The notes under the pieces are model-generated. The model was not told the origin of the DNA and searched no databases. It worked only from the letters and a program-made list of their open reading frames with translations. From assembly GCA_003278095.1 (NCBI GenBank), contig QCHB01000001.1, positions 194,001-258,000 on the forward strand: 64,000 bases of DNA, given 5' to 3'. This document shows, piece after piece, positions 1-64,000 of this stretch. Position 1 is the stretch's first letter; every line of letters starts with the position of its first letter. Source of the DNA: SAR116 cluster bacterium AG-390-L20 (GTDB lineage: Bacteria > Pseudomonadota > Alphaproteobacteria > Puniceispirillales > Marisalimonadaceae). A program made the translations under genes and the position numbers.

Positions 1-350
<350 letters not shown>

Positions 351-380
351 TCCATTTTAATTATTTTAGATGAGGTTATA

Positions 381-779
381 ATGCCAAACACAACTAATTT
401 AGAAATAGTAACTCCATCAATGGTACTTGTTTCTGAACCAGTTGATATGGTTGTCATACCAGGATCTGATGGTCAAATAGGTGCCCTACCAAGACATTCT
501 AAAGTCATGTCCACTCTTGAGAGGGGCGTTATTGACATTTATAATAACAGCAAAGTCACATTACGTATTATGATTGATGGAGGTATTGCTGAAATCAATG
601 AAACATCAGTTGTTATACTTGCTGAAAGAGCTGAAAAAATTGATAAAGCAAATAAACAAATGCTTGAAGAACGTCTTCTTGCTTTTAAATCTCAAGAAAA
701 TCATGAAGATAAGAGTGTCTCAGATCTAGCTAATAAAAATTCTTCTTTCATTAAGGCTGTATTAGAAAATATTGGCTAG
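381..779 (+). CDS. atpC: F1 ATP synthase subunit epsilon
   Basis: 132 residues, a normal length for the epsilon subunit that links the gamma rotor to the c-ring and can inhibit ATP hydrolysis. The N-terminal beta-sandwich is visible, with the VTPSMVL start, the PGSDGQIGALPRHS loop around residues 27-40 and the GGIAEINETSVVILAE segment. A charged C-terminal helix follows (residues about 87-132). It lies 30 bases after atpD on the same strand and ends two bases before the convergent amidase gene. I see no obvious hairpin terminator between them. The order beta then epsilon fits an alphaproteobacterial atp operon. Confidence 0.96.
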   Translation: MPNTTNLEIVTPSMVLVSEPVDMVVIPGSDGQIGALPRHSKVMSTLERGVIDIYNNSKVTLRIMIDGGIAEINETSVVILAERAEKIDKANKQMLEERLLAFKSQENHEDKSVSDLANKNSSFIKAVLENIG

Positions 780-780
780 T

Positions 781-2067
781 TTATTTTGATAATACAGTCT
801 CTACCTTAGCACTAATACCCAAAAGTTTTTCGTCATTTTTTGTAGTACCGTTCAACATAATGCCGATAGGTTTATCATCTTTTGAATATGGTAGTGAAAT
901 ACTACAGCCATTCATGTAATTGGCTAAGGTTGTATTTCTTAGTGAAATTAAATTAACTTCATCATAATATGGTTCATTTTCACAATCTTCAAGTAAAGGT
1001 GGATATATGGTTACTGTTGGTAAAAGTAAAAAGTTGTTTTTCAAAAAATTATTAAATTCTTTAATTAATTTTTTTCTTATATTTAATAATAAATTATACT
1101 CAACTGCCAACACATCATTTGCCCTATCCATACGTCTAAGAATATTAGGATCCATCAAATGTTTTTTGTCATTGTATGCCTCAAAATATTCAGTTTGAGA
1201 TTCTACGGCTGCAAATTGCCATAAAGGTACCTTCTTGTATAAGTCTAGGGCCGGCACATGTATTTCAACTACATTAAAACCATTTTCAGCTAACTTCTGT
1301 TTTGCAGTATCAAAAGAAGACTTTATTTGAGGTTCTATATCTTCAAATCCAAAATTTGTAGGGATAATAAGATCTGCTTCTTTGTCATGTAAATTTGTCT
1401 TTTTAATATTGGTCTTGTTTTTCATTACTTCAAAACCAAGCCTACAAAGCTCAACATTTTTTGCCATTAATCCAACACTATCTAAGCTAGATGAAAGAAC
1501 GAGAACGCCCTTCCTAGAAATTACGTCTTGAGTTGGTTTGAACCCAGTTATTCCTGTAAAAGCTGCAGGTATTCTTGTTGATCCACCTGTGTCCGTACCA
1601 ATTGTAATATCTGATATATCAAGGGATATTGATACAGCTCCTCCAGATGTTGATCCTCCAGGTATGGCTCCTTTATATATTGGGTTTAAGGGAGTTCCAT
1701 AATGTGGATTTATACCTAAACCAGAGTAAGCTAATTCTGTCATGTTGGTATGACCAATAAGCAAGCCACCGGCCGTCCTAATTAGTGAGATACATTCAGC
1801 ATCCTTAAGACATATTTTAGGATTAAGAAATTTTGATCCACCCCTCGTTTTATATCCTTTGACATCAAATAAGTCTTTAACAGATATGATTAAACCTTTT
1901 AACAAACCAATTTTAAGCCGATTTATTTCATTTAATTGTAATTGAAAATCTTTTTCGAAAAGTTCAGTAAAAATATTTTCAAATTTTTCTGGATTATTTT
2001 GTATTTTAGTTAAAATTGAAAAAACATTGTCAATTAGTTTTTCAGGGTTAAATTCTTTTTTTTTCAT
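781..2067 (-). CDS. Amidase-signature family hydrolase
   Basis: 428 residues with the amidase-signature fold, whose members hydrolyse C-N amide bonds with a Ser-cisSer-Lys triad. The probable triad is visible: Lys64 in ISVKDLF, a Ser near 141 in GGSTSGGA, and Ser163 in GTDTGGST. The substrate cannot be read from the sequence; it is neither GatA-sized nor part of a gat operon. The ATG overlaps the TAA of rppH by one base, so it is probably translationally coupled as the last gene of the ctpA-rppH string. A second, only distantly similar amidase lies at 44086-45399. Confidence 0.88.
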   Translation of the reverse strand: MKKKEFNPEKLIDNVFSILTKIQNNPEKFENIFTELFEKDFQLQLNEINRLKIGLLKGLIISVKDLFDVKGYKTRGGSKFLNPKICLKDAECISLIRTAGGLLIGHTNMTELAYSGLGINPHYGTPLNPIYKGAIPGGSTSGGAVSISLDISDITIGTDTGGSTRIPAAFTGITGFKPTQDVISRKGVLVLSSSLDSVGLMAKNVELCRLGFEVMKNKTNIKKTNLHDKEADLIIPTNFGFEDIEPQIKSSFDTAKQKLAENGFNVVEIHVPALDLYKKVPLWQFAAVESQTEYFEAYNDKKHLMDPNILRRMDRANDVLAVEYNLLLNIRKKLIKEFNNFLKNNFLLLPTVTIYPPLLEDCENEPYYDEVNLISLRNTTLANYMNGCSISLPYSKDDKPIGIMLNGTTKNDEKLLGISAKVETVLSK

Positions 2068-2579
2068 TATAATCCTGTAGAAATAAAATTATTTAACATT
2101 GGAATAAATATTTTATTAATTTTTTCATATACATCTTTCTTAAAAGAAATAGCCTTCTCAGGTAAAAGTTTTGGATTAAGCCAAAGCCAATTTTTAAATT
2201 CTGGATGGTTAGTATTAATATCTATTTCTTCATCTTTTCCAGAAAAATAAAACAAAAGCCATCTTTGTTTTTGTCCTCTATATTTACCTTCCCATAAATT
2301 ATCTGCTAGCGGTAAGGGAATGTCGTAATTTAACCATTCTGGATATTCACTAACAAATTCTACATTGCTTATACTAGTTTCTTCTTTTAATTCTCTAAAG
2401 CCGGCTTCTATTGCCAGTTCGCCTTCATCTATTCCCCCCTGAGGCAACTGCCACGCCTCGGCTTTATTATCAAGACGCTGACCACAAAAAACATTTCCGT
2501 CTTTATTGAAAACCATAAGCCCAACACATGATCGATAAGGTCTTTCTAATAGCGGGATATTTTTTTTATTTATGTTCAA
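2067..2579 (-). CDS. rppH: RNA pyrophosphohydrolase (Nudix)
   Basis: 170 residues. RppH removes pyrophosphate from the 5' triphosphate end of mRNA and so triggers decay. The Nudix box is complete at about residues 48-70, with GGIDEGE, then REL and EET in the G-x5-E-x7-RE-x2-EE pattern. The N-terminal PYRSCVGLMVFN and the following QLPQGGID are typical of RppH rather than of general Nudix hydrolases. The start is TTG; it overlaps the TGA of ctpA by four bases, implying coupled translation. Its own stop overlaps the amidase start by one base. Confidence 0.92.
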   Translation of the reverse strand: MNINKKNIPLLERPYRSCVGLMVFNKDGNVFCGQRLDNKAEAWQLPQGGIDEGELAIEAGFRELKEETSISNVEFVSEYPEWLNYDIPLPLADNLWEGKYRGQKQRWLLFYFSGKDEEIDINTNHPEFKNWLWLNPKLLPEKAISFKKDVYEKINKIFIPMLNNFISTGL

Positions 2580-3940
2580 TTTTTAGTATTACTCACTTTA
2601 TTTAAAATTGATTTTTTATTTATTGTAGCTGTTGAAGTGTTTTTAACATTGTAACTAAAAAGATTAATACCTCTTATAAGATCAACTGCTCTAGAAATCT
2701 GGTTGTCTTGAAGAAGTTTTTCTATAGGATTTAGTTCTGTTACATTTTCCTTTTTCTTTTCATCGGACTTATCTTTTTTATCTAATGCGCCTCTTAAATT
2801 TTCTTCTCGTCTGTTTTCTAAACTTTTTGTTGATTCAGTTATTCCTGCTTCAACAATAATATCGGGCTCAATACCTTTAGCTTGAATGGAAATACCGCTA
2901 GGCGTATAATATCTTGCAGTTGTAAGTCTCATAGCGCCATTTCCTGCGAGTGGTATTATAGATTGAACGGACCCTTTACCAAAACTTCTTGTTCCTACTA
3001 TTATAGCCCTTGAATGGTCTTTAAGAGCTCCTGCTACAATTTCACTTGCAGAAGCAGAACCACTATTTATTAAGACTATCAGTGGTTTACCATCTATAAT
3101 ATCTCCTTTTTTTGCAAATATCCTTGAAGTATCATCGTCCTTTCTACCTTGTGTGGAGACTATTTCTCCTTGATTAAGAAAAGAGTCAGTGACTGATATA
3201 GATTGATTTAGCAGCCCCCCGGGATTATTTCTTAAGTCCAGTATAAGACCTTGAAATTTGTCTCCAGTTTCTTTTTTTATCTCTTTTATAGACTTTTCCA
3301 TACCAGAAGTAGTTGTATCTGAAAAAGTAGTTAAACGGACATATGCAATATTTTTAATAACGTTATGTCTGACAGATCTAATTTTAATAACGTCTCTTAC
3401 TATTTCAATCTCAAAAGGATCTTTCTTATCTCGGACGACTGTTATTATTACTTTGCTCCCAATTGGTCCTCGAAGTTGTGATACAGCTTCATTTATGGAT
3501 AGGCCTCTAATTGATTCACCATTAATACCAATTATTAAATCACCAGATTTCATGCCAGCGTTTGCTGCAGGGGTATCGTCTATAGGTGACACAACTTTAA
3601 CAACACCATCTTCCATAGTAATTTCTATTCCTAAACCACCAAAAGTACCCTTGGTTTTTACTTGCATATCTTTATAAGATTCAGGACTTAAATATGATGA
3701 GTGTGGGTCAAGAGATTGCAACATTCCTGAAATAGCGGACTCGATAAGCTTTTTATCAGTAACTTCTTCAACATATTGTTCTTGAACTCTTTGAAAAACA
3801 TCCCCAAAAAGATTAAGTTGCTTATAAGTTTCTTGTCGATTTTCTGCTTTAGCTAGATGCAATGGAAGAGAGGATATATTTAGAAATAAAAAAAATAGTA
3901 AAAATAAATTCTTATTACTAGAAGAGATTTTTGCAATCAT
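2576..3940 (-). CDS. ctpA: Carboxy-terminal processing protease, family S41
   Basis: 454 residues: a hydrophobic signal or anchor at about 10-30, a PDZ domain at about 100-170 and the S41 catalytic core at about 195-365. The Ser-Lys dyad is visible as Ser297 in GSASASEI and Lys322 in SFGKGSVQ, with Asp308 at the spacing seen in Tsp. It acts in the periplasm on C-termini of secreted proteins. The residues after 370 are charged and low in complexity. In many alphaproteobacteria an EnvC-like M23 factor gene lies between gpmI and ctpA. Here only 93 bases separate them and no such gene is present. Confidence 0.95.
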   Translation of the reverse strand: MIAKISSSNKNLFLLFFLFLNISSLPLHLAKAENRQETYKQLNLFGDVFQRVQEQYVEEVTDKKLIESAISGMLQSLDPHSSYLSPESYKDMQVKTKGTFGGLGIEITMEDGVVKVVSPIDDTPAANAGMKSGDLIIGINGESIRGLSINEAVSQLRGPIGSKVIITVVRDKKDPFEIEIVRDVIKIRSVRHNVIKNIAYVRLTTFSDTTTSGMEKSIKEIKKETGDKFQGLILDLRNNPGGLLNQSISVTDSFLNQGEIVSTQGRKDDDTSRIFAKKGDIIDGKPLIVLINSGSASASEIVAGALKDHSRAIIVGTRSFGKGSVQSIIPLAGNGAMRLTTARYYTPSGISIQAKGIEPDIIVEAGITESTKSLENRREENLRGALDKKDKSDEKKKENVTELNPIEKLLQDNQISRAVDLIRGINLFSYNVKNTSTATINKKSILNKVSNTKN

Positions 3941-4033
3941 TTTTACTTTACCTTTATGTTCAATGGATGAATTTAAGATCTAATATAGAATATATTTAGA
4001 TTAGCTACTATAGAAATATTATTTAAGAAGTGT

Positions 4034-5566
4034 TTATTTAACTAACAAAGACGAGCCATTCATAGTTTTTGGAGTAGGAAGAGACATTATATCTAAAATT
4101 GTAGGAGCGATATCAGCTAGCTTACCATTTTTTAATTTAAAGTGGTTATTATTACATATAAGTATTAAAGGGACTTTGTTACAAGTATGAGAGGTGTGTG
4201 GTAAATTTGTTTCTAAGTTTTTCATTATTTCACAATTACCATGATCAGCTGTTAACAGCATAACCCCATTAGTTTTATCTAACGCATTTTTTATTTTCCC
4301 TACCGCATAATCTACAGTTTCAACAGCTTTGATTGCCGCCTTCAAATCACCAGTATGACCAACCATATCAGGATTAGCAAAGTTAATAATTATTAGATCA
4401 TAGATTTTTTTTTGAATTGCGTTTATTAATTCATTTTCAATTTCTTTTGCAGACATCTCTGGCTTTAAATCATAAGTAGATACTTTGGGTGATGGTATCA
4501 TAATTCTTGTTTCACCTTTATTGACAGTCTCATTTCCACCATTAAAAAAATATGTAACGTGAGGATATTTTTCTGTTTCTGCTAACCTAAGTTGTTTTAA
4601 ATTTGCTTTTGCAATAACTTCACCAAGTGTATCATTAATCTTTTCTTTCATAAAAATACTACTCATATAGTTTGAAATTTCTTTTGAATACTCTGACATT
4701 CCAAGACAGTTTAATAATTTGGGAGTTTTGGCATCCTTTTTAAATTTTTCAAAATTAGGGTCTAAGAATGCTGTTAATAGTTCTCTTACCCGGTCAGCTC
4801 TGAAATTAATCATAAGTAGACTATCACCTTCTTGTATCCCTTTATAATCAGCTATTAGTGTAGGTGAAATAAATTCATCAGTTTCGTTATTTTCATAAGC
4901 CTCTTTAATTGCCATTAAAATATTGGCTACTTTTCTTTTATGTTTGGCATAAGCAATTAGATCAAAAGACTTTTTTACTCTATCCCATCTATTATCTCTA
5001 TCCATTGCGTAATATCTTCCAATAAGGGTAACGATCTGAACATCATCGGGTAGAGATGATTCAAATTTTTTAATTAGCTGGCCTAATTGTTTAGGAGAAG
5101 AATCTCTTCCGTCTGAAAATATATGAATTACAGTTCTAATATTATTTTCATGCAATAATTTGGACATAGCAATAATATGATTTGAGTGAGAGTGAACTCC
5201 ACCATCACTACACAAACCTAAAAGATGAACTGTTTTGTTTTTTTTATGTTTTGATAAAAAATTTTGAAAATTTTTATTGTCGCTTATTTCATTATTAGCA
5301 AAAGCTTTGTTAATCCTTGGGAGAGTCTGTAAAACAACTCTTCCAGAACCTAGGTTCATATGACCAACCTCAGAATTCCCAACTTGCCCAGGAGGTAGTC
5401 CAACATGTTCACTAGATGCTTCAAGGGTAGAATATGGATATTTTTTTGATAAATAATTCACATTAGGTGTTTTAGCTAGTGTTACAGCATTAAAATCAGA
5501 ATCTTTATCAATTCCCCAGCCATCCATTATACATAATACAACAGGTCTATTTTTAATATCTTTCAT
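4034..5566 (-). CDS. gpmI: 2,3-bisphosphoglycerate-independent phosphoglycerate mutase
   Basis: 510 residues, the usual length for this metal-dependent glycolytic enzyme of the alkaline phosphatase superfamily, which interconverts 3- and 2-phosphoglycerate in the cytosol. Landmarks are Asp15 in MDGWG, the phosphorylated Ser65 in GNSEVGHMNLG, the FSDGRDSSP segment, NFRADRVRE, and the C-terminal metal site with NFANPDMVGHTGD, TADHGNCE and PHTSHT. It follows rlmH by 23 bases on the same strand and precedes ctpA. Confidence 0.97.
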   Translation of the reverse strand: MKDIKNRPVVLCIMDGWGIDKDSDFNAVTLAKTPNVNYLSKKYPYSTLEASSEHVGLPPGQVGNSEVGHMNLGSGRVVLQTLPRINKAFANNEISDNKNFQNFLSKHKKNKTVHLLGLCSDGGVHSHSNHIIAMSKLLHENNIRTVIHIFSDGRDSSPKQLGQLIKKFESSLPDDVQIVTLIGRYYAMDRDNRWDRVKKSFDLIAYAKHKRKVANILMAIKEAYENNETDEFISPTLIADYKGIQEGDSLLMINFRADRVRELLTAFLDPNFEKFKKDAKTPKLLNCLGMSEYSKEISNYMSSIFMKEKINDTLGEVIAKANLKQLRLAETEKYPHVTYFFNGGNETVNKGETRIMIPSPKVSTYDLKPEMSAKEIENELINAIQKKIYDLIIINFANPDMVGHTGDLKAAIKAVETVDYAVGKIKNALDKTNGVMLLTADHGNCEIMKNLETNLPHTSHTCNKVPLILICNNNHFKLKNGKLADIAPTILDIMSLPTPKTMNGSSLLVK

Positions 5567-5589
5567 TAATTAAGTTCATTTTTAAAAAA

Positions 5590-6039
5590 TTATTTATGAT
5601 AAGGGTGTCCTTGAATTATAGTTTCTATTCTATAGATTTGTTCCGCAATCATCATTTTTACCATTTGATGTGGCCAAGTAAGTTGGCCAAAAGCAATAAC
5701 TCTATCAGCAGTTTTTTTAATTTTTTCACTATTTCCAAAAGCTCCACCAATAGCAAAATTTATATTGGTTATATTATTATCACTCCAATTTAATATTATT
5801 TTTGCGAGATCATTACTAGATAAATTTTCACCTTTTTCGTCTAATAATATTAATTTACCATTTTTGGGTGTTGCATTAATTAACTTTAAAGCTTCTTCAT
5901 CTCTTTTTTTTTCTGGGCTCTTATTTTTGACTTCAAATTGTTTCAATTCAACATTTTTAATTCTTTTAAGATATTTGTGAGTGATTATATCTTCATCACT
6001 ATTTTTAGCTTTACCAATAGTTGAAATAATGTATTGCAT
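5590..6039 (-). CDS. rlmH: 23S rRNA pseudouridine(1915) N3-methyltransferase
   Basis: With the ATG at 6037-6039 the protein is 149 residues, matching the family. A longer reading to 6090 adds 17 residues inside rsfS that do not look like RlmH, so I chose the shorter start, two bases after the rsfS stop. It is a SPOUT-fold enzyme that methylates pseudouridine 1915 of 23S rRNA on the assembled ribosome. The knot region is visible in IGGAFG (about residues 97-102), LTWPHQM and the terminal EQIYRIETI and HPYHK. The rsfS-rlmH neighbourhood is widely conserved. Confidence 0.93.
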   Translation of the reverse strand: MQYIISTIGKAKNSDEDIITHKYLKRIKNVELKQFEVKNKSPEKKRDEEALKLINATPKNGKLILLDEKGENLSSNDLAKIILNWSDNNITNINFAIGGAFGNSEKIKKTADRVIAFGQLTWPHQMVKMMIAEQIYRIETIIQGHPYHK

Positions 6040-6041
6040 TA

Positions 6042-6416
6042 TTATTTTTCTAATGCATCTGGTGAGACTTCTTCTTGTTTTTTTACCCACATTTTTTCTA
6101 AACTATAAAAATCTCTAACTTCAGGACGAAAAATATGAATAAGTATATCCTTAGCATCAATTAATACCCAATCACCATTTGACATTCCTTCAGGAGATGG
6201 AAGACGAAGTCCCATTTCTTTATATTTTTTTATTAAATTATTTGCCATTGCTGTTACTTGCCTAACAGTATTTCCACTAACCACAACCATGTAATCAGCA
6301 ATACTACTTCTTCCAATTAGATCAATACTGACAATGTCTATTCCCTTATCCTTATCTAATGATTCTAATGTAACCTTCAGTAATTGTTTAGAAGATATGG
6401 GTATCATTTTTTTCAT
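6042..6416 (-). CDS. rsfS: Ribosomal silencing factor
   Basis: 124 residues. RsfS binds ribosomal protein uL14 and blocks subunit joining when nutrients run low. Family signs are KGIDIVSIDL, the SIADYMVVVSGNTVRQV stretch, PSPEGMSNGDWVLID and DILIHIFRPEVRDFYSLE, followed by WVKK. The gene overlaps nadD by four bases and is followed by rlmH after two bases, so the three are almost certainly co-translated. A second in-frame ATG three codons downstream is an equally possible start. Confidence 0.93.
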   Translation of the reverse strand: MKKMIPISSKQLLKVTLESLDKDKGIDIVSIDLIGRSSIADYMVVVSGNTVRQVTAMANNLIKKYKEMGLRLPSPEGMSNGDWVLIDAKDILIHIFRPEVRDFYSLEKMWVKKQEEVSPDALEK

Positions 6417-7066
6417 GTTTGAAATTCCGTTTTATTAAAATTTTGTGATCTTCTGATTTCAGAGGATGATATTGATAATAGTTTATTTTTTAAAAAGACC
6501 CAGACTGGTTTTTTTCTAAGAAAGATAGTTTTACTTTTTGAAGTCTTTAGTCTTTTGCCAAGCTTGGTTGTTTTTTTTGTATTGAGAAAAGAGCTGAAAA
6601 AATTAGGTCGAGAGATTACCGCAACATACATATTTTTTGCAATTGAATTTGGATGAAGCCATTTATTAAAATTATCTAGAATGTCACTACCCATTAACCA
6701 GATGAATTTAACTCTTTGAGATTTAGTATTTAAAAAATTAATTGTCATATAAGAAGCATAGAGCTTATTTTTTTCCTCTATATCTAAAACTTTTATATAG
6801 GATAATCCATTTGTAAATAACCTAGCATAACTTAATCTTTTTTCAAAACTCTCCATCCCAATGCTAGATTTCAATCTATTTTGAGGTGCAACTATCCACC
6901 AAATTTCATCAATGCCAAGAGCTATTCTTGCAATGTTACTAATATGGACATGACCCTGATGAGCTGGATTAAAGGATCCACCTAAAATTCCAACTTTTCT
7001 TTTTCTTTTATAAGAAAAGCACTTAGGTATATTATTTTTGAAACTAACTTTTACGTTTTCAATCAC
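6413..7066 (-). CDS. nadD: Nicotinate-nucleotide adenylyltransferase
   Basis: 217 residues. It makes deamido-NAD from nicotinate mononucleotide and ATP in NAD synthesis. The nucleotidyltransferase motif GGSFNPAHQGH lies at residues 29-39 (His36 and His39), WLMGSDIL is in the middle and SISSSEIRRS near the C-terminus. About 23 residues precede the normal family start; no internal Met offers a shorter one, so either the extension is real or a non-ATG start is used. It overlaps proA by eight bases and rsfS by four. Confidence 0.93.
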   Translation of the reverse strand: MIENVKVSFKNNIPKCFSYKRKRKVGILGGSFNPAHQGHVHISNIARIALGIDEIWWIVAPQNRLKSSIGMESFEKRLSYARLFTNGLSYIKVLDIEEKNKLYASYMTINFLNTKSQRVKFIWLMGSDILDNFNKWLHPNSIAKNMYVAVISRPNFFSSFLNTKKTTKLGKRLKTSKSKTIFLRKKPVWVFLKNKLLSISSSEIRRSQNFNKTEFQT

Positions 7067-8321
7067 GAATTTGATCTTTTCCTCTTACAATATATTTAAA
7101 GCTAGTTAATTGAGAAGCTCCTACAGGTCCTCTAGCATGTATTCTACCAGTTGAAATTCCTATTTCAGCCCCCATACCAAATTCGCCACCATCAGCAAAT
7201 TGAGTTGAAGCATTATGCATTACAATCGCACTATCTACTGAAGATAAAAAACTTTCGGCAGTAATTTTATTTTCTGTAATAATTGATTCTGTGTGATTTG
7301 AAGAATAATTATTAATGTGATTAATAGCTCCTGATACTCCATTAACAATTTTAATAGATAAAATTGCTTCAAGATACTCTGTTTCCCAATCAATTTCTGA
7401 TGCTAATTCAATCTCATCGGCTATAGTTTTAGTTTCATAGTCACCCTTAATATGACATCCAGATTCCATTAATTTTTTAACCAAAGTAGGAACAACTTTA
7501 TTGCTAATTTCTTTGTCAATAAGTAATGTTTCTAAAGCTCCGCAAATACCGGTTCTTCTCATTTTTGAATTAACTACAATCTTAATTGCTTTTTCTACGT
7601 CTGCGTCCTTATCAATATACAAATGACAAATACCTTCTAAATGAGCAAAGACTGGAACTTTAGCCTCTTGTTGAACCTTATTAACAAGAGACTTGCCACC
7701 TCGAGGAATAATTACATCAATCTGACCTGTAGATCTGAGCATTGCTGTAACAGCTTCTCTATCTGTATTATCTATCATTTGAACCGCTTCAGAAGGTAAA
7801 TTGGCACTCATTAATCCCTCTTGGAGACATGAAGTTAAGATTTTTGAAGAGTTGATTGAATCTGAGCCTCCTCTAAGTATCACTGTGTTACCAGATTTTA
7901 TACATAGGCTTCCTGCATCAATAGTTACATTTGGTCTCGACTCATATATAATGCCAATTATACCAAGTGGAACTGAAACCCTTGAAATATCAAGACCATT
8001 TGGTTGTTTCCACCTTGACAATTCAATTCCAATAGGATCATCCATTTCAGCAATTTTTTTTAAGCCGTTAATAATATCGTTTATTCTTTTATCGTTTAGA
8101 AATAATCTATCTACAAATGCATCAGTAAGATTTTTTTGCTTTGCATTTCCTATATCAATTTTATTTGCTTGTAAAATTTCTTCTTGTTTTTGTTTTATAA
8201 TTAAAGAGGTATTTAAAATAGCTAAATTCCGATCTTTAGAACTACTTCTTGAAATTTTATCAAAAGCGTTTTTAGACTTTTGGTTTATAACTTTTACATA
8301 TTCAAAAATGTTATTACTCAT
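7059..8321 (-). CDS. proA: Gamma-glutamyl phosphate reductase
   Basis: 420 residues, full length. It reduces glutamyl 5-phosphate to glutamate semialdehyde with NADPH, the second step of proline synthesis. It belongs to the aldehyde dehydrogenase superfamily. The catalytic Cys260 is in RRTGICGALET; other landmarks are PLGIIGIIYESRPNV (about 118-132), GNTVILRGGSD and the C-terminal FGMGAEIGISTGRIHARGPV. proB lies directly upstream on the same strand, nine bases away, as the preceding step in the pathway. Confidence 0.96.
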   Translation of the reverse strand: MSNNIFEYVKVINQKSKNAFDKISRSSSKDRNLAILNTSLIIKQKQEEILQANKIDIGNAKQKNLTDAFVDRLFLNDKRINDIINGLKKIAEMDDPIGIELSRWKQPNGLDISRVSVPLGIIGIIYESRPNVTIDAGSLCIKSGNTVILRGGSDSINSSKILTSCLQEGLMSANLPSEAVQMIDNTDREAVTAMLRSTGQIDVIIPRGGKSLVNKVQQEAKVPVFAHLEGICHLYIDKDADVEKAIKIVVNSKMRRTGICGALETLLIDKEISNKVVPTLVKKLMESGCHIKGDYETKTIADEIELASEIDWETEYLEAILSIKIVNGVSGAINHINNYSSNHTESIITENKITAESFLSSVDSAIVMHNASTQFADGGEFGMGAEIGISTGRIHARGPVGASQLTSFKYIVRGKDQIRD

Positions 8322-8330
8322 ATTTAACTC

Positions 8331-9458
8331 TTATTTTTTTTCAAATACTAGATCATCTCTATGAACGACTTCATCTTTACCTCTATAACCTAATATAGTT
8401 TCAATATTATTACTCTTAGAACCTTTAATTAATTCAACCTCAGAATTATTAAAGTGAGTTAAACCTTTTCCAACAAAGGTTTCATTTTCATCAATTATCT
8501 GAATTAAGTCACCTTTTTCATAATTACCTTCAGTTTTAATAATGCCAGCTGATAAAATAGAAAAACCTTTTTTAATGGCTTCTGATGCGCCTTGATCTAT
8601 GGTAATTTTTCCTTTTACTTGAAGAGCTCCAGATATCCATTGTTTTCTTGAATTTAAAGGTTTTTCGTTAGCTTTAAACCAACTAAACTTAGCCTCTTGC
8701 TGATTTAACTTTAACAATGGACTTATAGGACGTCCATCACAAATAATCATATTACATCCAGCTTTAGTTGCAATTTTAGCAGCTTCTATCTTTGTAACCA
8801 TGCCTCCTGAAGAAAAGCTAGTATGAGTAGGCCCGGCCATAAATTCAATTTCTTTAGTAATTTCTGTAATTTCATCAATAAAAACTGAATTTTTATTAAT
8901 ATTTGGGTCAGAAGAATAAAGACCATTAATATCAGAAAGTAAAATAAGAAGATCTGCGCTACACATTTGTGCTACTCTTGCTGCTAGTCTATCATTATCT
9001 CCAAATCTTATCTCTTCAGTAGAAACTGTATCATTTTCATTAATTACAGGTATTACATTAAGCTCGAGAAGTTTTAGTAGAGTAGCTCTTGCATTTAAGT
9101 GTTTTCGTCTAGTTTCAGTATCGTCAGGTGCCAATAAAATTTGAGCAATATTTAATCCATACTTCCCCATAATATCTTTCCAAGCGTAAGCAAGGCTTAT
9201 TTGACCTGTCGCAGCTGCAGCTTGTTTTTCATCAAGAGATAAATTATCTCTTAATTTCAACTGTTTTTTACCAAGTGCAATAGAGCCAGAAGATACAATT
9301 ATGACTTCTTTTTCTAGTTTAAGAAGGTTGTTAATATCAAGGGCAAGAGAGTTTAACCACTTATCATTTAGATTGCCATTTTCCTTGTCAATTAAAAGTG
9401 CAGAACCTATCTTTATTACAATTCTTTTGGAATTTTGAATTAAATTATTTTTATTCAT
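8331..9458 (-). CDS. proB: Glutamate 5-kinase
   Basis: 375 residues from the ATG at 9456-9458. The frame also has an upstream TTG at 9485, which would overlap obgE by 13 bases. I prefer the ATG because an AAAGAAGAA stretch sits just upstream and family proteins begin near there. The enzyme phosphorylates glutamate to start proline synthesis. An N-terminal amino-acid kinase domain shows VIKIGSALL, VSSGSIALGKK, INENDTVS and FGDNDRLAARVA; a C-terminal PUA domain runs from about residue 275. It is followed by proA. Confidence 0.95.
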   Translation of the reverse strand: MNKNNLIQNSKRIVIKIGSALLIDKENGNLNDKWLNSLALDINNLLKLEKEVIIVSSGSIALGKKQLKLRDNLSLDEKQAAAATGQISLAYAWKDIMGKYGLNIAQILLAPDDTETRRKHLNARATLLKLLELNVIPVINENDTVSTEEIRFGDNDRLAARVAQMCSADLLILLSDINGLYSSDPNINKNSVFIDEITEITKEIEFMAGPTHTSFSSGGMVTKIEAAKIATKAGCNMIICDGRPISPLLKLNQQEAKFSWFKANEKPLNSRKQWISGALQVKGKITIDQGASEAIKKGFSILSAGIIKTEGNYEKGDLIQIIDENETFVGKGLTHFNNSEVELIKGSKSNNIETILGYRGKDEVVHRDDLVFEKK

Positions 9459-9472
9459 ATTTTTATTCTTCT

Positions 9473-10516
9473 TTACGGGGACCAAGATGAGACTTTTTCT
9501 AACCCATCTTGATTATCCTCTATTTTGTTCATTGAAGTTATAAGATCCTGAAGTTGCCTTACCAGTTTTGTTATATTTTCTCCTGAAACAGATGAGATCC
9601 CAAAAACCTTTTGAACATTTAATTTTTTTAGTTGTTCCTTGGCGAAGTTTAATTTCTGATCTTTTACAGCATCGCATTTTGTTAGAACTATAATCTGTTT
9701 TTTCTCAGATAGACTAGCGTCATAAGCCTCAAGTTCTCTAATTATTGTTAAGTAATCACGCTTAATATTTTCACTTGTTACATCTATAAGATGAAGTAAC
9801 CCTTTACAACGTTCTACATGTCCTAAAAATCTATGGCCTAGACCTGAACCTTCATGTGCTCCTTCAATAAGCCCAGGTATATCGGCAATTACAAACTCCT
9901 TGTTATCTTGGTGTACAACGCCAAGGTTTGGGTGCAAGGTAGTAAAAGGATAATCAGCTATTTTAGGTTTTGCTGCAGTAACTCTAGAGAGTAATGTACT
10001 TTTACCAGCATTTGGTAAACCTATCAAACCTATATCTGCAATTAACTTTAATCTAAGCCAAATCCATTTTTCTTCTAATTCTCCACCTGGTTGTGATTTT
10101 TTTGGGGATTGATTGGTAGAAGTTTTAAAAAAAGCATTACCTTTGCCACCTTCTCCACCCTTAGCAAGAATTACTTTTTGTCCAATTTTGGTCATGTCAG
10201 CTAGGATGAAATTATTTGTCTCGTCCAAAATCTGTGTTCCCAATGGTAATTTAAGAATGACGTCTTTTCCGCTAATCCCGCTTCGATCTCTTCCCTTACC
10301 ACCTTCTCCAGGCCTTGCTTTAAAGTGTTGCTGATAACGAAAGTCAATTAGGGTATTTAATCCATCTGAACATAAGGCTATTACATCTCCACCTCGTCCA
10401 CCATTACCACCGTCTGGACCACCAAAAGGAACATGTGCTTCTCTTCTAAAAGAGATTGCCCCAGATCCACCATGTCCACTAGCTATATATATCTTAGCTT
10501 GGTCTAAAAATTTCAT
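9473..10516 (-). CDS. obgE: Obg family GTPase
   Basis: 347 residues. Obg is an essential GTPase acting in large-subunit assembly and stress control. The N-terminal Obg fold (about 1-155) shows the Gly-rich loops GGSGAISFRREA, GGPDGGNGGRGG and GKDVILKLPLGTQI. The G domain has the P-loop GLPNAGKST, the switch segment DYPFTTL, DIPGLIEGAHEGSGLG, the TKCD base-recognition motif and a terminal ISSVSG. It sits between rpmA and proB, the common rplU-rpmA-obgE order; a hairpin terminator lies between rpmA and obgE here. Confidence 0.97.
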   Translation of the reverse strand: MKFLDQAKIYIASGHGGSGAISFRREAHVPFGGPDGGNGGRGGDVIALCSDGLNTLIDFRYQQHFKARPGEGGKGRDRSGISGKDVILKLPLGTQILDETNNFILADMTKIGQKVILAKGGEGGKGNAFFKTSTNQSPKKSQPGGELEEKWIWLRLKLIADIGLIGLPNAGKSTLLSRVTAAKPKIADYPFTTLHPNLGVVHQDNKEFVIADIPGLIEGAHEGSGLGHRFLGHVERCKGLLHLIDVTSENIKRDYLTIIRELEAYDASLSEKKQIIVLTKCDAVKDQKLNFAKEQLKKLNVQKVFGISSVSGENITKLVRQLQDLITSMNKIEDNQDGLEKVSSWSP

Positions 10517-10570
10517 GACAAGATCCTAATATATACTATTATAGATGGGAAGGTTTTAAAAAACAAAAAA

Positions 10571-10595
10571 AGGAATAGCTTTTCAAGCTATTCCT
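10571..10595 (-). terminator. Rho-independent terminator after rpmA
   Basis: An 11-bp perfect stem (10571-10581 with 10585-10595) with a three-base loop. Read on the minus strand, the hairpin is followed by a run of T. It lies 22 bases after the rpmA stop, so it would end or attenuate the rplU-rpmA transcript before obgE. Confidence 0.85.
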
Positions 10596-10616
10596 GAAAG
10601 AAAAATAAAATATAAA

Positions 10617-10886
10617 TTATTCAGCAGCTTGTTTGACAGGCTCAACTGATACGAACATCTTTTTACCTTTATGTTCTTTAAATTTTACATGTCCATCTAT
10701 CAAAGAAAAAATCGTATGATCTTTGCCCATACCTACATTTAATCCTGGATGAAATTTTGTTCCTCTTTGCCTTATTATGATATTACCAGGAACTACAGCT
10801 TCACTGCCAAATTTTTTAACTCCTAGTCTTCTACCGGCGGAATCTCTACCATTTCTAGAACTTCCACCTGCTTTTTTATGTGCCAT
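10617..10886 (-). CDS. rpmA: 50S ribosomal protein bL27
   Basis: 89 residues, normal bL27 length. The protein reaches the peptidyl-transferase centre with its N-terminus. It begins [16 protein letters not shown], with no cleavable N-terminal extension of the Firmicute type, and continues [27 protein letters not shown] and [13 protein letters not shown]. It lies 11 bases after rplU and is followed by a hairpin terminator. Confidence 0.97.
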
Positions 10887-10897
10887 CTATAAATCCT

Positions 10898-11491
10898 TTA
10901 CTTATCTTTAGTAGTTGATTTTTTAATTTTCGGTTCTGCCTTACTTTTAGCTTGACCTGTGACTTTTTTTTCCTTTGACTTAGCGGTTACTATTTTAGCT
11001 TTAATTTCAGTTTTAACTTTTGTATCCGGTGACTTAGTTGTGGCTGTTTTAGCTTTAGTTATAACTTTAGGCTCTGTTACCTTCGGCTTATTAGCTGCTG
11101 TTTTAGCTTTAGTTTCAGTTTTAACTTTTGTATCTGTTGACTTAGTGACAGCTTTTTTTGGAGTAAGCTTAGATCCACCTTTTTCAGCAATATCAATAAT
11201 CTTAAGAAGAGTTAGATCTTGCTTGTGACCTTGTTTTCTACGACTATTTTTTCTTCTTCTTTTATAAATCATAGTTATTTTTGGGCCTCGAGTTTGTCTT
11301 ACAACTTGGGCCATAACTGCAGCGTCATTTATCATAGGGTTACCTAGTGTAACTTTTTTACCTTCGCCAATCATTAGCACGTTACCAAGAACTACTTGAT
11401 CTCCGTCATTTGCGTTTAATTTTTCAACTAAAACCACATCTTCTTTTTCAACGCGATATTGTTTTCCACCGGTTTTAACTACTGCATACAT
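10898..11491 (-). CDS. rplU: 50S ribosomal protein bL21 with a long Lys/Thr/Ala-rich C-terminal extension
   Basis: 197 residues, about twice the usual length near 100. Residues 1-102 are an ordinary bL21: MYAVVKTGGKQYRVE, then DQVVLG, and KRRRKNSRRKQGHKQ binding 23S rRNA. From about 105 to the end there is a basic, low-complexity tail of Lys, Thr, Ala, Val and Pro. It includes an imperfect duplication (residues 116-135 and 152-171, offset 36 residues; 108 bases in DNA). Extensions of bL21 are known in some alphaproteobacteria; the role is unknown to me. It is the first gene of the rplU-rpmA unit. Confidence 0.95.
   Translation of the reverse strand: MYAVVKTGGKQYRVEKEDVVLVEKLNANDGDQVVLGNVLMIGEGKKVTLGNPMINDAAVMAQVVRQTRGPKITMIYKRRRKNSRRKQGHKQDLTLLKIIDIAEKGGSKLTPKKAVTKSTDTKVKTETKAKTAANKPKVTEPKVITKAKTATTKSPDTKVKTEIKAKIVTAKSKEKKVTGQAKSKAEPKIKKSTTKDK
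10990..11150 (-). repeat. Internal 108-bp-offset duplication in the rplU tail
   Basis: The segment at about 10993-11038 recurs at about 11101-11146 with few changes. Both code for a TKSxDTKVKTExKAK unit on the minus strand. The offset is 108 bases, which keeps the frame. It looks like an in-frame tandem duplication that lengthened the bL21 tail. Confidence 0.75.
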
Positions 11492-11570
11492 TTAACTATT
11501 CCGATTATTAAAAGTTTTTATTTATATAATAAGTTTTTGAATATTAAATTTACTTATAAATTGTTAACGG

Positions 11571-11598
11571 AATATAGCTCGAAACAACAATCTGTCAA
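11571..11598 (-). promoter_or_regulatory. Sigma-70-type promoter of rplU-rpmA
   Basis: On the minus strand there is a perfect -35 hexamer TTGACA (11593-11598), a 16-base spacer and a -10 of TATATT (11571-11576). It is about 80 bases upstream of the rplU start. It is the best promoter match I saw in the window, as expected for a ribosomal protein operon. Confidence 0.75.
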
Positions 11599-11647
11599 GC
11601 CTTTAGATTAATAGTAAATAGTTAAGATGCTATTATTAAAGGTAATT

Positions 11648-12511
11648 TTACGGTACTAACAACGCGGGGTCTAAACGTTCTAAAAACCAGTTAATACGCC
11701 AATCTAAATGTGGACCAGTAGATCTCCCAGTAGATCCAATTTCACCAATTTTTTGACCTTTTTTAACTTTGTCTCCAACATTTACATTTATCAATGATAG
11801 ATGTGAGTATACAGATGTAACTCCATGACCATGGTCTAACATTATAGTTCCACCGGTGTAATACAAATCTTTTTCTGCCATTCTAACTATTGATTCTATT
11901 GGTGCCAATACAGAAGTACCTTTTTTTGCTGCTATATCAATACCATAGTGAGGACGTTTAGGTTTTCCATTTAGTATTCGTTGGCTTCCAAACACACCTG
12001 AAATTATTCCTTTTGCAGGCCAATTGAACTCTTCAAAAATAAAATCTATATCACTATCCAAATTTCGAATGTTTTTAATAGCTTTATTTTCTCTGATGAT
12101 CCTATCATAAAAAGATTTTGGAGGAGTAACCATTTTTTTTTCAAGGCCATTTATCATTTGAGTTTTATAAATTCTTTTTTTTATTTTAAGAGGTTTAGAA
12201 ATCCAATTTTGGTTAATTTTTATTGATAGATTGGCGATTTTAGGATGATCTCTTCCAAAGCCAATTACAAAAAAACCTTTTGATGTTTTTCTGAGTAATC
12301 GTTCTTTAAATCTAATACTTATATTACTGTCAATTTTACCTTTAACCAATCCGCCTTGAATAAAATTACCTTCAAGAAACACCTTTATATTATTATAATC
12401 TAAAGTTAGTGTTTCTTTTGCAATACAAGGATTTATTTTTAAAAAAAATAAAAAAAATAAAATTTTAATCAAATTGTTCTTTAGATTTTCTATTACTATT
12501 TTATTATTCAT
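11648..12511 (-). CDS. M23-type peptidoglycan metallopeptidase, secreted
   Basis: 287 residues with a hydrophobic signal or anchor at about 13-31 and a C-terminal M23 (LytM-type) domain from about 165. Expected Zn and catalytic residues are His188 and Asp192 in HYGID, His237 in YSHL, and His268 in GPHLDW. The last motif is usually HxH; here the second His, a Zn ligand, is Asp270. The HLDW form occurs in a subfamily I recall from proteobacteria, so it may still bind metal. The gene overlaps livM by four bases as the last gene of the ABC operon. It could supply the cell-wall function missing beside ctpA, but that is inference. Confidence 0.85.
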   Translation of the reverse strand: MNNKIVIENLKNNLIKILFFLFFLKINPCIAKETLTLDYNNIKVFLEGNFIQGGLVKGKIDSNISIRFKERLLRKTSKGFFVIGFGRDHPKIANLSIKINQNWISKPLKIKKRIYKTQMINGLEKKMVTPPKSFYDRIIRENKAIKNIRNLDSDIDFIFEEFNWPAKGIISGVFGSQRILNGKPKRPHYGIDIAAKKGTSVLAPIESIVRMAEKDLYYTGGTIMLDHGHGVTSVYSHLSLINVNVGDKVKKGQKIGEIGSTGRSTGPHLDWRINWFLERLDPALLVP

Positions 12512-13821
12512 CTTTTCACTTCAGGGATAAGTCCTTTAGGTGCAAATCTTAGAGTTACTAGTAATATCATGCCCATAAACATTAGTCGTATATGAGCTGC
12601 ATTTTCTTGAAGATGGCTCTTAATAAGATTTGTATCAGATATGTGTGACGTTATGAATGATAAAAGCCATAAACCCAGTGGTTCAGACTGTATCCAAAAA
12701 AACCAAATTAAAAATGCTCCTATTATGGATCCAAAGTTATTGCCAGATCCACCAACAATTACCATTATCCAAATTAAAAAAGTATACCTTAAAGGTTGAT
12801 AAGAAACAGGTGTAAACTGTCCGTCGAGTGTTGTTAACATTGCTCCTGCAATTCCAACTATAGCAGATCCAATTATAAAAACTTGCAAATGCCTTTTCTT
12901 AATATCTTTTCCCATAGCATTAGCTGAAACCTCATTATCCCTTATGGCCCTCATCATTCTACCCCATGGGGACTTAACAGCTATTTGAAGCAAGTATAAA
13001 ATTACTAATAACACTAAAAGGAATAACACAGAGTATGATAATTTAACTATAATTGAAGAAACTTCTGGAAGTGGAATCTTTAATATATTTGCAGTTTCTA
13101 ACACCCATTCTCTTGATTGTAATTCAATTTCGTAAGGAACAGGTCTTGGCAATCCGTTAACATTTTTAACCCCTCTTGATAACCAATCTTCATTTTTTAA
13201 AATATAAATAATAATCTCTGAGATACCAAGAGTTGCTATTGCTAGATAGTCTGATCTCAACCCAAGAGATATTTTACCAATTATAAAAGCAGCAAAAGCT
13301 GCTAACAATCCTCCTACAGGCCAAGATATGATTACAGGAAGATTAAATCCACCTAAGTAACCGGTTTTTGCAGGTTCTATGGATTCTATTTGTTCTATTG
13401 GAGAGTCAACCATTAGCCTCATTATAAAGTAACCTACAAATATTATTAAAAAAGAAATTAAGTATTTTATTCTTTTGTTAAAATTAACCCTTTTGAACAT
13501 AAATACAGAAAAAATAATTGATAAAACAAATATCATCAAACCAATTACTATAAAGTTTCCTCCTGTTTCCCATGCATTGCTTGTTGGAGGCATTGAAATG
13601 ATTATGTTAGCAAGGCCACCTAATGCAGCAAAGCCCATGACACCAAAGTTGACAATTCCTGCGTTGCCCCACTGAACATTAATGCCAAGGGTCATTATTG
13701 AAGATATAAGGCATAAATTAAATATCGTTAATGCTACGTTCCAGCTTTGAAATATTCCAACTGCAAATAAAATTATTGCCATTAAAAAATATAAAATTTG
13801 TATCCGTGATCTATTTTTCAT
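12508..13821 (-). CDS. livM: Branched-chain amino-acid-type ABC transporter permease (LivM family)
   Basis: 437 residues, very hydrophobic with about ten membrane segments. It is one of the two inner-membrane channel subunits of a HAAT-family importer. LivM signs are LGINVQWGNAGIVNFG near residue 45-60, RSDYLAIATLGISEI and the EAA-like loop AIRDNEVSANAMGKD, followed by GGSGNNFGSIIGA. It is longer than E. coli LivM because of extra segments around 90-160. It follows livH by 10 bases and overlaps the M23 gene by four. The true substrate may be an amino acid or amide; the sequence does not say. Confidence 0.9.
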   Translation of the reverse strand: MKNRSRIQILYFLMAIILFAVGIFQSWNVALTIFNLCLISSIMTLGINVQWGNAGIVNFGVMGFAALGGLANIIISMPPTSNAWETGGNFIVIGLMIFVLSIIFSVFMFKRVNFNKRIKYLISFLIIFVGYFIMRLMVDSPIEQIESIEPAKTGYLGGFNLPVIISWPVGGLLAAFAAFIIGKISLGLRSDYLAIATLGISEIIIYILKNEDWLSRGVKNVNGLPRPVPYEIELQSREWVLETANILKIPLPEVSSIIVKLSYSVLFLLVLLVILYLLQIAVKSPWGRMMRAIRDNEVSANAMGKDIKKRHLQVFIIGSAIVGIAGAMLTTLDGQFTPVSYQPLRYTFLIWIMVIVGGSGNNFGSIIGAFLIWFFWIQSEPLGLWLLSFITSHISDTNLIKSHLQENAAHIRLMFMGMILLVTLRFAPKGLIPEVKR

Positions 13822-13831
13822 ATCTAAAATT

Positions 13832-14842
13832 TTAAATTATTTTACCTTTATAAATTCCTGTTGGTCTTATTAATAAAACTAAAACTAATATTATAAAAGA
13901 AATAGCTATTTTGTAATCCGTTGAGAGTATTTGTAACAATCCATCTGGAACTAAATAATTAGGAAGAAAATAAAAAAATATTTTTTTGTATGCAAATGTT
14001 ACTATTAATTCAGAAAATGCTATCACGAACCCACCTATAATTGCACCTACAGGATTACCAACTCCACCTACGATGGCTGCAGAAAAAATTGGCAGAACTA
14101 AATGTAGATATGTAAAAGGTTTATAGCTTTTATCAAGGCCATAAAGAGTGCCTGCCACACAAGCTAAGGTTCCAGTTATTATCCACGTGATTAAAACAAC
14201 CTTTTCTGGATTAATTCCAGATAATAAAGCTAATTCCTTATTATCAGAATAAGCTCTCATAGATTTCCCAGTTTTTGTTTTATTTAAAAACCAAAAAAGT
14301 AAAACAACTAAAATTATGCTTAAAACTATTGTTATACCTTGTGTTGTTTTTAATGCTAATCCTTCGCTTAATCCCGTATAGTTTTTAAAGGTTTTTGCCT
14401 TTAAAATAAATCTTTCCCCATCAAAGAAATTTTTATCACCAGGTCCTATTATGAACCTAATTAATCCACCTGTAAAAAACATTACACCAATAGAAACAAT
14501 TAAATTAATTACACTCTTTGAGTTTTGTCGCCGATAAAATTTAAAAATTATTTTATCCACCAATATGCAATAAAAAATTGTAATTATAATTGCAAATGGC
14601 AAAACTATAATCGCTGTTGGCAAGGGATTTAAGTTTATTTCAAGAATTAGAAATAACCAGCATAAAAGGATTGAAGTCATAGCACCAAATGACATGAATT
14701 CACCATGTGCAAAATTAGAAAATCTGAGAACGCTATAAACTATTGTTATGCCTAAGGCACCGAGCGCTAGTTGACTACCATAAGTTAGACCTGGTATTAG
14801 AATATAGTTTGATATTAATGTAATTCCATTTAGAAAATCCAT
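13832..14842 (-). CDS. livH: Branched-chain amino-acid-type ABC transporter permease (LivH family)
   Basis: 336 residues with about eight membrane segments. It is the second permease subunit, pairing with LivM. Family marks are GLTYGSQLALGALGITIVY, FSNFAHGEFMSFGA (about 42-55), MRAYSDNKELALLSGIN as the cytoplasmic coupling loop, and the GGVGNPVGAIIGG segment. It lies six bases after livF on the same strand. Confidence 0.92.
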   Translation of the reverse strand: MDFLNGITLISNYILIPGLTYGSQLALGALGITIVYSVLRFSNFAHGEFMSFGAMTSILLCWLFLILEINLNPLPTAIIVLPFAIIITIFYCILVDKIIFKFYRRQNSKSVINLIVSIGVMFFTGGLIRFIIGPGDKNFFDGERFILKAKTFKNYTGLSEGLALKTTQGITIVLSIILVVLLFWFLNKTKTGKSMRAYSDNKELALLSGINPEKVVLITWIITGTLACVAGTLYGLDKSYKPFTYLHLVLPIFSAAIVGGVGNPVGAIIGGFVIAFSELIVTFAYKKIFFYFLPNYLVPDGLLQILSTDYKIAISFIILVLVLLIRPTGIYKGKII

Positions 14843-14848
14843 CGAAAT

Positions 14849-15553
14849 CTAACCTCCTAAAAAAGCTTGTCGAACTTCTTTGTTTTCTAAAAGTGAATTT
14901 CCAGTATCTGTAAAAAGGTTTTTTCCTTGATTTAAAACAAAACCCAAATCAGAAATTTTTAAGGCTTGTTTTGCATTTTGTTCAACCATTAAAACTGCAG
15001 TTCCTTGATTAGCTATTTCGGTAACTTTGTTAAATAAACCTTCCATAATAATTGGAGAAACCCCAGCTGAGGGTTCATCCAACATTAATACTTTAGGTTT
15101 GGTCATTAAAGCTCTTCCTACTGCAACTTGTTGTCTCTGACCACCAGATAATTCACCGGCCAACTGATATTGTTTATCTTTTAAAACAGGAAAGAGTTCA
15201 TAAATATATTCTAGCATTTTTTTACAATCATGTTGTTCAACAAATGCACCCATTTCCAAGTTTTCTTCAACTGTTAACGAAGGAAATATATTGTTAGTTT
15301 GTGGAACGAAACCCATTCCTTTTAGAACTCGTTCCTGAGGCGGTATATTAGTTATGTCTTCACCGTCTAAAATAATTTTTCCTTGTTTTATGGGTAATAG
15401 TCCAAATAGTGCTTTCATAGCTGTTGATTTTCCTGCACCATTAGGACCGACTATTGACGATATCTCTCCTTCATTAACGCCGACATTGCAGTTAAAAAGA
15501 ATATCAACCGATCCATACCCACAAGTTATATTTTCCCCAAATAGTATGTACAT
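14849..15553 (-). CDS. livF: Branched-chain amino-acid-type ABC transporter ATPase (LivF family)
   Basis: 234 residues, the typical LivF length. Walker A is GPNGAGKST, the signature is LSGGQRQQVAVGRAL, Walker B is VLMLDEPSAG and the switch His region is MVEQNAKQAL. LivF usually reads VEQN at this position, where LivG reads EHDM; that separates the two ATPases here. It would drive import together with LivG. It lies 18 bases after livG. Confidence 0.93.
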   Translation of the reverse strand: MYILFGENITCGYGSVDILFNCNVGVNEGEISSIVGPNGAGKSTAMKALFGLLPIKQGKIILDGEDITNIPPQERVLKGMGFVPQTNNIFPSLTVEENLEMGAFVEQHDCKKMLEYIYELFPVLKDKQYQLAGELSGGQRQQVAVGRALMTKPKVLMLDEPSAGVSPIIMEGLFNKVTEIANQGTAVLMVEQNAKQALKISDLGFVLNQGKNLFTDTGNSLLENKEVRQAFLGG

Positions 15554-15571
15554 AGCTTAAATATTATTCAT

Positions 15572-16327
15572 TTAATTTTTACCTAGATAAACTTCTATAA
15601 CTTCTTCATTTTTTCGTATTTTTGATATTTCATCTGTCATTAAGATGGATCCTTCAGCCATTACAATAACTGGGTCACATAATCTGCTTATAAAATCTAT
15701 ATCATGTTCAATCATGCAAAAAGTATAATTTAACTCCTTGTTAAGTCTTAATATGGCGTCGCCAATTGTGTTTAACAAAGTGCGATTTACGCCGGCACCT
15801 ACTTCATCAAGGAGAACTATTTTTGGTCTTACCATCATTGTTCTTCCTAACTCTAATAATTTTTTTTGTCCTCCAGAAAGATTGCCAGCATATTCATTTG
15901 CAATATGTTTTAATTGTAAAAAATCTAAAACATCATTTGTTTTTTCCAAAATCTTTTGTTCTTCTTGTTTTATTTTATTTTGTCTGAACCATGTATTTAT
16001 TATTGATTCACCCATTTGATTAGGTGGTACCATCATCAAATTATCTCTAACTGTTAGAGACGCAAATTCATGAGCTATCTGAAAGGTTCTAAGTATACCA
16101 AGGTTAAAAAGTTGATGAGGTTCATAACTAGTTATATCTATATCGTCAAGTTTTATACTTCCTGAATCAGGTTTAATAGAACCATTAATAATATTAAATA
16201 AAGTTGTTTTTCCAGCTCCATTAGGGCCAATAAGTGCTGTAACTGTAGATTTTTCAATGTTTAATGAAACATTGTTTATGGCTTGTATACCACCAAAACT
16301 TTTGTAAAGATTATTTATCGAAAGCAT
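15572..16327 (-). CDS. livG: Branched-chain amino-acid-type ABC transporter ATPase (LivG family)
   Basis: 251 residues. Walker A is GPNGAGKTT, the signature LSGGQKKLLELGRTMM, Walker B IVLLDEVGAGVN, and the switch region CMIEHDIDFISRLCDPV is typical of LivG. The RTFQIAHEFASLTVRDNLM segment matches the Q-loop region of the family. It begins 50 bases after the binding-protein gene; a strong hairpin fills most of that gap, so this gene is probably expressed at a lower level than the binding protein. Confidence 0.93.
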   Translation of the reverse strand: MLSINNLYKSFGGIQAINNVSLNIEKSTVTALIGPNGAGKTTLFNIINGSIKPDSGSIKLDDIDITSYEPHQLFNLGILRTFQIAHEFASLTVRDNLMMVPPNQMGESIINTWFRQNKIKQEEQKILEKTNDVLDFLQLKHIANEYAGNLSGGQKKLLELGRTMMVRPKIVLLDEVGAGVNRTLLNTIGDAILRLNKELNYTFCMIEHDIDFISRLCDPVIVMAEGSILMTDEISKIRKNEEVIEVYLGKN

Positions 16328-16340
16328 ATGTATAACCAGA

Positions 16341-16373
16341 AAAAAGGCTTAAGATTGTATCTTAAGCCTTTTT
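16341..16373 (-). terminator. Strong hairpin between binding-protein gene and livG
   Basis: A perfect 15-bp stem (16341-16355 with 16359-16373) with a three-base loop. It has an A-run on one flank and a T-run on the other, so it reads as a terminator on either strand. It lies just after the binding-protein stop and before livG. The likely role is partial termination, which gives more binding protein than membrane components. Confidence 0.85.
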
Positions 16374-16377
16374 AACT

Positions 16378-17556
16378 TTATCTATAACTTACTTTGTTAG
16401 TTTTCTCATTATCAATAAGAATTTCAGCAAAGCTTCCAGATGACTCGCCTGATCCAACAAGCTCTAGTGCAGTTGCTCCAACATAGTCTATTTCCTTACC
16501 TGCTTTAATTAATTTTAATGCTTTTCCAAGCTCACCAGGATATATTTTTTCCCCAGGTGCATTAGCAATATCCATAACACTCTTTTTAAAAGTATTACTT
16601 ACAGTAGATTTAGACTTTTCCATTGCTAACATAATTAAAGCTGCAGAATCGTATGATTCTGGTCCATAAGGTCCAGATTCAAAACCTGCTTTTTTTGCTA
16701 GCTCAGAATATTTCGCAGCACCAGGACTGTCTGTTCCAGGAACTGATCCTATTGACCCATTAAGGTCTGGACCAATAGCTTTTGGTAATGAATCACCAAT
16801 CATACCATCTGGTAAAAAGAATTTATCAAAAGCACCATTATCTAGAGATGTTTGAATTATTCCTTTTCCACCTTGATCTAAATAACCTGCTACAATTAGG
16901 ATGTCACCCCCTGCTTGTGCTAATGCAGCAACCTCTGCACTGTAGTCAGCTTTACCATCTTCATGAGCTGCTGTTACAGTAATTTTACCGCCTCTTGAGA
17001 TAAAGTTTTTTTGAATACTTGCTGCCAAGCCCTTTCCATAATCATTGTTAGTATGTGACAAAGCAGCAGATTTAAAACCTTTTTCTATTAATAAATCAGC
17101 TATTACTTCGCCTTGTCTAGCATCGGATGGTGCGGTTCTAAAGAAAAGTCCGTTATCAGGTTCAGTTGATAAAGCAGGTGAAGTTGCTGAAGGAGATATC
17201 ATAACTATACCATTAGGCATTGCTACATTTTTTAAAACTGCTGTAGTAACTCCAGAGCAATCCGCGCCCATTATGGCACTGACTTTATCAGAAGTTATTA
17301 ATCTTTCTGCTGCAGCTTGAGCGGCTGCTGCGTCAACACATGTAGAGTCTGCTCTAACACCTTCAATTTTACCATGCATAAAATTACCTGAATTATTTAC
17401 TTCTTCAATAGCTAATTCAGCACTTTTTGCCATCACAGGTGCTAAAGATTCAATAGGACCTGTAAATCCTAAAATAATTCCAATTTTCACATTTTTTGCA
17501 AATGCTGGGAAAATAAGGAAAATTGATAGTATTAACGAAATTAGAATTTTTTTCAT
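16378..17556 (-). CDS. Periplasmic substrate-binding protein of the Liv-type ABC transporter
   Basis: 392 residues from the ATG at 17554-17556, which is preceded by AGGGGAAA. A longer reading to 17625 adds 23 residues before the obvious signal peptide, so I rejected it. The signal peptide (about 1-20) ends in FPAFAK, followed by KIGIILGFTGPIE as in the Peripla_BP_6 family. The C-terminal half shows SYDSAALIMLAME. It captures the substrate in the periplasm for LivHMGF. Substrate is unknown; the divergent soxBDAG operon makes a methylated amine or glycine derivative conceivable, but this is guesswork. Confidence 0.9.
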   Translation of the reverse strand: MKKILISLILSIFLIFPAFAKNVKIGIILGFTGPIESLAPVMAKSAELAIEEVNNSGNFMHGKIEGVRADSTCVDAAAAQAAAERLITSDKVSAIMGADCSGVTTAVLKNVAMPNGIVMISPSATSPALSTEPDNGLFFRTAPSDARQGEVIADLLIEKGFKSAALSHTNNDYGKGLAASIQKNFISRGGKITVTAAHEDGKADYSAEVAALAQAGGDILIVAGYLDQGGKGIIQTSLDNGAFDKFFLPDGMIGDSLPKAIGPDLNGSIGSVPGTDSPGAAKYSELAKKAGFESGPYGPESYDSAALIMLAMEKSKSTVSNTFKKSVMDIANAPGEKIYPGELGKALKLIKAGKEIDYVGATALELVGSGESSGSFAEILIDNEKTNKVSYR

Positions 17557-17699
17557 AAACGTTTCCCCTTTTGTTTTATAAATACATTTAATTTTATAAA
17601 GAAATAATATTATTAAGCGAATCAAATTTTAAGTTGTTATGCAAAATAACCTTTAGTAAGTTAATTATAGATTTACCAAAAAGAAAAGATATTTTCCAT

Positions 17700-18950
17700 A
17701 TGTATTACAATGTTCTTAAAATATTAAAAGAAGGTTTAAATGACAATAAAGGATGGAAAAAAACATGGCAAAACCCCGAGATAAAGAAAAAATATGATGT
17801 GATTATTATTGGTGGTGGTGGACACGGACTGGCAACAGCTTTTTACTTAGCTAAAGAATTCAAAATTAAAAATATAGCAGTGCTTGAAAAAAACTGGATT
17901 GGTGGAGGCAACGTTGGACGCAACACGACCATAATTCGATCAAACTATCTACTAAATGAAAATGAAGCCTTTTACGAATTTTCCTTAAAATTATGGGAAA
18001 CACTTGAAAATCAAATTAACTATAATGCAATGGTTAGTCAAAGAGGAGTTTTGAATGTTTTTCATTCTGATGCGCAAAGGGATTCTTTTGTAAGACGAGG
18101 TAACTCTATGATAATTAATGGAGCAGATGCAGAGCTGTTTGATGTTGATAAAATAAAATCAATTTATCCTTTTTTAGATTATGACAACGCGAGGTTTCCA
18201 ATTAAGGGAGGTCTTTTTCAAAAAAGAGGTGGTTCAGTCCGCCATGACGCTGTTGCATGGGGTTACGCTCATGCTGCAGACGAATTAGGTGTTGATATCA
18301 TACAAAATTGTGAAGTTACAGGGTTCAAAATCAAATCTGGAACCTGCATTGGTGTAGAGACTAATAAGGGTGATATTTTAGCCAATAAAATTGGTTGTGC
18401 TGTAGCTGGATCGTCAAGTGTATTAATGTCTAAAGCTAATATGAACCTTCCATTAGAAAGCCATGTTTTACAAGCATTCGTAAGTGAAAGTTTAAAGCCT
18501 TTTATTCCAGGTGTCATTACTTTTGGAGCAGGGCACTTTTATATATCACAATCTGATAAAGGTGGCTTAGTTTTTGGGGGTGATATTGATGGATATAACT
18601 CTTATGCGCAAAGAGGAGGGATGGATATGTTAGAAGATGTTTGTGAGGGTGGTTTAGCATTAATGCCTACCATAGGTAAGGCTAGACTTTTAAGAATGTG
18701 GGGAGGTATTATGGATATGAGCATGGATGGTTCTCCAATTATAGATAAAACTCACATTAAAGGATTATATTTGAATGCGGGTTGGTGTTATGGGGGCTTT
18801 AAAGCAACCCCAGCTTCTGGCTGGTGTTTTGCTCATTTACTTGCAAAAGGTGCTTCTCATTCATTATCTGAAAACTTTCAATTAGATAGATTTAAAAATG
18901 GCTATATGATTGACGAAAAAGGTCAAGGAGCCCAACCAAATTTACATTAA
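17700..18950 (+). CDS. soxB: Sarcosine oxidase subunit beta
   Basis: 416 residues from the ATG at 17700, which gives the family N-terminus (short lead, then GWKKTW). The frame is open to 17634, but the extra residues do not fit. It is the catalytic FAD/FMN subunit of heterotetrameric sarcosine oxidase, which oxidises sarcosine to glycine with folate as formaldehyde acceptor. The FAD motif VIIIGGGGHGLATA is at about 34-47 and GGNVGRNTTIIRSNY follows. The RHDAVAWGYA segment (His182) corresponds to the His that carries covalent FMN. It is the first gene of soxBDAG and is divergent from the ABC binding protein. Confidence 0.95.
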   Translation: MYYNVLKILKEGLNDNKGWKKTWQNPEIKKKYDVIIIGGGGHGLATAFYLAKEFKIKNIAVLEKNWIGGGNVGRNTTIIRSNYLLNENEAFYEFSLKLWETLENQINYNAMVSQRGVLNVFHSDAQRDSFVRRGNSMIINGADAELFDVDKIKSIYPFLDYDNARFPIKGGLFQKRGGSVRHDAVAWGYAHAADELGVDIIQNCEVTGFKIKSGTCIGVETNKGDILANKIGCAVAGSSSVLMSKANMNLPLESHVLQAFVSESLKPFIPGVITFGAGHFYISQSDKGGLVFGGDIDGYNSYAQRGGMDMLEDVCEGGLALMPTIGKARLLRMWGGIMDMSMDGSPIIDKTHIKGLYLNAGWCYGGFKATPASGWCFAHLLAKGASHSLSENFQLDRFKNGYMIDEKGQGAQPNLH

Positions 18951-18961
18951 AGTAGAAACTA

Positions 18962-19252
18962 ATGATTATTGATCACCCATTATTAGGTCCAAGGGATGCT
19001 AGTGAATTCATCTATTTGGGTGATGCGTCACTATTGAACAGACCTAAATGGGATGAAGAAAAATCAGAAGATAATTTTTACAAATACCTATATCTCAGAG
19101 AAAATGTTGCTGGAATGCATAAAGAACTTTGGTTTCATCAACAAGGAGATAGAAGTTGGCTCGTGATTTCAAGAAATACTGTAACTCACGAAATTTTTAA
19201 AGTTGAATTAGCTACTGAATTTAAAAAAAATATGGGAAAGTCTAATGACTAG
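18962..19252 (+). CDS. soxD: Sarcosine oxidase subunit delta, lacking most Zn ligands
   Basis: 96 residues, the usual size of the small subunit of heterotetrameric sarcosine oxidase. Conserved parts are GPRDASEFIYLGDA and the RSWLVISRNTVTHEI segment. In characterised delta subunits, as I recall, Zn is held by a Cys-Pro-x-Cys pair near the N-terminus and a His-x3-Cys pair. Here these read HPLL (His5, Leu8) and HQQGD, so three of four ligands are changed. The subunit may not bind Zn. It sits 11 bases after soxB and overlaps soxA by eight bases. Confidence 0.9.
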   Translation: MIIDHPLLGPRDASEFIYLGDASLLNRPKWDEEKSEDNFYKYLYLRENVAGMHKELWFHQQGDRSWLVISRNTVTHEIFKVELATEFKKNMGKSND

Positions 19253-22187
19253 ACCAATAAGAACTAAATCTAGTCTGATCAATACAAATAAAAAATTAAA
19301 TTTTGTATTTAATGGGAAAAAATACGAAGGTTTTCAGGGTGATACCTTGGCATCAGCTCTATTAGCTAATGATGTTAAATTAATTGCTAGATCATTTAAG
19401 TATCACAGACCAAGGGGAATTTTTACATCGGGTTCTCATGAACCAAATGCCTTAGTTGAAATTGTACATGATGATTATAATGAACCCAATAGCAAAGCTA
19501 CTACAGTAGAATTATATGAAGGATTAGTGGCTAAAAGTCAAAATTGCTGGCCTTCCTTAAAATACGATCTTATGTCAATAAATGATAAATTTTCAAAATT
19601 TATTGGTGCTGGATTCTATTATAAAACTTTCATGTGGCCGTCTTTTTTTTGGGAAAAGGTCTACGAACCAGTCATTAGAAAAGCTGCTGGCTTAGGAAAG
19701 TTATCAAAAAATAAAAATAATAAAAATTCAGAAAAAGGTTTTTTATATTGCGATCTTCTCATTATTGGCTCAGGTCCCTCCGGATTAATTTCTGCTTATA
19801 TTGCAGGTTTGTCGGGAATTAAAGTTATAATAGTTGAAGAAGATTATGTCTTTGGTGGTAGTCTCAACAATGAAATTTTCAAAATTTCTAATATGTCACC
19901 ACAAGCGTGGGTTCAATCTATTTTAAAGGAAATCAGAAAACTATCAAACGTTAGATGTATAGAAAATACCTCTGTTATAGGGATGTTTGATCATGGTGTC
20001 TTTGGAGCCATCCAAAAATTAAAAGAAAGTAAACTAGAACAAATATTTTGGAAAATAGTGTCTAAGAAAGCTTTGCTGTGTTCAGGCTCACTTGAAAGGC
20101 TAATTCCTTTTCAAAATAATGATTTACCAGGAATTATGTTATCAGGTTCCATTCGTAGTTATTTAAATAGATGGGGCGTAAATAATTTTGATAAAGTTTT
20201 ATTATTTACAAATAATGACGATACTTATGTAACGGCTTTGGACTTAATTTCTAATGGAATAAATTTAATTGGTGTTGTTGATACAAGAGATAATCCTAGA
20301 ATTTTTGATCCTAAAATAAAAGTTTTTAAAAGCTCTCAAATAATCAGTGCTAAAGGTAAGTTATATCTTAAAGGTGTTGATATAGTTAATAAAGTAGGAG
20401 AACTTACACATTTAAAATGTGACTATCTTGGTATTTCAGGAGGTTGGAACCCAAATATTCATTTAAGTTGTCATACTGGGGTAAGACCTGAATGGAATGA
20501 AAAGATATATGCATTTGTTGCTGGTAAAACGAATGTCTCAACACATTTAAAAGCTGTAGGCTCAGCAAATGGAAAGTTTTCATTAAATGATTGTATCCTT
20601 GACGCTGAAAAACAAGTATTAGAAATACTTTCAGATTTAGAGATGAAACCCAAAAAATATAGCCTCCCAAAAATTAAAGAGCAATCTTTTGAAATAGATC
20701 CTTTTTGGTTTGTAAAGATTGGTTCTCAAAGAAAATGGGTAGATTTACAAAATGACGTGACTGTAAAAGATATTGAAATGGCTTATGCTGAAAACTTTAG
20801 ATCAGTAGAGCATTTAAAGAGATACACAACTTTAGGAATGGGGACTGATCAAGGTAAAACTTCTAATGTTACCGGGTTAGCTATTTTAGCCTCATTATCA
20901 AATAAGTCTATACCAGATGTAGGAACTACGGTATTTAGACCACCTTACATTCCATTGTCCATAGAGGCTTTAGTTGGTTCGTCAATTGGTAAAAATTTTA
21001 AGCCAACAAGATTAACTCCAACTCATAATTGGGCTAGAGATAATGGCGCTAGTTTTACAGAAACAGGATTATGGCTAAGAGCTGAATGGTATTCTCAAAA
21101 AAATGAATTTCACTGGAGAATGAGTGTTGATCGAGAGGTCAATTCTGTCAGAAATTCAGTTGGATTTTGTGATGTTTCAACCTTAGGAAAAATTGATATT
21201 CAAGGAAAGGATGCCCTGGAATTTGTAAATAAAGTCTACTGTAATGGATTTGCAAAATTACCAGTTGGCAAAGTTAGATATGGTTTAATGCTTAGAGAAG
21301 ACGGTATTGTCATGGATGATGGAACAACAGCTAGAATGAGTGAAAATCATTTCATCATGACAACTACAACTGTCAATGCAGAAAGTGTATATAGACACCT
21401 AGAATTTTGCCATCAATGTCTGTGGCCAGAGATGGACGTCCATCTAATTTCAACAACAGATGCTTGGGCACAAATAGCAATTGCTGGTCCAAAATCCAGA
21501 AAAATAATTTCTAAAATAGTTGATAAGCAATTTGATGTTTCTAACAAAAATTTCCCTTTTATGGCTTGTAAAGAAATAACAATTTGTGGAGGTGTTTTAG
21601 CAAGGCTATTTAGAATTTCATTTTCAGGTGAATTAGCATATGAGTTATCTATCCCAACACAATATGCATCATCATTAGTGTCGTATCTTATGGAAATAGG
21701 AAAAGATGAAAATATAATTCCTTACGGTACAGAAGCACTTGGAGTTATGAGAATTGAAAAAGGACATGCTGCTGGAGCAGAATTAAATGGCACAATCTCT
21801 GCTCAAAATTTAAATATGGGCAAAATGGTATCCAATAAAAAGGATAGCATTGGTATGGTTCTATCAAAAAGAGAAGGCTTGAATACCTTAGATGGTTTGC
21901 GGTTAGTGGGCTTAAAACCCATAAAAGCTAACCATCAACTAGTATCTGGTTCTCATTTATTCAATTCAAGTGATACAATCACTCCTATAAATGATTTAGG
22001 TTACATTACTTCATCTTGTTATTCACCTACTTTAAAAAGTAGCATTGCACTTGGTTTTTTAAAAAATGGAAATAGTCGACACGGAGATTACTTAAAAGCA
22101 AGTAATCCTATTTTAAAAACAGAAGTTATAGCAGAAGTATGTAATCCTATTTTTGTTGATCCCAATGGGGATAGATTACGTGAATAA
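19245..22187 (+). CDS. soxA: Sarcosine oxidase subunit alpha
   Basis: 980 residues, full family length. The N-terminal Fer2-like domain shows FQGDTLASALLAN and RSFKYHRPRGIFTSGS. A Rossmann NAD-binding domain begins with IIGSGPSGLISA at about residue 171. The C-terminal third is a GcvT-like aminomethyltransferase fold that holds tetrahydrofolate, with FCDVSTLGKIDIQG and YGTEALGVMRIEKGH. The subunit passes the methylene group to folate as 5,10-methylene-THF. It overlaps soxD by eight bases and soxG by eight (with the GTG start I prefer). Confidence 0.96.
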   Translation: MTRPIRTKSSLINTNKKLNFVFNGKKYEGFQGDTLASALLANDVKLIARSFKYHRPRGIFTSGSHEPNALVEIVHDDYNEPNSKATTVELYEGLVAKSQNCWPSLKYDLMSINDKFSKFIGAGFYYKTFMWPSFFWEKVYEPVIRKAAGLGKLSKNKNNKNSEKGFLYCDLLIIGSGPSGLISAYIAGLSGIKVIIVEEDYVFGGSLNNEIFKISNMSPQAWVQSILKEIRKLSNVRCIENTSVIGMFDHGVFGAIQKLKESKLEQIFWKIVSKKALLCSGSLERLIPFQNNDLPGIMLSGSIRSYLNRWGVNNFDKVLLFTNNDDTYVTALDLISNGINLIGVVDTRDNPRIFDPKIKVFKSSQIISAKGKLYLKGVDIVNKVGELTHLKCDYLGISGGWNPNIHLSCHTGVRPEWNEKIYAFVAGKTNVSTHLKAVGSANGKFSLNDCILDAEKQVLEILSDLEMKPKKYSLPKIKEQSFEIDPFWFVKIGSQRKWVDLQNDVTVKDIEMAYAENFRSVEHLKRYTTLGMGTDQGKTSNVTGLAILASLSNKSIPDVGTTVFRPPYIPLSIEALVGSSIGKNFKPTRLTPTHNWARDNGASFTETGLWLRAEWYSQKNEFHWRMSVDREVNSVRNSVGFCDVSTLGKIDIQGKDALEFVNKVYCNGFAKLPVGKVRYGLMLREDGIVMDDGTTARMSENHFIMTTTTVNAESVYRHLEFCHQCLWPEMDVHLISTTDAWAQIAIAGPKSRKIISKIVDKQFDVSNKNFPFMACKEITICGGVLARLFRISFSGELAYELSIPTQYASSLVSYLMEIGKDENIIPYGTEALGVMRIEKGHAAGAELNGTISAQNLNMGKMVSNKKDSIGMVLSKREGLNTLDGLRLVGLKPIKANHQLVSGSHLFNSSDTITPINDLGYITSSCYSPTLKSSIALGFLKNGNSRHGDYLKASNPILKTEVIAEVCNPIFVDPNGDRLRE

Positions 22188-22731
22188 CAAACAACTGCTT
22201 GAACCAATAAATTTTAAATCTGAAAGTATATTCTCTAAAAATGATTTACAGATTACTATAGATAACTCTAAAAATATTGTTTCCTTAAACCAAAATAGAG
22301 AAGAGCCAAAAAAATTTAAAACTTTATTCAAAAATTATTTTTTATTTGAACCACCAAAAATCTCTGAGTTACGTTTTAATAAAAAATATATGTCCTTCTG
22401 GGTTAGAACAAATAGTTTTTTTATAGTAGGAGATGTCAATCCAAAAGATTTAAACTCTGTTTTTAGTTCCACAGCATCTATTACAGATCAAACTGGTGGA
22501 TGGATATCAATTCAAATAAAGGGTAAAACAAGTAAATCAATTTTTGAGAAATTAATAAGTGTTAATTTAGAAGAATTTATTCAAGCAAAAGCAATCAGAG
22601 CTTCGATAAATAAAATTAATTGTTTTATTTTATGTGAAAGTCAATTTAACAAATACACTATAATTTGTCCAATTTCATACTATGAAAACATGAAATCAAG
22701 ATTAGTAAGTTTAGCTGAGTTAATATACTAA
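22180..22731 (+). CDS. soxG: Sarcosine oxidase subunit gamma
   Basis: 183 residues from a GTG at 22180, which overlaps the soxA stop in the compact form GTGAATAA and has GGGGA eight bases upstream. An ATG-type reading from 22153 is open but would overlap soxA by 35 bases. SoxG is the least conserved subunit and has a GcvT-like fold. Visible marks are VSLNQNREEPKKFKTLF, the STASITDQTGGWISIQIKG stretch (the usual DQSD-x-x-A region) and KLISVNLEEF. It ends two bases before the convergent TRAP permease gene. Confidence 0.85.
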   Translation: MNNKQLLEPINFKSESIFSKNDLQITIDNSKNIVSLNQNREEPKKFKTLFKNYFLFEPPKISELRFNKKYMSFWVRTNSFFIVGDVNPKDLNSVFSSTASITDQTGGWISIQIKGKTSKSIFEKLISVNLEEFIQAKAIRASINKINCFILCESQFNKYTIICPISYYENMKSRLVSLAELIY

Positions 22732-22733
22732 AT

Positions 22734-24140
22734 TCATGACATCATTAAATCAGGTAACCACGTAATGATTTGGGGAAACATTATCAAAACGAGAATTGTC
22801 AAAATATCTGCTATAAAAAATAAAGTCACGCCTTTGAATACGTCTGTAACAGGAATGTCTTTTCTAACTCCTGCCACTACAAAGCAATTAAGTCCGATAG
22901 GTGGTGTTATAAGACATACCTCAGCCATTTTTACTACAATAATGCCAAACCATACACTTACTTGATTAAATGTCATTCCAAAAGGGCTTTGAACAGCTGT
23001 AACATCTGGTCCACCATTTAGAAGAATTATAGCTGGGTAAACAACAGGCAAAGTAAGTAACAACAGACCTATAGCGTCTATAAACATTCCAAGTATGACA
23101 TATCCAAGTAAAATTAAAATTAAAACAGTGTAAGGATCAAATGGTAGAGAAATAATCCAGTTTGCAAATGTTTCAGGTAAACCTGAAAAACCAAGAAATC
23201 TTACAAATATTAATACACCCCAAATAATAGAAAATATCATTGCTACTAGCTTAGCTGTTTCAATTAAAGCAAAATTGAGAGCCTGAAGTTTTAACCCTCT
23301 CATTATAGCTATTATTAAAACAACAAATGCTCCTAATGCTCCAGCTTCAGTTGGCGTTGCCCAACCAGCATAAATAGCACTAATTATAACAGTAATGACT
23401 ATTGCAATAGGTATTATGCCAGGTAAAGCCTTCATTTTTTCATTAAAACTATATCTTCTGCCTGGAGGACCCAAATCAGGATTCATTTTTGCCCAAATTA
23501 TTATTATTCCTCCATAAACAATGGCGGAGAAAATTCCGGGTAAAAAACCAGCTAAAAGAAGTGCGCCAACTGATTCTTCTACAATAATTGCATAAATGAT
23601 TAATATTGCAGACGGAGGAATTAGTGATGCTAGAGTACCACCTGCGGCAACAACTCCAGCTGCTAATTTTTTATCATAACCTTCTTTCAACATCTCCGGA
23701 ATTGCAACTCTAGAAAAAACAGCAGCTGTAGCAGTAGAAGCTCCGGATACAGCAGCAAAACCAGCTGTGGCAAATACTGTAGCCACTGCTAGACCTCCCG
23801 GTACAAAGCCAATCCATGCTTTTGCAGCTTCATAAAGCTGCCTTGTCATTCCAGCTTGATAAGCTAAAAAACCTATTAAAATGAATATTGGTAACAAACC
23901 CAAAACAAAAGTTACAGATTTAGAGTATGGAATTGCACCAATATTACCTAATGCTGGTCCTACACCTATTAATTCTACGAGGCCTATTATTCCTGCAATA
24001 CTTGCAGCAAAAACGACTCTTACCCCTGAAACCACCATAATCAATAAAATAATAGTGCATATTATGCCAACCGTAGTTGGATCATCGTATCCTATGCCAA
24101 ATATTCCTGATGGTTGCCCGGATAAAAGTTTTTCAAACAT
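22734..24140 (-). CDS. dctM: TRAP transporter large permease (DctM family), system 1
   Basis: 468 residues with about 12-13 membrane segments. It is the sodium-driven channel subunit of a tripartite periplasmic transporter. DctM marks are LPIFILIGFLAYQAG, GFAAVSGASTATAA, the AAGGTLASLIPPSAILIIY motif around 170-190, WATPTEAGALGAF and TPPIGLNCFVVAG near the C-terminus. It follows the small permease by two bases on the minus strand. The substrate is unknown. Confidence 0.93.
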   Translation of the reverse strand: MFEKLLSGQPSGIFGIGYDDPTTVGIICTIILLIMVVSGVRVVFAASIAGIIGLVELIGVGPALGNIGAIPYSKSVTFVLGLLPIFILIGFLAYQAGMTRQLYEAAKAWIGFVPGGLAVATVFATAGFAAVSGASTATAAVFSRVAIPEMLKEGYDKKLAAGVVAAGGTLASLIPPSAILIIYAIIVEESVGALLLAGFLPGIFSAIVYGGIIIIWAKMNPDLGPPGRRYSFNEKMKALPGIIPIAIVITVIISAIYAGWATPTEAGALGAFVVLIIAIMRGLKLQALNFALIETAKLVAMIFSIIWGVLIFVRFLGFSGLPETFANWIISLPFDPYTVLILILLGYVILGMFIDAIGLLLLTLPVVYPAIILLNGGPDVTAVQSPFGMTFNQVSVWFGIIVVKMAEVCLITPPIGLNCFVVAGVRKDIPVTDVFKGVTLFFIADILTILVLIMFPQIITWLPDLMMS

Positions 24141-24142
24141 AC

Positions 24143-24715
24143 CTAATCCTTAATTGCTCTAATTTCTTCATTAGCAAGTTCTTCTGGGGTTTTCATAATG
24201 GGAATAGCTATTGGCTCAACATCAGAATAAATAGTCATTCTCAGAAACCCAAATATTTCCAGAATGAGTCTTAGAGCCCATATAAAAAAAGCGATAGGAA
24301 CTAATATTTTTGCAGGCCAAGTAGGATAAAGATAATCATATGTTGTGTCGCCAATTATATAAGCATCAATTGCGAATAATAAACTAAAATATATTAAAAT
24401 CACTACAACTGTAAGTGAAAGTATTGTTGAAACTAGTTCAAGCAACCATTTTGGTTTACCACTTATGTTTCCAACTAGTAATTCCATTCTAATGTGAGTA
24501 TCAAGTCTTTGTGCATAAGCGACACCTAGAAATGCAAATATGGCAATTGATAACTCAGATAACTCTAAATAACCTGGCCAAGGATACCCAGCAACACGAG
24601 ATAGTATTTGAAATGAAGTTAAAATCATAACTATGAATAAGGAGATACCAGAAATTTTGATAAGGTTATCTTCAATAACTGATAAATACTTATTTAGTTT
24701 GGACAACAAATTCAT
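24143..24715 (-). CDS. dctQ: TRAP transporter small permease (DctQ family), system 1
   Basis: 190 residues from the ATG at 24713-24715. The frame stays open to a GTG at 24739, but those codons lie inside the hairpin at 24734-24760, so I chose the ATG. Four membrane segments are visible at about 22-45, 58-78, 95-118 and 135-160. DctQ marks are SRVAGYPWPGYLELSEL and GVAYAQRLDTHIRMEL. The subunit pairs with DctM. The C-terminal tail is cytoplasmic and acidic. Confidence 0.9.
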   Translation of the reverse strand: MNLLSKLNKYLSVIEDNLIKISGISLFIVMILTSFQILSRVAGYPWPGYLELSELSIAIFAFLGVAYAQRLDTHIRMELLVGNISGKPKWLLELVSTILSLTVVVILIYFSLLFAIDAYIIGDTTYDYLYPTWPAKILVPIAFFIWALRLILEIFGFLRMTIYSDVEPIAIPIMKTPEELANEEIRAIKD

Positions 24716-24733
24716 GATTTTGAAAAAATTAAC

Positions 24734-24760
24734 ATGCACTTCTTAAATTAAGAAGTGCAT
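24734..24760 (-). terminator. Hairpin between TRAP binding-protein gene and small permease gene
   Basis: An 11-bp perfect stem (24734-24744 with 24750-24760) with a five-base loop, extendable by two A-T pairs. On the minus strand it is followed by an AT-rich stretch containing six T in a row. It sits just after the binding-protein stop, so it probably attenuates read-through into dctQM, like the hairpin in the Liv operon. Confidence 0.75.
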
Positions 24761-24768
24761 GAAAAAAG

Positions 24769-25797
24769 TTATTTTTTAGCTGTTTCAAATATTAAATCTA
24801 AAAGAGCTTGAGCATCAAATTTATCTTTATTTGCATCCACCCATGCATCCCATACAGGTTTACCTGCTGTTTTTCTAAACTCAGATAAAGTTTTTTCATC
24901 ATACTTTATCTCTTTAAGCTTTGATTTAAACATTGGTAAATTTTTGTCATCAGCTTTCTTGTAAGCAGCCTTCATAGACGCTAAGGCATCAGGTTTTAGG
25001 TCTTGAAGAAGCTTTTGATATTGTTTTGGTAATTTTCCATATGAAGTTTTATTTATAACATATGGGCAGTCAGATGTACCCGGTGATAAGTTTGCTGTAT
25101 ACCATTCTGCAACTTCATGTATTTTATAAGCAGCGTGGGCATATGTATATGGAAAAGAGACTGCATCAACTGCACCTCTTGAAATTAAAGTATAAACTTC
25201 ACTTGCAGGAACAGTTTGTCTTATAGCTCCAAGCTTTTCCATTGCTTTACCAACACCACCACCAGCTCTAACTCTCATACCTTTAAAATCTGAGAGGCTT
25301 GTTGGTGCTTTACCTTTACCTAGGAATTCATATTGTGGCAGATTAGAAGTCATATACAACATAGCGTTCCATTTAGCTAATTGTCCAGAAACTATAGGGT
25401 GATCATAAACTGCTTGTCGGATTTTAGCATCTTTATCAAAGTCTCCCATTGGTAAAAAAGGCATTGTTAGAACCATTAAACCGGCATTTTTTCCTGGATG
25501 ATAAAAGTTACAAAATGCAGCCATTTCAAATGAATTAGCTTTTAAACCATCTAAATTCTCTTTGGATTTTGATAACTGACCACCATAAAAAATTTTTAAT
25601 TGAAATTTTCCATTTGTTTCTTCACTTAGTCTTTTTGAAAGTGTTTCAGCACCTTCAGTAAAAGCTCTTCTTTTTCCCCACAAGCTGAATTTCCAAAAAA
25701 CACTAGGTCCATCAACACTGGCAAGAACAAGATTAGCTAAAAAATTGGACATTAAAACCATTAAAGAAACGGCAATAATTCTTTTAATAAACTTCAT
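24769..25797 (-). CDS. dctP: TRAP transporter substrate-binding protein (DctP family), system 1
   Basis: 342 residues with a signal peptide of about 27 residues ending in NLVLAS. It is periplasmic. DctP-family marks are FKGMRVRAGGGVGKAMEKLGA with the substrate-carboxylate Arg, followed by VPASEVYTLISRGAVDAVSFPYTY, and the C-terminal VWDAWVDANKD. The FYGGQLSKSKENLDGLK segment is typical of the N-terminal lobe. The substrate is probably an organic acid. It is the first gene of the dctPQM operon, divergent from the Ldh_2 oxidoreductase. Confidence 0.92.
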   Translation of the reverse strand: MKFIKRIIAVSLMVLMSNFLANLVLASVDGPSVFWKFSLWGKRRAFTEGAETLSKRLSEETNGKFQLKIFYGGQLSKSKENLDGLKANSFEMAAFCNFYHPGKNAGLMVLTMPFLPMGDFDKDAKIRQAVYDHPIVSGQLAKWNAMLYMTSNLPQYEFLGKGKAPTSLSDFKGMRVRAGGGVGKAMEKLGAIRQTVPASEVYTLISRGAVDAVSFPYTYAHAAYKIHEVAEWYTANLSPGTSDCPYVINKTSYGKLPKQYQKLLQDLKPDALASMKAAYKKADDKNLPMFKSKLKEIKYDEKTLSEFRKTAGKPVWDAWVDANKDKFDAQALLDLIFETAKK

Positions 25798-25823
25798 TAA
25801 TTTTCCCCTGAATAATATTATTT

Positions 25824-25861
25824 ACTATAACTAGGTATAGTTATTATACTGTAATAGTCAA
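25824..25861 (-). promoter_or_regulatory. Candidate promoter and overlapping palindrome upstream of dctP (system 1)
   Basis: On the minus strand TTGACT (25856-25861), a 16-base spacer and TATACC (25834-25839) form a moderate promoter. An 18-bp palindrome with one mismatched pair, ACTATA-A-CTAG-G-TATAGT, covers 25824-25841 and overlaps the -10. Its position suggests an operator for a repressor of this TRAP system. No regulator gene is adjacent. AT-rich DNA yields weak promoters easily, so confidence is limited. Confidence 0.4.
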
Positions 25862-25948
25862 TTTTAAAAAATTAACAAATTAAATAATGACTTAAGAAAA
25901 CTACTTTTTTGAAAATCGTTTAAAAATATTTGAGTAGGTAAAGGAATT

Positions 25949-26959
25949 ATGAATAATAAAAAAATGAAAAATAAAAAGCTCACTCTTAGCGAAATTAAAG
26001 CTTTAGTTTTTGATATATTAAAGAAACAAGGATGCAACGAAGAAAATGCTAATGCTCTTGCAAGAACTATAGCCAAAGCAGAAGAAGATGGTGCAGTTTC
26101 TCATGGATTATTTAGATTGCCGGGCTACGTAGCTTCTTTACAGTCAGGTAAAGTTAATGGTCAGGCTTCACCAAAAATAGAATATGTTTCCCCAGTAATA
26201 CTAAAATGTGATGCCAATAACGGTTTTGCTTCTACTGCTCATGAATACTCTTTACCTATGTTAGCAAAGGCTGCAAAAAAAAATGGTATATCAGTTTTAA
26301 GTATAAAAGGGTGCTATCATTTTGCTGCTTTATGGCCAGAAACAGAATATTTGGCTAAACAAAATTTAGTAGGTTTTGCATGTACTGCTTTTAAGCCATC
26401 TGTTGCTCCTGCTGGAGCTAAAGAAGCTTTTTTTGGAACGAATCCTATTTCAATGGCTTGGCCAAGAAGTAATAATGATCCAGTTGTCTTTGATATGGCA
26501 ACGGCAACAATGGCAAAAGGTGAGGTAATGATTGCAGCAAGGGATGGTCATTACTTACCTGACGGAGTTGGTCTTGGAGAAAATGGAGAACCCTCAAATG
26601 ACCCAAAAGAAATTTTAAAAGGAGTTTTACTTCCTTTTGGAGGTTATAAAGGCTCTGCAATTTCTATGATGGTTGAATTATTTGCAGCTGGTCTAACGGG
26701 GGATGTTTTTTCGTACGAAGCACAAGAAAATGATAATAATGATGGAGGTCCGCCAAGTGGAGGAGAATTTATAATGGCTTTAAATCCAGAAATTATAGCT
26801 GGTTCTAGTTGGGAAAAACATTGCGATGATTTTTTTCAAAAATTATTATCAATTGATGGTGTTAGGCTTCCTGGATCACGAAGGCATAAAAATAGATTAG
26901 GAGACCAATATCGATCTATTAATGAAGAATTATTGTTGAAAGTTAAATCTTTTCTGTAA
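25949..26959 (+). CDS. Ldh_2 (malate/L-lactate dehydrogenase-like) family oxidoreductase
   Basis: 336 residues, the normal length of the NAD(P)-dependent YlbC/AllD/YiaK-type family, which is unrelated to classical MDH/LDH. Marks are EDGAVSHGLFRLPGYV near 45-60, CYHFAALWPE with the likely catalytic His, FGTNPISMAWPR as a cofactor-binding loop and LPFGGYKGSAISMMVE. Known members reduce 2-keto acids, ureidoglycolate or cyclic imines. The HFAALWPE form resembles, from memory, piperideine/pyrroline-2-carboxylate reductases, which process D-Lys, D-Pro or hydroxyproline products. It is divergent from dctP, whose substrate may feed it. Confidence 0.87.
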   Translation: MNNKKMKNKKLTLSEIKALVFDILKKQGCNEENANALARTIAKAEEDGAVSHGLFRLPGYVASLQSGKVNGQASPKIEYVSPVILKCDANNGFASTAHEYSLPMLAKAAKKNGISVLSIKGCYHFAALWPETEYLAKQNLVGFACTAFKPSVAPAGAKEAFFGTNPISMAWPRSNNDPVVFDMATATMAKGEVMIAARDGHYLPDGVGLGENGEPSNDPKEILKGVLLPFGGYKGSAISMMVELFAAGLTGDVFSYEAQENDNNDGGPPSGGEFIMALNPEIIAGSSWEKHCDDFFQKLLSIDGVRLPGSRRHKNRLGDQYRSINEELLLKVKSFL

Positions 26960-26962
26960 CTT

Positions 26963-27211
26963 TTAATTATCTAAGCCTTCATTCCTTTTAATTAAATTGA
27001 GATATTCTATTACATGATCAAACTTTTCGTCAGGTAAATCTTTGTAACTAGATCCAAAATTATTTTTTACTTTCAATGCCACATGAGCATATGGATTTCT
27101 TCCACTTGGATGATGAGGGTGATCAGGTAATTTATTAATCAAACAATCTCCAGTTAACTGAATTATCTTCCACAAATATTTCTTATTTTGATCATTCATT
27201 TCAAAAAACAT
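26963..27211 (-). CDS. Small protein of unknown function at the end of a TRAP operon
   Basis: 82 residues (78 if the ATG at 27197-27199 is used). I do not recognise a function. The C-terminal half, KVKNNFGSSYKDLPDEKFDH and the following VIEYL, resembles the short C-terminal domain found on phage antirepressor and ORF6C-type proteins. This is a resemblance from memory, without the DNA-binding part. The middle has a His/Pro-rich patch, LPDHPHHPSG. It starts within the last codons of the large permease gene (11-base overlap) or one base after its stop, so it belongs to that operon. It is convergent with the Ldh_2 gene. Confidence 0.65.
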   Translation of the reverse strand: MFFEMNDQNKKYLWKIIQLTGDCLINKLPDHPHHPSGRNPYAHVALKVKNNFGSSYKDLPDEKFDHVIEYLNLIKRNEGLDN

Positions 27212-28517
27212 TCAAAAGAAATAAAGTAATTCCAGGAAATGAGAATAAAAGAATAACCCTAAAAATATCACTTACTAGAAATGGTAAAACGCCCTTAAAG
27301 GTCTCTGAAATACTAACGTCGCCAGCCATTTTATTTATTATAAAAACATTTAATCCAACAGGTGGTGTTATCAAACCAACTTCAACAACTATAAGGGTTA
27401 ATATTCCAAACCATATTGCTGTTTCTTCAGGTGTCATTCCAAATTCAAGTGTCATGATTAACGGGAAAAACACAGGAATAGTTAAAAGTATCATGGCTAA
27501 ACTATCCATTAAACAGCCTAAAAATAGATATAGGACAAGAATACAGGCTACAATTAAAAAAGGAGAAAGATTATTTTCTAATGCTATTTCTCCAAGTTGG
27601 TTTGGTAGTTGAGTTAAAGCTATGAAAGAATTAAAAAACTCAGCACCTAATAACACTAAAAATATCATAGCTGATGTAATTGCTGTACTTTCAATTACTT
27701 CTACCAAGTCTTTAAGCTTAAAGTTTTTATTCAAAATGGCAATTAAACCTGCTCCACCTGCTCCTATTGCTCCTCCTTCTGTTGGGGTAAACCAGCCTAA
27801 ATATATTCCTCCAATCATAGTCAAAAAAATTAAAATGATTTGCCAAATATTTTTAAATAATAAAAATCTTTCTTTCCAACCAACTCTATCTTTTGTAGGC
27901 CCGGAGTTTTTCACAAACCTTACGTATAATGCAATTGCTACAATATATCCTAACGCAGCTAAAATACCTGGAATAAAAGCTGCTAGAAACATTTTAGCAA
28001 TGTTTTGTTCAGTCAAAATAGAATATATTATTAAAATCACTGATGGAGGTATCAATATACCTAAAGTTCCACCAGCGGCTAATGTACCTGTGCTAAGAGC
28101 TCCAGAATATCCTAGTCTTCTTAGTTCAGGAAGAGCTACTTTACCCATTGTTGCAGCAGTAGCTAAAGAAGATCCACAAATTGCACCAAAACCTGCACAT
28201 GCACCTATTGCAGCCATTGCAACACCGCCTTTACGATGACCTAAGCAAGCGCCTGTAAATTTAAATAGTGCTTCGCTCATACCAGCTTTTCCAGCAAAGT
28301 TTCCCATTAGTAAAAAAAGAGGTATGACAGATAAAGAGTAATTTGAAAATAAATGCCATGCACTTGTTTTAACTTGAGACAAAATTGGGAGCCAACCAGC
28401 AATTAAGATGGTTCCAGTACAACCAACTATTAACATAGATAGGCCAATAGGTATGCGTAGAGCTAGCATAGAAAATAATACTGGGAAAGCTAGTATACCA
28501 AGTGTAAATTTATCCAT
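27201..28517 (-). CDS. dctM: TRAP transporter large permease (DctM family), system 2
   Basis: 438 residues, about 12 membrane segments. DctM marks are VIPLFLLMGNFAGKAGMSEALF, GACAGFGAICGSSLATAATMG, AAGGTLGILIPPSVILIIYS (about 147-166), FTPTEGGAIGAGGAG and TPPVGLNVFIINKMA. It is the membrane channel of a sodium-coupled importer with the DctQ and DctP encoded just upstream. The gene follows the small permease by five bases. Confidence 0.93.
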   Translation of the reverse strand: MDKFTLGILAFPVLFSMLALRIPIGLSMLIVGCTGTILIAGWLPILSQVKTSAWHLFSNYSLSVIPLFLLMGNFAGKAGMSEALFKFTGACLGHRKGGVAMAAIGACAGFGAICGSSLATAATMGKVALPELRRLGYSGALSTGTLAAGGTLGILIPPSVILIIYSILTEQNIAKMFLAAFIPGILAALGYIVAIALYVRFVKNSGPTKDRVGWKERFLLFKNIWQIILIFLTMIGGIYLGWFTPTEGGAIGAGGAGLIAILNKNFKLKDLVEVIESTAITSAMIFLVLLGAEFFNSFIALTQLPNQLGEIALENNLSPFLIVACILVLYLFLGCLMDSLAMILLTIPVFFPLIMTLEFGMTPEETAIWFGILTLIVVEVGLITPPVGLNVFIINKMAGDVSISETFKGVLPFLVSDIFRVILLFSFPGITLFLLNVF

Positions 28518-28522
28518 TAAAA

Positions 28523-29053
28523 CTAATTTCCTAATATGTCATAGACTTTTAAAATAAAAGTATAAAAGCAACAAATAGTTAGAAGAAAGAAAGATGCGAT
28601 AACAGGTAAAAATGGTACCCATATAGGAAATGCTAAAAGCATAGTTTCTTCTTGGTAAACATACATATCTTTTGCTCCTAAAATCATCCTTGAGCTAAAG
28701 AAAAGGGCTACAAATCCGAATAATAGAGAGCTAAAAGCATCTAAGAAATAGATTTTATTTTTAGCTAATTTAGCTGTTATAAAGTCTACAATGACATTTC
28801 CGTTTTTTAGATGACATAAAGGTAGAAATGAACCAATAGCAACTGCACACGCAATTTCAACTAATTCAAAGTCACCCAAAATGGGTGATGAAAATACAAC
28901 TCGGCCAAAAATAGAGAATATACTTATCAAGGCAGCAATTAAAAGAATAAAACCTCCAAATATAGCAAAGTATCTAGAGGTTTTATTTAAAATACGACCA
29001 AAATTATTATCTGGCTTTATTTTTAAAGTTATTAATTTTTTTATAAAACTCAT
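28523..29053 (-). CDS. dctQ: TRAP transporter small permease (DctQ family), system 2
   Basis: 176 residues with four membrane segments at about 30-50, 62-80, 103-125 and 145-168. The second segment region shows GDFELVEIACAVAIGSFLPLC and the pattern HLKNGNVIVDF, matching the DctQ sequence around the second membrane span. The N-terminus up to residue 20 is basic and cytoplasmic. It lies nine bases after dctP and five before dctM. Confidence 0.9.
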   Translation of the reverse strand: MSFIKKLITLKIKPDNNFGRILNKTSRYFAIFGGFILLIAALISIFSIFGRVVFSSPILGDFELVEIACAVAIGSFLPLCHLKNGNVIVDFITAKLAKNKIYFLDAFSSLLFGFVALFFSSRMILGAKDMYVYQEETMLLAFPIWVPFLPVIASFFLLTICCFYTFILKVYDILGN

Positions 29054-29062
29054 TAAAAAGTT

Positions 29063-30097
29063 TTATAATGTTTTTTCATATTTTGAAATTAAAGATTTAG
29101 CTGTATCATAAAGTTTTTGTCCGTCTAGACCTTTACTATTAGCATTTTTAATCCAATCTTGAATTACTTCATCGGCAGCTTTCTTTATTTCTGCCAAAGG
29201 TGCTCCCTGTAGAGTATGAAATTCACCTCCTGCTTTAACGGCTAAAGCGCGCGCTGGACCTTCAAATCCATCCCATAAAACACCAGCTTGTTTTGCTAAC
29301 GACATTCCAGAATTATTATCTATTACTTTTTTGTGTGCTGGAGATAATGAATCATATTTTGCTTTGTTCATAACAAACAGAAAAGGAGTAGTATAAAGTC
29401 CTCTCTTCCCAGCAACATTTGTATGGGATTTAGTTAGTTCCTGAAGCTTAAAAGATGGCATGATTTCCCAAGGAACAACCATTCCGGTAATAACGCCTTT
29501 TGATAAGGATGGCGCAACTTTAGGAATAGGCATACCAACTGGTGTTGCACCTAATTTTTTTAATAAACTAGTTGCTGAACGTGTTGGTCCTCTTAACTTA
29601 AGACCTTTAAAATCACTAACAGATTTAATTAATGTTTTTTTTGTATGTATCATACCTGGAGCATGAACATGCACCGCAAGAATTTTATAATCTTTAAGAT
29701 CTTCTGCTCCTGCAGTTTCTACAAACTCTTGCACTGCTTGCGCTGTTATTTTTGCACTCGTTGGCATGAATGGTAATTCAAAAACTGATAATCTTGGAAA
29801 TCTTCCAGGAGTGTATCCAGCTACTGTCCAAACTATATCAACAACTCCTTCACGAGCTTGATCAACTAATTGTGGTGGTTTTCCTCCAAGTTGCATTGAA
29901 GGATACATCTCAGTAATTATTTCTCCATTACTTTCTGCTTTGACTTTATCGGCCCAAGGTTTAACAAATTTAGCATTTGAGTTTGCTGGCATTGGAACCA
30001 TTGTATGAAATTTCAAAGTAACTTTATCAGCTAATGCTGGTAATGATAAACCAGCACTGATTATTGTAGTAGCTAAAAAGCCAATAACTTTATTCAT
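29063..30097 (-). CDS. dctP: TRAP transporter substrate-binding protein (DctP family), system 2
   Basis: 344 residues with a signal peptide (about 1-23, ending SLPALAD). It is a periplasmic binding protein. FHTMVPMPANSNAKFVKPWAD in the N-lobe, FKGLKLRGPTRSATSLLKKLGA with the substrate-binding Arg, and VPKVAPSLSKG-like and VIQDWI segments place it in the DctP family. The FxxMVPMPAN form is of the branch often found with aromatic or keto-acid uptake, but that is a loose association. It is divergent from the aromatic-degradation operon at 30297, which suggests it imports that pathway's substrate. Confidence 0.92.
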   Translation of the reverse strand: MNKVIGFLATTIISAGLSLPALADKVTLKFHTMVPMPANSNAKFVKPWADKVKAESNGEIITEMYPSMQLGGKPPQLVDQAREGVVDIVWTVAGYTPGRFPRLSVFELPFMPTSAKITAQAVQEFVETAGAEDLKDYKILAVHVHAPGMIHTKKTLIKSVSDFKGLKLRGPTRSATSLLKKLGATPVGMPIPKVAPSLSKGVITGMVVPWEIMPSFKLQELTKSHTNVAGKRGLYTTPFLFVMNKAKYDSLSPAHKKVIDNNSGMSLAKQAGVLWDGFEGPARALAVKAGGEFHTLQGAPLAEIKKAADEVIQDWIKNANSKGLDGQKLYDTAKSLISKYEKTL

Positions 30098-30296
30098 TAA
30101 TATTCCTCCATTTAAATAATTATAAAATAAGATAAATTTATTTATTACTAAATCATTAACTACATATTATAATAAATCAAATTTTATTTTGTAAATAATT
30201 TCATATTTTCTTGTATTTTGATAATTTTAGTAATTATTTGTTGTTAAATTATCATAATAATGCATAATTAAGTATAATTTATGTAGGAGTTTATAC

Positions 30297-31268
30297 ATGT
30301 CCATAAACGCATTAAGTTATATAGGTGTTAACTCGGATAAGTTAGAAGACTGGCAAAATTTTGCTACTAAATATCTAGGAATGCAATCCATTAATCATGG
30401 TACTAAGTCTTTATGTTTTAGAATGGATGATCAAAAACAAAGATTTGCTATATCAGGAGAACCTGGTGATAAACTTGCATTTCTTGGTTGGGAAGTTGAG
30501 AAAAAATCTGACCTACAAATGTACGCAAAACGATTAGATGTTATTGGTGTTCCTGTTCAATTGGGAAACAAAAATCTTACGGATATGAGGTTTGTAGAAG
30601 AATTATTATACTTTGATGATCCAGTGGGTAATCGAATAGAACTTGTTTATAAACCGCATCTTGATAAAGACCCTTTCGTTTCAGGTAGGCCAATCTCAGG
30701 TTTTAAAACAGATATATGTGGACTTGGGCATGCTGTATTACATGTATCTAATGTTAATGATTTAATTCCTTTTTACAGAGATACTCTTGATTTTAAAATA
30801 AGTGATTACAGTCACGACCCTATTTCATTATGTTTTTTTCATGTCAATGGAAGGCATCACAGTTTTGCTTTGATAGGTACTGGTCAACAAGGATTTCATC
30901 ATTTTATGATTGAATATCAAAATTTAGATGATGTTGGTCAAGGATATGACTTGCTTCAATATAAAGAAGGCTCAATTGCCTATACTTTAGGAAGACATAC
31001 CAACGATTACATGACTTCATTTTATGCTCACACACCATCAGGATTTTTTATTGAAAATGGTTGGGGAGGCAGAATAATTGATCCAAACACATGGATACCT
31101 CACGAAACAAATATGGGACCAAGTTTTTGGGGGCACGAAAGATTGTACTTACCTGATAATGAAAGATTAAAATTTAGAGAAAAACGTATGGAAACTGCTC
31201 GGGAAGGTAAGCAATCGCCAATGATTATTGATTGTCCTTGGCTTTATCAAAATATTAAGAACAAATAA
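30297..31268 (+). CDS. Two-domain type I extradiol ring-cleavage dioxygenase (BphC-like)
   Basis: 323 residues made of two VOC modules, as in 2,3-dihydroxybiphenyl dioxygenase. The C-terminal module keeps the Fe(II) triad: His145 in GLGHAVLHV, a His at 201-202 in GFHHFMIEY and Glu253 in FIENGWGG. His188 in GRHHSF plus His234 and Tyr243 in GRHTNDYMTSFY match the second-shell residues. It opens a catechol ring next to the hydroxyls. AGGAG lies seven bases before the ATG. It starts an operon with a flavin hydroxylase, IclR regulator, second dioxygenase and FAH-type hydrolase. Confidence 0.9.
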   Translation: MSINALSYIGVNSDKLEDWQNFATKYLGMQSINHGTKSLCFRMDDQKQRFAISGEPGDKLAFLGWEVEKKSDLQMYAKRLDVIGVPVQLGNKNLTDMRFVEELLYFDDPVGNRIELVYKPHLDKDPFVSGRPISGFKTDICGLGHAVLHVSNVNDLIPFYRDTLDFKISDYSHDPISLCFFHVNGRHHSFALIGTGQQGFHHFMIEYQNLDDVGQGYDLLQYKEGSIAYTLGRHTNDYMTSFYAHTPSGFFIENGWGGRIIDPNTWIPHETNMGPSFWGHERLYLPDNERLKFREKRMETAREGKQSPMIIDCPWLYQNIKNK

Positions 31269-31280
31269 GGATAAAATATA

Positions 31281-32744
31281 GTGCAAATGGATTTTGATGT
31301 TGTGATAGTTGGACTAGGACCTACCGGAGGAACATTAGCTAATTTATTAGCAATAAATAATTTATCTATTCTTATTTTAGAAAAAGAAGCAAGCCTATAT
31401 AATTTGCCACGAGCAGTCCACTTTGATGATGAAGTCATGAGAGTATTTCAAACTATAGGAATTTCTGACAGTTTATCAAAAAAATTAATTATCAATAAAG
31501 GTACAAAATTTTTAGATGAAAATGGTAAACTCCTTTTAGACTGGCCAAGGCCAAAAATAATTACTGAAAACGGGTGGTATCCGAGTTATCGTTTTCATCA
31601 ACCCGACCTAGAACGCAGTCTTCGTTATAAATTAAAAAAGTTTGATAAGGTTGTTTCTCTACAAAACTGTGAAGTTTTTAAAACCGTGAATAAAAAAAAT
31701 TTTACTGAAGTTCATTATAAAAATACAAAAATTAACAAGATAAATTCAGTTAAGTCAAAATACATTATTGGTTGTGATGGTGCGAATTCATTTATTAGAA
31801 ATGAAATGAAAACAGAATTAGAAAACTTGGGTTTTGAGCAGCGTTGGGCTGTCATTGACTTAATATTAAAAACAAAAAATGTAAATTTGCCTGATCGAAC
31901 CATACAATATTGTAACGCAGAAAGGCCTGCAACTTATTGCAGAAATGTTGGTAGGAGAAGAAGATGGGAAATAGCTTTAAAAGATAATGAGAGTTCTAAA
32001 ACATTTTTTGATGAAAAAAGGCTTTGGAAATTCTTAAGTAAATGGGTTTCTCCTGATGAAGTAGAAATTGAAAGAAAAACTGTATATACATTTCAATCGG
32101 CTATTGCAAAAAGTTGGAGAGAAGGCCGCATGTTTTTAGTAGGCGATGCTGCTCATTTAACACCACCCTTCATGGGACAAGGTATGTGTGCTGGAATAAG
32201 GGACGCATCTAATCTAGCTTGGAAAATAAGCATATGTTGTAAAAAGGGTCATAGTGAAAATCTTTTAAATAGCTATCAATCAGAGAGATTCTCAAATGTC
32301 AGAGATTATATAAACACTGCAATGAAAATGGGAGAATTACTTAATTCGATAGGGGGATCAGAAGTATCAGATACAGTTTTTGTTCAACCAGACGGCACTA
32401 TTAAAATGAATACAATTAAACCCCAACTTGGAAAAGGTTTAGGTGAATGTGAAGACATAAATAGGGGAAAAATATTCCCATCCTTCAAATCTGATTTTGG
32501 TAGAGATATTGATAATATATTCGCATGTGACCCAATATTAATTACCAATAAAAAAATAAATAAAAAGGAACTTAGAATTAAATCTTATGATTGTTCTGAT
32601 ATACCTGGAATGGAGGTCATATTAAAAAAATTTAAAACAAACACTTTAATTATTCGTCCTGACAGATTTATTCTGGCTAGCACTCAAAAAAATGATTTAT
32701 TAAAATTTACCAATACCTGTCTTAACCAAATTTATAGCTTATAA
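31281..32744 (+). CDS. FAD-dependent aromatic hydroxylase (MhpA-like)
   Basis: 487 residues. The GTG at 31281 is favoured over an ATG two codons later because AGGA lies nine bases before it. FAD motifs are VVIVGLGPTGGTLA near residue 6-19, the internal GCDGANSFIR (DG motif) and GDAAHLTPPFMGQGMCAGIRD. The PRAVHFDDEVMR segment is typical of MhpA, 3-(3-hydroxyphenyl)propionate hydroxylase. It is shorter than E. coli MhpA (about 554). It would add a hydroxyl to a phenolic substrate using NAD(P)H and oxygen, making the catechol for the adjacent dioxygenases. Confidence 0.88.
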   Translation: MQMDFDVVIVGLGPTGGTLANLLAINNLSILILEKEASLYNLPRAVHFDDEVMRVFQTIGISDSLSKKLIINKGTKFLDENGKLLLDWPRPKIITENGWYPSYRFHQPDLERSLRYKLKKFDKVVSLQNCEVFKTVNKKNFTEVHYKNTKINKINSVKSKYIIGCDGANSFIRNEMKTELENLGFEQRWAVIDLILKTKNVNLPDRTIQYCNAERPATYCRNVGRRRRWEIALKDNESSKTFFDEKRLWKFLSKWVSPDEVEIERKTVYTFQSAIAKSWREGRMFLVGDAAHLTPPFMGQGMCAGIRDASNLAWKISICCKKGHSENLLNSYQSERFSNVRDYINTAMKMGELLNSIGGSEVSDTVFVQPDGTIKMNTIKPQLGKGLGECEDINRGKIFPSFKSDFGRDIDNIFACDPILITNKKINKKELRIKSYDCSDIPGMEVILKKFKTNTLIIRPDRFILASTQKNDLLKFTNTCLNQIYSL

Positions 32745-32752
32745 CGTTCTAG

Positions 32753-33526
32753 ATGTCAGGTTTTACAAGATATAATAAAATCTTAAATCTTTTTTCAGAA
32801 CAGAGAAGTTCTTGGACAGTTTTAGAAATTTCGGACGAATTGAAAACCCCTTCAAGTACTATTTATAGAATTGTTCGTGAATTAGTTCTGGCAGAATTTC
32901 TTGAAAGTGCGGCAGGGGCCTATTTTAGGCTAGGTCCTGCCTTTATCAAATTTAATAGAATTATTAATTTGTCAGATCCCCTAGTTAGAGCAGGACAACC
33001 ATTTTTAAAAAAACTAGCAAATGAAAATCCTATTGAAAGTGTAAACGTTTTAGCTAGGCTTTATGGAAACAAAGTAATGTGTGTGGCAGATTATAAAACT
33101 CCATTTTTTAAAAATAATACTAGTTATCAAAAAGGAAAATTAATGCCTTTAATTTATGGTGCAACGTCAAGAGCAATAATTATGAAGATTGTAGGAAAAA
33201 GTCTAGAAGATCTTCTAAAGCAAGAAACATTTTATGATGATAATGACAAAGATACTTTTTTTAAAAATTTAAAAAATGATAATAAAAAAGGATATTGTAA
33301 AACTGAAGGTCAAGTTGATAAAGGTCTTATAGGTTTTGCAGTACCTATCAACAACAAAAAATTAGGTATAGAGGCATCATTGAGTTCGATATTTAATTCA
33401 AGTGATTTTCTTCCTGAACATGAACCTATAATTTATGCTAATTTAACAAGCTATTCTCTATTGATAGAAAGGTACATAAATCAAATTTTTGATGATATTC
33501 AAAATTATCATCAGATATCTAGTTAA
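32753..33526 (+). CDS. IclR-family transcriptional regulator
   Basis: 257 residues. An N-terminal winged helix-turn-helix (about 7-65) shows WTVLEISDELKTPSSTIYRIVREL, followed by the IclR effector domain (about 85-245) with ARLYGNKVMCVADY and the GFAVPIN segment. The Arg-containing MPLIYGATSRAIIM loop matches the family's PLHATAxGKA region. IclR regulators often control aromatic-acid catabolism from inside the cluster, so this is the likely local regulator. It lies eight bases after the hydroxylase gene. Confidence 0.9.
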   Translation: MSGFTRYNKILNLFSEQRSSWTVLEISDELKTPSSTIYRIVRELVLAEFLESAAGAYFRLGPAFIKFNRIINLSDPLVRAGQPFLKKLANENPIESVNVLARLYGNKVMCVADYKTPFFKNNTSYQKGKLMPLIYGATSRAIIMKIVGKSLEDLLKQETFYDDNDKDTFFKNLKNDNKKGYCKTEGQVDKGLIGFAVPINNKKLGIEASLSSIFNSSDFLPEHEPIIYANLTSYSLLIERYINQIFDDIQNYHQISS

Positions 33527-33539
33527 ATAAGGAGAGTAA

Positions 33540-34382
33540 ATGTCATTAACGGCAGTACAAGCGGATTTATCTTTGCATCATCTTGAAATACAGAGTAGTA
33601 ATCCAGAAAGTTTGGCCAATTTTTATTCCAAAATTATGGATATGAAAATAAATAAACTTTCACCAGAGAAGTTTTTATGTGACGGGCCAGCTCGCAAAAT
33701 AATAATAACTTTAGGTGAAAATAAAACGCTAAGTAACGTAGGAATGGTTTGCAGAAGTGAAAATAACTTAAATAGATTTAAAGAGTTCTTAGATCAAAAA
33801 GAACTCAAACTAAAGGAGCATAACTCAGAATTTTACAGAGCAGGATCTTTTTCAGTTCAAGACCCTGATAACAATGTAATATGTTTTGGAGTTTTAAAAG
33901 ACAGTAGTCCTTCTCATTTAAAGGGAATTCATGCTCCATTGCAACATTTAACATTTGCTTCAGAAGATGTTGTTTCATTTCAAAATTTTTATCAAAACAA
34001 ACTTGGTTTTCAAGTTACAGATAGAGTTATAAAAAATAATGGAGAGCTTGCAACTTGCTTCACTACTTCTAACCATGAGCACCACACTATAGCTTGTTTT
34101 AAATCATCTAAATCTGGAATAGATCATCACTCCTATGAGGCGGGTGATTGGAACTTTGTAAAAAATTGGTGTGATCATTTTGCATCACATAATATTCAAT
34201 TGATGTGGGGGCCTGGTAGACATGGGCCAGGAAATAATTTATTTGTATTTATTGAAGACACTGATGGAAATTGGATTGAAATTTCTGCAGAATTAGAAAC
34301 GGTTCATGGTCGACCGGTAAGAAACTGGCCTCAAGAAGAAAGAACCCTGAATTTGTGGGGCAATGCAATAATGAGATCTTAA
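33540..34382 (+). CDS. Second VOC-family extradiol dioxygenase
   Basis: 280 residues with two VOC modules and different from the dioxygenase at 30297. The first module shows LHHLEIQSSNPESLANFY. The second keeps a His in PLQHLTFASEDV, a His pair in GIDHHSYEAGDW and a Glu in NWIEISAELE, the order expected for an Fe(II) His-His-Glu triad. GRHGPGNNLFVFIEDTDGN resembles the second-shell region of catechol 2,3-dioxygenases. A ribosome site, AAGGAGAG, lies just upstream. The operon has two ring-cleavage-type enzymes: either two substrates, or one has another VOC activity. Confidence 0.85.
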   Translation: MSLTAVQADLSLHHLEIQSSNPESLANFYSKIMDMKINKLSPEKFLCDGPARKIIITLGENKTLSNVGMVCRSENNLNRFKEFLDQKELKLKEHNSEFYRAGSFSVQDPDNNVICFGVLKDSSPSHLKGIHAPLQHLTFASEDVVSFQNFYQNKLGFQVTDRVIKNNGELATCFTTSNHEHHTIACFKSSKSGIDHHSYEAGDWNFVKNWCDHFASHNIQLMWGPGRHGPGNNLFVFIEDTDGNWIEISAELETVHGRPVRNWPQEERTLNLWGNAIMRS

Positions 34383-34394
34383 AAAGGATATAAA

Positions 34395-35252
34395 ATGAAA
34401 TTATTAAGCTTTATTAGGTTGGGTAAAACTGGATTTGGGGCAGTGGTTAACAATGGAATAATAGATTTGACAGGAAAGATTGACCCAAATGTTAATACTA
34501 TAAAAGAATTAATATCTCTCAATATGGAAGATCGGGCTGAAGAGTATATTTTAGGAAAAACGAAAGATTTATCTTTTTCGGATATTAGTTTTTTACCCGT
34601 TATACCTGATCCAGAAAAAATAATGTGTATTGGTCTAAACTACCTGGAACATAAAAAAGAGACAGGTAGACCCGATGTTGACAATCCAACAATATTTACA
34701 AGATTCGCTGACTCTCAAGTGGCTCATTTACAACCAATGATAAAACCAGATAATTCTGATCGTTTTGATTATGAAGCTGAAATGGCAATTATAATTGGTA
34801 AAGGTGGTAGGTTTATCTCTGAAGATGAAGCACTAAATCATATAGCTGGTTATGCTTGTTATAATGACGGTAGCATCCGAAATTATCAAAGACACACTTC
34901 TCAATTTACCCCAGGTAAAACTTTTCCAGGCACTGGTGGTTTTGGTCCATATATGGTTACCCCAAGTGAAGTAGGTGACTATACAAAACTACCAATTGAA
35001 TTAAGGCTGAATGGAAACATTATGCAAAAAGCTACATTAGCAGATCTTATTTTTCCAATTCCGAGGTTAATAAGTTACATATCAGAATTTACTGCATTGT
35101 CTTCAGGTGATGTGATTGTGACAGGGACTCCAGGTGGTGTTGGAGACAAAAGAAATCCCCCAGTTTATATGGTGCCTGGAGATGTTGTAGAAGTAGACAT
35201 TGGATTATTGGGTGTATTAAAAAATCCTATAGTTGCGGCTCCAAAATTATAA
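34395..35252 (+). CDS. Fumarylacetoacetate hydrolase family protein
   Basis: 285 residues. Members hydrolyse or hydrate acylpyruvates and related ring-cleavage products, using a divalent metal. Marks are MCIGLNYLEHKKETGRP, FTRFADSQVAHLQPM, the metal-binding FDYEAEMAIIIGKGG (about 130-145), YNDGSIRNYQR, PGKTFPGTGGFGPYMV and VIVTGTPGGVG. It could act on the product of the adjacent dioxygenases in place of a classical meta-cleavage hydrolase. It follows by 12 bases and is the last catabolic gene of the operon. Confidence 0.9.
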   Translation: MKLLSFIRLGKTGFGAVVNNGIIDLTGKIDPNVNTIKELISLNMEDRAEEYILGKTKDLSFSDISFLPVIPDPEKIMCIGLNYLEHKKETGRPDVDNPTIFTRFADSQVAHLQPMIKPDNSDRFDYEAEMAIIIGKGGRFISEDEALNHIAGYACYNDGSIRNYQRHTSQFTPGKTFPGTGGFGPYMVTPSEVGDYTKLPIELRLNGNIMQKATLADLIFPIPRLISYISEFTALSSGDVIVTGTPGGVGDKRNPPVYMVPGDVVEVDIGLLGVLKNPIVAAPKL

Positions 35253-35272
35253 GTTTTATTCTTAGGTCTAGA

Positions 35273-35971
35273 ATGATGATAAATAAATCTTTGATTACTA
35301 ATTTAGTATCTATTTTTATAATATTTATTGGTTATTTTTATAAAGATGAACATTCATTCATTTTTATGACAGGAGTTTTTGCCCTATCTGGTAGCGTTAC
35401 CAATTGGATTGCCGTACATATGTTGTTCGAAAAAATCCCATTTTTATATGGTTCTGGCGTTATTCAAGATAGATTTGAAGATATTAAGATGGGAATAAAG
35501 AACTTAATATTAAAAGAGCTATTTTCAGTTACTCAAATAAATAAATTTTTATTAGATAATAAAGAAGTAGCGTCAGAAAAGATTATAGAAAAAATTGATT
35601 TTGATAAAGTTTTTCTGGGTCTTGTTGAAGCTATAGAAGGTTCCCAGTTAGGTGGAATGCTTTCAATGGTAGGAGGTAGAAAAGCACTTGAACCACTTAA
35701 AGAGCCATTTAATAAAAAATTAAAAATCATTATCGAAGATTTTATAAACACAAATAATTCTGATGATGACGGTAAAACTTCATCAGAGGCATTGTTAGTT
35801 AAAATTGAAAATATATTAGATGCAAGATTAGCTGATTTATCTCCTGAAGATATAAAAATTATTATTCAAAAAATGATAAAAGAGCACTTAGGTTGGCTCG
35901 TAGTTTGGGGAGGTTTTTTTGGTGGGTTATTAGGACTATTATTAAGTCCCATTGGCCTGAACGTACTTTAA
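35273..35971 (+). CDS. DUF445 family membrane protein
   Basis: 232 residues with hydrophobic segments at about 8-24, 29-50 and 209-230. DUF445 marks are the N-terminal SGSVTNWIAVHMLFEKIPFLYGSG and DRFEDIKMGIKNLI, and the C-terminal GGFFGGLLGLLLSPIG hairpin. The soluble middle is mostly helical. The function is not established. It starts 20 bases after the FAH gene and may ride on that transcript, or have its own promoter. A hairpin lies after the stop. Confidence 0.8.
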   Translation: MMINKSLITNLVSIFIIFIGYFYKDEHSFIFMTGVFALSGSVTNWIAVHMLFEKIPFLYGSGVIQDRFEDIKMGIKNLILKELFSVTQINKFLLDNKEVASEKIIEKIDFDKVFLGLVEAIEGSQLGGMLSMVGGRKALEPLKEPFNKKLKIIIEDFINTNNSDDDGKTSSEALLVKIENILDARLADLSPEDIKIIIQKMIKEHLGWLVVWGGFFGGLLGLLLSPIGLNVL

Positions 35972-35977
35972 GAAGCT

Positions 35978-36004
35978 AAGAAGAGTACGCAATATACTCT
36001 TCTT
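35978..36004. terminator. Hairpin between convergent genes (DUF445 and SDR)
   Basis: A 10-bp perfect stem, AAGAAGAGTA at 35978-35987 with its complement at 35995-36004, and a seven-base loop. It lies between two convergent stop codons. The T-run on the plus side is short, so it may be a bidirectional terminator of moderate strength. Confidence 0.6.
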
Positions 36005-36012
36005 TGTAGTTT

Positions 36013-36717
36013 TCAAGATATTATGCAACCACCATCTACATCTATTGTAGTACCAGTTATAAACTCGTTCTCGATTGCAAAAATTATTCCTTTGGCAACT
36101 TCATCTGGAGTGCCGGCCCTTGGAATTAGGTTATCACTAGTGGCTTTTTTATAATACTCCTCTCTAGCAGTTCCTTCAAGAGGACTCATTGGAGTATCAA
36201 TGATACCAGGAGAAACAATGTTGATCCTTTTAGGTAGTATTTCAGGTGCAATACCTCTCGCAAAAGCTTCTACTGCACCACCAACAGAAGAAATTGCGAT
36301 TTGTCCTGGACGACATTTTCTTGCAGGAGTCCCGCTTACTAAAACTATATTTCCATTATCTTTTAAAAATTTGGTACCTAATCTTACTACGTTAGTGTAT
36401 CCCCAAAGTTTATCAAATGATGCTTTATAGCCATCTAAATCCATAGAAAGAAAAGGACCAACAGCCCTTTTCCCACCAGTAGCAGCATTAACTAAAATAT
36501 CAAATTCACCTTCATCCTGAAAAAATTTTTCAACAGCTTCTCTATCAAGAACGTTTATTTTCTTTGTTGTAACGTTTTTTGGAAGTTGAGTTAATTTCTC
36601 GGGATTACGACTTATTGCAATAACATGTGCTCCTTTTTCAGATAACATTTGAGTTGCAGATAGACCAATTCCAGAAGTTCCGCCAAATACGATAGCCTTT
36701 TTGCCATTAATATTCAT
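36013..36717 (-). CDS. SDR-family protein lacking the Tyr-x3-Lys catalytic pair
   Basis: 234 residues with a classical Rossmann core: FGGTSGIGLSA (11-21), the VNAAT segment (76-80), VSGTPARK with Ser128, and INIVSPGIIDTP. In SDR enzymes a Tyr-x3-Lys motif follows the Ser by about 13 residues. Here the aligned stretch is ISSVG (142-146), followed by GAVEAFARG, so Tyr is Ile and Lys is Gly. The protein may bind NAD(P) without typical dehydrogenase activity, or use other residues. The C-terminal FITGTTIDVDGG is ordinary. It is a single gene with its own upstream gap. Confidence 0.85.
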   Translation of the reverse strand: MNINGKKAIVFGGTSGIGLSATQMLSEKGAHVIAISRNPEKLTQLPKNVTTKKINVLDREAVEKFFQDEGEFDILVNAATGGKRAVGPFLSMDLDGYKASFDKLWGYTNVVRLGTKFLKDNGNIVLVSGTPARKCRPGQIAISSVGGAVEAFARGIAPEILPKRINIVSPGIIDTPMSPLEGTAREEYYKKATSDNLIPRAGTPDEVAKGIIFAIENEFITGTTIDVDGGCIIS

Positions 36718-36820
36718 TTTTATTTTACCCTTTAAAATTTAATAAGAATTTATTAATTACTTATAACATTTCGGATATATATTTGTTAAAAAAGTTTTAG
36801 GTATTTTATAGGTGTTAAAT

Positions 36821-37513
36821 ATGACTGTTGAGCTATTTAGAAATAATTCTTATTTGAAAGAACATAAAACGATTATATCTGAAGTTGTACCAGAAGGATT
36901 AGTTCTAAATGAAACTATTTTTTACCCAGAAGGAGGGGGGCAACCAGGAGATGAAGGTTCAATTACATTTAAAAATAACAGAATAAAAATAGTCGGAACT
37001 AAATATATAAATAATAGGCTAGTTCATTTAACTGAAACCACTAATGACTGTAAACAAAATGAGGAAGTTACCATAATTTTAGATTGGTCAAAAAGATATA
37101 GTTACATGCAAGTGCATACCTGTCTTCATCTCTTGTGTTCAATAATACCTTACCCAGTTACAGGTGGTTCTATAGGGGATGGTAAAGGAAGACTTGATTT
37201 TGATCTTGAAACAAAGCCAGACAAAGAAGATGTTTTGTATAAATTAAATCAATTAATTCATAAAGATTATTCAGTTCAAATATCAAGTATAACAGATCAA
37301 GAATTAGACGAAAATCCAGATTTAGTAAGGACAATGTCTGTTAAACCGCCTAGAGGTTCAGGTCAAATAAGAATGATAAGGATAGGGGATGATGTTGATT
37401 TTCAACCTTGTGGAGGAACACATGTAAATAAAACTTTAGAAATTAAGTTAGTCCAATCAGTTAAAATTGAAAACAAGGGTAAAATGAATAAAAGAATAAT
37501 TTTAAATTTTTAA
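36821..37513 (+). CDS. Stand-alone alanyl-tRNA editing protein (AlaX type)
   Basis: 230 residues from the ATG at 36821, with TAGGTG upstream; a GTG three codons earlier is less likely. It resembles the editing domain of AlaRS, which removes wrongly attached Ser or Gly from tRNA-Ala. Zn ligands are visible in HTCLH (HxxxH) and CGGTH (CxxxH). The N-terminal glycine-rich loop FYPEGGGQPGDEG is typical, as is MSVKPPRGSGQIRMIRIG. It has no synthetase domain, so it would act in trans. Convergent with the methyltransferase gene seven bases away. Confidence 0.9.
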   Translation: MTVELFRNNSYLKEHKTIISEVVPEGLVLNETIFYPEGGGQPGDEGSITFKNNRIKIVGTKYINNRLVHLTETTNDCKQNEEVTIILDWSKRYSYMQVHTCLHLLCSIIPYPVTGGSIGDGKGRLDFDLETKPDKEDVLYKLNQLIHKDYSVQISSITDQELDENPDLVRTMSVKPPRGSGQIRMIRIGDDVDFQPCGGTHVNKTLEIKLVQSVKIENKGKMNKRIILNF

Positions 37514-37520
37514 ATAACAG

Positions 37521-38345
37521 CTATTTCTTACAAACTATCTCAAATGGCAATGTTCTATTTTCTTTAATAGATTGCATTGAGTTAGTAGATCTTTCATTCA
37601 TACTGTCCCCACCAATCACATGAATACCTAAAACAGGTTTTTTATTTTCAGATTTTAACCCAATAAGTTTTTCATAACCTGAAATATATTTGTCAGCAGT
37701 TTCAATAATTTTGATATCTGAAAAACCTGTATCTTTTAGTATAGAAATAGTTGTTTCAGGGGGTAATAAAAAGCTCATTTCTGAAGAATCAGCCCATGGC
37801 AGAGGAAAAATTGGATTACCCTCAGGGCCTAACCCGTGTTCAGTAAAAGCAAAAAAACTATCTTTTTTTAAAACTCTAAAAGCTTCAGAAAAGAATTTTT
37901 TTCTATCTGATATATTCATTGTTACGTGTTGTGAATACGCACCATCAAAAGTTTCATTCTTAAAATCTAATATTTCTCCATTTCCAACTAAAAGCTGAAT
38001 ATTATCGGACATAGAAGTAAGTTTATTGAATTCATTACCTATTTCAATGAAGCTTGGTGTTATGTCTATTCCAGTGATGAAGCATTTAAATTCTTTAGCG
38101 TAATATCTTGCTGGTCCACCAAGACCACAACCAATATCTATAATTTTTTGATTTTTTGATATTGGCATTCTTTTACCAAGGTCAACAGTGGCAGCAATCC
38201 CCCTTGCGTGATATTGATCAATAGGAAATAAATCTTCAATATTTAATTCTTTATTGATTAAACCCGCTTCCGACATTGCGTGGTGTACTCGTGAAAAAAT
38301 ATCACCTCTCGTCCAAAAATTTTCAATACTTTTTGAGTTTATCAT
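37521..38345 (-). CDS. Class I SAM-dependent methyltransferase (sarcosine/dimethylglycine methyltransferase-like)
   Basis: 274 residues. The SAM-binding motif is IIDIGCGLGGPARYYA (about 74-89), followed by ITGIDITPSFIEIGN and FDGAYSQHVTMNI. The Gly-Leu-Gly-Gly-Pro form and ADSSEMSFLLPPE occur in small-molecule N-methyltransferases that act on glycine, sarcosine or dimethylglycine and in related UbiE-like proteins. That substrate would connect with soxBDAG and the GMC oxidoreductase next door, but I cannot confirm it. It lies 11 bases after the GMC gene on the same strand. Confidence 0.75.
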   Translation of the reverse strand: MINSKSIENFWTRGDIFSRVHHAMSEAGLINKELNIEDLFPIDQYHARGIAATVDLGKRMPISKNQKIIDIGCGLGGPARYYAKEFKCFITGIDITPSFIEIGNEFNKLTSMSDNIQLLVGNGEILDFKNETFDGAYSQHVTMNISDRKKFFSEAFRVLKKDSFFAFTEHGLGPEGNPIFPLPWADSSEMSFLLPPETTISILKDTGFSDIKIIETADKYISGYEKLIGLKSENKKPVLGIHVIGGDSMNERSTNSMQSIKENRTLPFEIVCKK

Positions 38346-38356
38346 TTATTTAAATT

Positions 38357-39952
38357 TTAGTTGTTGAGAATAAAATCTGCACATCTTTCACCTATCATCA
38401 TGCAAGCAGCATTTGTGTTCCCTGAAATCAGAGTAGGCATTATAGATGCATCTGCTATCCGGAGCCCTTGTATTCCATGGACTTTTAGATTTTTATCAAC
38501 AACTGCATTTTCATCAAAACCCATTTTACAGGTCCCAACTGGATGATAGACTGTTTCGGCTTTATCTCTAATGAAATTCAAAATATCTTCATCGCTTGAA
38601 TAATCCAATCCGGGCTGAATTTCTAAATCACAAAATTCCTTCATTGGAGCGGATTGCATTAGTTTTCTGATTAGCTTTACTCCATCAACAAGTGTGTCCT
38701 TATCTAGTTGATTAGACATGAAGTTAAATTTTATACTTGGAAATTCGTTTGGATCGTTAGACTTAATATGAATACTCCCTTTACTTTCAGGCCTGTTTTG
38801 GTTGACCGTGCAAGTTATGCCTGGTTCTTTTCCTAATGATCTTTTACCATCTTTCAAAACTACTCTATATGGTATAAAATGTACCTGAATGTCTGGTGAA
38901 GCTAGTTCTTTTCTTGTTTTAAAAAATCCAACAACTGGTGCAGACGGAAGTGCTAAAAAACCGTCTTTTTTAAACATATATTTAAAAACTTGCTTAACTA
39001 GGTTAATACCACCAGCTTTATCGTTATAGGAAATACCTTCTTTATTAACTCTGTAAATTATACGTGGAGCAATATGATCACGTAGATTTTCTCCAACCCC
39101 AACTAAATGATGAAGTGGCTCAATTCCATTTTTTTTAAGTATAGAGCTGTTCCCAATACCTGACAATTCCAAAATTTGTGGAGAATTAATTGCTCCACCT
39201 GACAGAATAACTTCTTTTGAAGTCATAAATGTTGATATTTTATTTTTATTTTTTACTTCTAACCCAATACATTTTTTTTTCTCAAAGAGTAATTTTGTAA
39301 CCAACGAGTTGGTTATAATTGTAAGATTTTTTCTTGATTTTATAGGTCTGAGATAAGCAACTTCTGCACTCATCCTTTCACCTTTATAAATTGTAGTCTG
39401 AGTATAGCCTAGACCTTCTTGTTCTTCGCCATTATAGTCTTCATTGAAAGGAATATTATTGACTTCTCCAGATTTAAAGATCGCATCATAAATGGGGTTT
39501 CTGTCACTTACTTCAGAAACTTTAAGTGGCCCTTCTTCGCCTCGTAATTCAGAGGGTTTACCTTGATAATTTTCCATTTTCTTAAAGAAAGGAAGTACAT
39601 CATCGTATGACCAACCTGTATTGCCCATTTGAGCCCATGTATCATAATCTAATTTGTTTCCTCTTACAAAAACTAAACCATTGATAGAACTGGAGCCGCC
39701 TAGTAATTTTCCTCTTGGTATTGGGATTTCTCTGTTTCCAGTATTTTCCTCTGGTTCGGATCTATACCTCCAATTTGCGAGTGGATTGTCAATTAAGAGA
39801 GCAAAACTAGCTGGAAGCCTTGAAATTGGATGAGAAGATCTGCCTGCCTCAATAAGTAAAACTTTATTTACATTATTTTCAGACAATCTATTAGCAACAG
39901 CACAGCCAGCAGAGCCTCCACCAACTACAATATAATCAAATTTGTTAGTCAT
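38357..39952 (-). CDS. GMC family oxidoreductase (choline dehydrogenase-like)
   Basis: 531 residues, the typical length of choline/alcohol dehydrogenases of the glucose-methanol-choline family. The FAD motif YIVVGGGSAGCAVANRL is at about 7-23, then EAGRSSHP, RGKLLGGSSSINGLVFVRG and VILSGGAINSPQILELSGIG. The C-terminal catalytic His region shows VYHPVGTCKMG and GLRIADASIMPTLISGNTN. The substrate could be choline or another alcohol. It precedes the methyltransferase. No betaine aldehyde dehydrogenase gene lies nearby, which weakens a betA call. Confidence 0.88.
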   Translation of the reverse strand: MTNKFDYIVVGGGSAGCAVANRLSENNVNKVLLIEAGRSSHPISRLPASFALLIDNPLANWRYRSEPEENTGNREIPIPRGKLLGGSSSINGLVFVRGNKLDYDTWAQMGNTGWSYDDVLPFFKKMENYQGKPSELRGEEGPLKVSEVSDRNPIYDAIFKSGEVNNIPFNEDYNGEEQEGLGYTQTTIYKGERMSAEVAYLRPIKSRKNLTIITNSLVTKLLFEKKKCIGLEVKNKNKISTFMTSKEVILSGGAINSPQILELSGIGNSSILKKNGIEPLHHLVGVGENLRDHIAPRIIYRVNKEGISYNDKAGGINLVKQVFKYMFKKDGFLALPSAPVVGFFKTRKELASPDIQVHFIPYRVVLKDGKRSLGKEPGITCTVNQNRPESKGSIHIKSNDPNEFPSIKFNFMSNQLDKDTLVDGVKLIRKLMQSAPMKEFCDLEIQPGLDYSSDEDILNFIRDKAETVYHPVGTCKMGFDENAVVDKNLKVHGIQGLRIADASIMPTLISGNTNAACMMIGERCADFILNN

Positions 39953-40101
39953 AAACTTTCCTTACAAACTACAATTTTAATCATATATATTTCGATATCA
40001 ATGCCAAAATTATAATAATTGCAAATTCTTTTAAAAAATTCACTTGATTGAAATAATTTAAAAAGAATGATAATTAACCAAAACTTGTTAGGAGTATTAT
40101 T

Positions 40102-40704
40102 TTGTTAGAATGGATCTTAGATGTATCTCAAATAATAATTGCAGATATTGTTTTGTCTGGTGATAATGCTTTAATAATTGGAATGGCTGCATCAGCAGTT
40201 CCAGAAGAAAGCCGAAGAAAAGTAATTTTTATTGGGCTGATGGCGGCAGCCATTTTAAGAGTTTTATTTGCTCTTGTTGCATCTTACCTCATAAGTATAC
40301 CTGGACTGCTTCTATTAGGCGGATTGTTGCTCTTTTGGGTGTGTTGGAAATTTTATGGAGATATAAAAGAATTTTCCTCGAATAATGAGGAAAAAGAAAA
40401 ACTTCAAAAAGATGTTTCAGGTAAAGGAATAAAAGCTGCACTTATAACTATCATAATAGCTGACGTATCTATGTCGCTTGATAATGTCATTGCAATAACT
40501 GCAATAGCAAGAGATAACAAAACATTATTAATTTTTGGCATAGCATTTGCCATATTAATTATGGCGCTTTTTGCAACGGCAATTGTCAAATTATTAACTA
40601 AATTTAAATGGTTATCGTATTTAGGCTTAATATTTCTTGTTTACCTATCGTCAAAGATGACCTTTGATGGTTGGTTGCAACTTTATCCTTTTTTACAAAG
40701 TTAA
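40102..40704 (+). CDS. TerC/YjbE-family integral membrane protein
   Basis: 200 residues with about six to seven membrane spans. Family marks are IIIADIVLSGDNALIIGMAAS (about 10-30) and ADVSMSLDNVIAITAIA, the paired Asp-bearing motifs of the TerC family. Members of the YjbE and YkoY type have been linked to Mn export that metallates secreted proteins. The start is a TTG preceded by AGGAG. I looked for a yybP-ykoY riboswitch in the 149-base upstream gap and did not recognise one. Confidence 0.88.
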   Translation: MLEWILDVSQIIIADIVLSGDNALIIGMAASAVPEESRRKVIFIGLMAAAILRVLFALVASYLISIPGLLLLGGLLLFWVCWKFYGDIKEFSSNNEEKEKLQKDVSGKGIKAALITIIIADVSMSLDNVIAITAIARDNKTLLIFGIAFAILIMALFATAIVKLLTKFKWLSYLGLIFLVYLSSKMTFDGWLQLYPFLQS

Positions 40705-40705
40705 G

Positions 40706-42763
40706 CTACGACCCCAACCATTTTGGAAACCAAAGGGCTATGTCGGGTATAAACATGACTAGAAGCATTCCAGTTATTTGAAGAGCAATAAATGGTAACA
40801 CTGATAGAAAAATCTCTTGCAGAGTTATATCAGCTGGTGCAACAGATTTTAGCCAAAAACATGCTGGGCCAAAAGGTGGCGATAAGAAATATATTTGAAT
40901 GTTCATTACGAACAATACCCCAAACCAAACTGCAGCCCATTCTGGCTCTAATCCTAATTCAGGAGCCATACCAACGACAACTGGAGCAAAAACTGGAACT
41001 GTAATAAATGCTATGGCTATCCATTCCATAAATGTACCAAGTATGACCAGAATACCCATCATAACAAAGACTATTCCAATTGCAGGAAGACCTAATCCAG
41101 AAAATAATGACCTCATAAAATCTGCGCCACCGATCAAGTTATAAATACCAACAAAAGCAACAGCTCCCAAAATTAACCAAATAATTGTACCTACAGTAGA
41201 CATTGTACCAGCAAGAGCTACTTGTAAAAGGTTCCAGCTATAAGCGTTTCTAAACCAGGCAACAAAAATAGCTCCTAATACACCAACTGCAGCAGCTTCA
41301 GTAACAGATGCTATACCTCCGTATATTGACCCCATCACACAAAAAATTAAAAATATACTTAGGAAAACGGCATATAATTTATCCTTTGACATTTTCATAT
41401 CACCTTTACGGGCTTTGGCAACTTCTTCAGCTGTAGGCGCCATGGCAGGATTTAAATTACATCTTACTAGCACATATATTGCATAGAGACCGGCAAGCAT
41501 TAATCCTGGAACAGCTCCAGCCATAAACAAGTCTCCTATTGCCACTTGTGCTGACAAACCATAAATAATCATAATGATACTGGGTGGGATAAGTGTTGCT
41601 AGTGCTCCAGAAGCACAGATCAATCCTATAGACATTTTTCTGTCATATCCAAGTCTAAGAAGTTGGGGTAAAGCTACAAGTCCAAGCATAACAATTTCAC
41701 CACCCATGACACCTGACATTGCGGCTAAAACGACCGCAACCGCTATTGTTTGGATAGCAACTCCTCCACGGAGCTTTCCTGCAAATATTGACATCGCATC
41801 AAATAAATCTTCAGCTACTCCAGCTCTTTCCAAAATAGATGCCATTAATACAAATAGAGGAACAGCTATTAAAGGGTATTTTTCTAGTAATCCAAAAGCA
41901 TTAGTAGAAACAAGATACAAACCTCCGTATCCAAAATAACAAAGTGCGCTTAGGACTGAGACAAATAAAGTTACAACTCCTAACGGCATACCAGTCATCA
42001 TTAAAACGAGCATAAGTGCAACAATTAGTAGGCTTGCAGTCCCTATATTCATGTCCTGCATATTTAAATAATCTTGGGGATTAATATGAGTTCCAACAGC
42101 AGAATATATAGAATTTATGGAACCAAAAAAACTTGTTTCTCCCATTAAGTGAACAGCAATAACACATATAATTCTTAAGACGATTATTCCACAAATAAAC
42201 AAAACAATTTGTTTTGCAACCTTTGTGGAAAAGTGACGATACAGATTAATCATTAATTGACTTAAGTAAGTAATTGCTCCAATAGTAAGCATTGATTTCA
42301 AAATCATTGGCTGAGGTGAGTTCCATGCACTTCCTGCCTTTTCAAGCATCATAACGGAATCAAGTGCCCTTATTACTGAGTCATCTATTAATAACCATAG
42401 TGCTATTATACCGACAACGTAAGCAATAAAGTCAAGCCACCACTTTCCTTTATCCGAGGCCATAATATAAAAAACTGTAATACCTATATGTCGCTTGTGA
42501 AGTGTTACATATGCAGCAGATAACATCCATGCTGTAGCGGCAAGAACCATTACAATTTCAAAAACCCACTGAGTTGGAGCATTAAATACATATCTAGAAA
42601 TTACTTCAAAACCTGTAACAGCTGCACAAACTAGATATAATTGGGCAACAGCTAGCCCAGAAAATTTACTAAAATGATCAAAGAAAGCAAAACTATCTTT
42701 ACCTGATTCAAAATTTTCCATATTGTCTAGATCAGTCTCATTCTTTTGGATCATTTCCGACAT
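40706..42763 (-). CDS. TRAP transporter fused permease (small plus large subunit), system 3
   Basis: 685 residues: a DctQ-like part at about 30-220 joined to a DctM-like part from about 240. The DctQ part shows FEVISRYVFNAPTQWVFEI and AYVTLHKRHIGITVFY; the DctM part shows YPLIAVPLFVLMASILERAG, AAMSGVMGGEIVMLG, ASGALATLIPPSIIMIIYG and SPPFGPACFWLKSVAP. It is a sodium-coupled importer channel. The gene runs away from its probable binding protein at 43034, with a shared 125-base control region. The start is preceded by GGGGGAAG. Confidence 0.93.
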   Translation of the reverse strand: MSEMIQKNETDLDNMENFESGKDSFAFFDHFSKFSGLAVAQLYLVCAAVTGFEVISRYVFNAPTQWVFEIVMVLAATAWMLSAAYVTLHKRHIGITVFYIMASDKGKWWLDFIAYVVGIIALWLLIDDSVIRALDSVMMLEKAGSAWNSPQPMILKSMLTIGAITYLSQLMINLYRHFSTKVAKQIVLFICGIIVLRIICVIAVHLMGETSFFGSINSIYSAVGTHINPQDYLNMQDMNIGTASLLIVALMLVLMMTGMPLGVVTLFVSVLSALCYFGYGGLYLVSTNAFGLLEKYPLIAVPLFVLMASILERAGVAEDLFDAMSIFAGKLRGGVAIQTIAVAVVLAAMSGVMGGEIVMLGLVALPQLLRLGYDRKMSIGLICASGALATLIPPSIIMIIYGLSAQVAIGDLFMAGAVPGLMLAGLYAIYVLVRCNLNPAMAPTAEEVAKARKGDMKMSKDKLYAVFLSIFLIFCVMGSIYGGIASVTEAAAVGVLGAIFVAWFRNAYSWNLLQVALAGTMSTVGTIIWLILGAVAFVGIYNLIGGADFMRSLFSGLGLPAIGIVFVMMGILVILGTFMEWIAIAFITVPVFAPVVVGMAPELGLEPEWAAVWFGVLFVMNIQIYFLSPPFGPACFWLKSVAPADITLQEIFLSVLPFIALQITGMLLVMFIPDIALWFPKWLGS

Positions 42764-42888
42764 TTACTTCCCCCAAGTTATTTTTAAAAATTTATATTTT
42801 TATCTTGCAATTGTCTGAGATTTATCAATTATAAATAATATCTATTAGAGACATAAATTTAACTATGTCAAGAACCAAGGGGGAAAAG

Positions 42889-43011
42889 ATGGCGAAACCG
42901 GTAAGAAGTGATCATGTTGATACATATGGTCCATGGGCTTGGGTTGCTGGAATGGCTTTTGCGGGTCTTGTAACATGGATCATGTTTTATATAGCTGACG
43001 GCTTCAGTTAA
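42889..43011 (+). CDS. Small single-span membrane protein, 40 residues, upstream of a TRAP binding protein
   Basis: A 40-residue frame from ATG 42889 to TAA 43009-43011. It starts MAKPVRSDHVDTYGPWAWVA, continues with one membrane span (about residues 18-35) and ends in ADGFS. AAGGGGG lies eight bases before the ATG, a strong ribosome site. It ends 22 bases before the binding-protein GTG on the same strand, so both are probably on one transcript. I do not recognise a named family. It could be an accessory subunit of TRAP system 3 or a small leader protein. Support is the good ribosome site, clear topology and position. Confidence 0.65.
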   Translation: MAKPVRSDHVDTYGPWAWVAGMAFAGLVTWIMFYIADGFS

Positions 43012-43020
43012 TTTTCACAA

Positions 43021-43029
43021 GAGGAGGAG
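43021..43029 (+). promoter_or_regulatory. Strong ribosome-binding site of the TRAP binding-protein gene
   Basis: GAGGAGGAG lies five bases before the GTG at 43034 and fixes that non-ATG codon as the start. It is the strongest Shine-Dalgarno match I saw in the window, fitting heavy production of a periplasmic binding protein. Confidence 0.8.
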
Positions 43030-43033
43030 AAAA

Positions 43034-44050
43034 GTGAAAAAATATCTAATAAGTGCTTTAGTAGTTGCGGGTTTAACCTTTACAGGTGCTGCAAGTGCAA
43101 AGAAATTAAAATTTCAAATGAGTTCCAAGGCTGGTGACTGGGCGCATACCTACATGGCAAAACACGCTCCAGTATTATCAGATCTAACTAACGGAGAACT
43201 GCAGATTGAAGGATTGCCAACTAAATCTGTTGTACCACACAGGGAAACTATTGATGCGGTAGCAAATGGAATTTTAGATGGTGACTTTAATGCAATAGCT
43301 TATTTTGCAGGAAGAGATCCAGCTTTTGCAATCATGGGTGACTTGATTGCGGGTTACGATACACCAAAACAATATCAAGAATATTGTATGCATGGTGGTG
43401 GTAAAGAAATGCTACAAAAAATCTATGACAAAGTTTTACCGGGTAAAATTCACGTACTAGGTTGTGGTCCTTATGGAAAAGAAGCTCTTGTTTCTAAGGT
43501 TCCAATTAATGGTGTTGCAGATCTTAAAGGTGTGAAAATCAGATCCCCTGAAGGTTTGGCTGCAGATGTTTTCAGAAGAGCAGGTGCTTCACCATCTTCA
43601 CTTCCTTTTTCTGAAGTTTATACTTCACTAGAAAAAGGTATTGTTGATGCAGCTGATGCCTCTGTGTACATAAACAATCATGCTAGTGGTTTCCATAAAA
43701 TTGCTAAATACCCACTTTACCCAGGTATTCACTCAATGGCTAACCTTCAAACTATTATTAACAAAAAAGTTTATAATAAGTTAAGTAAGCAAAACCAAAC
43801 AGCTTTAACAGTCTGGACATACTGGACTTGGACAGCTAAATTAAGGGATGCTGGTTTAGAAGGAAGAGCGCAGGTTGCTAAGGATAAAGCTGCTGGTGAT
43901 TTAACAATTATAGATTGGCCTGTAAGTGAAAGAGCGAAGTTCAGAAAAATTGCAGTAGATGCATGGAACTCTGCAGCTTCAAAAAGCCCACTTGCAAAAG
44001 AGGCTTTAGATTCTAATCTAGCTTATATGAAAAAGATAGGTTTACTCTAA
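43034..44050 (+). CDS. TRAP transporter substrate-binding protein (DctP family), system 3
   Basis: 338 residues, GTG start with a strong ribosome site. A signal peptide of about 22 residues ends in GAASAKK. Family marks are DLKGVKIRSPEGLAADVFRRAGA with the Arg for the substrate carboxylate, PFSEVYTSLEKGIVDAADAS and the WTYWTWTAKLRDAG region. The Cys-containing YCMHGGGKEML and GCGPYGKEAL are characteristic of a branch distinct from systems 1 and 2. Substrate unknown. A terminator hairpin follows the stop. The permease gene is divergent, beyond the small membrane-protein gene. Confidence 0.92.
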   Translation: MKKYLISALVVAGLTFTGAASAKKLKFQMSSKAGDWAHTYMAKHAPVLSDLTNGELQIEGLPTKSVVPHRETIDAVANGILDGDFNAIAYFAGRDPAFAIMGDLIAGYDTPKQYQEYCMHGGGKEMLQKIYDKVLPGKIHVLGCGPYGKEALVSKVPINGVADLKGVKIRSPEGLAADVFRRAGASPSSLPFSEVYTSLEKGIVDAADASVYINNHASGFHKIAKYPLYPGIHSMANLQTIINKKVYNKLSKQNQTALTVWTYWTWTAKLRDAGLEGRAQVAKDKAAGDLTIIDWPVSERAKFRKIAVDAWNSAASKSPLAKEALDSNLAYMKKIGLL

Positions 44051-44062
44051 AAGTAAAAGTTT

Positions 44063-44101
44063 AAAAAAAGCTTGTTGATTATCAATCAGCAAGCTTTTTT
44101 T
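44063..44101 (+). terminator. Terminator of the TRAP binding-protein gene, overlapping the amidase stop
   Basis: Arms 44063-44080 and 44084-44101 form an 18-pair stem with a three-base loop and a T-run at the 3' side. One pair (44075 with 44089) is G-U on plus-strand RNA but A-C on the minus strand, so the hairpin is best on the plus strand. The last codons and TGA of the convergent amidase gene (44086 onward) lie in the right arm. Confidence 0.85.
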
Positions 44102-45399
44102 GTTTCTTGAAGAATATACTCAGCAATTTTTAATAATTTAAAGTCTTCATTCCAAGATGATATAATCTGTATCCCAATAGGAAGACTGTCTTCACCTTTT
44201 AAAAGCGGTAGACTAATTGCAGGAACTCCCATCATTGTCCAATATCCATTAAAAATTGCATTACCAGTATTCATTAGGTCTCTTGGAGCTTGACCTGTTG
44301 CTGCTGGAGTAATAATTGCATCAAATTTGTTGAAGAACTTCCTTAATGTCTGCTGCATCTTTTTCGCATTTTCAATGGCTTCTATATATTGTTTTGCTGA
44401 GACTGGAATGCCAGCTTCAATTCTAGATTTGGTGAATGGGTGAAGTTTTTCTTTTTCAGATTCGTAATAATGAGATAATGACTTTGCAATAGAACCATTC
44501 ATAATTACTTCGTGGGAATGAGCTGCTTCGTTGAAATCATTACCAAGATTGAGTTCTACAATATCAAAGGGTGAGTTTTCAACAAATTTTATTATTTGTT
44601 CTTGCATGTCTCTATCACCAATATCCCATACCGGACCTTTGACGAATGCAAATTTAGGCGTCTTAATTACATAGTTTTGTTTATAATTATATTGTTTAAT
44701 CATATCTAAATCTTTTTCATCATAAGATAAAATAACTGAAGCCACTAGATCAATATCACAAGTGGAATTTGCATAAATTCCTGGATGGTCTAAACGTTGT
44801 GATATTGGGGACATCCCGTGTCTTGAAATAGTCCCAAAAGTAGGTTTTAACCCAAGAATCCCAGTAAATGATGCTGGCCTTAAAACAGAACCACCTGTCT
44901 GAGAGCCAATTGCCAAAGGTATCATATTGTCAGAAACTGCTGCCGCTGACCCAGAGGAGGATCCTCCTGGTGTACATTCTAAGTCTTTTGGATTTTTTGT
45001 TTTGCCGGGCCCAGATAGTGCAAACTCAGTTGTTACACATTTACCCATAATGACTGCCCCAGCTTCTCTTAATAATTTAACTAGATGTGCGTCCTCAGTC
45101 GGCATTCTGTTTTTACATATTGATGATCCATTTTCAGTAGGCATGTCTCTAGTATCAATTATGTCTTTAATGCCAATAGGAAGACCATTAAGTTTACCAG
45201 GATTTTTATCTTTCCACCTTTTGTCAGCAAGTTTGGCTTGTTGGATTGCTTGTTCATGATTTAAATAATTCCAAGCACCTACTAATGACTCTCTAACTTT
45301 AATACGATCCAAAAAAGCTGTAACATATTTTTCAGAAGTGAGCTCACCTCTCTTCATCATATTCAAAGCATCGACAGCATTTAATTTGATTAAATCCAT
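44086..45399 (-). CDS. Amidase-signature family hydrolase
   Basis: 437 residues. The Ser-cisSer-Lys triad is visible: Lys78 in PIGIKDIID, Ser149 in GGSSSGSAAAV and Ser171 in SQTGGSVLRPA. The substrate is not predictable from sequence. The last residues, KKAC and the stop, are encoded inside the terminator hairpin of the convergent TRAP gene. A RidA-like gene lies 14 bases upstream on the same strand, as often seen in amide or carbamate catabolism. Confidence 0.9.
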   Translation of the reverse strand: MDLIKLNAVDALNMMKRGELTSEKYVTAFLDRIKVRESLVGAWNYLNHEQAIQQAKLADKRWKDKNPGKLNGLPIGIKDIIDTRDMPTENGSSICKNRMPTEDAHLVKLLREAGAVIMGKCVTTEFALSGPGKTKNPKDLECTPGGSSSGSAAAVSDNMIPLAIGSQTGGSVLRPASFTGILGLKPTFGTISRHGMSPISQRLDHPGIYANSTCDIDLVASVILSYDEKDLDMIKQYNYKQNYVIKTPKFAFVKGPVWDIGDRDMQEQIIKFVENSPFDIVELNLGNDFNEAAHSHEVIMNGSIAKSLSHYYESEKEKLHPFTKSRIEAGIPVSAKQYIEAIENAKKMQQTLRKFFNKFDAIITPAATGQAPRDLMNTGNAIFNGYWTMMGVPAISLPLLKGEDSLPIGIQIISSWNEDFKLLKIAEYILQETKKAC

Positions 45400-45413
45400 T
45401 TATAATCCTTTAT

Positions 45414-45794
45414 TTATTTTGTTATTACTGCTTCAGCTTCTATTTCAACTTTCATCCGCGGATCTACTAAAGCTGAAATTTCAAGTAAAGTAGATGCAGG
45501 CTTATGATCGCCAAAATATTTAATTCTTTTTGGATTTATAATAGCTCTGTCATCTATGTTAGTTAAAAAAACTCTTACTTTTACAACGTCTTTCGATGAA
45601 CCTCCAGCAGCTTCTATGCAAGTGTTTAAGTCTCTCATAGCTATATCAAACTGATCTTTAGTACTTTCTGGAATTGTTCCGTCAAAGTTCATGCCGACTA
45701 ATCCTGAAACCCAGATGATACCATTAGCTTCAACAGCATGGCAATAATGACTTACAGGTTGGAGAATATCCGGTATTAGGACTCTCTTGATCAT
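45414..45794 (-). CDS. RidA-superfamily protein lacking the deaminase Arg
   Basis: 126 residues from the ATG at 45792-45794, which has GAGG upstream; an ATG four codons earlier has none. The chorismate-mutase-like Rid fold is clear: HYCHAVEANGIIWVSGLVG, DLNTCIEAAGGSSKDVVKVRVFLT and VEIEAEAV. In imine-deaminating RidA a conserved Arg follows Pro-Ala before the last helix. Here that place reads PAST (Ser101), so 2-aminoacrylate deaminase activity is unlikely. Such Arg-less Rid proteins occur in catabolic operons, and this one precedes an amidase. Confidence 0.87.
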   Translation of the reverse strand: MIKRVLIPDILQPVSHYCHAVEANGIIWVSGLVGMNFDGTIPESTKDQFDIAMRDLNTCIEAAGGSSKDVVKVRVFLTNIDDRAIINPKRIKYFGDHKPASTLLEISALVDPRMKVEIEAEAVITK

Positions 45795-45924
45795 AATGTT
45801 CCTCATAAATATTTATTACAAATTATTTTTATATGATTATTCTAGATAAGTTTTTTTTAAAATATAGTTTAAAAAAATAGTTTCATTTAATTTGCAACAA
45901 TTATGAAAAGGCATATCATTAAAG

Positions 45925-45930
45925 TATAAT
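45925..45930 (+). promoter_or_regulatory. Candidate -10 element upstream of the 2-hydroxyacid dehydrogenase gene
   Basis: A perfect TATAAT lies 19 bases before the ATG. The -35 region is poor (TTATGA at an 18-base spacing), so this is weak evidence for a promoter close to the gene. Confidence 0.35.
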
Positions 45931-45949
45931 TTTTTAAATAGAGGATAGA

Positions 45950-46978
45950 ATGCCAACAATAGCTTACCTTGATACTTTACCGGCACAAAATGGTCTAGAT
46001 ATGTTATACTCTCAGACTAAAGTAAATATTCTAAAGGTTAATAGTTTTGACAGTGAAGAAAAATGTTTATCAATTTTAAAAAAAGCTGACGCTTATCAGG
46101 TAGGAGCAGCTAGGGATGAAGTACCAAAATATTTACAAGTTGATAAAGAGTTTTTAATAAAGGTACCTAATTTAATTGTTATTTCATCTTCTGGTGCAGG
46201 CTATGACACTATTGATGTAGATGCATGTTCGGATGCGGGTGTATTAGTAGTAAATCAAACGGGTGGAAATGCCGAAGGCGTTGCAGAGCATGCTGTTGGA
46301 ATGATCTTAAGTTTGTTTAAGAGAATTGGTGAATGTGACCATGCTCTTAGAAGAGGTTGGAATGAACCCAGGGTCAGTCTTATGGGTAAAGATCTTTTAA
46401 ATAAAACGGTTGGAATAATTGGCCTTGGTAACACTGGTGGTAGGGTAGCTGAAATATGTAAAATAGCATTTAATTGTAACATTCTAGCTTATGATCCATA
46501 TTTGTCTGATGATAATTTTCATAAAAAAAATGCTAGCAAAGTTGCACTTGATACTTTGTTAGCTGAAAGCGATGTGGTTTCTGTGCACATACCATTAAAT
46601 AAAGAGACAAGTAACATGCTTAATAAAGTTTCATTCAAAAAAATGAAAAAGGATAGTTATTTTGTTACGACGTCAAGGGGATCAATTCATAATGAAAATG
46701 ATTTGTATGATATTCTTAAGGAAGGACATTTAGCAGGTGCGGGACTTGATGTATGGGAATTTGAACCTCCTCCATCAACACATAAGCTTCTTGAACTTGA
46801 AAATGTAATAGCAAGCCCGCATACAGCGGGTATTACTAAAGATAGTCGTGATAAAATGTCTGAATACGTTGCAACGCAGCTTTTAGATTTATTTGACGGA
46901 AAGGATCCAGCAAGGCCAGTTAATCCTGAAGTATTGGACACTTATAGAGAAAAATTCAAAAAAATATTAATTAAATAA
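45950..46978 (+). CDS. D-isomer-specific 2-hydroxyacid dehydrogenase
   Basis: 342 residues of the NAD-dependent D-2-hydroxyacid dehydrogenase family. The Rossmann motif is GIIGLGNTGGRVAEI (about 150-164). Catalytic residues are an Arg in TTSRGSIHNE, a Glu in the VWEFEPP segment and a His in ASPHTAGIT. The SSSGAGYDTIDVDAC segment binds the substrate carboxylate in relatives. GAGG lies before the ATG. It is followed after 23 bases by an SDR gene, so the two may interconvert hydroxy and keto acids of one pathway. Substrate unknown. Confidence 0.9.
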   Translation: MPTIAYLDTLPAQNGLDMLYSQTKVNILKVNSFDSEEKCLSILKKADAYQVGAARDEVPKYLQVDKEFLIKVPNLIVISSSGAGYDTIDVDACSDAGVLVVNQTGGNAEGVAEHAVGMILSLFKRIGECDHALRRGWNEPRVSLMGKDLLNKTVGIIGLGNTGGRVAEICKIAFNCNILAYDPYLSDDNFHKKNASKVALDTLLAESDVVSVHIPLNKETSNMLNKVSFKKMKKDSYFVTTSRGSIHNENDLYDILKEGHLAGAGLDVWEFEPPPSTHKLLELENVIASPHTAGITKDSRDKMSEYVATQLLDLFDGKDPARPVNPEVLDTYREKFKKILIK

Positions 46979-47001
46979 TTACGTTAGTTAAGAGGAAAAT
47001 A

Positions 47002-47736
47002 ATGAAAAACATTCTCATCACCGGCGCAAGTCAAGGTATTGGAAAAGCAACAGCTGTTGAAGCGGCAAAAAACAAAATGTTTGTTGGAATAAATTATAAC
47101 AAAAACTTGGAAGCAGCCCAATCTTGCTTAGATGAAGTAAAGTTAGCGGGCAGTGACGGAATGATTTTACACTGTGATGTGGCTGACAGTAATGCTGTAA
47201 AAGAAATGTTTAATAAATTCCTTGCAAAAGTTAAGACAATTGATGGTGTCTTCAATAATGCAGGAATAACCGGGCCTATTTCACCAATACAGGATCTGGA
47301 TCCTGTGGAATTAAAGATACTTATTGATACTAATGTTTCAGGTGCTTTCTATGTTGCTCAAGAATCTGCACGAGCAATGATAAACCAAAAAAACGGAGCA
47401 ATCGTAAACATGTCTTCAATTGCAGCAGATATTGGTGGAGGTGGAGAATTTATTCATTACGCAATGTCAAAAGGAGCTATTCACTCTCTTACATACGGTA
47501 TGGCAAAAGAGCTAGGAAAGTATGGAATTAGAGTAAATGCAGTTGCACCAGGATTAATAGATACAGAAATTCATGCAAAAGCTGGGGATGCCTCACGTGT
47601 AGATAGATTAATGCCTTCAGTACCTCTAGGAAGAGTAGGCGGTGCAGAAGAAGTTGCTCAAACTGTAATATGGTTGTTGAGTGAAAAATCAAGTTATATT
47701 TCCGGCTCAATAGTTCCTGTGTCTGGAGGAAGATAA
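47002..47736 (+). CDS. SDR-family oxidoreductase (FabG-like)
   Basis: 244 residues with all classical SDR parts: ITGASQGIGKATA near the N-terminus, FNNAGITGP, a Ser in NMSSIAAD, and the catalytic YAMSK. The C-terminus has YISGSIVPVSGGR. It is therefore expected to be an active NAD(P)H-dependent dehydrogenase or reductase, in contrast to the motif-less SDR at 36013. The gene follows the 2-hydroxyacid dehydrogenase with AAGAGG upstream and converges with the EamA transporter. Confidence 0.9.
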   Translation: MKNILITGASQGIGKATAVEAAKNKMFVGINYNKNLEAAQSCLDEVKLAGSDGMILHCDVADSNAVKEMFNKFLAKVKTIDGVFNNAGITGPISPIQDLDPVELKILIDTNVSGAFYVAQESARAMINQKNGAIVNMSSIAADIGGGGEFIHYAMSKGAIHSLTYGMAKELGKYGIRVNAVAPGLIDTEIHAKAGDASRVDRLMPSVPLGRVGGAEEVAQTVIWLLSEKSSYISGSIVPVSGGR

Positions 47737-47737
47737 A

Positions 47738-48652
47738 TTAAATATTGATATTAGTATTAGTATTTAATTCTTCTTTCTTTTTCTTTGCCTGTCTTATTCC
47801 AATATAAGTTGATGCACCTAAAATTAATGCAGCTCCTAACCAAAGACCTGGATGTGGTAGTTCATCAAAAAAGATAAATCCAAAAGATACGGCCCAGATT
47901 AGTCTTAAATAATCCAATGGCAGTAATGTAGAAATTTCAGCTCTTTTTAATGCTTCATTGAGAAACCAGTGAACTAAAGTACCTGCAACAGCGACCATTA
48001 AAAACAAAAATAACTGATATAAAGTTGGCCATTCCCATACCTGAATAGCAAGTAAAAATGTGGCAGGTATTAGTCCAGCTGCTTGCCAGAATGTTATACT
48101 TAAAGTGCTATCTGTTTTAGTCAAAACTTTTGCCATTAGCATTGAGGATGACCACATTAAAGAGGCAAGTAGTATTAACAATGGCCCAAAACCAAGTTGA
48201 ATATCTGGTCTTAAAACTATTATTGCGCCACAAAATCCAACAAACATAGCTATCCATCTTCTAATGCCAACAATTTCTTTTAAAAAAATTATAGCTAAAA
48301 TTGTTGCAAAAATAGGAACAGTAAACATTAAAGCTGTAGCTTTGGATAACTCAGTTATGCTTAATCCATAAAACATGCATAACATGGCTATACTTCCAAC
48401 TATAGCCCTATAGGTTTGAAGCTTGGGATTATTTGACTTAAGTGAAACCAATCCTTTTTTTGCAACAAATGGAAAAAAAATAACTAGTACAAAGATAGTT
48501 CGGAAGAATGCTACTTCAAAAGGATGATGATCTTCTGTAGCAAAACGAATAAGACAATGCATTGTAGTAGCAAAAAATCCAGAAAAAATCATAAGAAAAA
48601 CTGCTAATACTCCTGGAGTAAAAATAGTTGCGGATTTATTTTTATTTTTCAT
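47738..48652 (-). CDS. EamA/DMT-family membrane transporter
   Basis: 304 residues with ten predicted membrane spans arranged as two repeats, as in drug/metabolite transporters. N-terminal-half signs are EVAFFRTIFVLVIFFP and ATALMFTVPIFATILAIIFLKE; the second repeat shows LLPLDYLRLIWAVSFGFIFFDE. Members export amino acids, metabolites or drugs; no substrate can be assigned. The C-terminal tail is Lys-rich, then NTNTNINI. Its stop lies next to that of the SDR gene (convergent). Confidence 0.88.
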   Translation of the reverse strand: MKNKNKSATIFTPGVLAVFLMIFSGFFATTMHCLIRFATEDHHPFEVAFFRTIFVLVIFFPFVAKKGLVSLKSNNPKLQTYRAIVGSIAMLCMFYGLSITELSKATALMFTVPIFATILAIIFLKEIVGIRRWIAMFVGFCGAIIVLRPDIQLGFGPLLILLASLMWSSSMLMAKVLTKTDSTLSITFWQAAGLIPATFLLAIQVWEWPTLYQLFLFLMVAVAGTLVHWFLNEALKRAEISTLLPLDYLRLIWAVSFGFIFFDELPHPGLWLGAALILGASTYIGIRQAKKKKEELNTNTNINI

Positions 48653-48774
48653 GAAATTTATTTAATACTTTGGTGCTGAAGTCTGATTTATGTTTAAATA
48701 TTGTTATGACAAATAATTCAAAAATGACTAATAATAACATTAAATAATTAACATATTAATTGATAGGTGGCAAA

Positions 48775-49500
48775 ATGTTAGAAGTTAAAGCTCTTCTATT
48801 TGACGTTTTTGGAACTGTTGTAGATTGGAGAACAGGAATTGCTATTGAAGTTCAAATGATAGCAAAAAAATATAACATTAAGCTAAATGCAGACGATTTT
48901 GCTGATGCCTGGCGAGCTGAATATCAGCCGGCTATGGAACAAATAAGAAGTGGAAAAAGAAGTTTTACAATATTAGATATTCTTCATTTAGAGAATTTAA
49001 AAAAAATAGCTCCAAGATTTAATTTAAATAATCTTTCCAATGAAGACTTAAATTTTCTTGTAACAGCTTGGCATAGGCTCCCAGGCTGGCCAGATAGTAG
49101 TCAAGGTTTAAATAAACTTAAGAAAAAATTTATATTAGCAACTCAATCAAATGGAAATATAGCTCTGATGGTAAATATGGCTAAATATTCTAACCTCAGT
49201 TGGGATGTTATATTAGGCGCAGAAGTTTTAGGCCATTATAAACCTGAACCAGAGGCATATATTAAAGCTTGTAAAGCCCTAAATTTAAAACCTTCAGAAT
49301 GTTTGATGGTTGCAGCCCATGATGACGATCTTAAAGCCGCCAGCCTTCAAGGAATGAAAACGGCTTATGTTCATAGACCTTTTGAATACGGTAAAGACAA
49401 GTTATTTGATATTGCCGAAGTAAATGATTATAAAGGTAATAGAAATTGGGACATTATGTCCAAAGATTTCAATGATTTGGCTTTTAAGTTAGGTTGTTAA
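48775..49500 (+). CDS. HAD-superfamily hydrolase, type II haloacid dehalogenase-like
   Basis: 241 residues from the ATG at 48775, preceded by AGGTGG; a TTG five codons earlier is less likely. The nucleophile Asp is in LLFDVFGTVVDWRTG, as in L-2-haloacid dehalogenases, with a Ser-Asn pair in QSNGNIALM, the Lys in HYKPEPEAY and Asp residues in VAAHDDDLKAAS. It may dehalogenate 2-haloacids or simply be a HAD phosphatase; the VFGTVVDWRTG signature favours the dehalogenase branch. The next gene is a class I amidotransferase-like hydrolase. Confidence 0.88.
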   Translation: MLEVKALLFDVFGTVVDWRTGIAIEVQMIAKKYNIKLNADDFADAWRAEYQPAMEQIRSGKRSFTILDILHLENLKKIAPRFNLNNLSNEDLNFLVTAWHRLPGWPDSSQGLNKLKKKFILATQSNGNIALMVNMAKYSNLSWDVILGAEVLGHYKPEPEAYIKACKALNLKPSECLMVAAHDDDLKAASLQGMKTAYVHRPFEYGKDKLFDIAEVNDYKGNRNWDIMSKDFNDLAFKLGC

Positions 49501-49541
49501 ATCAACATTATTACAAGTAAATAGAAAGTTTCTTATAGAAT

Positions 49542-50309
49542 ATGTCTTCAATCAAACCAATCATAGGCATTTCGACTAATGAAATAACTAACTTTGGTGG
49601 AAGACAGATTTCACATTCAACTGGTTTGAGATACGTAAACGCTGTTGCAAAATTCGCGAATGGTATCCCTATTTTAATACCATCTTATATAAAAGATGAA
49701 GATTTAGACCAACTTCTAAAAAAATTAGATGGCCTTGTCTTGACTGGAGGAAGAGCCAACGTAGAACCACATCATTTTGGCGGAGATCCATTTCCTCCAG
49801 ACGAACCAATAGATGTTGGAAGAGACGAAATTGTTTTAAAATTAATACCTAAATGTGTAAATTTAGGTGTTCCTATATTCGGTATCTGTAGAGGTATACA
49901 AGAGATGAATGTTGCTTATGGAGGAACCCTTCATTACCGAGTACACTTGATACCTGACAAAAACGATCATCGAATGCCAAGAGGCGACGACGTAACTGTA
50001 AAAGAAATATTCACATTAAGACACAGGATTGACTTTACTAAAAATGGATTTTTTTTCAGGCTTATAAACAAAAATAGTTGTATGGTTAACTCTCTTCATG
50101 GCCAGGCGATTGATAGTTTAGCTCAAAATTTAAAAATTGAAGCTTATTCAGATGATGGTGTTATTGAGGCTGTAAGTATTCCAGAACACCCTTCATTTGC
50201 TGTTGGTGTTCAATGGCATGCTGAATATGAACCTGAAAAAAATGAACTAAATAAAAGTTTGTTTATGGAGTTTGGACAAGCATGTTTAAACTATATTAAT
50301 AAAAAATAA
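49542..50309 (+). CDS. Class I glutamine amidotransferase-like hydrolase (PuuD type)
   Basis: 255 residues of the gamma-glutamyl-gamma-aminobutyrate hydrolase family. The nucleophile is Cys116 in FGICRGIQEMNV; the His-Glu pair is in VQWHAEYEPE. LVLTGGRANVEPHHFG and NSLHGQAID are typical of PuuD-like enzymes, which free GABA from its gamma-glutamyl form in putrescine use. No other puu gene is in the window, so the true substrate may differ. It follows the HAD gene after 41 bases. Confidence 0.88.
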   Translation: MSSIKPIIGISTNEITNFGGRQISHSTGLRYVNAVAKFANGIPILIPSYIKDEDLDQLLKKLDGLVLTGGRANVEPHHFGGDPFPPDEPIDVGRDEIVLKLIPKCVNLGVPIFGICRGIQEMNVAYGGTLHYRVHLIPDKNDHRMPRGDDVTVKEIFTLRHRIDFTKNGFFFRLINKNSCMVNSLHGQAIDSLAQNLKIEAYSDDGVIEAVSIPEHPSFAVGVQWHAEYEPEKNELNKSLFMEFGQACLNYINKK

Positions 50310-50316
50310 ACCACTT

Positions 50317-51249
50317 TTACAATGACAACTCAGGTCCAATAGGAATTATTCTGTAAGGATTTATATGCTCATGAGAAAAATAATAATGTCTTTTAATATG
50401 TTCAAAATTAGTTGTTGTATTTATTGCCTTTTTTTCAAATAAATTTTTAAGATATCTACTTATATTTTTGTAATCACTTATTTTTTTTAAATTACATTTA
50501 AAATGTAGATAATACACACAATCAAACCTTATTAAGGTTGGCACTAACCTAATATCAGCCTCGGTAAGTACGTTCCCAACCAAAAAATCTTGTTTATTTA
50601 ATATTTTTTCAATCATTTCTAATGTGGAAAATAATTTATTAACGGCATATTCGTATGAAGCTTGTGTTGTTGAAAAGCCAGATTTGTAAACTCCATTATT
50701 CACATTTTCGTATATAATTTCATTAATATAGTCTATTTCCTTTCTGAGATTATAAGGGTAATAGTCATTATAATTCTTGGTAATATTGTTAAATGCACTG
50801 TTCATAATTCTGATGATTTCAGATGATTCATTATTTACAATTGAGCGGGTTTTTTTGTCCCATAATATTGGGACTGTAGCTTTAGTGGATACTTTTTCAT
50901 CTGAAATTTGATAAATTTCATGTGCATATTTTTTATTATAAAGAGTATCACCGGTTGCTTTTGGAAAGTCTTTTGCAAATGACCATCCCATCTCAAGCAT
51001 ATCTGGATGAGAAAAATCTACACTTATATGATCTTCTAAATTTTTTAACTTTCGAAAAATAAGAGTGCGATGTGCCCAAGGACAAGCATAACTAACATAT
51101 AGATGATACCTATTTGATTCTGCCAAATAAGTGTCATGGCCTTCATTTATATTATTTCTAAAAATACTGTTTAATCTTTTAAAACCGCCATCTTTAGAAT
51201 TATTAGAAACTGATCCTTTAACCCATTCCCCATTAATAAGTTGACCCAT
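50317..51249 (-). CDS. Glutathionyl-hydroquinone reductase (Xi-class glutathione transferase)
   Basis: 310 residues. Cys56 in SYACPWAHRTLIFRKLK is the active-site Cys of the Xi class, which reduces glutathionyl-hydroquinones with glutathione. Other family signs are VPILWDKKTRSIVNNESSEIIR (N-terminal thioredoxin fold) and the C-terminal helical domain with LVGNVLTEADIRLVPTLIRFD. It would help recycle quinone conjugates formed during aromatic breakdown. The gene is alone on its strand, between two plus-strand genes. Confidence 0.9.
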   Translation of the reverse strand: MGQLINGEWVKGSVSNNSKDGGFKRLNSIFRNNINEGHDTYLAESNRYHLYVSYACPWAHRTLIFRKLKNLEDHISVDFSHPDMLEMGWSFAKDFPKATGDTLYNKKYAHEIYQISDEKVSTKATVPILWDKKTRSIVNNESSEIIRIMNSAFNNITKNYNDYYPYNLRKEIDYINEIIYENVNNGVYKSGFSTTQASYEYAVNKLFSTLEMIEKILNKQDFLVGNVLTEADIRLVPTLIRFDCVYYLHFKCNLKKISDYKNISRYLKNLFEKKAINTTTNFEHIKRHYYFSHEHINPYRIIPIGPELSL

Positions 51250-51384
51250 CCATCTATCCCACTAAGAATTTTTTTAAGATCATTATATCATGATTGTAAA
51301 AATTAAATTAAAAATAATTTAAATAGTTTGTTCACTTAAACTATAAATAAATCGAGTTTACTATTTTAATTTAAGGAATTTAAG

Positions 51385-52317
51385 ATGAAAAATATTGGCG
51401 TAATAGGTGGAGGTCTGATAGGGGCTAGTTGGGCAGCTATATTTTCCAAGAGTGGATTTAATGTATTTGTTTACGATCCATACCCAGATGTTTTTGATAC
51501 ATATAAATCAAGGGTTACATCTTTTTTAGAAGAGTTAAAAACTATTGATGAGACTATAAATGTTGAAGAAAGCTTAAATAGAATAAATGCAAACGTAACT
51601 ATAGAAGATTTATGTAGTAATGTGGAATACATCCAAGAAAGCGCCCCAGAGATATTATCTGTTAAACAAGAGTTATTCGCAAAGTTAGATAATTTAGCAC
51701 CTGAAGAAGTTGTTATTGGCTCATCTTCTTCAGCTATGCCAATCTCAAGCATTACGCAAAATTTGAAAGGACAACATAGGTGCATAATAACACACCCAGC
51801 TAATCCACCGCACTTAATCCCTTGTGTTGAAATTTGTCCAGGAGAAAATACTTCAAATAAAACAATTGAAAAGACAAAAGAAATTTTCACTGCTTCTGGT
51901 GCGTCTATTGTAAACGTTAAAAAAGAAATAGACGGATTTATTTTAAATCGGCTTCAAGGAGCTCTCCTTAATGAAGCAATGAGACTTTATTCTGACGGAT
52001 ATGCTAGTGCAGATGAGATAGATGCAACGATAAGAGATGGTTTAGGTTTAAGATGGGCGTTTATGGGACCTTTTGAAACTATAGATTTGAATGCACCAGG
52101 AGGTATAAAAGATTATATTTCAAGATATGGCCCCATTTTTGTTGAAATGGCAAAAAATCAAACAAAAATTCCTGATTGGTCTGAAGAAGCAGGAAAAAAA
52201 CTTGAGTTAGAGAGAAGAAAAATACTTAGTCACGACAAATTACAAGATCGGGCTAAAAAAAGAAATCAACTGCTCAAATCATTAAGAAAAGTCAAAATAG
52301 ACAATGGTGAAGCATAA
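51385..52317 (+). CDS. 3-hydroxyacyl-CoA dehydrogenase family protein (CRYL1/L-gulonate dehydrogenase-like)
   Basis: 310 residues. The NAD motif is IGVIGGGLIGASWAAIF near residue 3-19 and is followed by YDPYPD. The ITHPANPPHLIPCVEICPG and GFILNRLQGALLNEAMRLYSDG segments, then DGLGLRWAFMGPFETID, match the lambda-crystallin/L-gulonate 3-dehydrogenase branch more than fatty-acid FadB or Hbd. It may oxidise a 3-hydroxy acid or its CoA ester. It starts a plus-strand group with a CoA-transferase and an N-acyl-D-amino-acid deacylase. Confidence 0.88.
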   Translation: MKNIGVIGGGLIGASWAAIFSKSGFNVFVYDPYPDVFDTYKSRVTSFLEELKTIDETINVEESLNRINANVTIEDLCSNVEYIQESAPEILSVKQELFAKLDNLAPEEVVIGSSSSAMPISSITQNLKGQHRCIITHPANPPHLIPCVEICPGENTSNKTIEKTKEIFTASGASIVNVKKEIDGFILNRLQGALLNEAMRLYSDGYASADEIDATIRDGLGLRWAFMGPFETIDLNAPGGIKDYISRYGPIFVEMAKNQTKIPDWSEEAGKKLELERRKILSHDKLQDRAKKRNQLLKSLRKVKIDNGEA

Positions 52318-52338
52318 CTAATAGAGGTATTAAGAATT

Positions 52339-53523
52339 TTGTTACCATTAGAAAATATTAGAATTTTAGATTTATCTAGGTTAGCTGCGGGTAATATGGT
52401 TAGTCATATGTTTGCGGATTTTGGAGCAGACGTTATTAAAGTTGAAAAACCAGGAAAAGGTGATGATCTTAGGAATTGGCAAGTTAATGACGTCGCTCAC
52501 TGGTGGGCAGTTTACTCAAGAAATAAAAGAAGTATAGCTTTAAATCTTAGAGAAGAAGAAGGATTAAAACTTTTAAAAGAATTAGTAAAAATTGCAGATG
52601 TTTTTATAGAAAATTTTGTTCCAGGCACTCTTGAGAAATGGGGTATTGGCCCAGATAATTTATTAGACCTAAATAAAAATCTTATTATTTTAAGAATTTC
52701 AGGTTGGGGCCAAACAGGAATATATAAAGATGCGCCTGGATTTGGTTCTTTAGTTGAGGGCATGAGTGGTTTTGCTTCCATGACAGGAGAAGAGCATCAA
52801 AAGCCATTACTTCCTCCATTAGCTCTTGCCGATATGGTAGCGGGTTTGACTGGCTTTGGTGCGATTTTGATGGCTGTGATTGCATCAAAGAAAAATCAAA
52901 CCGGAGGGCAGGTTATTGATCTTTCCCTTTTTGAACCTCTTTTTTCGATATTAGGTCCTTGGGCAGCAAGTTATAAAATATCAGGAAAAATACCTCCTCG
53001 AATTGGAAATAGAAGTAATGTTGCTGCACCCAGAGGTATTTATAAAACTAAGGATAATAAATTTGTTTCACTATCAGCATCAATGCAATCGATGTGGGAA
53101 AAACTTGCAATTACTATTGGAGCTCAAGAGTTAATTAATGACCCTAAATATCGTACAAATAGTGATAGATTGAGCAATCAGGATGACTTAGACGATGTGA
53201 TTTCCGATTTCATCAAAAAATTTGATAGAGAACCTCTTTTAAAATTATTTTCAAAAGAGGGAATTACAGTCGGACCTGTACTAGACATATCAGAAATAAT
53301 CGAACATCCATATGTCTTAGATAGAAAGATTTTAATAGAACATTATAATAATAATTATGGAAATATTTTAATGCATCAAGCTTTTCCAAGACTTAGTAAA
53401 ACTCCTGGAAAAGTAAAATCTTCTGCACCCTCAATAGGTGAAAACACCAATGATATATTAAAAGAAATCGGTCTTACAAAAAGTCAAATTGACAAACTTA
53501 GAGACAATAAAATTATAAATTAG
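52339..53523 (+). CDS. Class III CoA-transferase (CaiB/BaiF family)
   Basis: 394 residues with a TTG start. The family transfers CoA between carboxylic acids through an Asp-anhydride intermediate. Marks are LDLSRLAAGNMVSHMFADFGADVIKVEKPGKGD split over residues 10-45, YSRNKRSIALNLREEEG, FIENFVPGTLEKWGIG, and GFGSLVEGMSGFASMTG with the probable catalytic region. The last third has REPLLKLFSKEGITVGPVLD. It follows the dehydrogenase by 21 bases and suggests that the pathway uses a CoA ester. Confidence 0.92.
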   Translation: MLPLENIRILDLSRLAAGNMVSHMFADFGADVIKVEKPGKGDDLRNWQVNDVAHWWAVYSRNKRSIALNLREEEGLKLLKELVKIADVFIENFVPGTLEKWGIGPDNLLDLNKNLIILRISGWGQTGIYKDAPGFGSLVEGMSGFASMTGEEHQKPLLPPLALADMVAGLTGFGAILMAVIASKKNQTGGQVIDLSLFEPLFSILGPWAASYKISGKIPPRIGNRSNVAAPRGIYKTKDNKFVSLSASMQSMWEKLAITIGAQELINDPKYRTNSDRLSNQDDLDDVISDFIKKFDREPLLKLFSKEGITVGPVLDISEIIEHPYVLDRKILIEHYNNNYGNILMHQAFPRLSKTPGKVKSSAPSIGENTNDILKEIGLTKSQIDKLRDNKIIN

Positions 53524-53600
53524 TAAAATTTGTCAATGAAATCAATTATTGACATCAAAAAATATAAAGAACAAAATATCAAAATTGGGAGGTGTTTTTA

Positions 53601-55358
53601 ATGGATGGTCTAAGTAGAGAAATAAATGATTATGATCTAATTATTAAAAATGGAACTATTGTTGATGGAACAGGTAAAAAATCTGAAACAGCTGATATAG
53701 CTATAAAAAACGGTCTAATAGCTGCAATAGGAAACATTAACGGAAAAGCTAATCAAGAAATAGATGCAACTAATTTAATAGTTACTCCTGGATTTGTAGA
53801 TATTCATACGCACTATGATGGGCAAGCAATATGGGATAGTCAGTTGAAACCATCATCAATTCATGGAGTAACAACAGTAGTTATGGGTAATTGTGGAGTA
53901 GGCTTTGCTCCGTGCAAACCAGAAGATAGGGTCAAACTAGTTGAGTTAATGGAAGGGGTAGAAGATATTCCTGCTCCAGTTATGCATGAGGGTTTAGATT
54001 GGCAATGGGAAACCTTTGAAGAGTATATTCAAGCATTAGAAAAAAACAAATTAGACATTGATGTTTGTGCACTTTTACCACATGCGGCTTTGAGAGTTTA
54101 TGTTATGGGTGAGCGGGCTATCAAGCATGAGGTTGCAAACTTTAATGACATGGAGATAATGAGGAAGCTTGCTAAAGAAGCAGTTGAGGCGGGTGCATTT
54201 GGCTTCTCGACCTCTAGAACAATAAGTCACAAAAGTTTAAAAGGTGAATTTACACCAACTCTGAGAGCACATGAAGATGAATTGACAGCGATAGCAATGG
54301 GCTTATCAGACGCTGGATCAGGATTTATGGAGATAGTTTCGGATTGGAACGAACCTGACCCTGAAACAGAATTTGAAGTGCTTAAACGTATTGTTAAAAA
54401 ATCTGGAAGACCAGTTGTGTTTAGTTGTACTCAGAGACATGATAGACCACATTTTTGGGAAGATTTAATGTCAATGGCAAGGCAGGCTCAAAAAGAAGGG
54501 TTGCCAATTAGACCTGTAGTGACTCCTCGACCAATAGGGCTGTTATTAGGCTTAAACGGAAGTCAAAATCCTTTCTCAGGAACAGATACATATAAATCTA
54601 TTGCGGACTTACCTCTTCTTCAAAGAGTTAACGAAATGAAGAAAGAAAATATTAAAAAGAAGATTTTATCTGAAGATCCTATTAAAGGAAGTACATTTCC
54701 TTTAATTAATAGAATTGGCTATTCTCAAATGTATAGGTTCGGTTCTCCACCAAATTATAATCCTAAACCAGAAGAATCTATAGAAGCATTGGCTGAGGTT
54801 AATGGCATTTCTGCAGCAGAATTGGCATATCAAATTCTTCTTGAGAATGAAGGTAATAATTTTATTTATGCACCTCTAGTCAATTATGCTGATCATACAT
54901 TTGGTGTTTGTCAAAAAATGTTAGAGGACAAAAATGCTATAATGGGTCTGGGGGACGGAGGAGCTCACGTTGGATTTATTTTAGATGCAGGATATCCTAC
55001 ATGGCTTATATCCTATTGGTCCGTGAAAAAGAAAGTTTTTTCTATGGAGGAGACAATAAGACGATTAACGTCCGACACAGCAGAAGCAGCAGGTTTGTCT
55101 GATAGAGGAGTTTTAAAAATAGGTTTGAAAGCTGATATAAATATAATTGACTGGGAAAATGTAGGATCATCTGATCCTTTTATGACTCAAGACTTACCTG
55201 CAGGTGGAAAAAGGTTAATGCAACATACCCAGGGTTATGTGGCGACTATAGTATCAGGAAAAATTACATATCAAAATGGAGCATCCACTGAAGAAAGACC
55301 GGGAGGGCTTGTTAAGTCAGTTAAAGATGATAAAAAAGTATTCGCCTTTTCTAACTAA
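53601..55358 (+). CDS. N-acyl-D-amino-acid deacylase-like amidohydrolase
   Basis: 585 residues from the ATG at 53601, seven bases after GGGAGGTG; a GTG three codons earlier is less likely. The metal site starts with GFVDIHTHYDGQAIWD (around 63-78) and continues with GNCGVGFAPCKPEDR, typical of D-aminoacylases. GLGDGGAHVGFILDAGYP holds the catalytic Asp region and GVLKIGLKADINIIDW the C-terminal sandwich. It would release a carboxylic acid and a D-amino acid from an N-acyl compound. The released acid could feed the adjacent CoA-transferase and dehydrogenase. Confidence 0.9.
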   Translation: MDGLSREINDYDLIIKNGTIVDGTGKKSETADIAIKNGLIAAIGNINGKANQEIDATNLIVTPGFVDIHTHYDGQAIWDSQLKPSSIHGVTTVVMGNCGVGFAPCKPEDRVKLVELMEGVEDIPAPVMHEGLDWQWETFEEYIQALEKNKLDIDVCALLPHAALRVYVMGERAIKHEVANFNDMEIMRKLAKEAVEAGAFGFSTSRTISHKSLKGEFTPTLRAHEDELTAIAMGLSDAGSGFMEIVSDWNEPDPETEFEVLKRIVKKSGRPVVFSCTQRHDRPHFWEDLMSMARQAQKEGLPIRPVVTPRPIGLLLGLNGSQNPFSGTDTYKSIADLPLLQRVNEMKKENIKKKILSEDPIKGSTFPLINRIGYSQMYRFGSPPNYNPKPEESIEALAEVNGISAAELAYQILLENEGNNFIYAPLVNYADHTFGVCQKMLEDKNAIMGLGDGGAHVGFILDAGYPTWLISYWSVKKKVFSMEETIRRLTSDTAEAAGLSDRGVLKIGLKADINIIDWENVGSSDPFMTQDLPAGGKRLMQHTQGYVATIVSGKITYQNGASTEERPGGLVKSVKDDKKVFAFSN

Positions 55359-55391
55359 ATGTTATTTATTTTGAACATTCTAGGCTAAGTC

Positions 55392-56795
55392 TTGAATAAA
55401 GTTAATTTTTCAAATGATTTGATTATATTACCATTTTCAAAAATTTTTTTCAGATTAGCTATTCCTAATTTGTTTTCGACTTTAATGTCATCTGCAACAG
55501 TTATTTTTGATTTATGGTATGTCGGTTTAATAGGTATGTCTGAATTGGCAGGTGTCGCTTATATTTTTCCAATTTTTATGCTTACTAGTATGTTATCTAA
55601 TGGAGCTTTCGGAGGTGCAATTAGTGGAGCTACGGCTAGAGCTTTTGGAAGCAAAAATATTTTCCAAGCAGAATGTGTTTTTAGATCAGCTGTTTTGATA
55701 GCGATTTCTGGTTCTGTTATCATGATGTTCTTGTTTTTTAGTTTCGCAGAGGCATTTTTTTCATCGTTTATAATTGATTCAGATGTAGTAGTATCAACTT
55801 TATCATATGGTAACATATTATTGACGGGAATTTTATTAATCTGGTTATTTAATATAATTATATCTGTTACCAGAGGTTCAGGAAATACATTAGTTCCAGC
55901 AATTGGCTGGTTTATTGTTTTATTTTCTCACATTATAATGGCAAGTCTGAATTTAGATTACAATGATGGTCAACTTTTGTTAAAAGAAAATATAAAATTA
56001 TTTGATGAAATTATTATTTTTTCAGCTCTTGAGTGGGCAGCTATATCTTTACTAACAGGATATTTTGTAGGGATTGTTTTTGTAATATATTTTTACTCTG
56101 TGGGTAAACACTCATATTCCTTTATTATAAAAGATTTTTTTAAACTTAATGGAATTATTAATCTTTTTAAATCTGGTATGGTAGCAAGTTGCCAATCATT
56201 AATGACTATAAGCTTGGCAATATTTTGTACGATAATTATAGGTAGCTTTGGGACTGATTGGGCAGCAGGTTTTGGTATTGCAATTAGACTTGAGTTATTA
56301 TTAATACCGATAATTTTTGGTATTGGCGGTGCCTTAATAGCGATCGTTGGTGCTAATGTTGGTGCAAAAAATTTTTTGAGAGCTGTGATAATGACTTGGA
56401 AAGGTACATTCATCTCTGTTTTTATCGTAGGTTTTATTGGATTATTTTTTTCAATATACCCAAATTTATGGTCTAGCTTATTTACCGATAGTGTTGAAAT
56501 TCACAAAACATCAAAACTTTACTTGCAAGTAGTAGCCCCATTTTATGCTTTTTTTGCGTTGGGTCTTGGACTTTACTTTACATGTCAGGCTTTTAACACT
56601 TTATTTTGGCCGGTTGTTGGAACATTTATTAGATTGATGTTTGTAATATTGAGTACATTTCTACTTTTTAATTTTAATATTGACAGCCCATATTTAGTAT
56701 TTGTTACTATGGCCTTAGGGTTAATTATATATGGCTTATTTATAAGTTTAAGCCTTCAATTAGGTCCTTGGAAAAAATACTATAAATTAGGTTGA
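55392..56795 (+). CDS. MATE-family efflux transporter
   Basis: 467 residues with about 12 membrane spans and a TTG start. MATE signs are FRLAIPNLFSTLMSSATVIFDLWYVG in the first span region, GMSELAGVAYIFPIFML, GAISGATARAFGSKN, and in the second half FGIAIRLELLLIPIIFGIGGAL with VGANVGAKNFLRA. These Na or H antiporters export organic cations and other drugs. The protein overlaps the convergent alcohol dehydrogenase gene by nine bases at the 3' end. Confidence 0.9.
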   Translation: MNKVNFSNDLIILPFSKIFFRLAIPNLFSTLMSSATVIFDLWYVGLIGMSELAGVAYIFPIFMLTSMLSNGAFGGAISGATARAFGSKNIFQAECVFRSAVLIAISGSVIMMFLFFSFAEAFFSSFIIDSDVVVSTLSYGNILLTGILLIWLFNIIISVTRGSGNTLVPAIGWFIVLFSHIIMASLNLDYNDGQLLLKENIKLFDEIIIFSALEWAAISLLTGYFVGIVFVIYFYSVGKHSYSFIIKDFFKLNGIINLFKSGMVASCQSLMTISLAIFCTIIIGSFGTDWAAGFGIAIRLELLLIPIIFGIGGALIAIVGANVGAKNFLRAVIMTWKGTFISVFIVGFIGLFFSIYPNLWSSLFTDSVEIHKTSKLYLQVVAPFYAFFALGLGLYFTCQAFNTLFWPVVGTFIRLMFVILSTFLLFNFNIDSPYLVFVTMALGLIIYGLFISLSLQLGPWKKYYKLG

Positions 56796-57854
56796 TATAA
56801 TATTTTCAGGAATAAATACACCTTTTCCATCTGATTGATTGTCGAAAAGTTTGTAAGCTTCTTCTGCCTGTCTCAATGACCATTTGTGAGTAAATAATTT
56901 ATCAACGTCAAGATCTTTTTCTGCAACAAAATCAGCACATTCAGCTTGTCCGTATTTGGAAAAAGTCCAGCTACCTATTAATGTGACTTGTCTTCTTAAT
57001 AGATCATTACTTACATCTAATGTAACTTCTCCACCTTCTCCAACAAAGCAAGCTTTTCCCCAAGTTTTTACACATTTAACCGAGTGTGATCTAGCAGAAG
57101 GTGAAGAGGACGCATCAATAGACGCATTAACACCAAGTCCCTTGGTGTGATCTTTTATTTCGGTTAATAGATCTAAACTTTCTGCAGGATTTATTATTAT
57201 GTCAGCACCAAATTCAATTGATCTGTTTAATCTTTGTTTGTTAGTATCGAGGGCAATAATTTTAGCTCCCATGCTATGGGCTAACATTACAGCAGATAAA
57301 CCAACGGGGCCCATTCCAAATATTGCAATAGTTTGATTTGCTTTCAAATCTAATCTTTCTAAGGCTCCCCATGCAGTTCCAGTTCCACAAGAAATCGCAG
57401 CACCTGCAATAAAAGATATATCGTCTCTTAGAGGAACTATTGTGCTTACTGGACACTTCATATATTTTGCATGTGCACCATGACCTGTGACACCAAAAAC
57501 TGCTTTTACACCACTGTCACACAGTTGTTGCCAGCCAGTTGAACAATGAGAACACGTACCACAACCTTGATAATGATGCTGCATAACTCTCATACCTATA
57601 GAAACTATGTTTTTTGGAACATTTGAACCTATCTCAACAATCACTCCACAAGGCTCATGACCTGCTATGACTGGTTTATCATCCCCGCCAAGACCTAAAG
57701 ATGACGGTCCGCTATTTGCTCGATAGAATTTAAGATCACTTCCGCACATTCCAGAAGCTTGAATTTCAATGATTACATCATCTGGGCCTGGAGTAGGATC
57801 TGGAAAATTTTGAATTTCTAATTTTTTATCACCTAAAAAAACTATACCTTTCAT
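56787..57854 (-). CDS. Zn-dependent alcohol dehydrogenase (MDR superfamily)
   Basis: 355 residues. The catalytic Zn site uses Cys and His in ASGMCGSDLKFYR and GHEPCGVIVEIG. The structural Zn site is complete as four Cys in QGCGTCSHCSTGWQQLCDSG. The NAD(P) motif is AIFGMGPVGLSAVMLA, followed by ALDTNKQRL, which favours NAD. The alcohol substrate is unknown. It overlaps the MATE gene by nine bases and follows the cytochrome gene by 24 bases on the same strand. Confidence 0.92.
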   Translation of the reverse strand: MKGIVFLGDKKLEIQNFPDPTPGPDDVIIEIQASGMCGSDLKFYRANSGPSSLGLGGDDKPVIAGHEPCGVIVEIGSNVPKNIVSIGMRVMQHHYQGCGTCSHCSTGWQQLCDSGVKAVFGVTGHGAHAKYMKCPVSTIVPLRDDISFIAGAAISCGTGTAWGALERLDLKANQTIAIFGMGPVGLSAVMLAHSMGAKIIALDTNKQRLNRSIEFGADIIINPAESLDLLTEIKDHTKGLGVNASIDASSSPSARSHSVKCVKTWGKACFVGEGGEVTLDVSNDLLRRQVTLIGSWTFSKYGQAECADFVAEKDLDVDKLFTHKWSLRQAEEAYKLFDNQSDGKGVFIPENIIST

Positions 57855-57878
57855 GTGTTCATCCTCTGGAACCTTTTC

Positions 57879-58328
57879 CTAATTTCTAAATTTTTGATGA
57901 CAACCTTTACAAGTTTTAGCTAGATTCCGAAAAGAATTAACGGTCATATCGAAATCTTTATTTTGCGATTGCGCTATTAATTCTAATGATGCTAATTCAA
58001 AGTTCTTGATTGCAATTTTAAATCCTTCAGGATCAAGCCAAATATCTGATGAAGCCTCAGATGGTGGTGTATCACTACCCTCAGGGAAATAATTTGACAT
58101 TTCCTTACTCCAGTTCAATAGAGTTTGAGTAGATTTTTCAATTATTACAAAATCATCATTCTGTAATCCTTTATTAATTTTTTTCATAAGGCTTTTACTC
58201 ATTTTAAATTTATCCATTCTTTCTTTAATTATTCCAGTTGCACCTTCGTGTGCGTATAATTGACTTAATGAAAAAATATTCATAAATAGAAGTAAATTTA
58301 AATAAATAAATAGTTTTTTAATATTCAT
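57879..58328 (-). CDS. Cytochrome c' family protein
   Basis: 149 residues with a signal peptide (about 1-26, ending SQLYAHEG). Class II cytochromes c have a four-helix bundle and a heme at the C-terminus. Here CKGCH lies at 140-144, five residues from the end, exactly as in cytochrome c'. The mature part has predicted helices at about 30-50, 55-78, 98-118 and 122-146. It would sit in the periplasm and may bind NO or carry electrons. The alcohol dehydrogenase gene follows after 24 bases. Confidence 0.88.
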   Translation of the reverse strand: MNIKKLFIYLNLLLFMNIFSLSQLYAHEGATGIIKERMDKFKMSKSLMKKINKGLQNDDFVIIEKSTQTLLNWSKEMSNYFPEGSDTPPSEASSDIWLDPEGFKIAIKNFELASLELIAQSQNKDFDMTVNSFRNLAKTCKGCHQKFRN

Positions 58329-58437
58329 GATTTAAGACCTGTTTTTTAATATTTTAAGTCTAGAACAAATATAATATTAATGTAATTAAATATTTTTATA
58401 TATTTCGACTTGGAACCAAAACTTTTAGGAAATCTTT

Positions 58438-59640
58438 GTGGAAACTAAAAAAAAGAAAAATGTTACTTATACGGAAATTTTATTTTCCTTCTTTTTGCTA
58501 GGCTTGACATCATTTGGCGGCCCAATAGCCCACATTGGTTATTTTAGAAACGTTTTTGTTAAACAAAAAAAATGGTTGGATGAAAAAACTTATTTAGATT
58601 TTGTTTCTTTATGCAATTTTTTGCCTGGACCTTCATCCAGCCAAGTTGGGATGTCTATTGGTTATCATTTTAAAGGTACTAGTGGATCTTTATTAGCTTG
58701 GTTTGGTTTTACTTTACCATCTGCCATAATTTTAATGATTTTTGGATATGCTATTTTTAATTTTGAAAACTCAATTCCTTATGGTCTTCTTCAAGGCTTA
58801 AAAGCAATAGTTGTAGTTATTGTCCTTCAAGCAATATTGGGAATGAGAAAGAATTTATTAAAAGACTCTTTTGGTTATTTGATAGTATTTATAACAACGT
58901 TAATATTAATTATTTTTCCCTCGTCATTAAATCAATTTTTATGTTTGCTATTGAGTGGGTTTCTTGGACTAATTATATATAAAAAAGATAAACAAAGTGA
59001 AATTAAAAATAACATTCAAATAAAAATAAACTTTTTGAGTTATTTACCATTAATTTTCTTTTTTTCTTTACTTTTTTTGTTACCTTTTTTGAGTGAATTT
59101 TTTAACTCAAATATTCTAAATTTAGCCTCTAGCTTTTATAGAATAGGTTCTTTAGTGTTTGGTGGTGGACATGTTGTTTTACCTTTATTACAGGAGGAGT
59201 TTGTTTCCTCTGGGATGATTGAAAAGGATATTTTTCTTGCAGGTTATGGTGCAGCTCAGGCAATACCAGGACCATTATTTACGTTTTCTTCATATTTAGG
59301 TATTTTTTTTAAAAGTGAATTTAGCATTTTTTTGATAAGCTTACTTTGTTTATTTTTTATTTTTTTACCTTCTTTTTTACTTATTATTGGCATCATGCCT
59401 ATATGGCAAGAATTGAAGAAAATGGATATAATTATTAGATCTTTTAAAGGTATTAATGCAAGCGTTATTGGCCTATTAGTAGCAGCTTTTTATGATCCAA
59501 TTATTACATCGTCACTACGTAGTTTAGAAGATATGGTGCTTGTTATAATAGCTTTGGTAATATTGTTTTTAACAAAAATTTCACAATGGCTTGCGGTTTT
59601 TATTTTGTCAATGTGTGGTTGGGGTATATCTTTTTTATAG
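58438..59640 (+). CDS. chrA: Chromate transporter family protein (ChrA)
   Basis: 400 residues, two homologous halves with about ten membrane spans. The N-half motif is LGLTSFGGPIAHIGYFRNVFV, with FLPGPSSSQVGMSIGY. The C-half repeats the theme as GSLVFGGGHVVLPLLQEEFV and GAAQAIPGPLFTFSSYLGI. The start is GTG. ChrA proteins export chromate or related anions; in a marine genome the physiological substrate may be sulfate or another oxyanion. The gene ends next to the convergent MOSC gene. Confidence 0.9.
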   Translation: METKKKKNVTYTEILFSFFLLGLTSFGGPIAHIGYFRNVFVKQKKWLDEKTYLDFVSLCNFLPGPSSSQVGMSIGYHFKGTSGSLLAWFGFTLPSAIILMIFGYAIFNFENSIPYGLLQGLKAIVVVIVLQAILGMRKNLLKDSFGYLIVFITTLILIIFPSSLNQFLCLLLSGFLGLIIYKKDKQSEIKNNIQIKINFLSYLPLIFFFSLLFLLPFLSEFFNSNILNLASSFYRIGSLVFGGGHVVLPLLQEEFVSSGMIEKDIFLAGYGAAQAIPGPLFTFSSYLGIFFKSEFSIFLISLLCLFFIFLPSFLLIIGIMPIWQELKKMDIIIRSFKGINASVIGLLVAAFYDPIITSSLRSLEDMVLVIIALVILFLTKISQWLAVFILSMCGWGISFL

Positions 59641-59642
59641 AG

Positions 59643-60134
59643 TTAATCTTCGAGTTGAATAACTTTGTCACCCTTTTTAATCCAGCCACCCTTTTCAATA
59701 GAACAATTCAAGCCTGATCTATTGTATAGTGGTAAAACAAGTGGTTTTTTAAGAAGATCTGCTAAATACTTACATGGAAAGTTTAGTCGTCCACCTTTCA
59801 AAATCACTTCTCCTATTTTAAATTTTTTACCAACAAGATAATTCAAAGGGACACCAGAAGTTGTAAGGTTACGCCTATGTTCAATAGGTTTTAAAATTAT
59901 AGGTTTGTCTTGAAGTGGAGGTTGATTTGCTGCTAGTGCTTCTAAAACTTCATTTTCAATTATGGTCACATCTCTTATGTCAGGTTTCGGAGAATAAGTA
60001 CCTGTTTCATTATAATAACGATCACTAACTATTCCTTTACCTTCAATTAACTCTGCTTCATCTAATTCAACCATTTTAGCAGAAGCTTTTGGTGCTACAT
60101 GTATGTATAATAAAGTACCGTTATTCCATTCCAT
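59643..60134 (-). CDS. MOSC-domain protein
   Basis: 163 residues forming a single MOSC (Moco sulfurase C-terminal) domain. Signs are the N-terminal LLYIHVAPKASAKM, GIVSDRYYNETGTYSPKPD, the TIIENEVLEAL segment, RRNLTTSGVPLNYLVGKKFKIGEV and the conserved Cys in LNFPCKYLADLL. MOSC proteins handle sulfur transfer or N-hydroxylated compounds with molybdenum cofactor. This stand-alone form lacks the beta-barrel domain. Start ATG at 60132-60134; convergent with chrA. Confidence 0.88.
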   Translation of the reverse strand: MEWNNGTLLYIHVAPKASAKMVELDEAELIEGKGIVSDRYYNETGTYSPKPDIRDVTIIENEVLEALAANQPPLQDKPIILKPIEHRRNLTTSGVPLNYLVGKKFKIGEVILKGGRLNFPCKYLADLLKKPLVLPLYNRSGLNCSIEKGGWIKKGDKVIQLED

Positions 60135-60260
60135 ATTTTAATATCCACATATTTAACAATAATTAATGTAATTTAATTTTGAGCATTATGAAATAATTTT
60201 TGACAAATTTTTAGAAAAGTAATATTAGCTCAAAATTATAATTTTTTGTAGGGTCAAATC

Positions 60261-60668
60261 ATGGAAAATAAAAATGTGTCAGTGATTTCTGATCAAGTAA
60301 ATGATACAAATTCTCAACTTGCAGGTAGCACTATGACCAAAGCGGGTCGGCTAGCTATGGAATTATCACATGAGAAAAAAAGACTTAAACAGGAATTAGA
60401 AGAACTACAAACAGAATATGATGAAATAAAGCCAACAACTCCAACGGGAACCACGGATTGGTATGTAAAATGGATATCAATGTTATTGGCGGTTGCAGGT
60501 ATTTTTTTAATTAGTGCATCATTAACTTTTTATGGTCAAATAGCCTACATAGTTAGTTGTTTAGGATGGATTTATGTTGGAATGCAGTGGGGTGATAGAG
60601 CAATTATGATAGGTTCTGCAGTTAGTTGTACTGCTATAGCTATGAACTTGGTTAATACGTTTACATAA
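60261..60668 (+). CDS. Unknown protein with coiled coil and three membrane spans
   Basis: 135 residues; I do not recognise a family. Residues 1-32 are polar. Residues 33-56 form a charged helix rich in Lys and Glu with heptad-like Leu spacing (EKKRLKQELEELQTEYDEIK). Residues 66-88, 93-108 and 113-131 are hydrophobic. TDWYVKWISMLL precedes the first span. AGGGTC lies just upstream of the ATG. The gene stands alone on the plus strand, convergent with a small membrane protein gene at 60670. A similar layout (coil plus C-terminal spans) occurs in marine bacterial and phage membrane proteins, but I cannot name one. Confidence 0.75.
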   Translation: MENKNVSVISDQVNDTNSQLAGSTMTKAGRLAMELSHEKKRLKQELEELQTEYDEIKPTTPTGTTDWYVKWISMLLAVAGIFLISASLTFYGQIAYIVSCLGWIYVGMQWGDRAIMIGSAVSCTAIAMNLVNTFT

Positions 60669-60669
60669 A

Positions 60670-60873
60670 TTATTTTTTTTGTTTGTTTTTAAAGATAAAA
60701 CTTTTCCATGAGTACTGATTTTTTTCATTATTTTTGACTAGATAACTAGCAACCAATATACCAAATGTAATGATGATTATTAAAATATAGTACCACTCTA
60801 AATCATTGTTTTTAAATAAATATGCAAGAAAAAATGGTAATAAAAAGCATAGTAATAAAATAAAAAATTTCAT
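60670..60873 (-). CDS. Small two-span membrane protein, unknown function
   Basis: 67 residues. Two hydrophobic segments (about 2-19 and 28-46) flank a short loop with NNDLEW, followed by a basic tail (NEKNQYSWKSFIFKNKQKK). I do not recognise a family. Its start lies 42 bases downstream of the lipoprotein stop, on the same strand, and its stop abuts the convergent 135-residue gene. The composition is consistent with a real membrane protein. A spurious frame in AT-rich DNA is possible. Confidence 0.5.
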   Translation of the reverse strand: MKFFILLLCFLLPFFLAYLFKNNDLEWYYILIIIITFGILVASYLVKNNEKNQYSWKSFIFKNKQKK

Positions 60874-60915
60874 TATTTAATTTTAATATCTATAGTACTT
60901 TTAACAACTCTTAAA

Positions 60916-61443
60916 TTAAATGTTTGATTTACATTTAAATATATCTGCAGTTACACTAGACAAAAGATTGGTCTCTTTAATTAAAGTATTTATAACATCA
61001 TCGCTATTTTTTTTTGCTGTTCTTTGGTTAGTATAAGTAACTTCTTTGTTTTCATTTAAATCTTGAATACCGATAGCATTACCACCCATTGTTTGAGCTC
61101 TTTTTTTAAGCTCATACATTAATTCATCATAGCTTAAACTTCCTACAACTTTTACTCTTATAATATCGACACAGTCAGCATTTCCCTTTAAAAATTTAGT
61201 TGATGAAAAATCAATATCTTTAAAATGATCTGTATAAGGTTTTTTTACCTTTGAAGGTGTTGTGTTAGGCTTAACTAAACTAGTTAATTTTTGGTCTGAG
61301 ATAGTTTCTGTAGTTCCTACGGTAGTTTGCTTTTGATCTGGGTTCAATACTATGCTTTGGCCATATCTTGATATATATGACGAACCTTGATGACAACTAG
61401 ACAAAAAAACTAGCAAGAATGTAACTAAAACTATTTTTACCAT
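60916..61443 (-). CDS. Lipoprotein of unknown function, RcsF/DUF4156-like C-terminus
   Basis: 175 residues from the ATG at 61441-61443; a TTG four codons earlier is less likely. A lipobox, VFLSSC (Cys17), follows the hydrophobic signal, so the mature protein would be anchored to a membrane. The C-terminal half has DCVDIIRVKVVGSLSYDELM and a KKRAQTMGGNAIGIQDLN stretch. This pattern (Cys, Gly near a beta turn, GGNAI) recalls small lipoprotein domains such as RcsF and DUF4156; only a resemblance. Residues 30-75 are low in complexity with Thr and Lys. Confidence 0.75.
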   Translation of the reverse strand: MVKIVLVTFLLVFLSSCHQGSSYISRYGQSIVLNPDQKQTTVGTTETISDQKLTSLVKPNTTPSKVKKPYTDHFKDIDFSSTKFLKGNADCVDIIRVKVVGSLSYDELMYELKKRAQTMGGNAIGIQDLNENKEVTYTNQRTAKKNSDDVINTLIKETNLLSSVTADIFKCKSNI

Positions 61444-61529
61444 TATAAATCTCAAATCTTATTACAATATAGTACGTCACTTATATGAATATATTTAATT
61501 TCATGATTTAAATATATTTATCTACAAAA

Positions 61530-61874
61530 TCAATTTTTACATTTGAAATTATTGATAAAAAACTTTCCTAAAACTTTGTTAGCTTCAACGCTCATTAGTT
61601 CAGCGTTATCTATTATAAAACTAAGAATAGATAGTCTGATTTTTTTAATGGACAAATTTTGTGGTACGCAGATATTAGTCGTTTTCTCGTCTATACTAAA
61701 AATCACATCGTTAACAGCAATTATATAGCCGTCACATATACCTTGTTCGTATAAATTATTACTTTTACAGTATGATAGGAATTGTGCCGCCGTGAAAAAA
61801 AGATTATTCGATGCTGCATAAGTTTTATTCATAATAGTTATACTTAGTAATGTGAAAATTAAAAATTTTACCAT
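61530..61874 (-). CDS. Rap1a/Tai-like small secreted protein
   Basis: 114 residues with a signal peptide (about 1-20, ending KTYA). The mature protein has the pattern I associate with the Rap1a/Tai domain: a Cys in FLSYCKSNN, then GICDGYIIAVNDVIF, an ICVPQNLSIKKIRLSILSFI core with its Cys, an ANKVLGKFF helix and a final Cys in NNFKC. The four mature Cys (36, 47, 69, 112) fit two disulfides. Named members are immunity proteins against type VI amidase effectors; most of the family is uncharacterised. The start overlaps the adhesin gene by seven bases, implying coupled translation. No amidase effector lies adjacent. Confidence 0.7.
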   Translation of the reverse strand: MVKFLIFTLLSITIMNKTYAASNNLFFTAAQFLSYCKSNNLYEQGICDGYIIAVNDVIFSIDEKTTNICVPQNLSIKKIRLSILSFIIDNAELMSVEANKVLGKFFINNFKCKN

Positions 61875-63136
61875 GACATCCCCAAAGAAAACTTACCCAT
61901 ATTATAATCTCCTGAAACTGAGCTACCAAATGAAAAGTCTAGTGGCAGGTGCAATCCATCATAAATTCCTACAAAATTTAATCCAAAAGCAATTTCATTA
62001 TTTGTAGATGCGCTACTTAAATTTAAAGAATGTTTATTTCCATATAGTGGTAAGCGTGTATCCAAAGTAGTTGCCATAAGGCTAACTTGATCAGCATATT
62101 TTCTTGTAGCTGCATGATTAGCCTCGTTTGGCTCTTGTATGATTAAATCTCCTATAACTGTAGTACTATCAGTAGCATTTTTCCCGATTTGTATATTACC
62201 AGTCGAAGAAGCCATTATATCTTTCCCATAAGTAGAGGAATCGTAAAAGAGCATGGAATTACTTCCAATATGGACTATATCATTTGCGGTATCCTTGTAT
62301 AAAAATGTGTCTCCACTACTATCAATTAAAGTGTTTGCTTTTATTGTGTTTGCCGTAATAGTTCCATTAGCTGTAATATTTCTAAAACCAGAAATATCAG
62401 AATTACTATCCACAACAACAGCTTTGTTGGCACTTACAGTTCCTGCGGTTACATCATCAAGTGTTTCTAATTCACTTTCTGATATATTTGCATTACCAAT
62501 AATAAAAGAACCACTGGCAGTAATGTTACCTGAACTGGTTATATTACTTGAACTTATTGTTCCTAAACCTGAAACGTTTCCATTGGTGTCAAAGGTATAG
62601 TTACTACTTGAAAATGTACCTGTTATTGCTAAATTGTCATTTATAGTCACCGTATTATTAGAAAAGTCACCATGTATTAATGGACTATTGTCAGCGATAT
62701 TAGAGATGAAAAGTTGATTAGATACACTTCCTGATGTAGGTCCTGCCTCATATCCAATAAATATATTGCCAGACCCATCGACATTTGTTGATCCAGACTT
62801 GTAACCAATTGCAGTATTTTTGTCCCCGCTTGTTAAGGCGACTAAGCTATCTGATCCAATTGCAGTATTATAATCTCCGGTATGTATAAGTTTGCCTGAC
62901 TCATACCCAACGACTGTATTTGCATTTCCTTCTGTCAAATCCATTCCAACTGCATGATAACCATAAGCTGTATTAAAATCTCCTGACGTTATATCTGGAA
63001 ATACTGCACCACCACCGGCACCACTGTCAGATCCACAATTATCTGTATTAGTACATGATGCATTTGCTGAAAAATCACTTATTAAACTCATACTTAAACA
63101 TATTATAATAAATATTTTTATAAAAATTAAAGCCAT
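61868..63136 (-). CDS. Trimeric autotransporter-like surface protein with phage-fibre-like stalk
   Basis: 422 residues. Signal peptide about 1-26 (ending SANAS). Residues about 53-135 hold five YadA-head-like repeats of the NTAIGY or NTVVGY form (NTAYGYHAVG, NTVVGYESG, NTAIGSDSL, NTAIGYKSG, NIFIGYEAG). Residues 170-335 form a Ser/Thr/Asn-rich stalk with TLDDVTAGTVSANKAVVVDS and GFRNITANGTITA, forms I recall from marine phage tail fibres. HAATRKYADQ at 341-350 is also phage-fibre-like. The last 70 residues look like a small beta-barrel anchor ending in SLGMSW. Likely a trimeric surface adhesin. Confidence 0.75.
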   Translation of the reverse strand: MALIFIKIFIIICLSMSLISDFSANASCTNTDNCGSDSGAGGGAVFPDITSGDFNTAYGYHAVGMDLTEGNANTVVGYESGKLIHTGDYNTAIGSDSLVALTSGDKNTAIGYKSGSTNVDGSGNIFIGYEAGPTSGSVSNQLFISNIADNSPLIHGDFSNNTVTINDNLAITGTFSSSNYTFDTNGNVSGLGTISSSNITSSGNITASGSFIIGNANISESELETLDDVTAGTVSANKAVVVDSNSDISGFRNITANGTITANTIKANTLIDSSGDTFLYKDTANDIVHIGSNSMLFYDSSTYGKDIMASSTGNIQIGKNATDSTTVIGDLIIQEPNEANHAATRKYADQVSLMATTLDTRLPLYGNKHSLNLSSASTNNEIAFGLNFVGIYDGLHLPLDFSFGSSVSGDYNMGKFSLGMSW

Positions 63137-63171
63137 GTAAATATTACGGCGTAATAATTTTTTTTTTAAAA

Positions 63172-63756
63172 CTAAGCAATCATATGGACATCATAACGTA
63201 TAGTTTTGCCCAAAATCTGATGTGAACATTGCTTAATATCTTTTAAAGGATCAGCATATCTTGGTTGTTTAATAACAACTCTGTTTTTTGCAAATTTTAA
63301 GGCTACGTCTATCAATTCTGTATAATCAGAATCTGGCCCAACAATTTCCCTTACTAATCTCATATCATTTTTTACAAGAGCTGTTTTTTTTCTATCTTTG
63401 TACATTGTGTCTATTAAAATGACTTCTGGTGATAGATTAGGTAGAATATTTTTTGAGTCACCAAAAATTAAGTTCATTCTGCCTATAATTTTACTTACCT
63501 CTCCTCCAAACAAAATACCCTCTGCAAAACCATCTTGCAGTAATTTATGTATTTTTTCAGATCGTTCTATTAAGGTAACATTTGCACCAAGTGAAGCTAG
63601 TATAAAAGCATCGTAACCTAAGCCAGCTGTAGCGTCTATAATGTTTCTATTTTTATTGGATTTCATTCCGACGGCTTTGGCTAAATTTTGACCTCTACCT
63701 TTACCGTATTTTAATCTATGTAATATTGGACCTTCAACAAAAGAACATTTCAACAT
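63172..63756 (-). CDS. rsmJ: 16S rRNA (guanine(1516)-N2)-methyltransferase
   Basis: 194 residues. The SAM motif is IIDATAGLGYDAFILASLGANVTLIERS (about 38-66), the distinctive RsmJ form, followed by ILIDTMYKDRKKTALVKNDMRL in place of the usual DPMFPxxKKSALVKKEMR, and VVIKQPRYADPL near the end. It methylates G1516 of 16S rRNA in the small subunit. The first residue context MLKCSFVEGPILHRLKYGKGRGQNLAKAVG is typical for the domain. DTMYKD replaces the more common DPMFP; activity remains likely. Confidence 0.87.
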   Translation of the reverse strand: MLKCSFVEGPILHRLKYGKGRGQNLAKAVGMKSNKNRNIIDATAGLGYDAFILASLGANVTLIERSEKIHKLLQDGFAEGILFGGEVSKIIGRMNLIFGDSKNILPNLSPEVILIDTMYKDRKKTALVKNDMRLVREIVGPDSDYTELIDVALKFAKNRVVIKQPRYADPLKDIKQCSHQILGKTIRYDVHMIA

Positions 63757-63805
63757 TTTGTACTATAAAATTAAATTTTTACATTTTCTAAAATATTTAA
63801 AAAAT

Positions 63806-64000
63806 TTAATTATTCTCCATTGGTAATGTTTGATCAATTGCGGCCCACTCGTGTAAAGAGTTGTCATAAATAGTTATTTTTTCAAATCCTAATTGATATA
63901 AAACAAACGCTTCCAAAGATGCAGCAATACCTCCACCACAGTAGTTAAGAATCTTCTTGTCTTTGGTAATTTTATTTTTCTCAAACATATTGGCAAGTTC
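63806..64000 (-). CDS. Rhodanese-like sulfurtransferase, C-terminal part (start lies beyond the window)
   Basis: Partial gene: the frame is open to the window edge at 64000 and ends in TAA at 63806-63808. The visible 64 residues contain the active-site loop ILNYCGGGIAASLEAF, whose Cys would carry the persulfide in thiosulfate- or mercaptopyruvate-type sulfurtransferases, then a LYQLGFEKITIYDNSLHEWA segment. The terminal part matches the C-terminal repeat of two-domain rhodaneses. The ATG at 63988 is internal, since coding continues upstream. The neighbour is rsmJ. Confidence 0.82.
   Translation of the reverse strand, partial: ELANMFEKNKITKDKKILNYCGGGIAASLEAFVLYQLGFEKITIYDNSLHEWAAIDQTLPMENN

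What the first reader, a model, noticed from the sequence alone, without database searches (positions are those of the whole stretch)
61530..63136. Adhesin-like trimeric surface protein overlapping a Rap1a/Tai-like secreted protein
A YadA-head-like, trimeric-autotransporter-like protein overlaps by seven bases a small four-Cys secreted protein with Rap1a/Tai features. Named Rap1a/Tai proteins neutralise type VI amidase effectors, but no amidase or T6SS gene is adjacent. The coupling suggests the small protein serves the adhesin (folding, protection or display) or that the pair is an undescribed surface system. The adhesin looks chimeric: YadA-type head, phage-fibre-type stalk, barrel-like anchor. 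The family assignments are by eye.
Basis: partly seen in the sequence, partly recalled or inferred. Interest (0 to 1): 0.75.

Follow-up and report, generated by a model that had tools for sequence, protein, structure and literature searches.

The report
Surface adhesin with Rap1a-like partner gene
A marine bacterium carries a gene for what looks like a sticky, probably three-chain surface fibre, overlapping a gene for a small secreted protein of a family known so far as antidotes to injected toxins; the same pairing recurs in distant relatives, which suggests that the small protein helps the fibre rather than acting as an antidote.

Summary
A 422-aa trimeric-autotransporter-like adhesin (61868-63136, -) overlaps by 7 bp (ATGGTAA) a 114-aa four-Cys protein that passes Pfam Rap1a PF18602 (39.7 bits, cut-off 27.7). 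Close named relatives include SAR116 genomes.

The pairing recurs. Of 136 genomes of the order, 19 have the adhesin's anchor, and all 19 have a Rap1a gene beside it: 12 in one family, same strand, 7-bp overlap, and 7 in a genus of another family, where the genes converge. A single-cell Rhodobacteraceae genome, found through the adhesin alone, has a Pfam-positive YadA-anchor protein joined to Rap1a by TAATG. The adhesin-linked Rap1a proteins form their own group (100/99). A related small lipoprotein neighbours the adhesin in both arrangements of the order. No T6SS sheath gene was found in 136 genomes.

Best reading: a dedicated periplasmic helper of a trimeric autotransporter, analogous to SadB or TpgA but from another family. 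Linkage is shown; the helper role is inferred. Novelty: new variant of a known kind.

The parts
61868..63136 (-). Adhesin gene, 422 aa, trimeric-autotransporter-like
   Evidence: ORF; 10 full-length matches in 40 genus genomes, the own one included; purifying selection
63059..63136 (-). Signal-peptide-like N-terminus of the adhesin (aa 1-26)
   Evidence: read by eye; seen in the 11 rows; no predictor was run
62711..62992 (-). Head: NTAxG-like motifs at aa 55, 73, 90, 107, 124
   Evidence: matches phage virion structural families phrog_6002 (8e-10) and phrog_23837 (5e-9); no Pfam YadA head
62165..62710 (-). Stalk, ending in a pre-neck stretch with GKDIMASS that is shared with the Rhodobacteraceae adhesin L037
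62084..62164 (-). Trimeric-type neck (EP..NHAATRKYAD)
   Evidence: profile match to the neck of trimeric phage hyaluronidase
61871..62083 (-). Anchor: short helix and about four strands by eye, last residue Trp
   Evidence: hydrophobic alternation at about four places; profile comparison with PF03895 anchors, 0 of 200 shuffles as high; 48-49% identical to the g12 anchors
61868..61874 (-). 7-bp overlap ATGGTAA (adhesin Trp-stop / Rap1a start)
   Evidence: identical in 12 of 12 loci of the family
61530..61874 (-). Rap1a-like secreted protein, 114 aa; domain at 61539-61793
   Evidence: PF18602, 39.7 bits; four invariant Cys; signal peptide by eye
61480..61528 (-). AT-rich hairpin after the Rap1a gene, possible end of the two-gene unit (weak)
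   Evidence: fold of a 106-base stretch, -9.6 kcal/mol, no control run
60916..61443 (-). Small lipoprotein (lipobox LSSC by eye), third gene of the cluster, DUF4156-like at best
   Evidence: homologue directly upstream of the adhesin in genus g12; weak DUF4156 in 4 of 9 relatives, best E 0.008, none in the window protein

Best explanation
This is a trimeric autotransporter adhesin (type Vc secretion) with a dedicated periplasmic partner of the Rap1a family. Three adhesin chains are exported by Sec, insert their C-terminal barrel in the outer membrane and display a YadA-like head on a stalk. The Rap1a-like protein is translated from an overlapping start, so it is made together with the adhesin. 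It is exported to the periplasm and folded by disulfides. There it most likely binds adhesin chains, stalk or anchor, keeping the repetitive chains apart or in register until assembly, or steadying the anchor afterwards. A neighbouring small lipoprotein may take part from the membrane side. Shown: gene structure, Rap1a family membership, repeated adjacency in three arrangements, a distinct adhesin-linked Rap1a group, no T6SS sheath match in the order. Inferred: trimer formation, location, binding and the helper role.
For: Rap1a profile hit. 19 of 19 anchor-bearing genomes among 136 of the order have an adjacent Rap1a gene, in two orientations: same strand with 7-bp overlap in 12, convergent with 6-11 bp between stops in 7. 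The Rhodobacteraceae SAG L037, found through the adhesin alone, has a PF03895-positive adhesin followed by Rap1a with a TAATG junction. Rap1a tree: 19 adhesin-linked against 16 other proteins, one split at 100/99; 18 against 18 at 99/90 without L037. Empty site: of 17 pair-less genus loci with the upstream gene, 16 read straight on to the lipoprotein and one ends at its contig end. The lipoprotein is beside an adhesin start in 6 of 6 g12 loci that could be read, and outside the window's family it matched only g12 genomes. Purifying selection on all three genes. VipB in 0 of 136 genomes, E. coli control positive. Precedents: SadBA and AtaA-TpgA.
Against: No direct evidence of binding or effect. 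In genus g1 the joint absence of the two genes is a single change on the rsmJ tree, and much conservation within the family could be plain synteny. 26 of 45 order genomes with Rap1a lack this anchor, and 18 of 21 such Rap1a loci examined lie by an alcohol-dehydrogenase-like gene instead. No Rap1a was found within up to 1.5 kb of 9 PF03895 matches in 8 other alphaproteobacterial genomes, one of which (L120) looks like a FadL-type porin by eye. The Rhodobacteraceae case is one genome. The lipoprotein persists in family members without the pair, was not found in G096, and in G097 only a weak match lies elsewhere. The window's own anchor fails the Pfam YadA model, hhalign's own probability was 11%, and the L037 barrel alone did not beat shuffles (15 of 200 as high).
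Confidence: 0.6

Rival explanations
1. The Rap1a-like protein is a lasting structural or surface partner rather than a transient chaperone: it stays bound to the anchor or is carried out on the fibre, for example stabilising the anchor as TpgA does.
For: Same linkage evidence as the main reading. TpgA is a periplasmic protein that interacts with its adhesin at the outer membrane (passages).
Against: No peptidoglycan-binding domain was found by Pfam in the Rap1a-like proteins; TpgA was not compared directly.
Confidence: 0.2
2. Immunity protein: the Rap1a-like protein neutralises peptidoglycan amidases injected by neighbours (an orphan Tai/Rap1a), and its place beside the adhesin is incidental.
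For: Family name and Pfam hit; in Serratia such proteins block T6SS amidases (passages of PMC3852654). Orphan immunity genes exist (recalled, not tested).
Against: No T6SS VipB match in 136 of 136 order genomes. Adjacency to related adhesins in three arrangements and a separate group are not expected of an orphan. Amidase effectors themselves were not searched for, and injection by other species is not excluded.
Confidence: 0.1
3. Only synteny: two unrelated genes that were neighbours in a common ancestor and stayed together in slowly rearranging genomes.
For: The neighbouring rsmJ and lipoprotein genes are also conserved in genus g1; the joint absence in g1 is a single change.
Against: The pair is elsewhere and in opposite orientation in g12, beside a glucose-6-phosphate-isomerase-like gene, and in Rhodobacteraceae it has a different overlap.
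Confidence: 0.1

Closest known systems
SadBA (Salmonella SadA trimeric autotransporter with lipoprotein helper SadB; PMC3953254: abstract, outline, sections 29 and 36 seen)
   Same: Trimeric autotransporter with a small linked gene that aids surface display; adhesin and helper genes lost together in one deletion; the present cluster also has a lipoprotein beside the adhesin.
   Different: SadB is an inner-membrane lipoprotein likened to MATH domains. Here the overlapping partner is a Rap1a-family protein with no lipobox seen by eye, and the lipoprotein is at best DUF4156-like.
AtaA-TpgA (Acinetobacter sp. Tol 5; passages of PMC8151025, search listing of PMC13082670)
   Same: Trimeric autotransporter co-transcribed with a periplasmic protein whose absence lowers its surface level.
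   Different: TpgA interacts with peptidoglycan; no such domain was found here by Pfam. The two were not compared directly.
Rap1a/Tai T6SS immunity proteins (Serratia Rap1a; passages of PMC3852654)
   Same: Small secreted disulfide-type protein of the family after which PF18602 is named.
   Different: No T6SS sheath match in the order; the gene partner is an adhesin; four Cys, where the passages describe one disulfide; own group in the tree.
Phage tail-spike and virion structural proteins, phage hyaluronidase
   Same: Head and stalk stretches (29 phage records, at most 34% of the query among the ten listed) and neck.
   Different: Signal-like N-terminus and outer-membrane-type anchor; no phage gene recognised at the locus; a scan of viral contigs with the anchor found no relative.

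Membership tests
Trimeric autotransporter adhesin (type Vc) | C-terminal YadA-type anchor (PF03895) | tested here: inconclusive
   Window protein: no Pfam hit at E up to 1. Profile of its anchor family against seven PF03895 anchors: 0 of 200 shuffles as high, barrel alone likewise, but hhalign probability only 11%. Relative L037 passes PF03895, 27.1 bits against 22.7.
Trimeric autotransporter adhesin (type Vc) | Repeated head, stalk and trimeric neck | tested here: met
   Five NTAxG-like motifs; neck match to trimeric phage hyaluronidase. Pfam's YadA head models gave no hit.
Trimeric autotransporter adhesin (type Vc) | Aromatic last residue of the anchor | tested here: met
   Trp last in 14 of 14 aligned anchors.
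Trimeric autotransporter adhesin (type Vc) | Signal peptide | tested here: inconclusive
   By eye only; no predictor was available.
Trimeric autotransporter adhesin (type Vc) | Forms a trimer on the cell surface | not testable with these tools
   Structure prediction switched off; needs experiment.
Rap1a (PF18602) | Profile score over the curated cut-off across the domain | tested here: met
   39.7 bits against 27.7, model 1-90 of 90.
Rap1a/Tai T6SS immunity protein | Encoded with a T6SS and an amidase effector | tested here: not met
   VipB in 0 of 136 order genomes; no such gene recognised among the neighbours read. Amidase families were not searched genome-wide.
Rap1a/Tai T6SS immunity protein | Inhibits a peptidoglycan amidase | not testable with these tools
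   Needs an enzyme assay.
SadB-type accessory lipoprotein | Sequence or fold relation to SadB/YajI | not tested
   No direct comparison made; Pfam gave only weak DUF4156 for 4 of 9 lipoproteins.

The most novel reading that the evidence does not exclude
The Rap1a fold's original and commoner job is as a periplasmic partner of surface and envelope proteins, with one group devoted to trimeric autotransporters; the T6SS amidase antidotes after which the family was named would then be a later recruitment of the same binding fold.
Probability: 0.15. Interest if true: 0.75.

Novelty: new variant of a known kind. Interest (0 to 1): 0.56.

Why it matters
The name 'Rap1a/Tai family immunity protein' is put on genes by automatic annotation (seen on three plasmid records). 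If a whole group of this family instead serves trimeric autotransporters, the name misleads, and a new class of export helper is added to SadB and TpgA. [quoted passage not shown] this gives a direct, testable candidate from marine bacteria.

Tried and rejected
T6SS immunity as the main role: not the first choice because VipB matched in 0 of 136 order genomes. Phage origin of the whole adhesin: head and neck are phage-like, but a scan of viral contigs with the anchor found no relative and no phage gene was recognised nearby. A conserved ribosome-binding site inside the adhesin end: the Gly codon is GGG in only 5 of 12 loci, so no claim is made. Multiple joint losses in the genus: the rsmJ tree needs one change (27 rows, G010 and G018 left out as incomplete). 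Anti-phage defence: no PADLOC hit for 6 proteins. PDB sequence search with the Rap1a profile gave one chance-like hit (E 0.95); with the whole adhesin only weak hits (E 0.04). Wider search for the anchor: only the own genome among 385 class and 398 phylum genomes; since L037 has a different anchor, this does not bound the spread of the pair. Plasmids: the Rap1a of L037 found three distant annotated Rap1a/Tai genes, its anchor nothing. Viral contigs with that Rap1a: no relative. Papers: 'trimeric autotransporter' with 'Rap1a' gave one paper, whose Rap1a is the host RAS-family protein (passages); 'Rap1a Tai', 'Rap1a family', 'Tai family immunity' gave none; 'SAR116' with 'trimeric autotransporter' gave one, on marine phages (listing only). 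Rows dropped: of 45 Rap1a loci given to, 42 yielded an ORF (L025, L038, L042 did not); 5 duplicates and L053 were left out of the tree, L058 and L061 also from that; the broken G013 gene was in neither. Not all 49 Rap1a matches came with loci, so some were never read. and outputs were cut; the alcohol-dehydrogenase count was redone for all 21 loci. Names of neighbours not scanned with Pfam (glucose-6-phosphate isomerase, alcohol dehydrogenase, glutaredoxin, FadL, and RsmJ as the name for PF04445) are recalled from sequence or knowledge.

Full report
What is there. The two genes lie on the minus strand at 61868-63136 (422 aa) and 61530-61874 (114 aa) and share seven bases. The small protein passes the Pfam Rap1a model over its full length (39.7 bits, cut-off 27.7), and this is the only Rap1a match found in the genome. 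The larger protein has no Pfam match over its cut-off, but its head and stalk match phage virion and tail-spike families, its neck matches that of trimeric phage hyaluronidases (E about 5e-4 for the whole sequence, 0.004 for the stretch), and it ends in an outer-membrane-like anchor with a final Trp.

Where it comes from. Of 12 named loci with a related adhesin, 4 carry the label SAR116 cluster, 7 are single cells or MAGs labelled only Alphaproteobacteria or Proteobacteria, and one is Rhodobacteraceae. I therefore call the order SAR116-like. In the genus, 10 of 40 genomes have Rap1a, the same 10 have the full adhesin, and an eleventh (G014) has an N-terminal piece in a locus that stops soon after, as at a contig end. 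All 12 loci of the family that were read (10 of this genus, 2 of a sister genus, G043 and G044) end the adhesin with TCATGGTAA, in which the Rap1a start lies. In G013 the Rap1a frame is broken.

Is the anchor a YadA anchor? Pfam says no for the window protein. I took PF03895 matches from other alphaproteobacteria (8 of 190 genomes), aligned seven anchors, and compared profiles: score 19.65 against a shuffle mean of 10.2, SD 2.2, maximum 18.3, 0 of 200 as high. The tool's own probability was only 11%. With the neck removed the result held (19.93, 0 of 200), and adding the L037 anchor raised it to 25.33 (0 of 200), while L037 alone did not beat shuffles (15 of 200). I read it as a divergent member, helped by L037 below.

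The pair recurs. Over the order, Rap1a is in 45 of 136 genomes and the anchor in 19 of 136. By their coordinates all 19 have Rap1a beside the anchor. Twelve are in the window's family f1, with the overlap. Seven are in genus g12 of family f3, where adhesin and Rap1a converge with 6-11 bp between their stops and a glucose-6-phosphate-isomerase-like gene lies behind Rap1a. Two g12 adhesins lie whole on one contig and are much longer, 1184 and 785 aa. In the other f3/f4 genera, 18 of the 21 Rap1a loci fetched lie by an alcohol-dehydrogenase-like gene.

A third lineage. The scan with the adhesin also returned a single-cell Rhodobacteraceae contig at 34% identity (L037). Its adhesin (613 aa) passes PF03895, 27.1 bits against 22.7, and shares the GKDIMASS pre-neck stretch, which was one of the two search patterns. 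Directly after it comes a Rap1a gene (PF18602, 52.6 bits) whose ATG shares one base with the adhesin stop (TAATG). This locus was chosen by the adhesin alone, so the Rap1a neighbour is an independent test.

A distinct group. A tree of Rap1a proteins puts 18 adhesin-linked sequences of the order on one side and 18 others on the other (99/90). With L037 added and two poor rows left out, the split is 19 against 16 with support 100/99. Branches are long and the root is unknown, so I say split, not clade. Four cysteines are invariant in the 11 proteins compared across both groups.

A third gene. The small lipoprotein downstream (60916-61443) has a homologue directly upstream of the adhesin start in g12: blastp E-values between the two groups run from 8e-6 to 1e-9 in a search among six sequences. 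This holds in 6 of 6 g12 loci that could be read (G098, G099, G101, G102, G103, G105). Only in G098 and G102 is the same gene followed to its anchor on one contig; in the others the contig ends inside the repeats. G096 gave no lipoprotein match, and G097 only a weak one elsewhere (34 bits). Outside family f1 the lipoprotein profile, which was built with g12 rows, matched only g12 genomes. The lipoprotein also stays in f1 genomes that lack the pair, so it is not strictly tied to it.

Gain and loss. rsmJ (PF04445, upstream) was found in 28 of 40 genus genomes: 11 with the adhesin or its start, 17 without. In 16 of those 17, rsmJ is followed by the lipoprotein after 87-115 bp; the 17th stops at its contig end. 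So both genes are absent as a unit. On the rsmJ tree this is one change, which makes it weaker evidence than it looks.

Function. Median dN/dS (counted by a simple Nei-Gojobori script; usable pairs of 45 in brackets) is 0.12 for the adhesin (16), 0.07 for its anchor (30), 0.10 for Rap1a (13) and 0.09 for the lipoprotein (24). T6SS sheath protein VipB matched in 0 of 136 order genomes, with E. coli as positive control, so a T6SS antidote role is unlikely, though many genomes are incomplete and amidase genes were not searched. Known autotransporter partners are SadB, whose gene is lost together with sadA in one deletion (PMC3953254 section 29), and TpgA (PMC8151025 passages). The Serratia immunity proteins are small disulfide-containing helical dimers that bind their partner (PMC3852654 passages). 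The simplest account is a periplasmic binding partner used as an autotransporter helper. That step is inference.

Limits. No Rap1a lies within up to 1.5 kb of 9 other PF03895 matches, so this partner is not general among autotransporters; some of those loci are cut by contig ends and one looks like a FadL-type porin. The pair outside the order rests on one genome. The anchor search of 385 class and 398 phylum genomes found only the own genome, but that model may miss anchors like that of L037.

Noticed in passing
L009:1403-1743 (G013): The Rap1a gene has a frame break in this genome while the adhesin stays open; whether real or a sequencing error cannot be told.
   Followed up: no
L108 and L112 (G101:C25): The adhesin end, Rap1a and the next gene occur twice as an inverted repeat near the two ends of the contig, probably an assembly artefact.
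   Followed up: no
L022 (G039:C11:5506-5889): A tail-fibre-like 581-aa protein with similar head repeats, in a setting that looks foreign to the genome by eye.
   Followed up: no
L003:1766-2131, L023:1109-1489, L024:1109-1489: A glutaredoxin-like gene (by eye) on the other strand sits between Rap1a and the lipoprotein in G011, G044 and G043.
   Followed up: no
L037:6339-6776: A 145-aa secreted-looking protein with no Pfam or PADLOC hit follows the Rhodobacteraceae Rap1a gene after 32 bp; a possible further partner.
   Followed up: partly
L166 (Comamonas plasmid NZ_CP101745): A gene annotated Rap1a/Tai follows an Abi-family and a hypothetical gene, with no T6SS gene in the 6.3 kb shown; another Rap1a setting without T6SS.
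   Followed up: no
L038-L044, L049, L053, L055, L056, L059-L065: In other genera of the order a Rap1a gene lies next to an alcohol-dehydrogenase-like gene in 18 of 21 loci fetched; the reason is unknown.
   Followed up: partly
G000:C7:97077-97406: A second, weak lipoprotein match (25 bits) with in-frame stops, perhaps a decayed paralogue.
   Followed up: no
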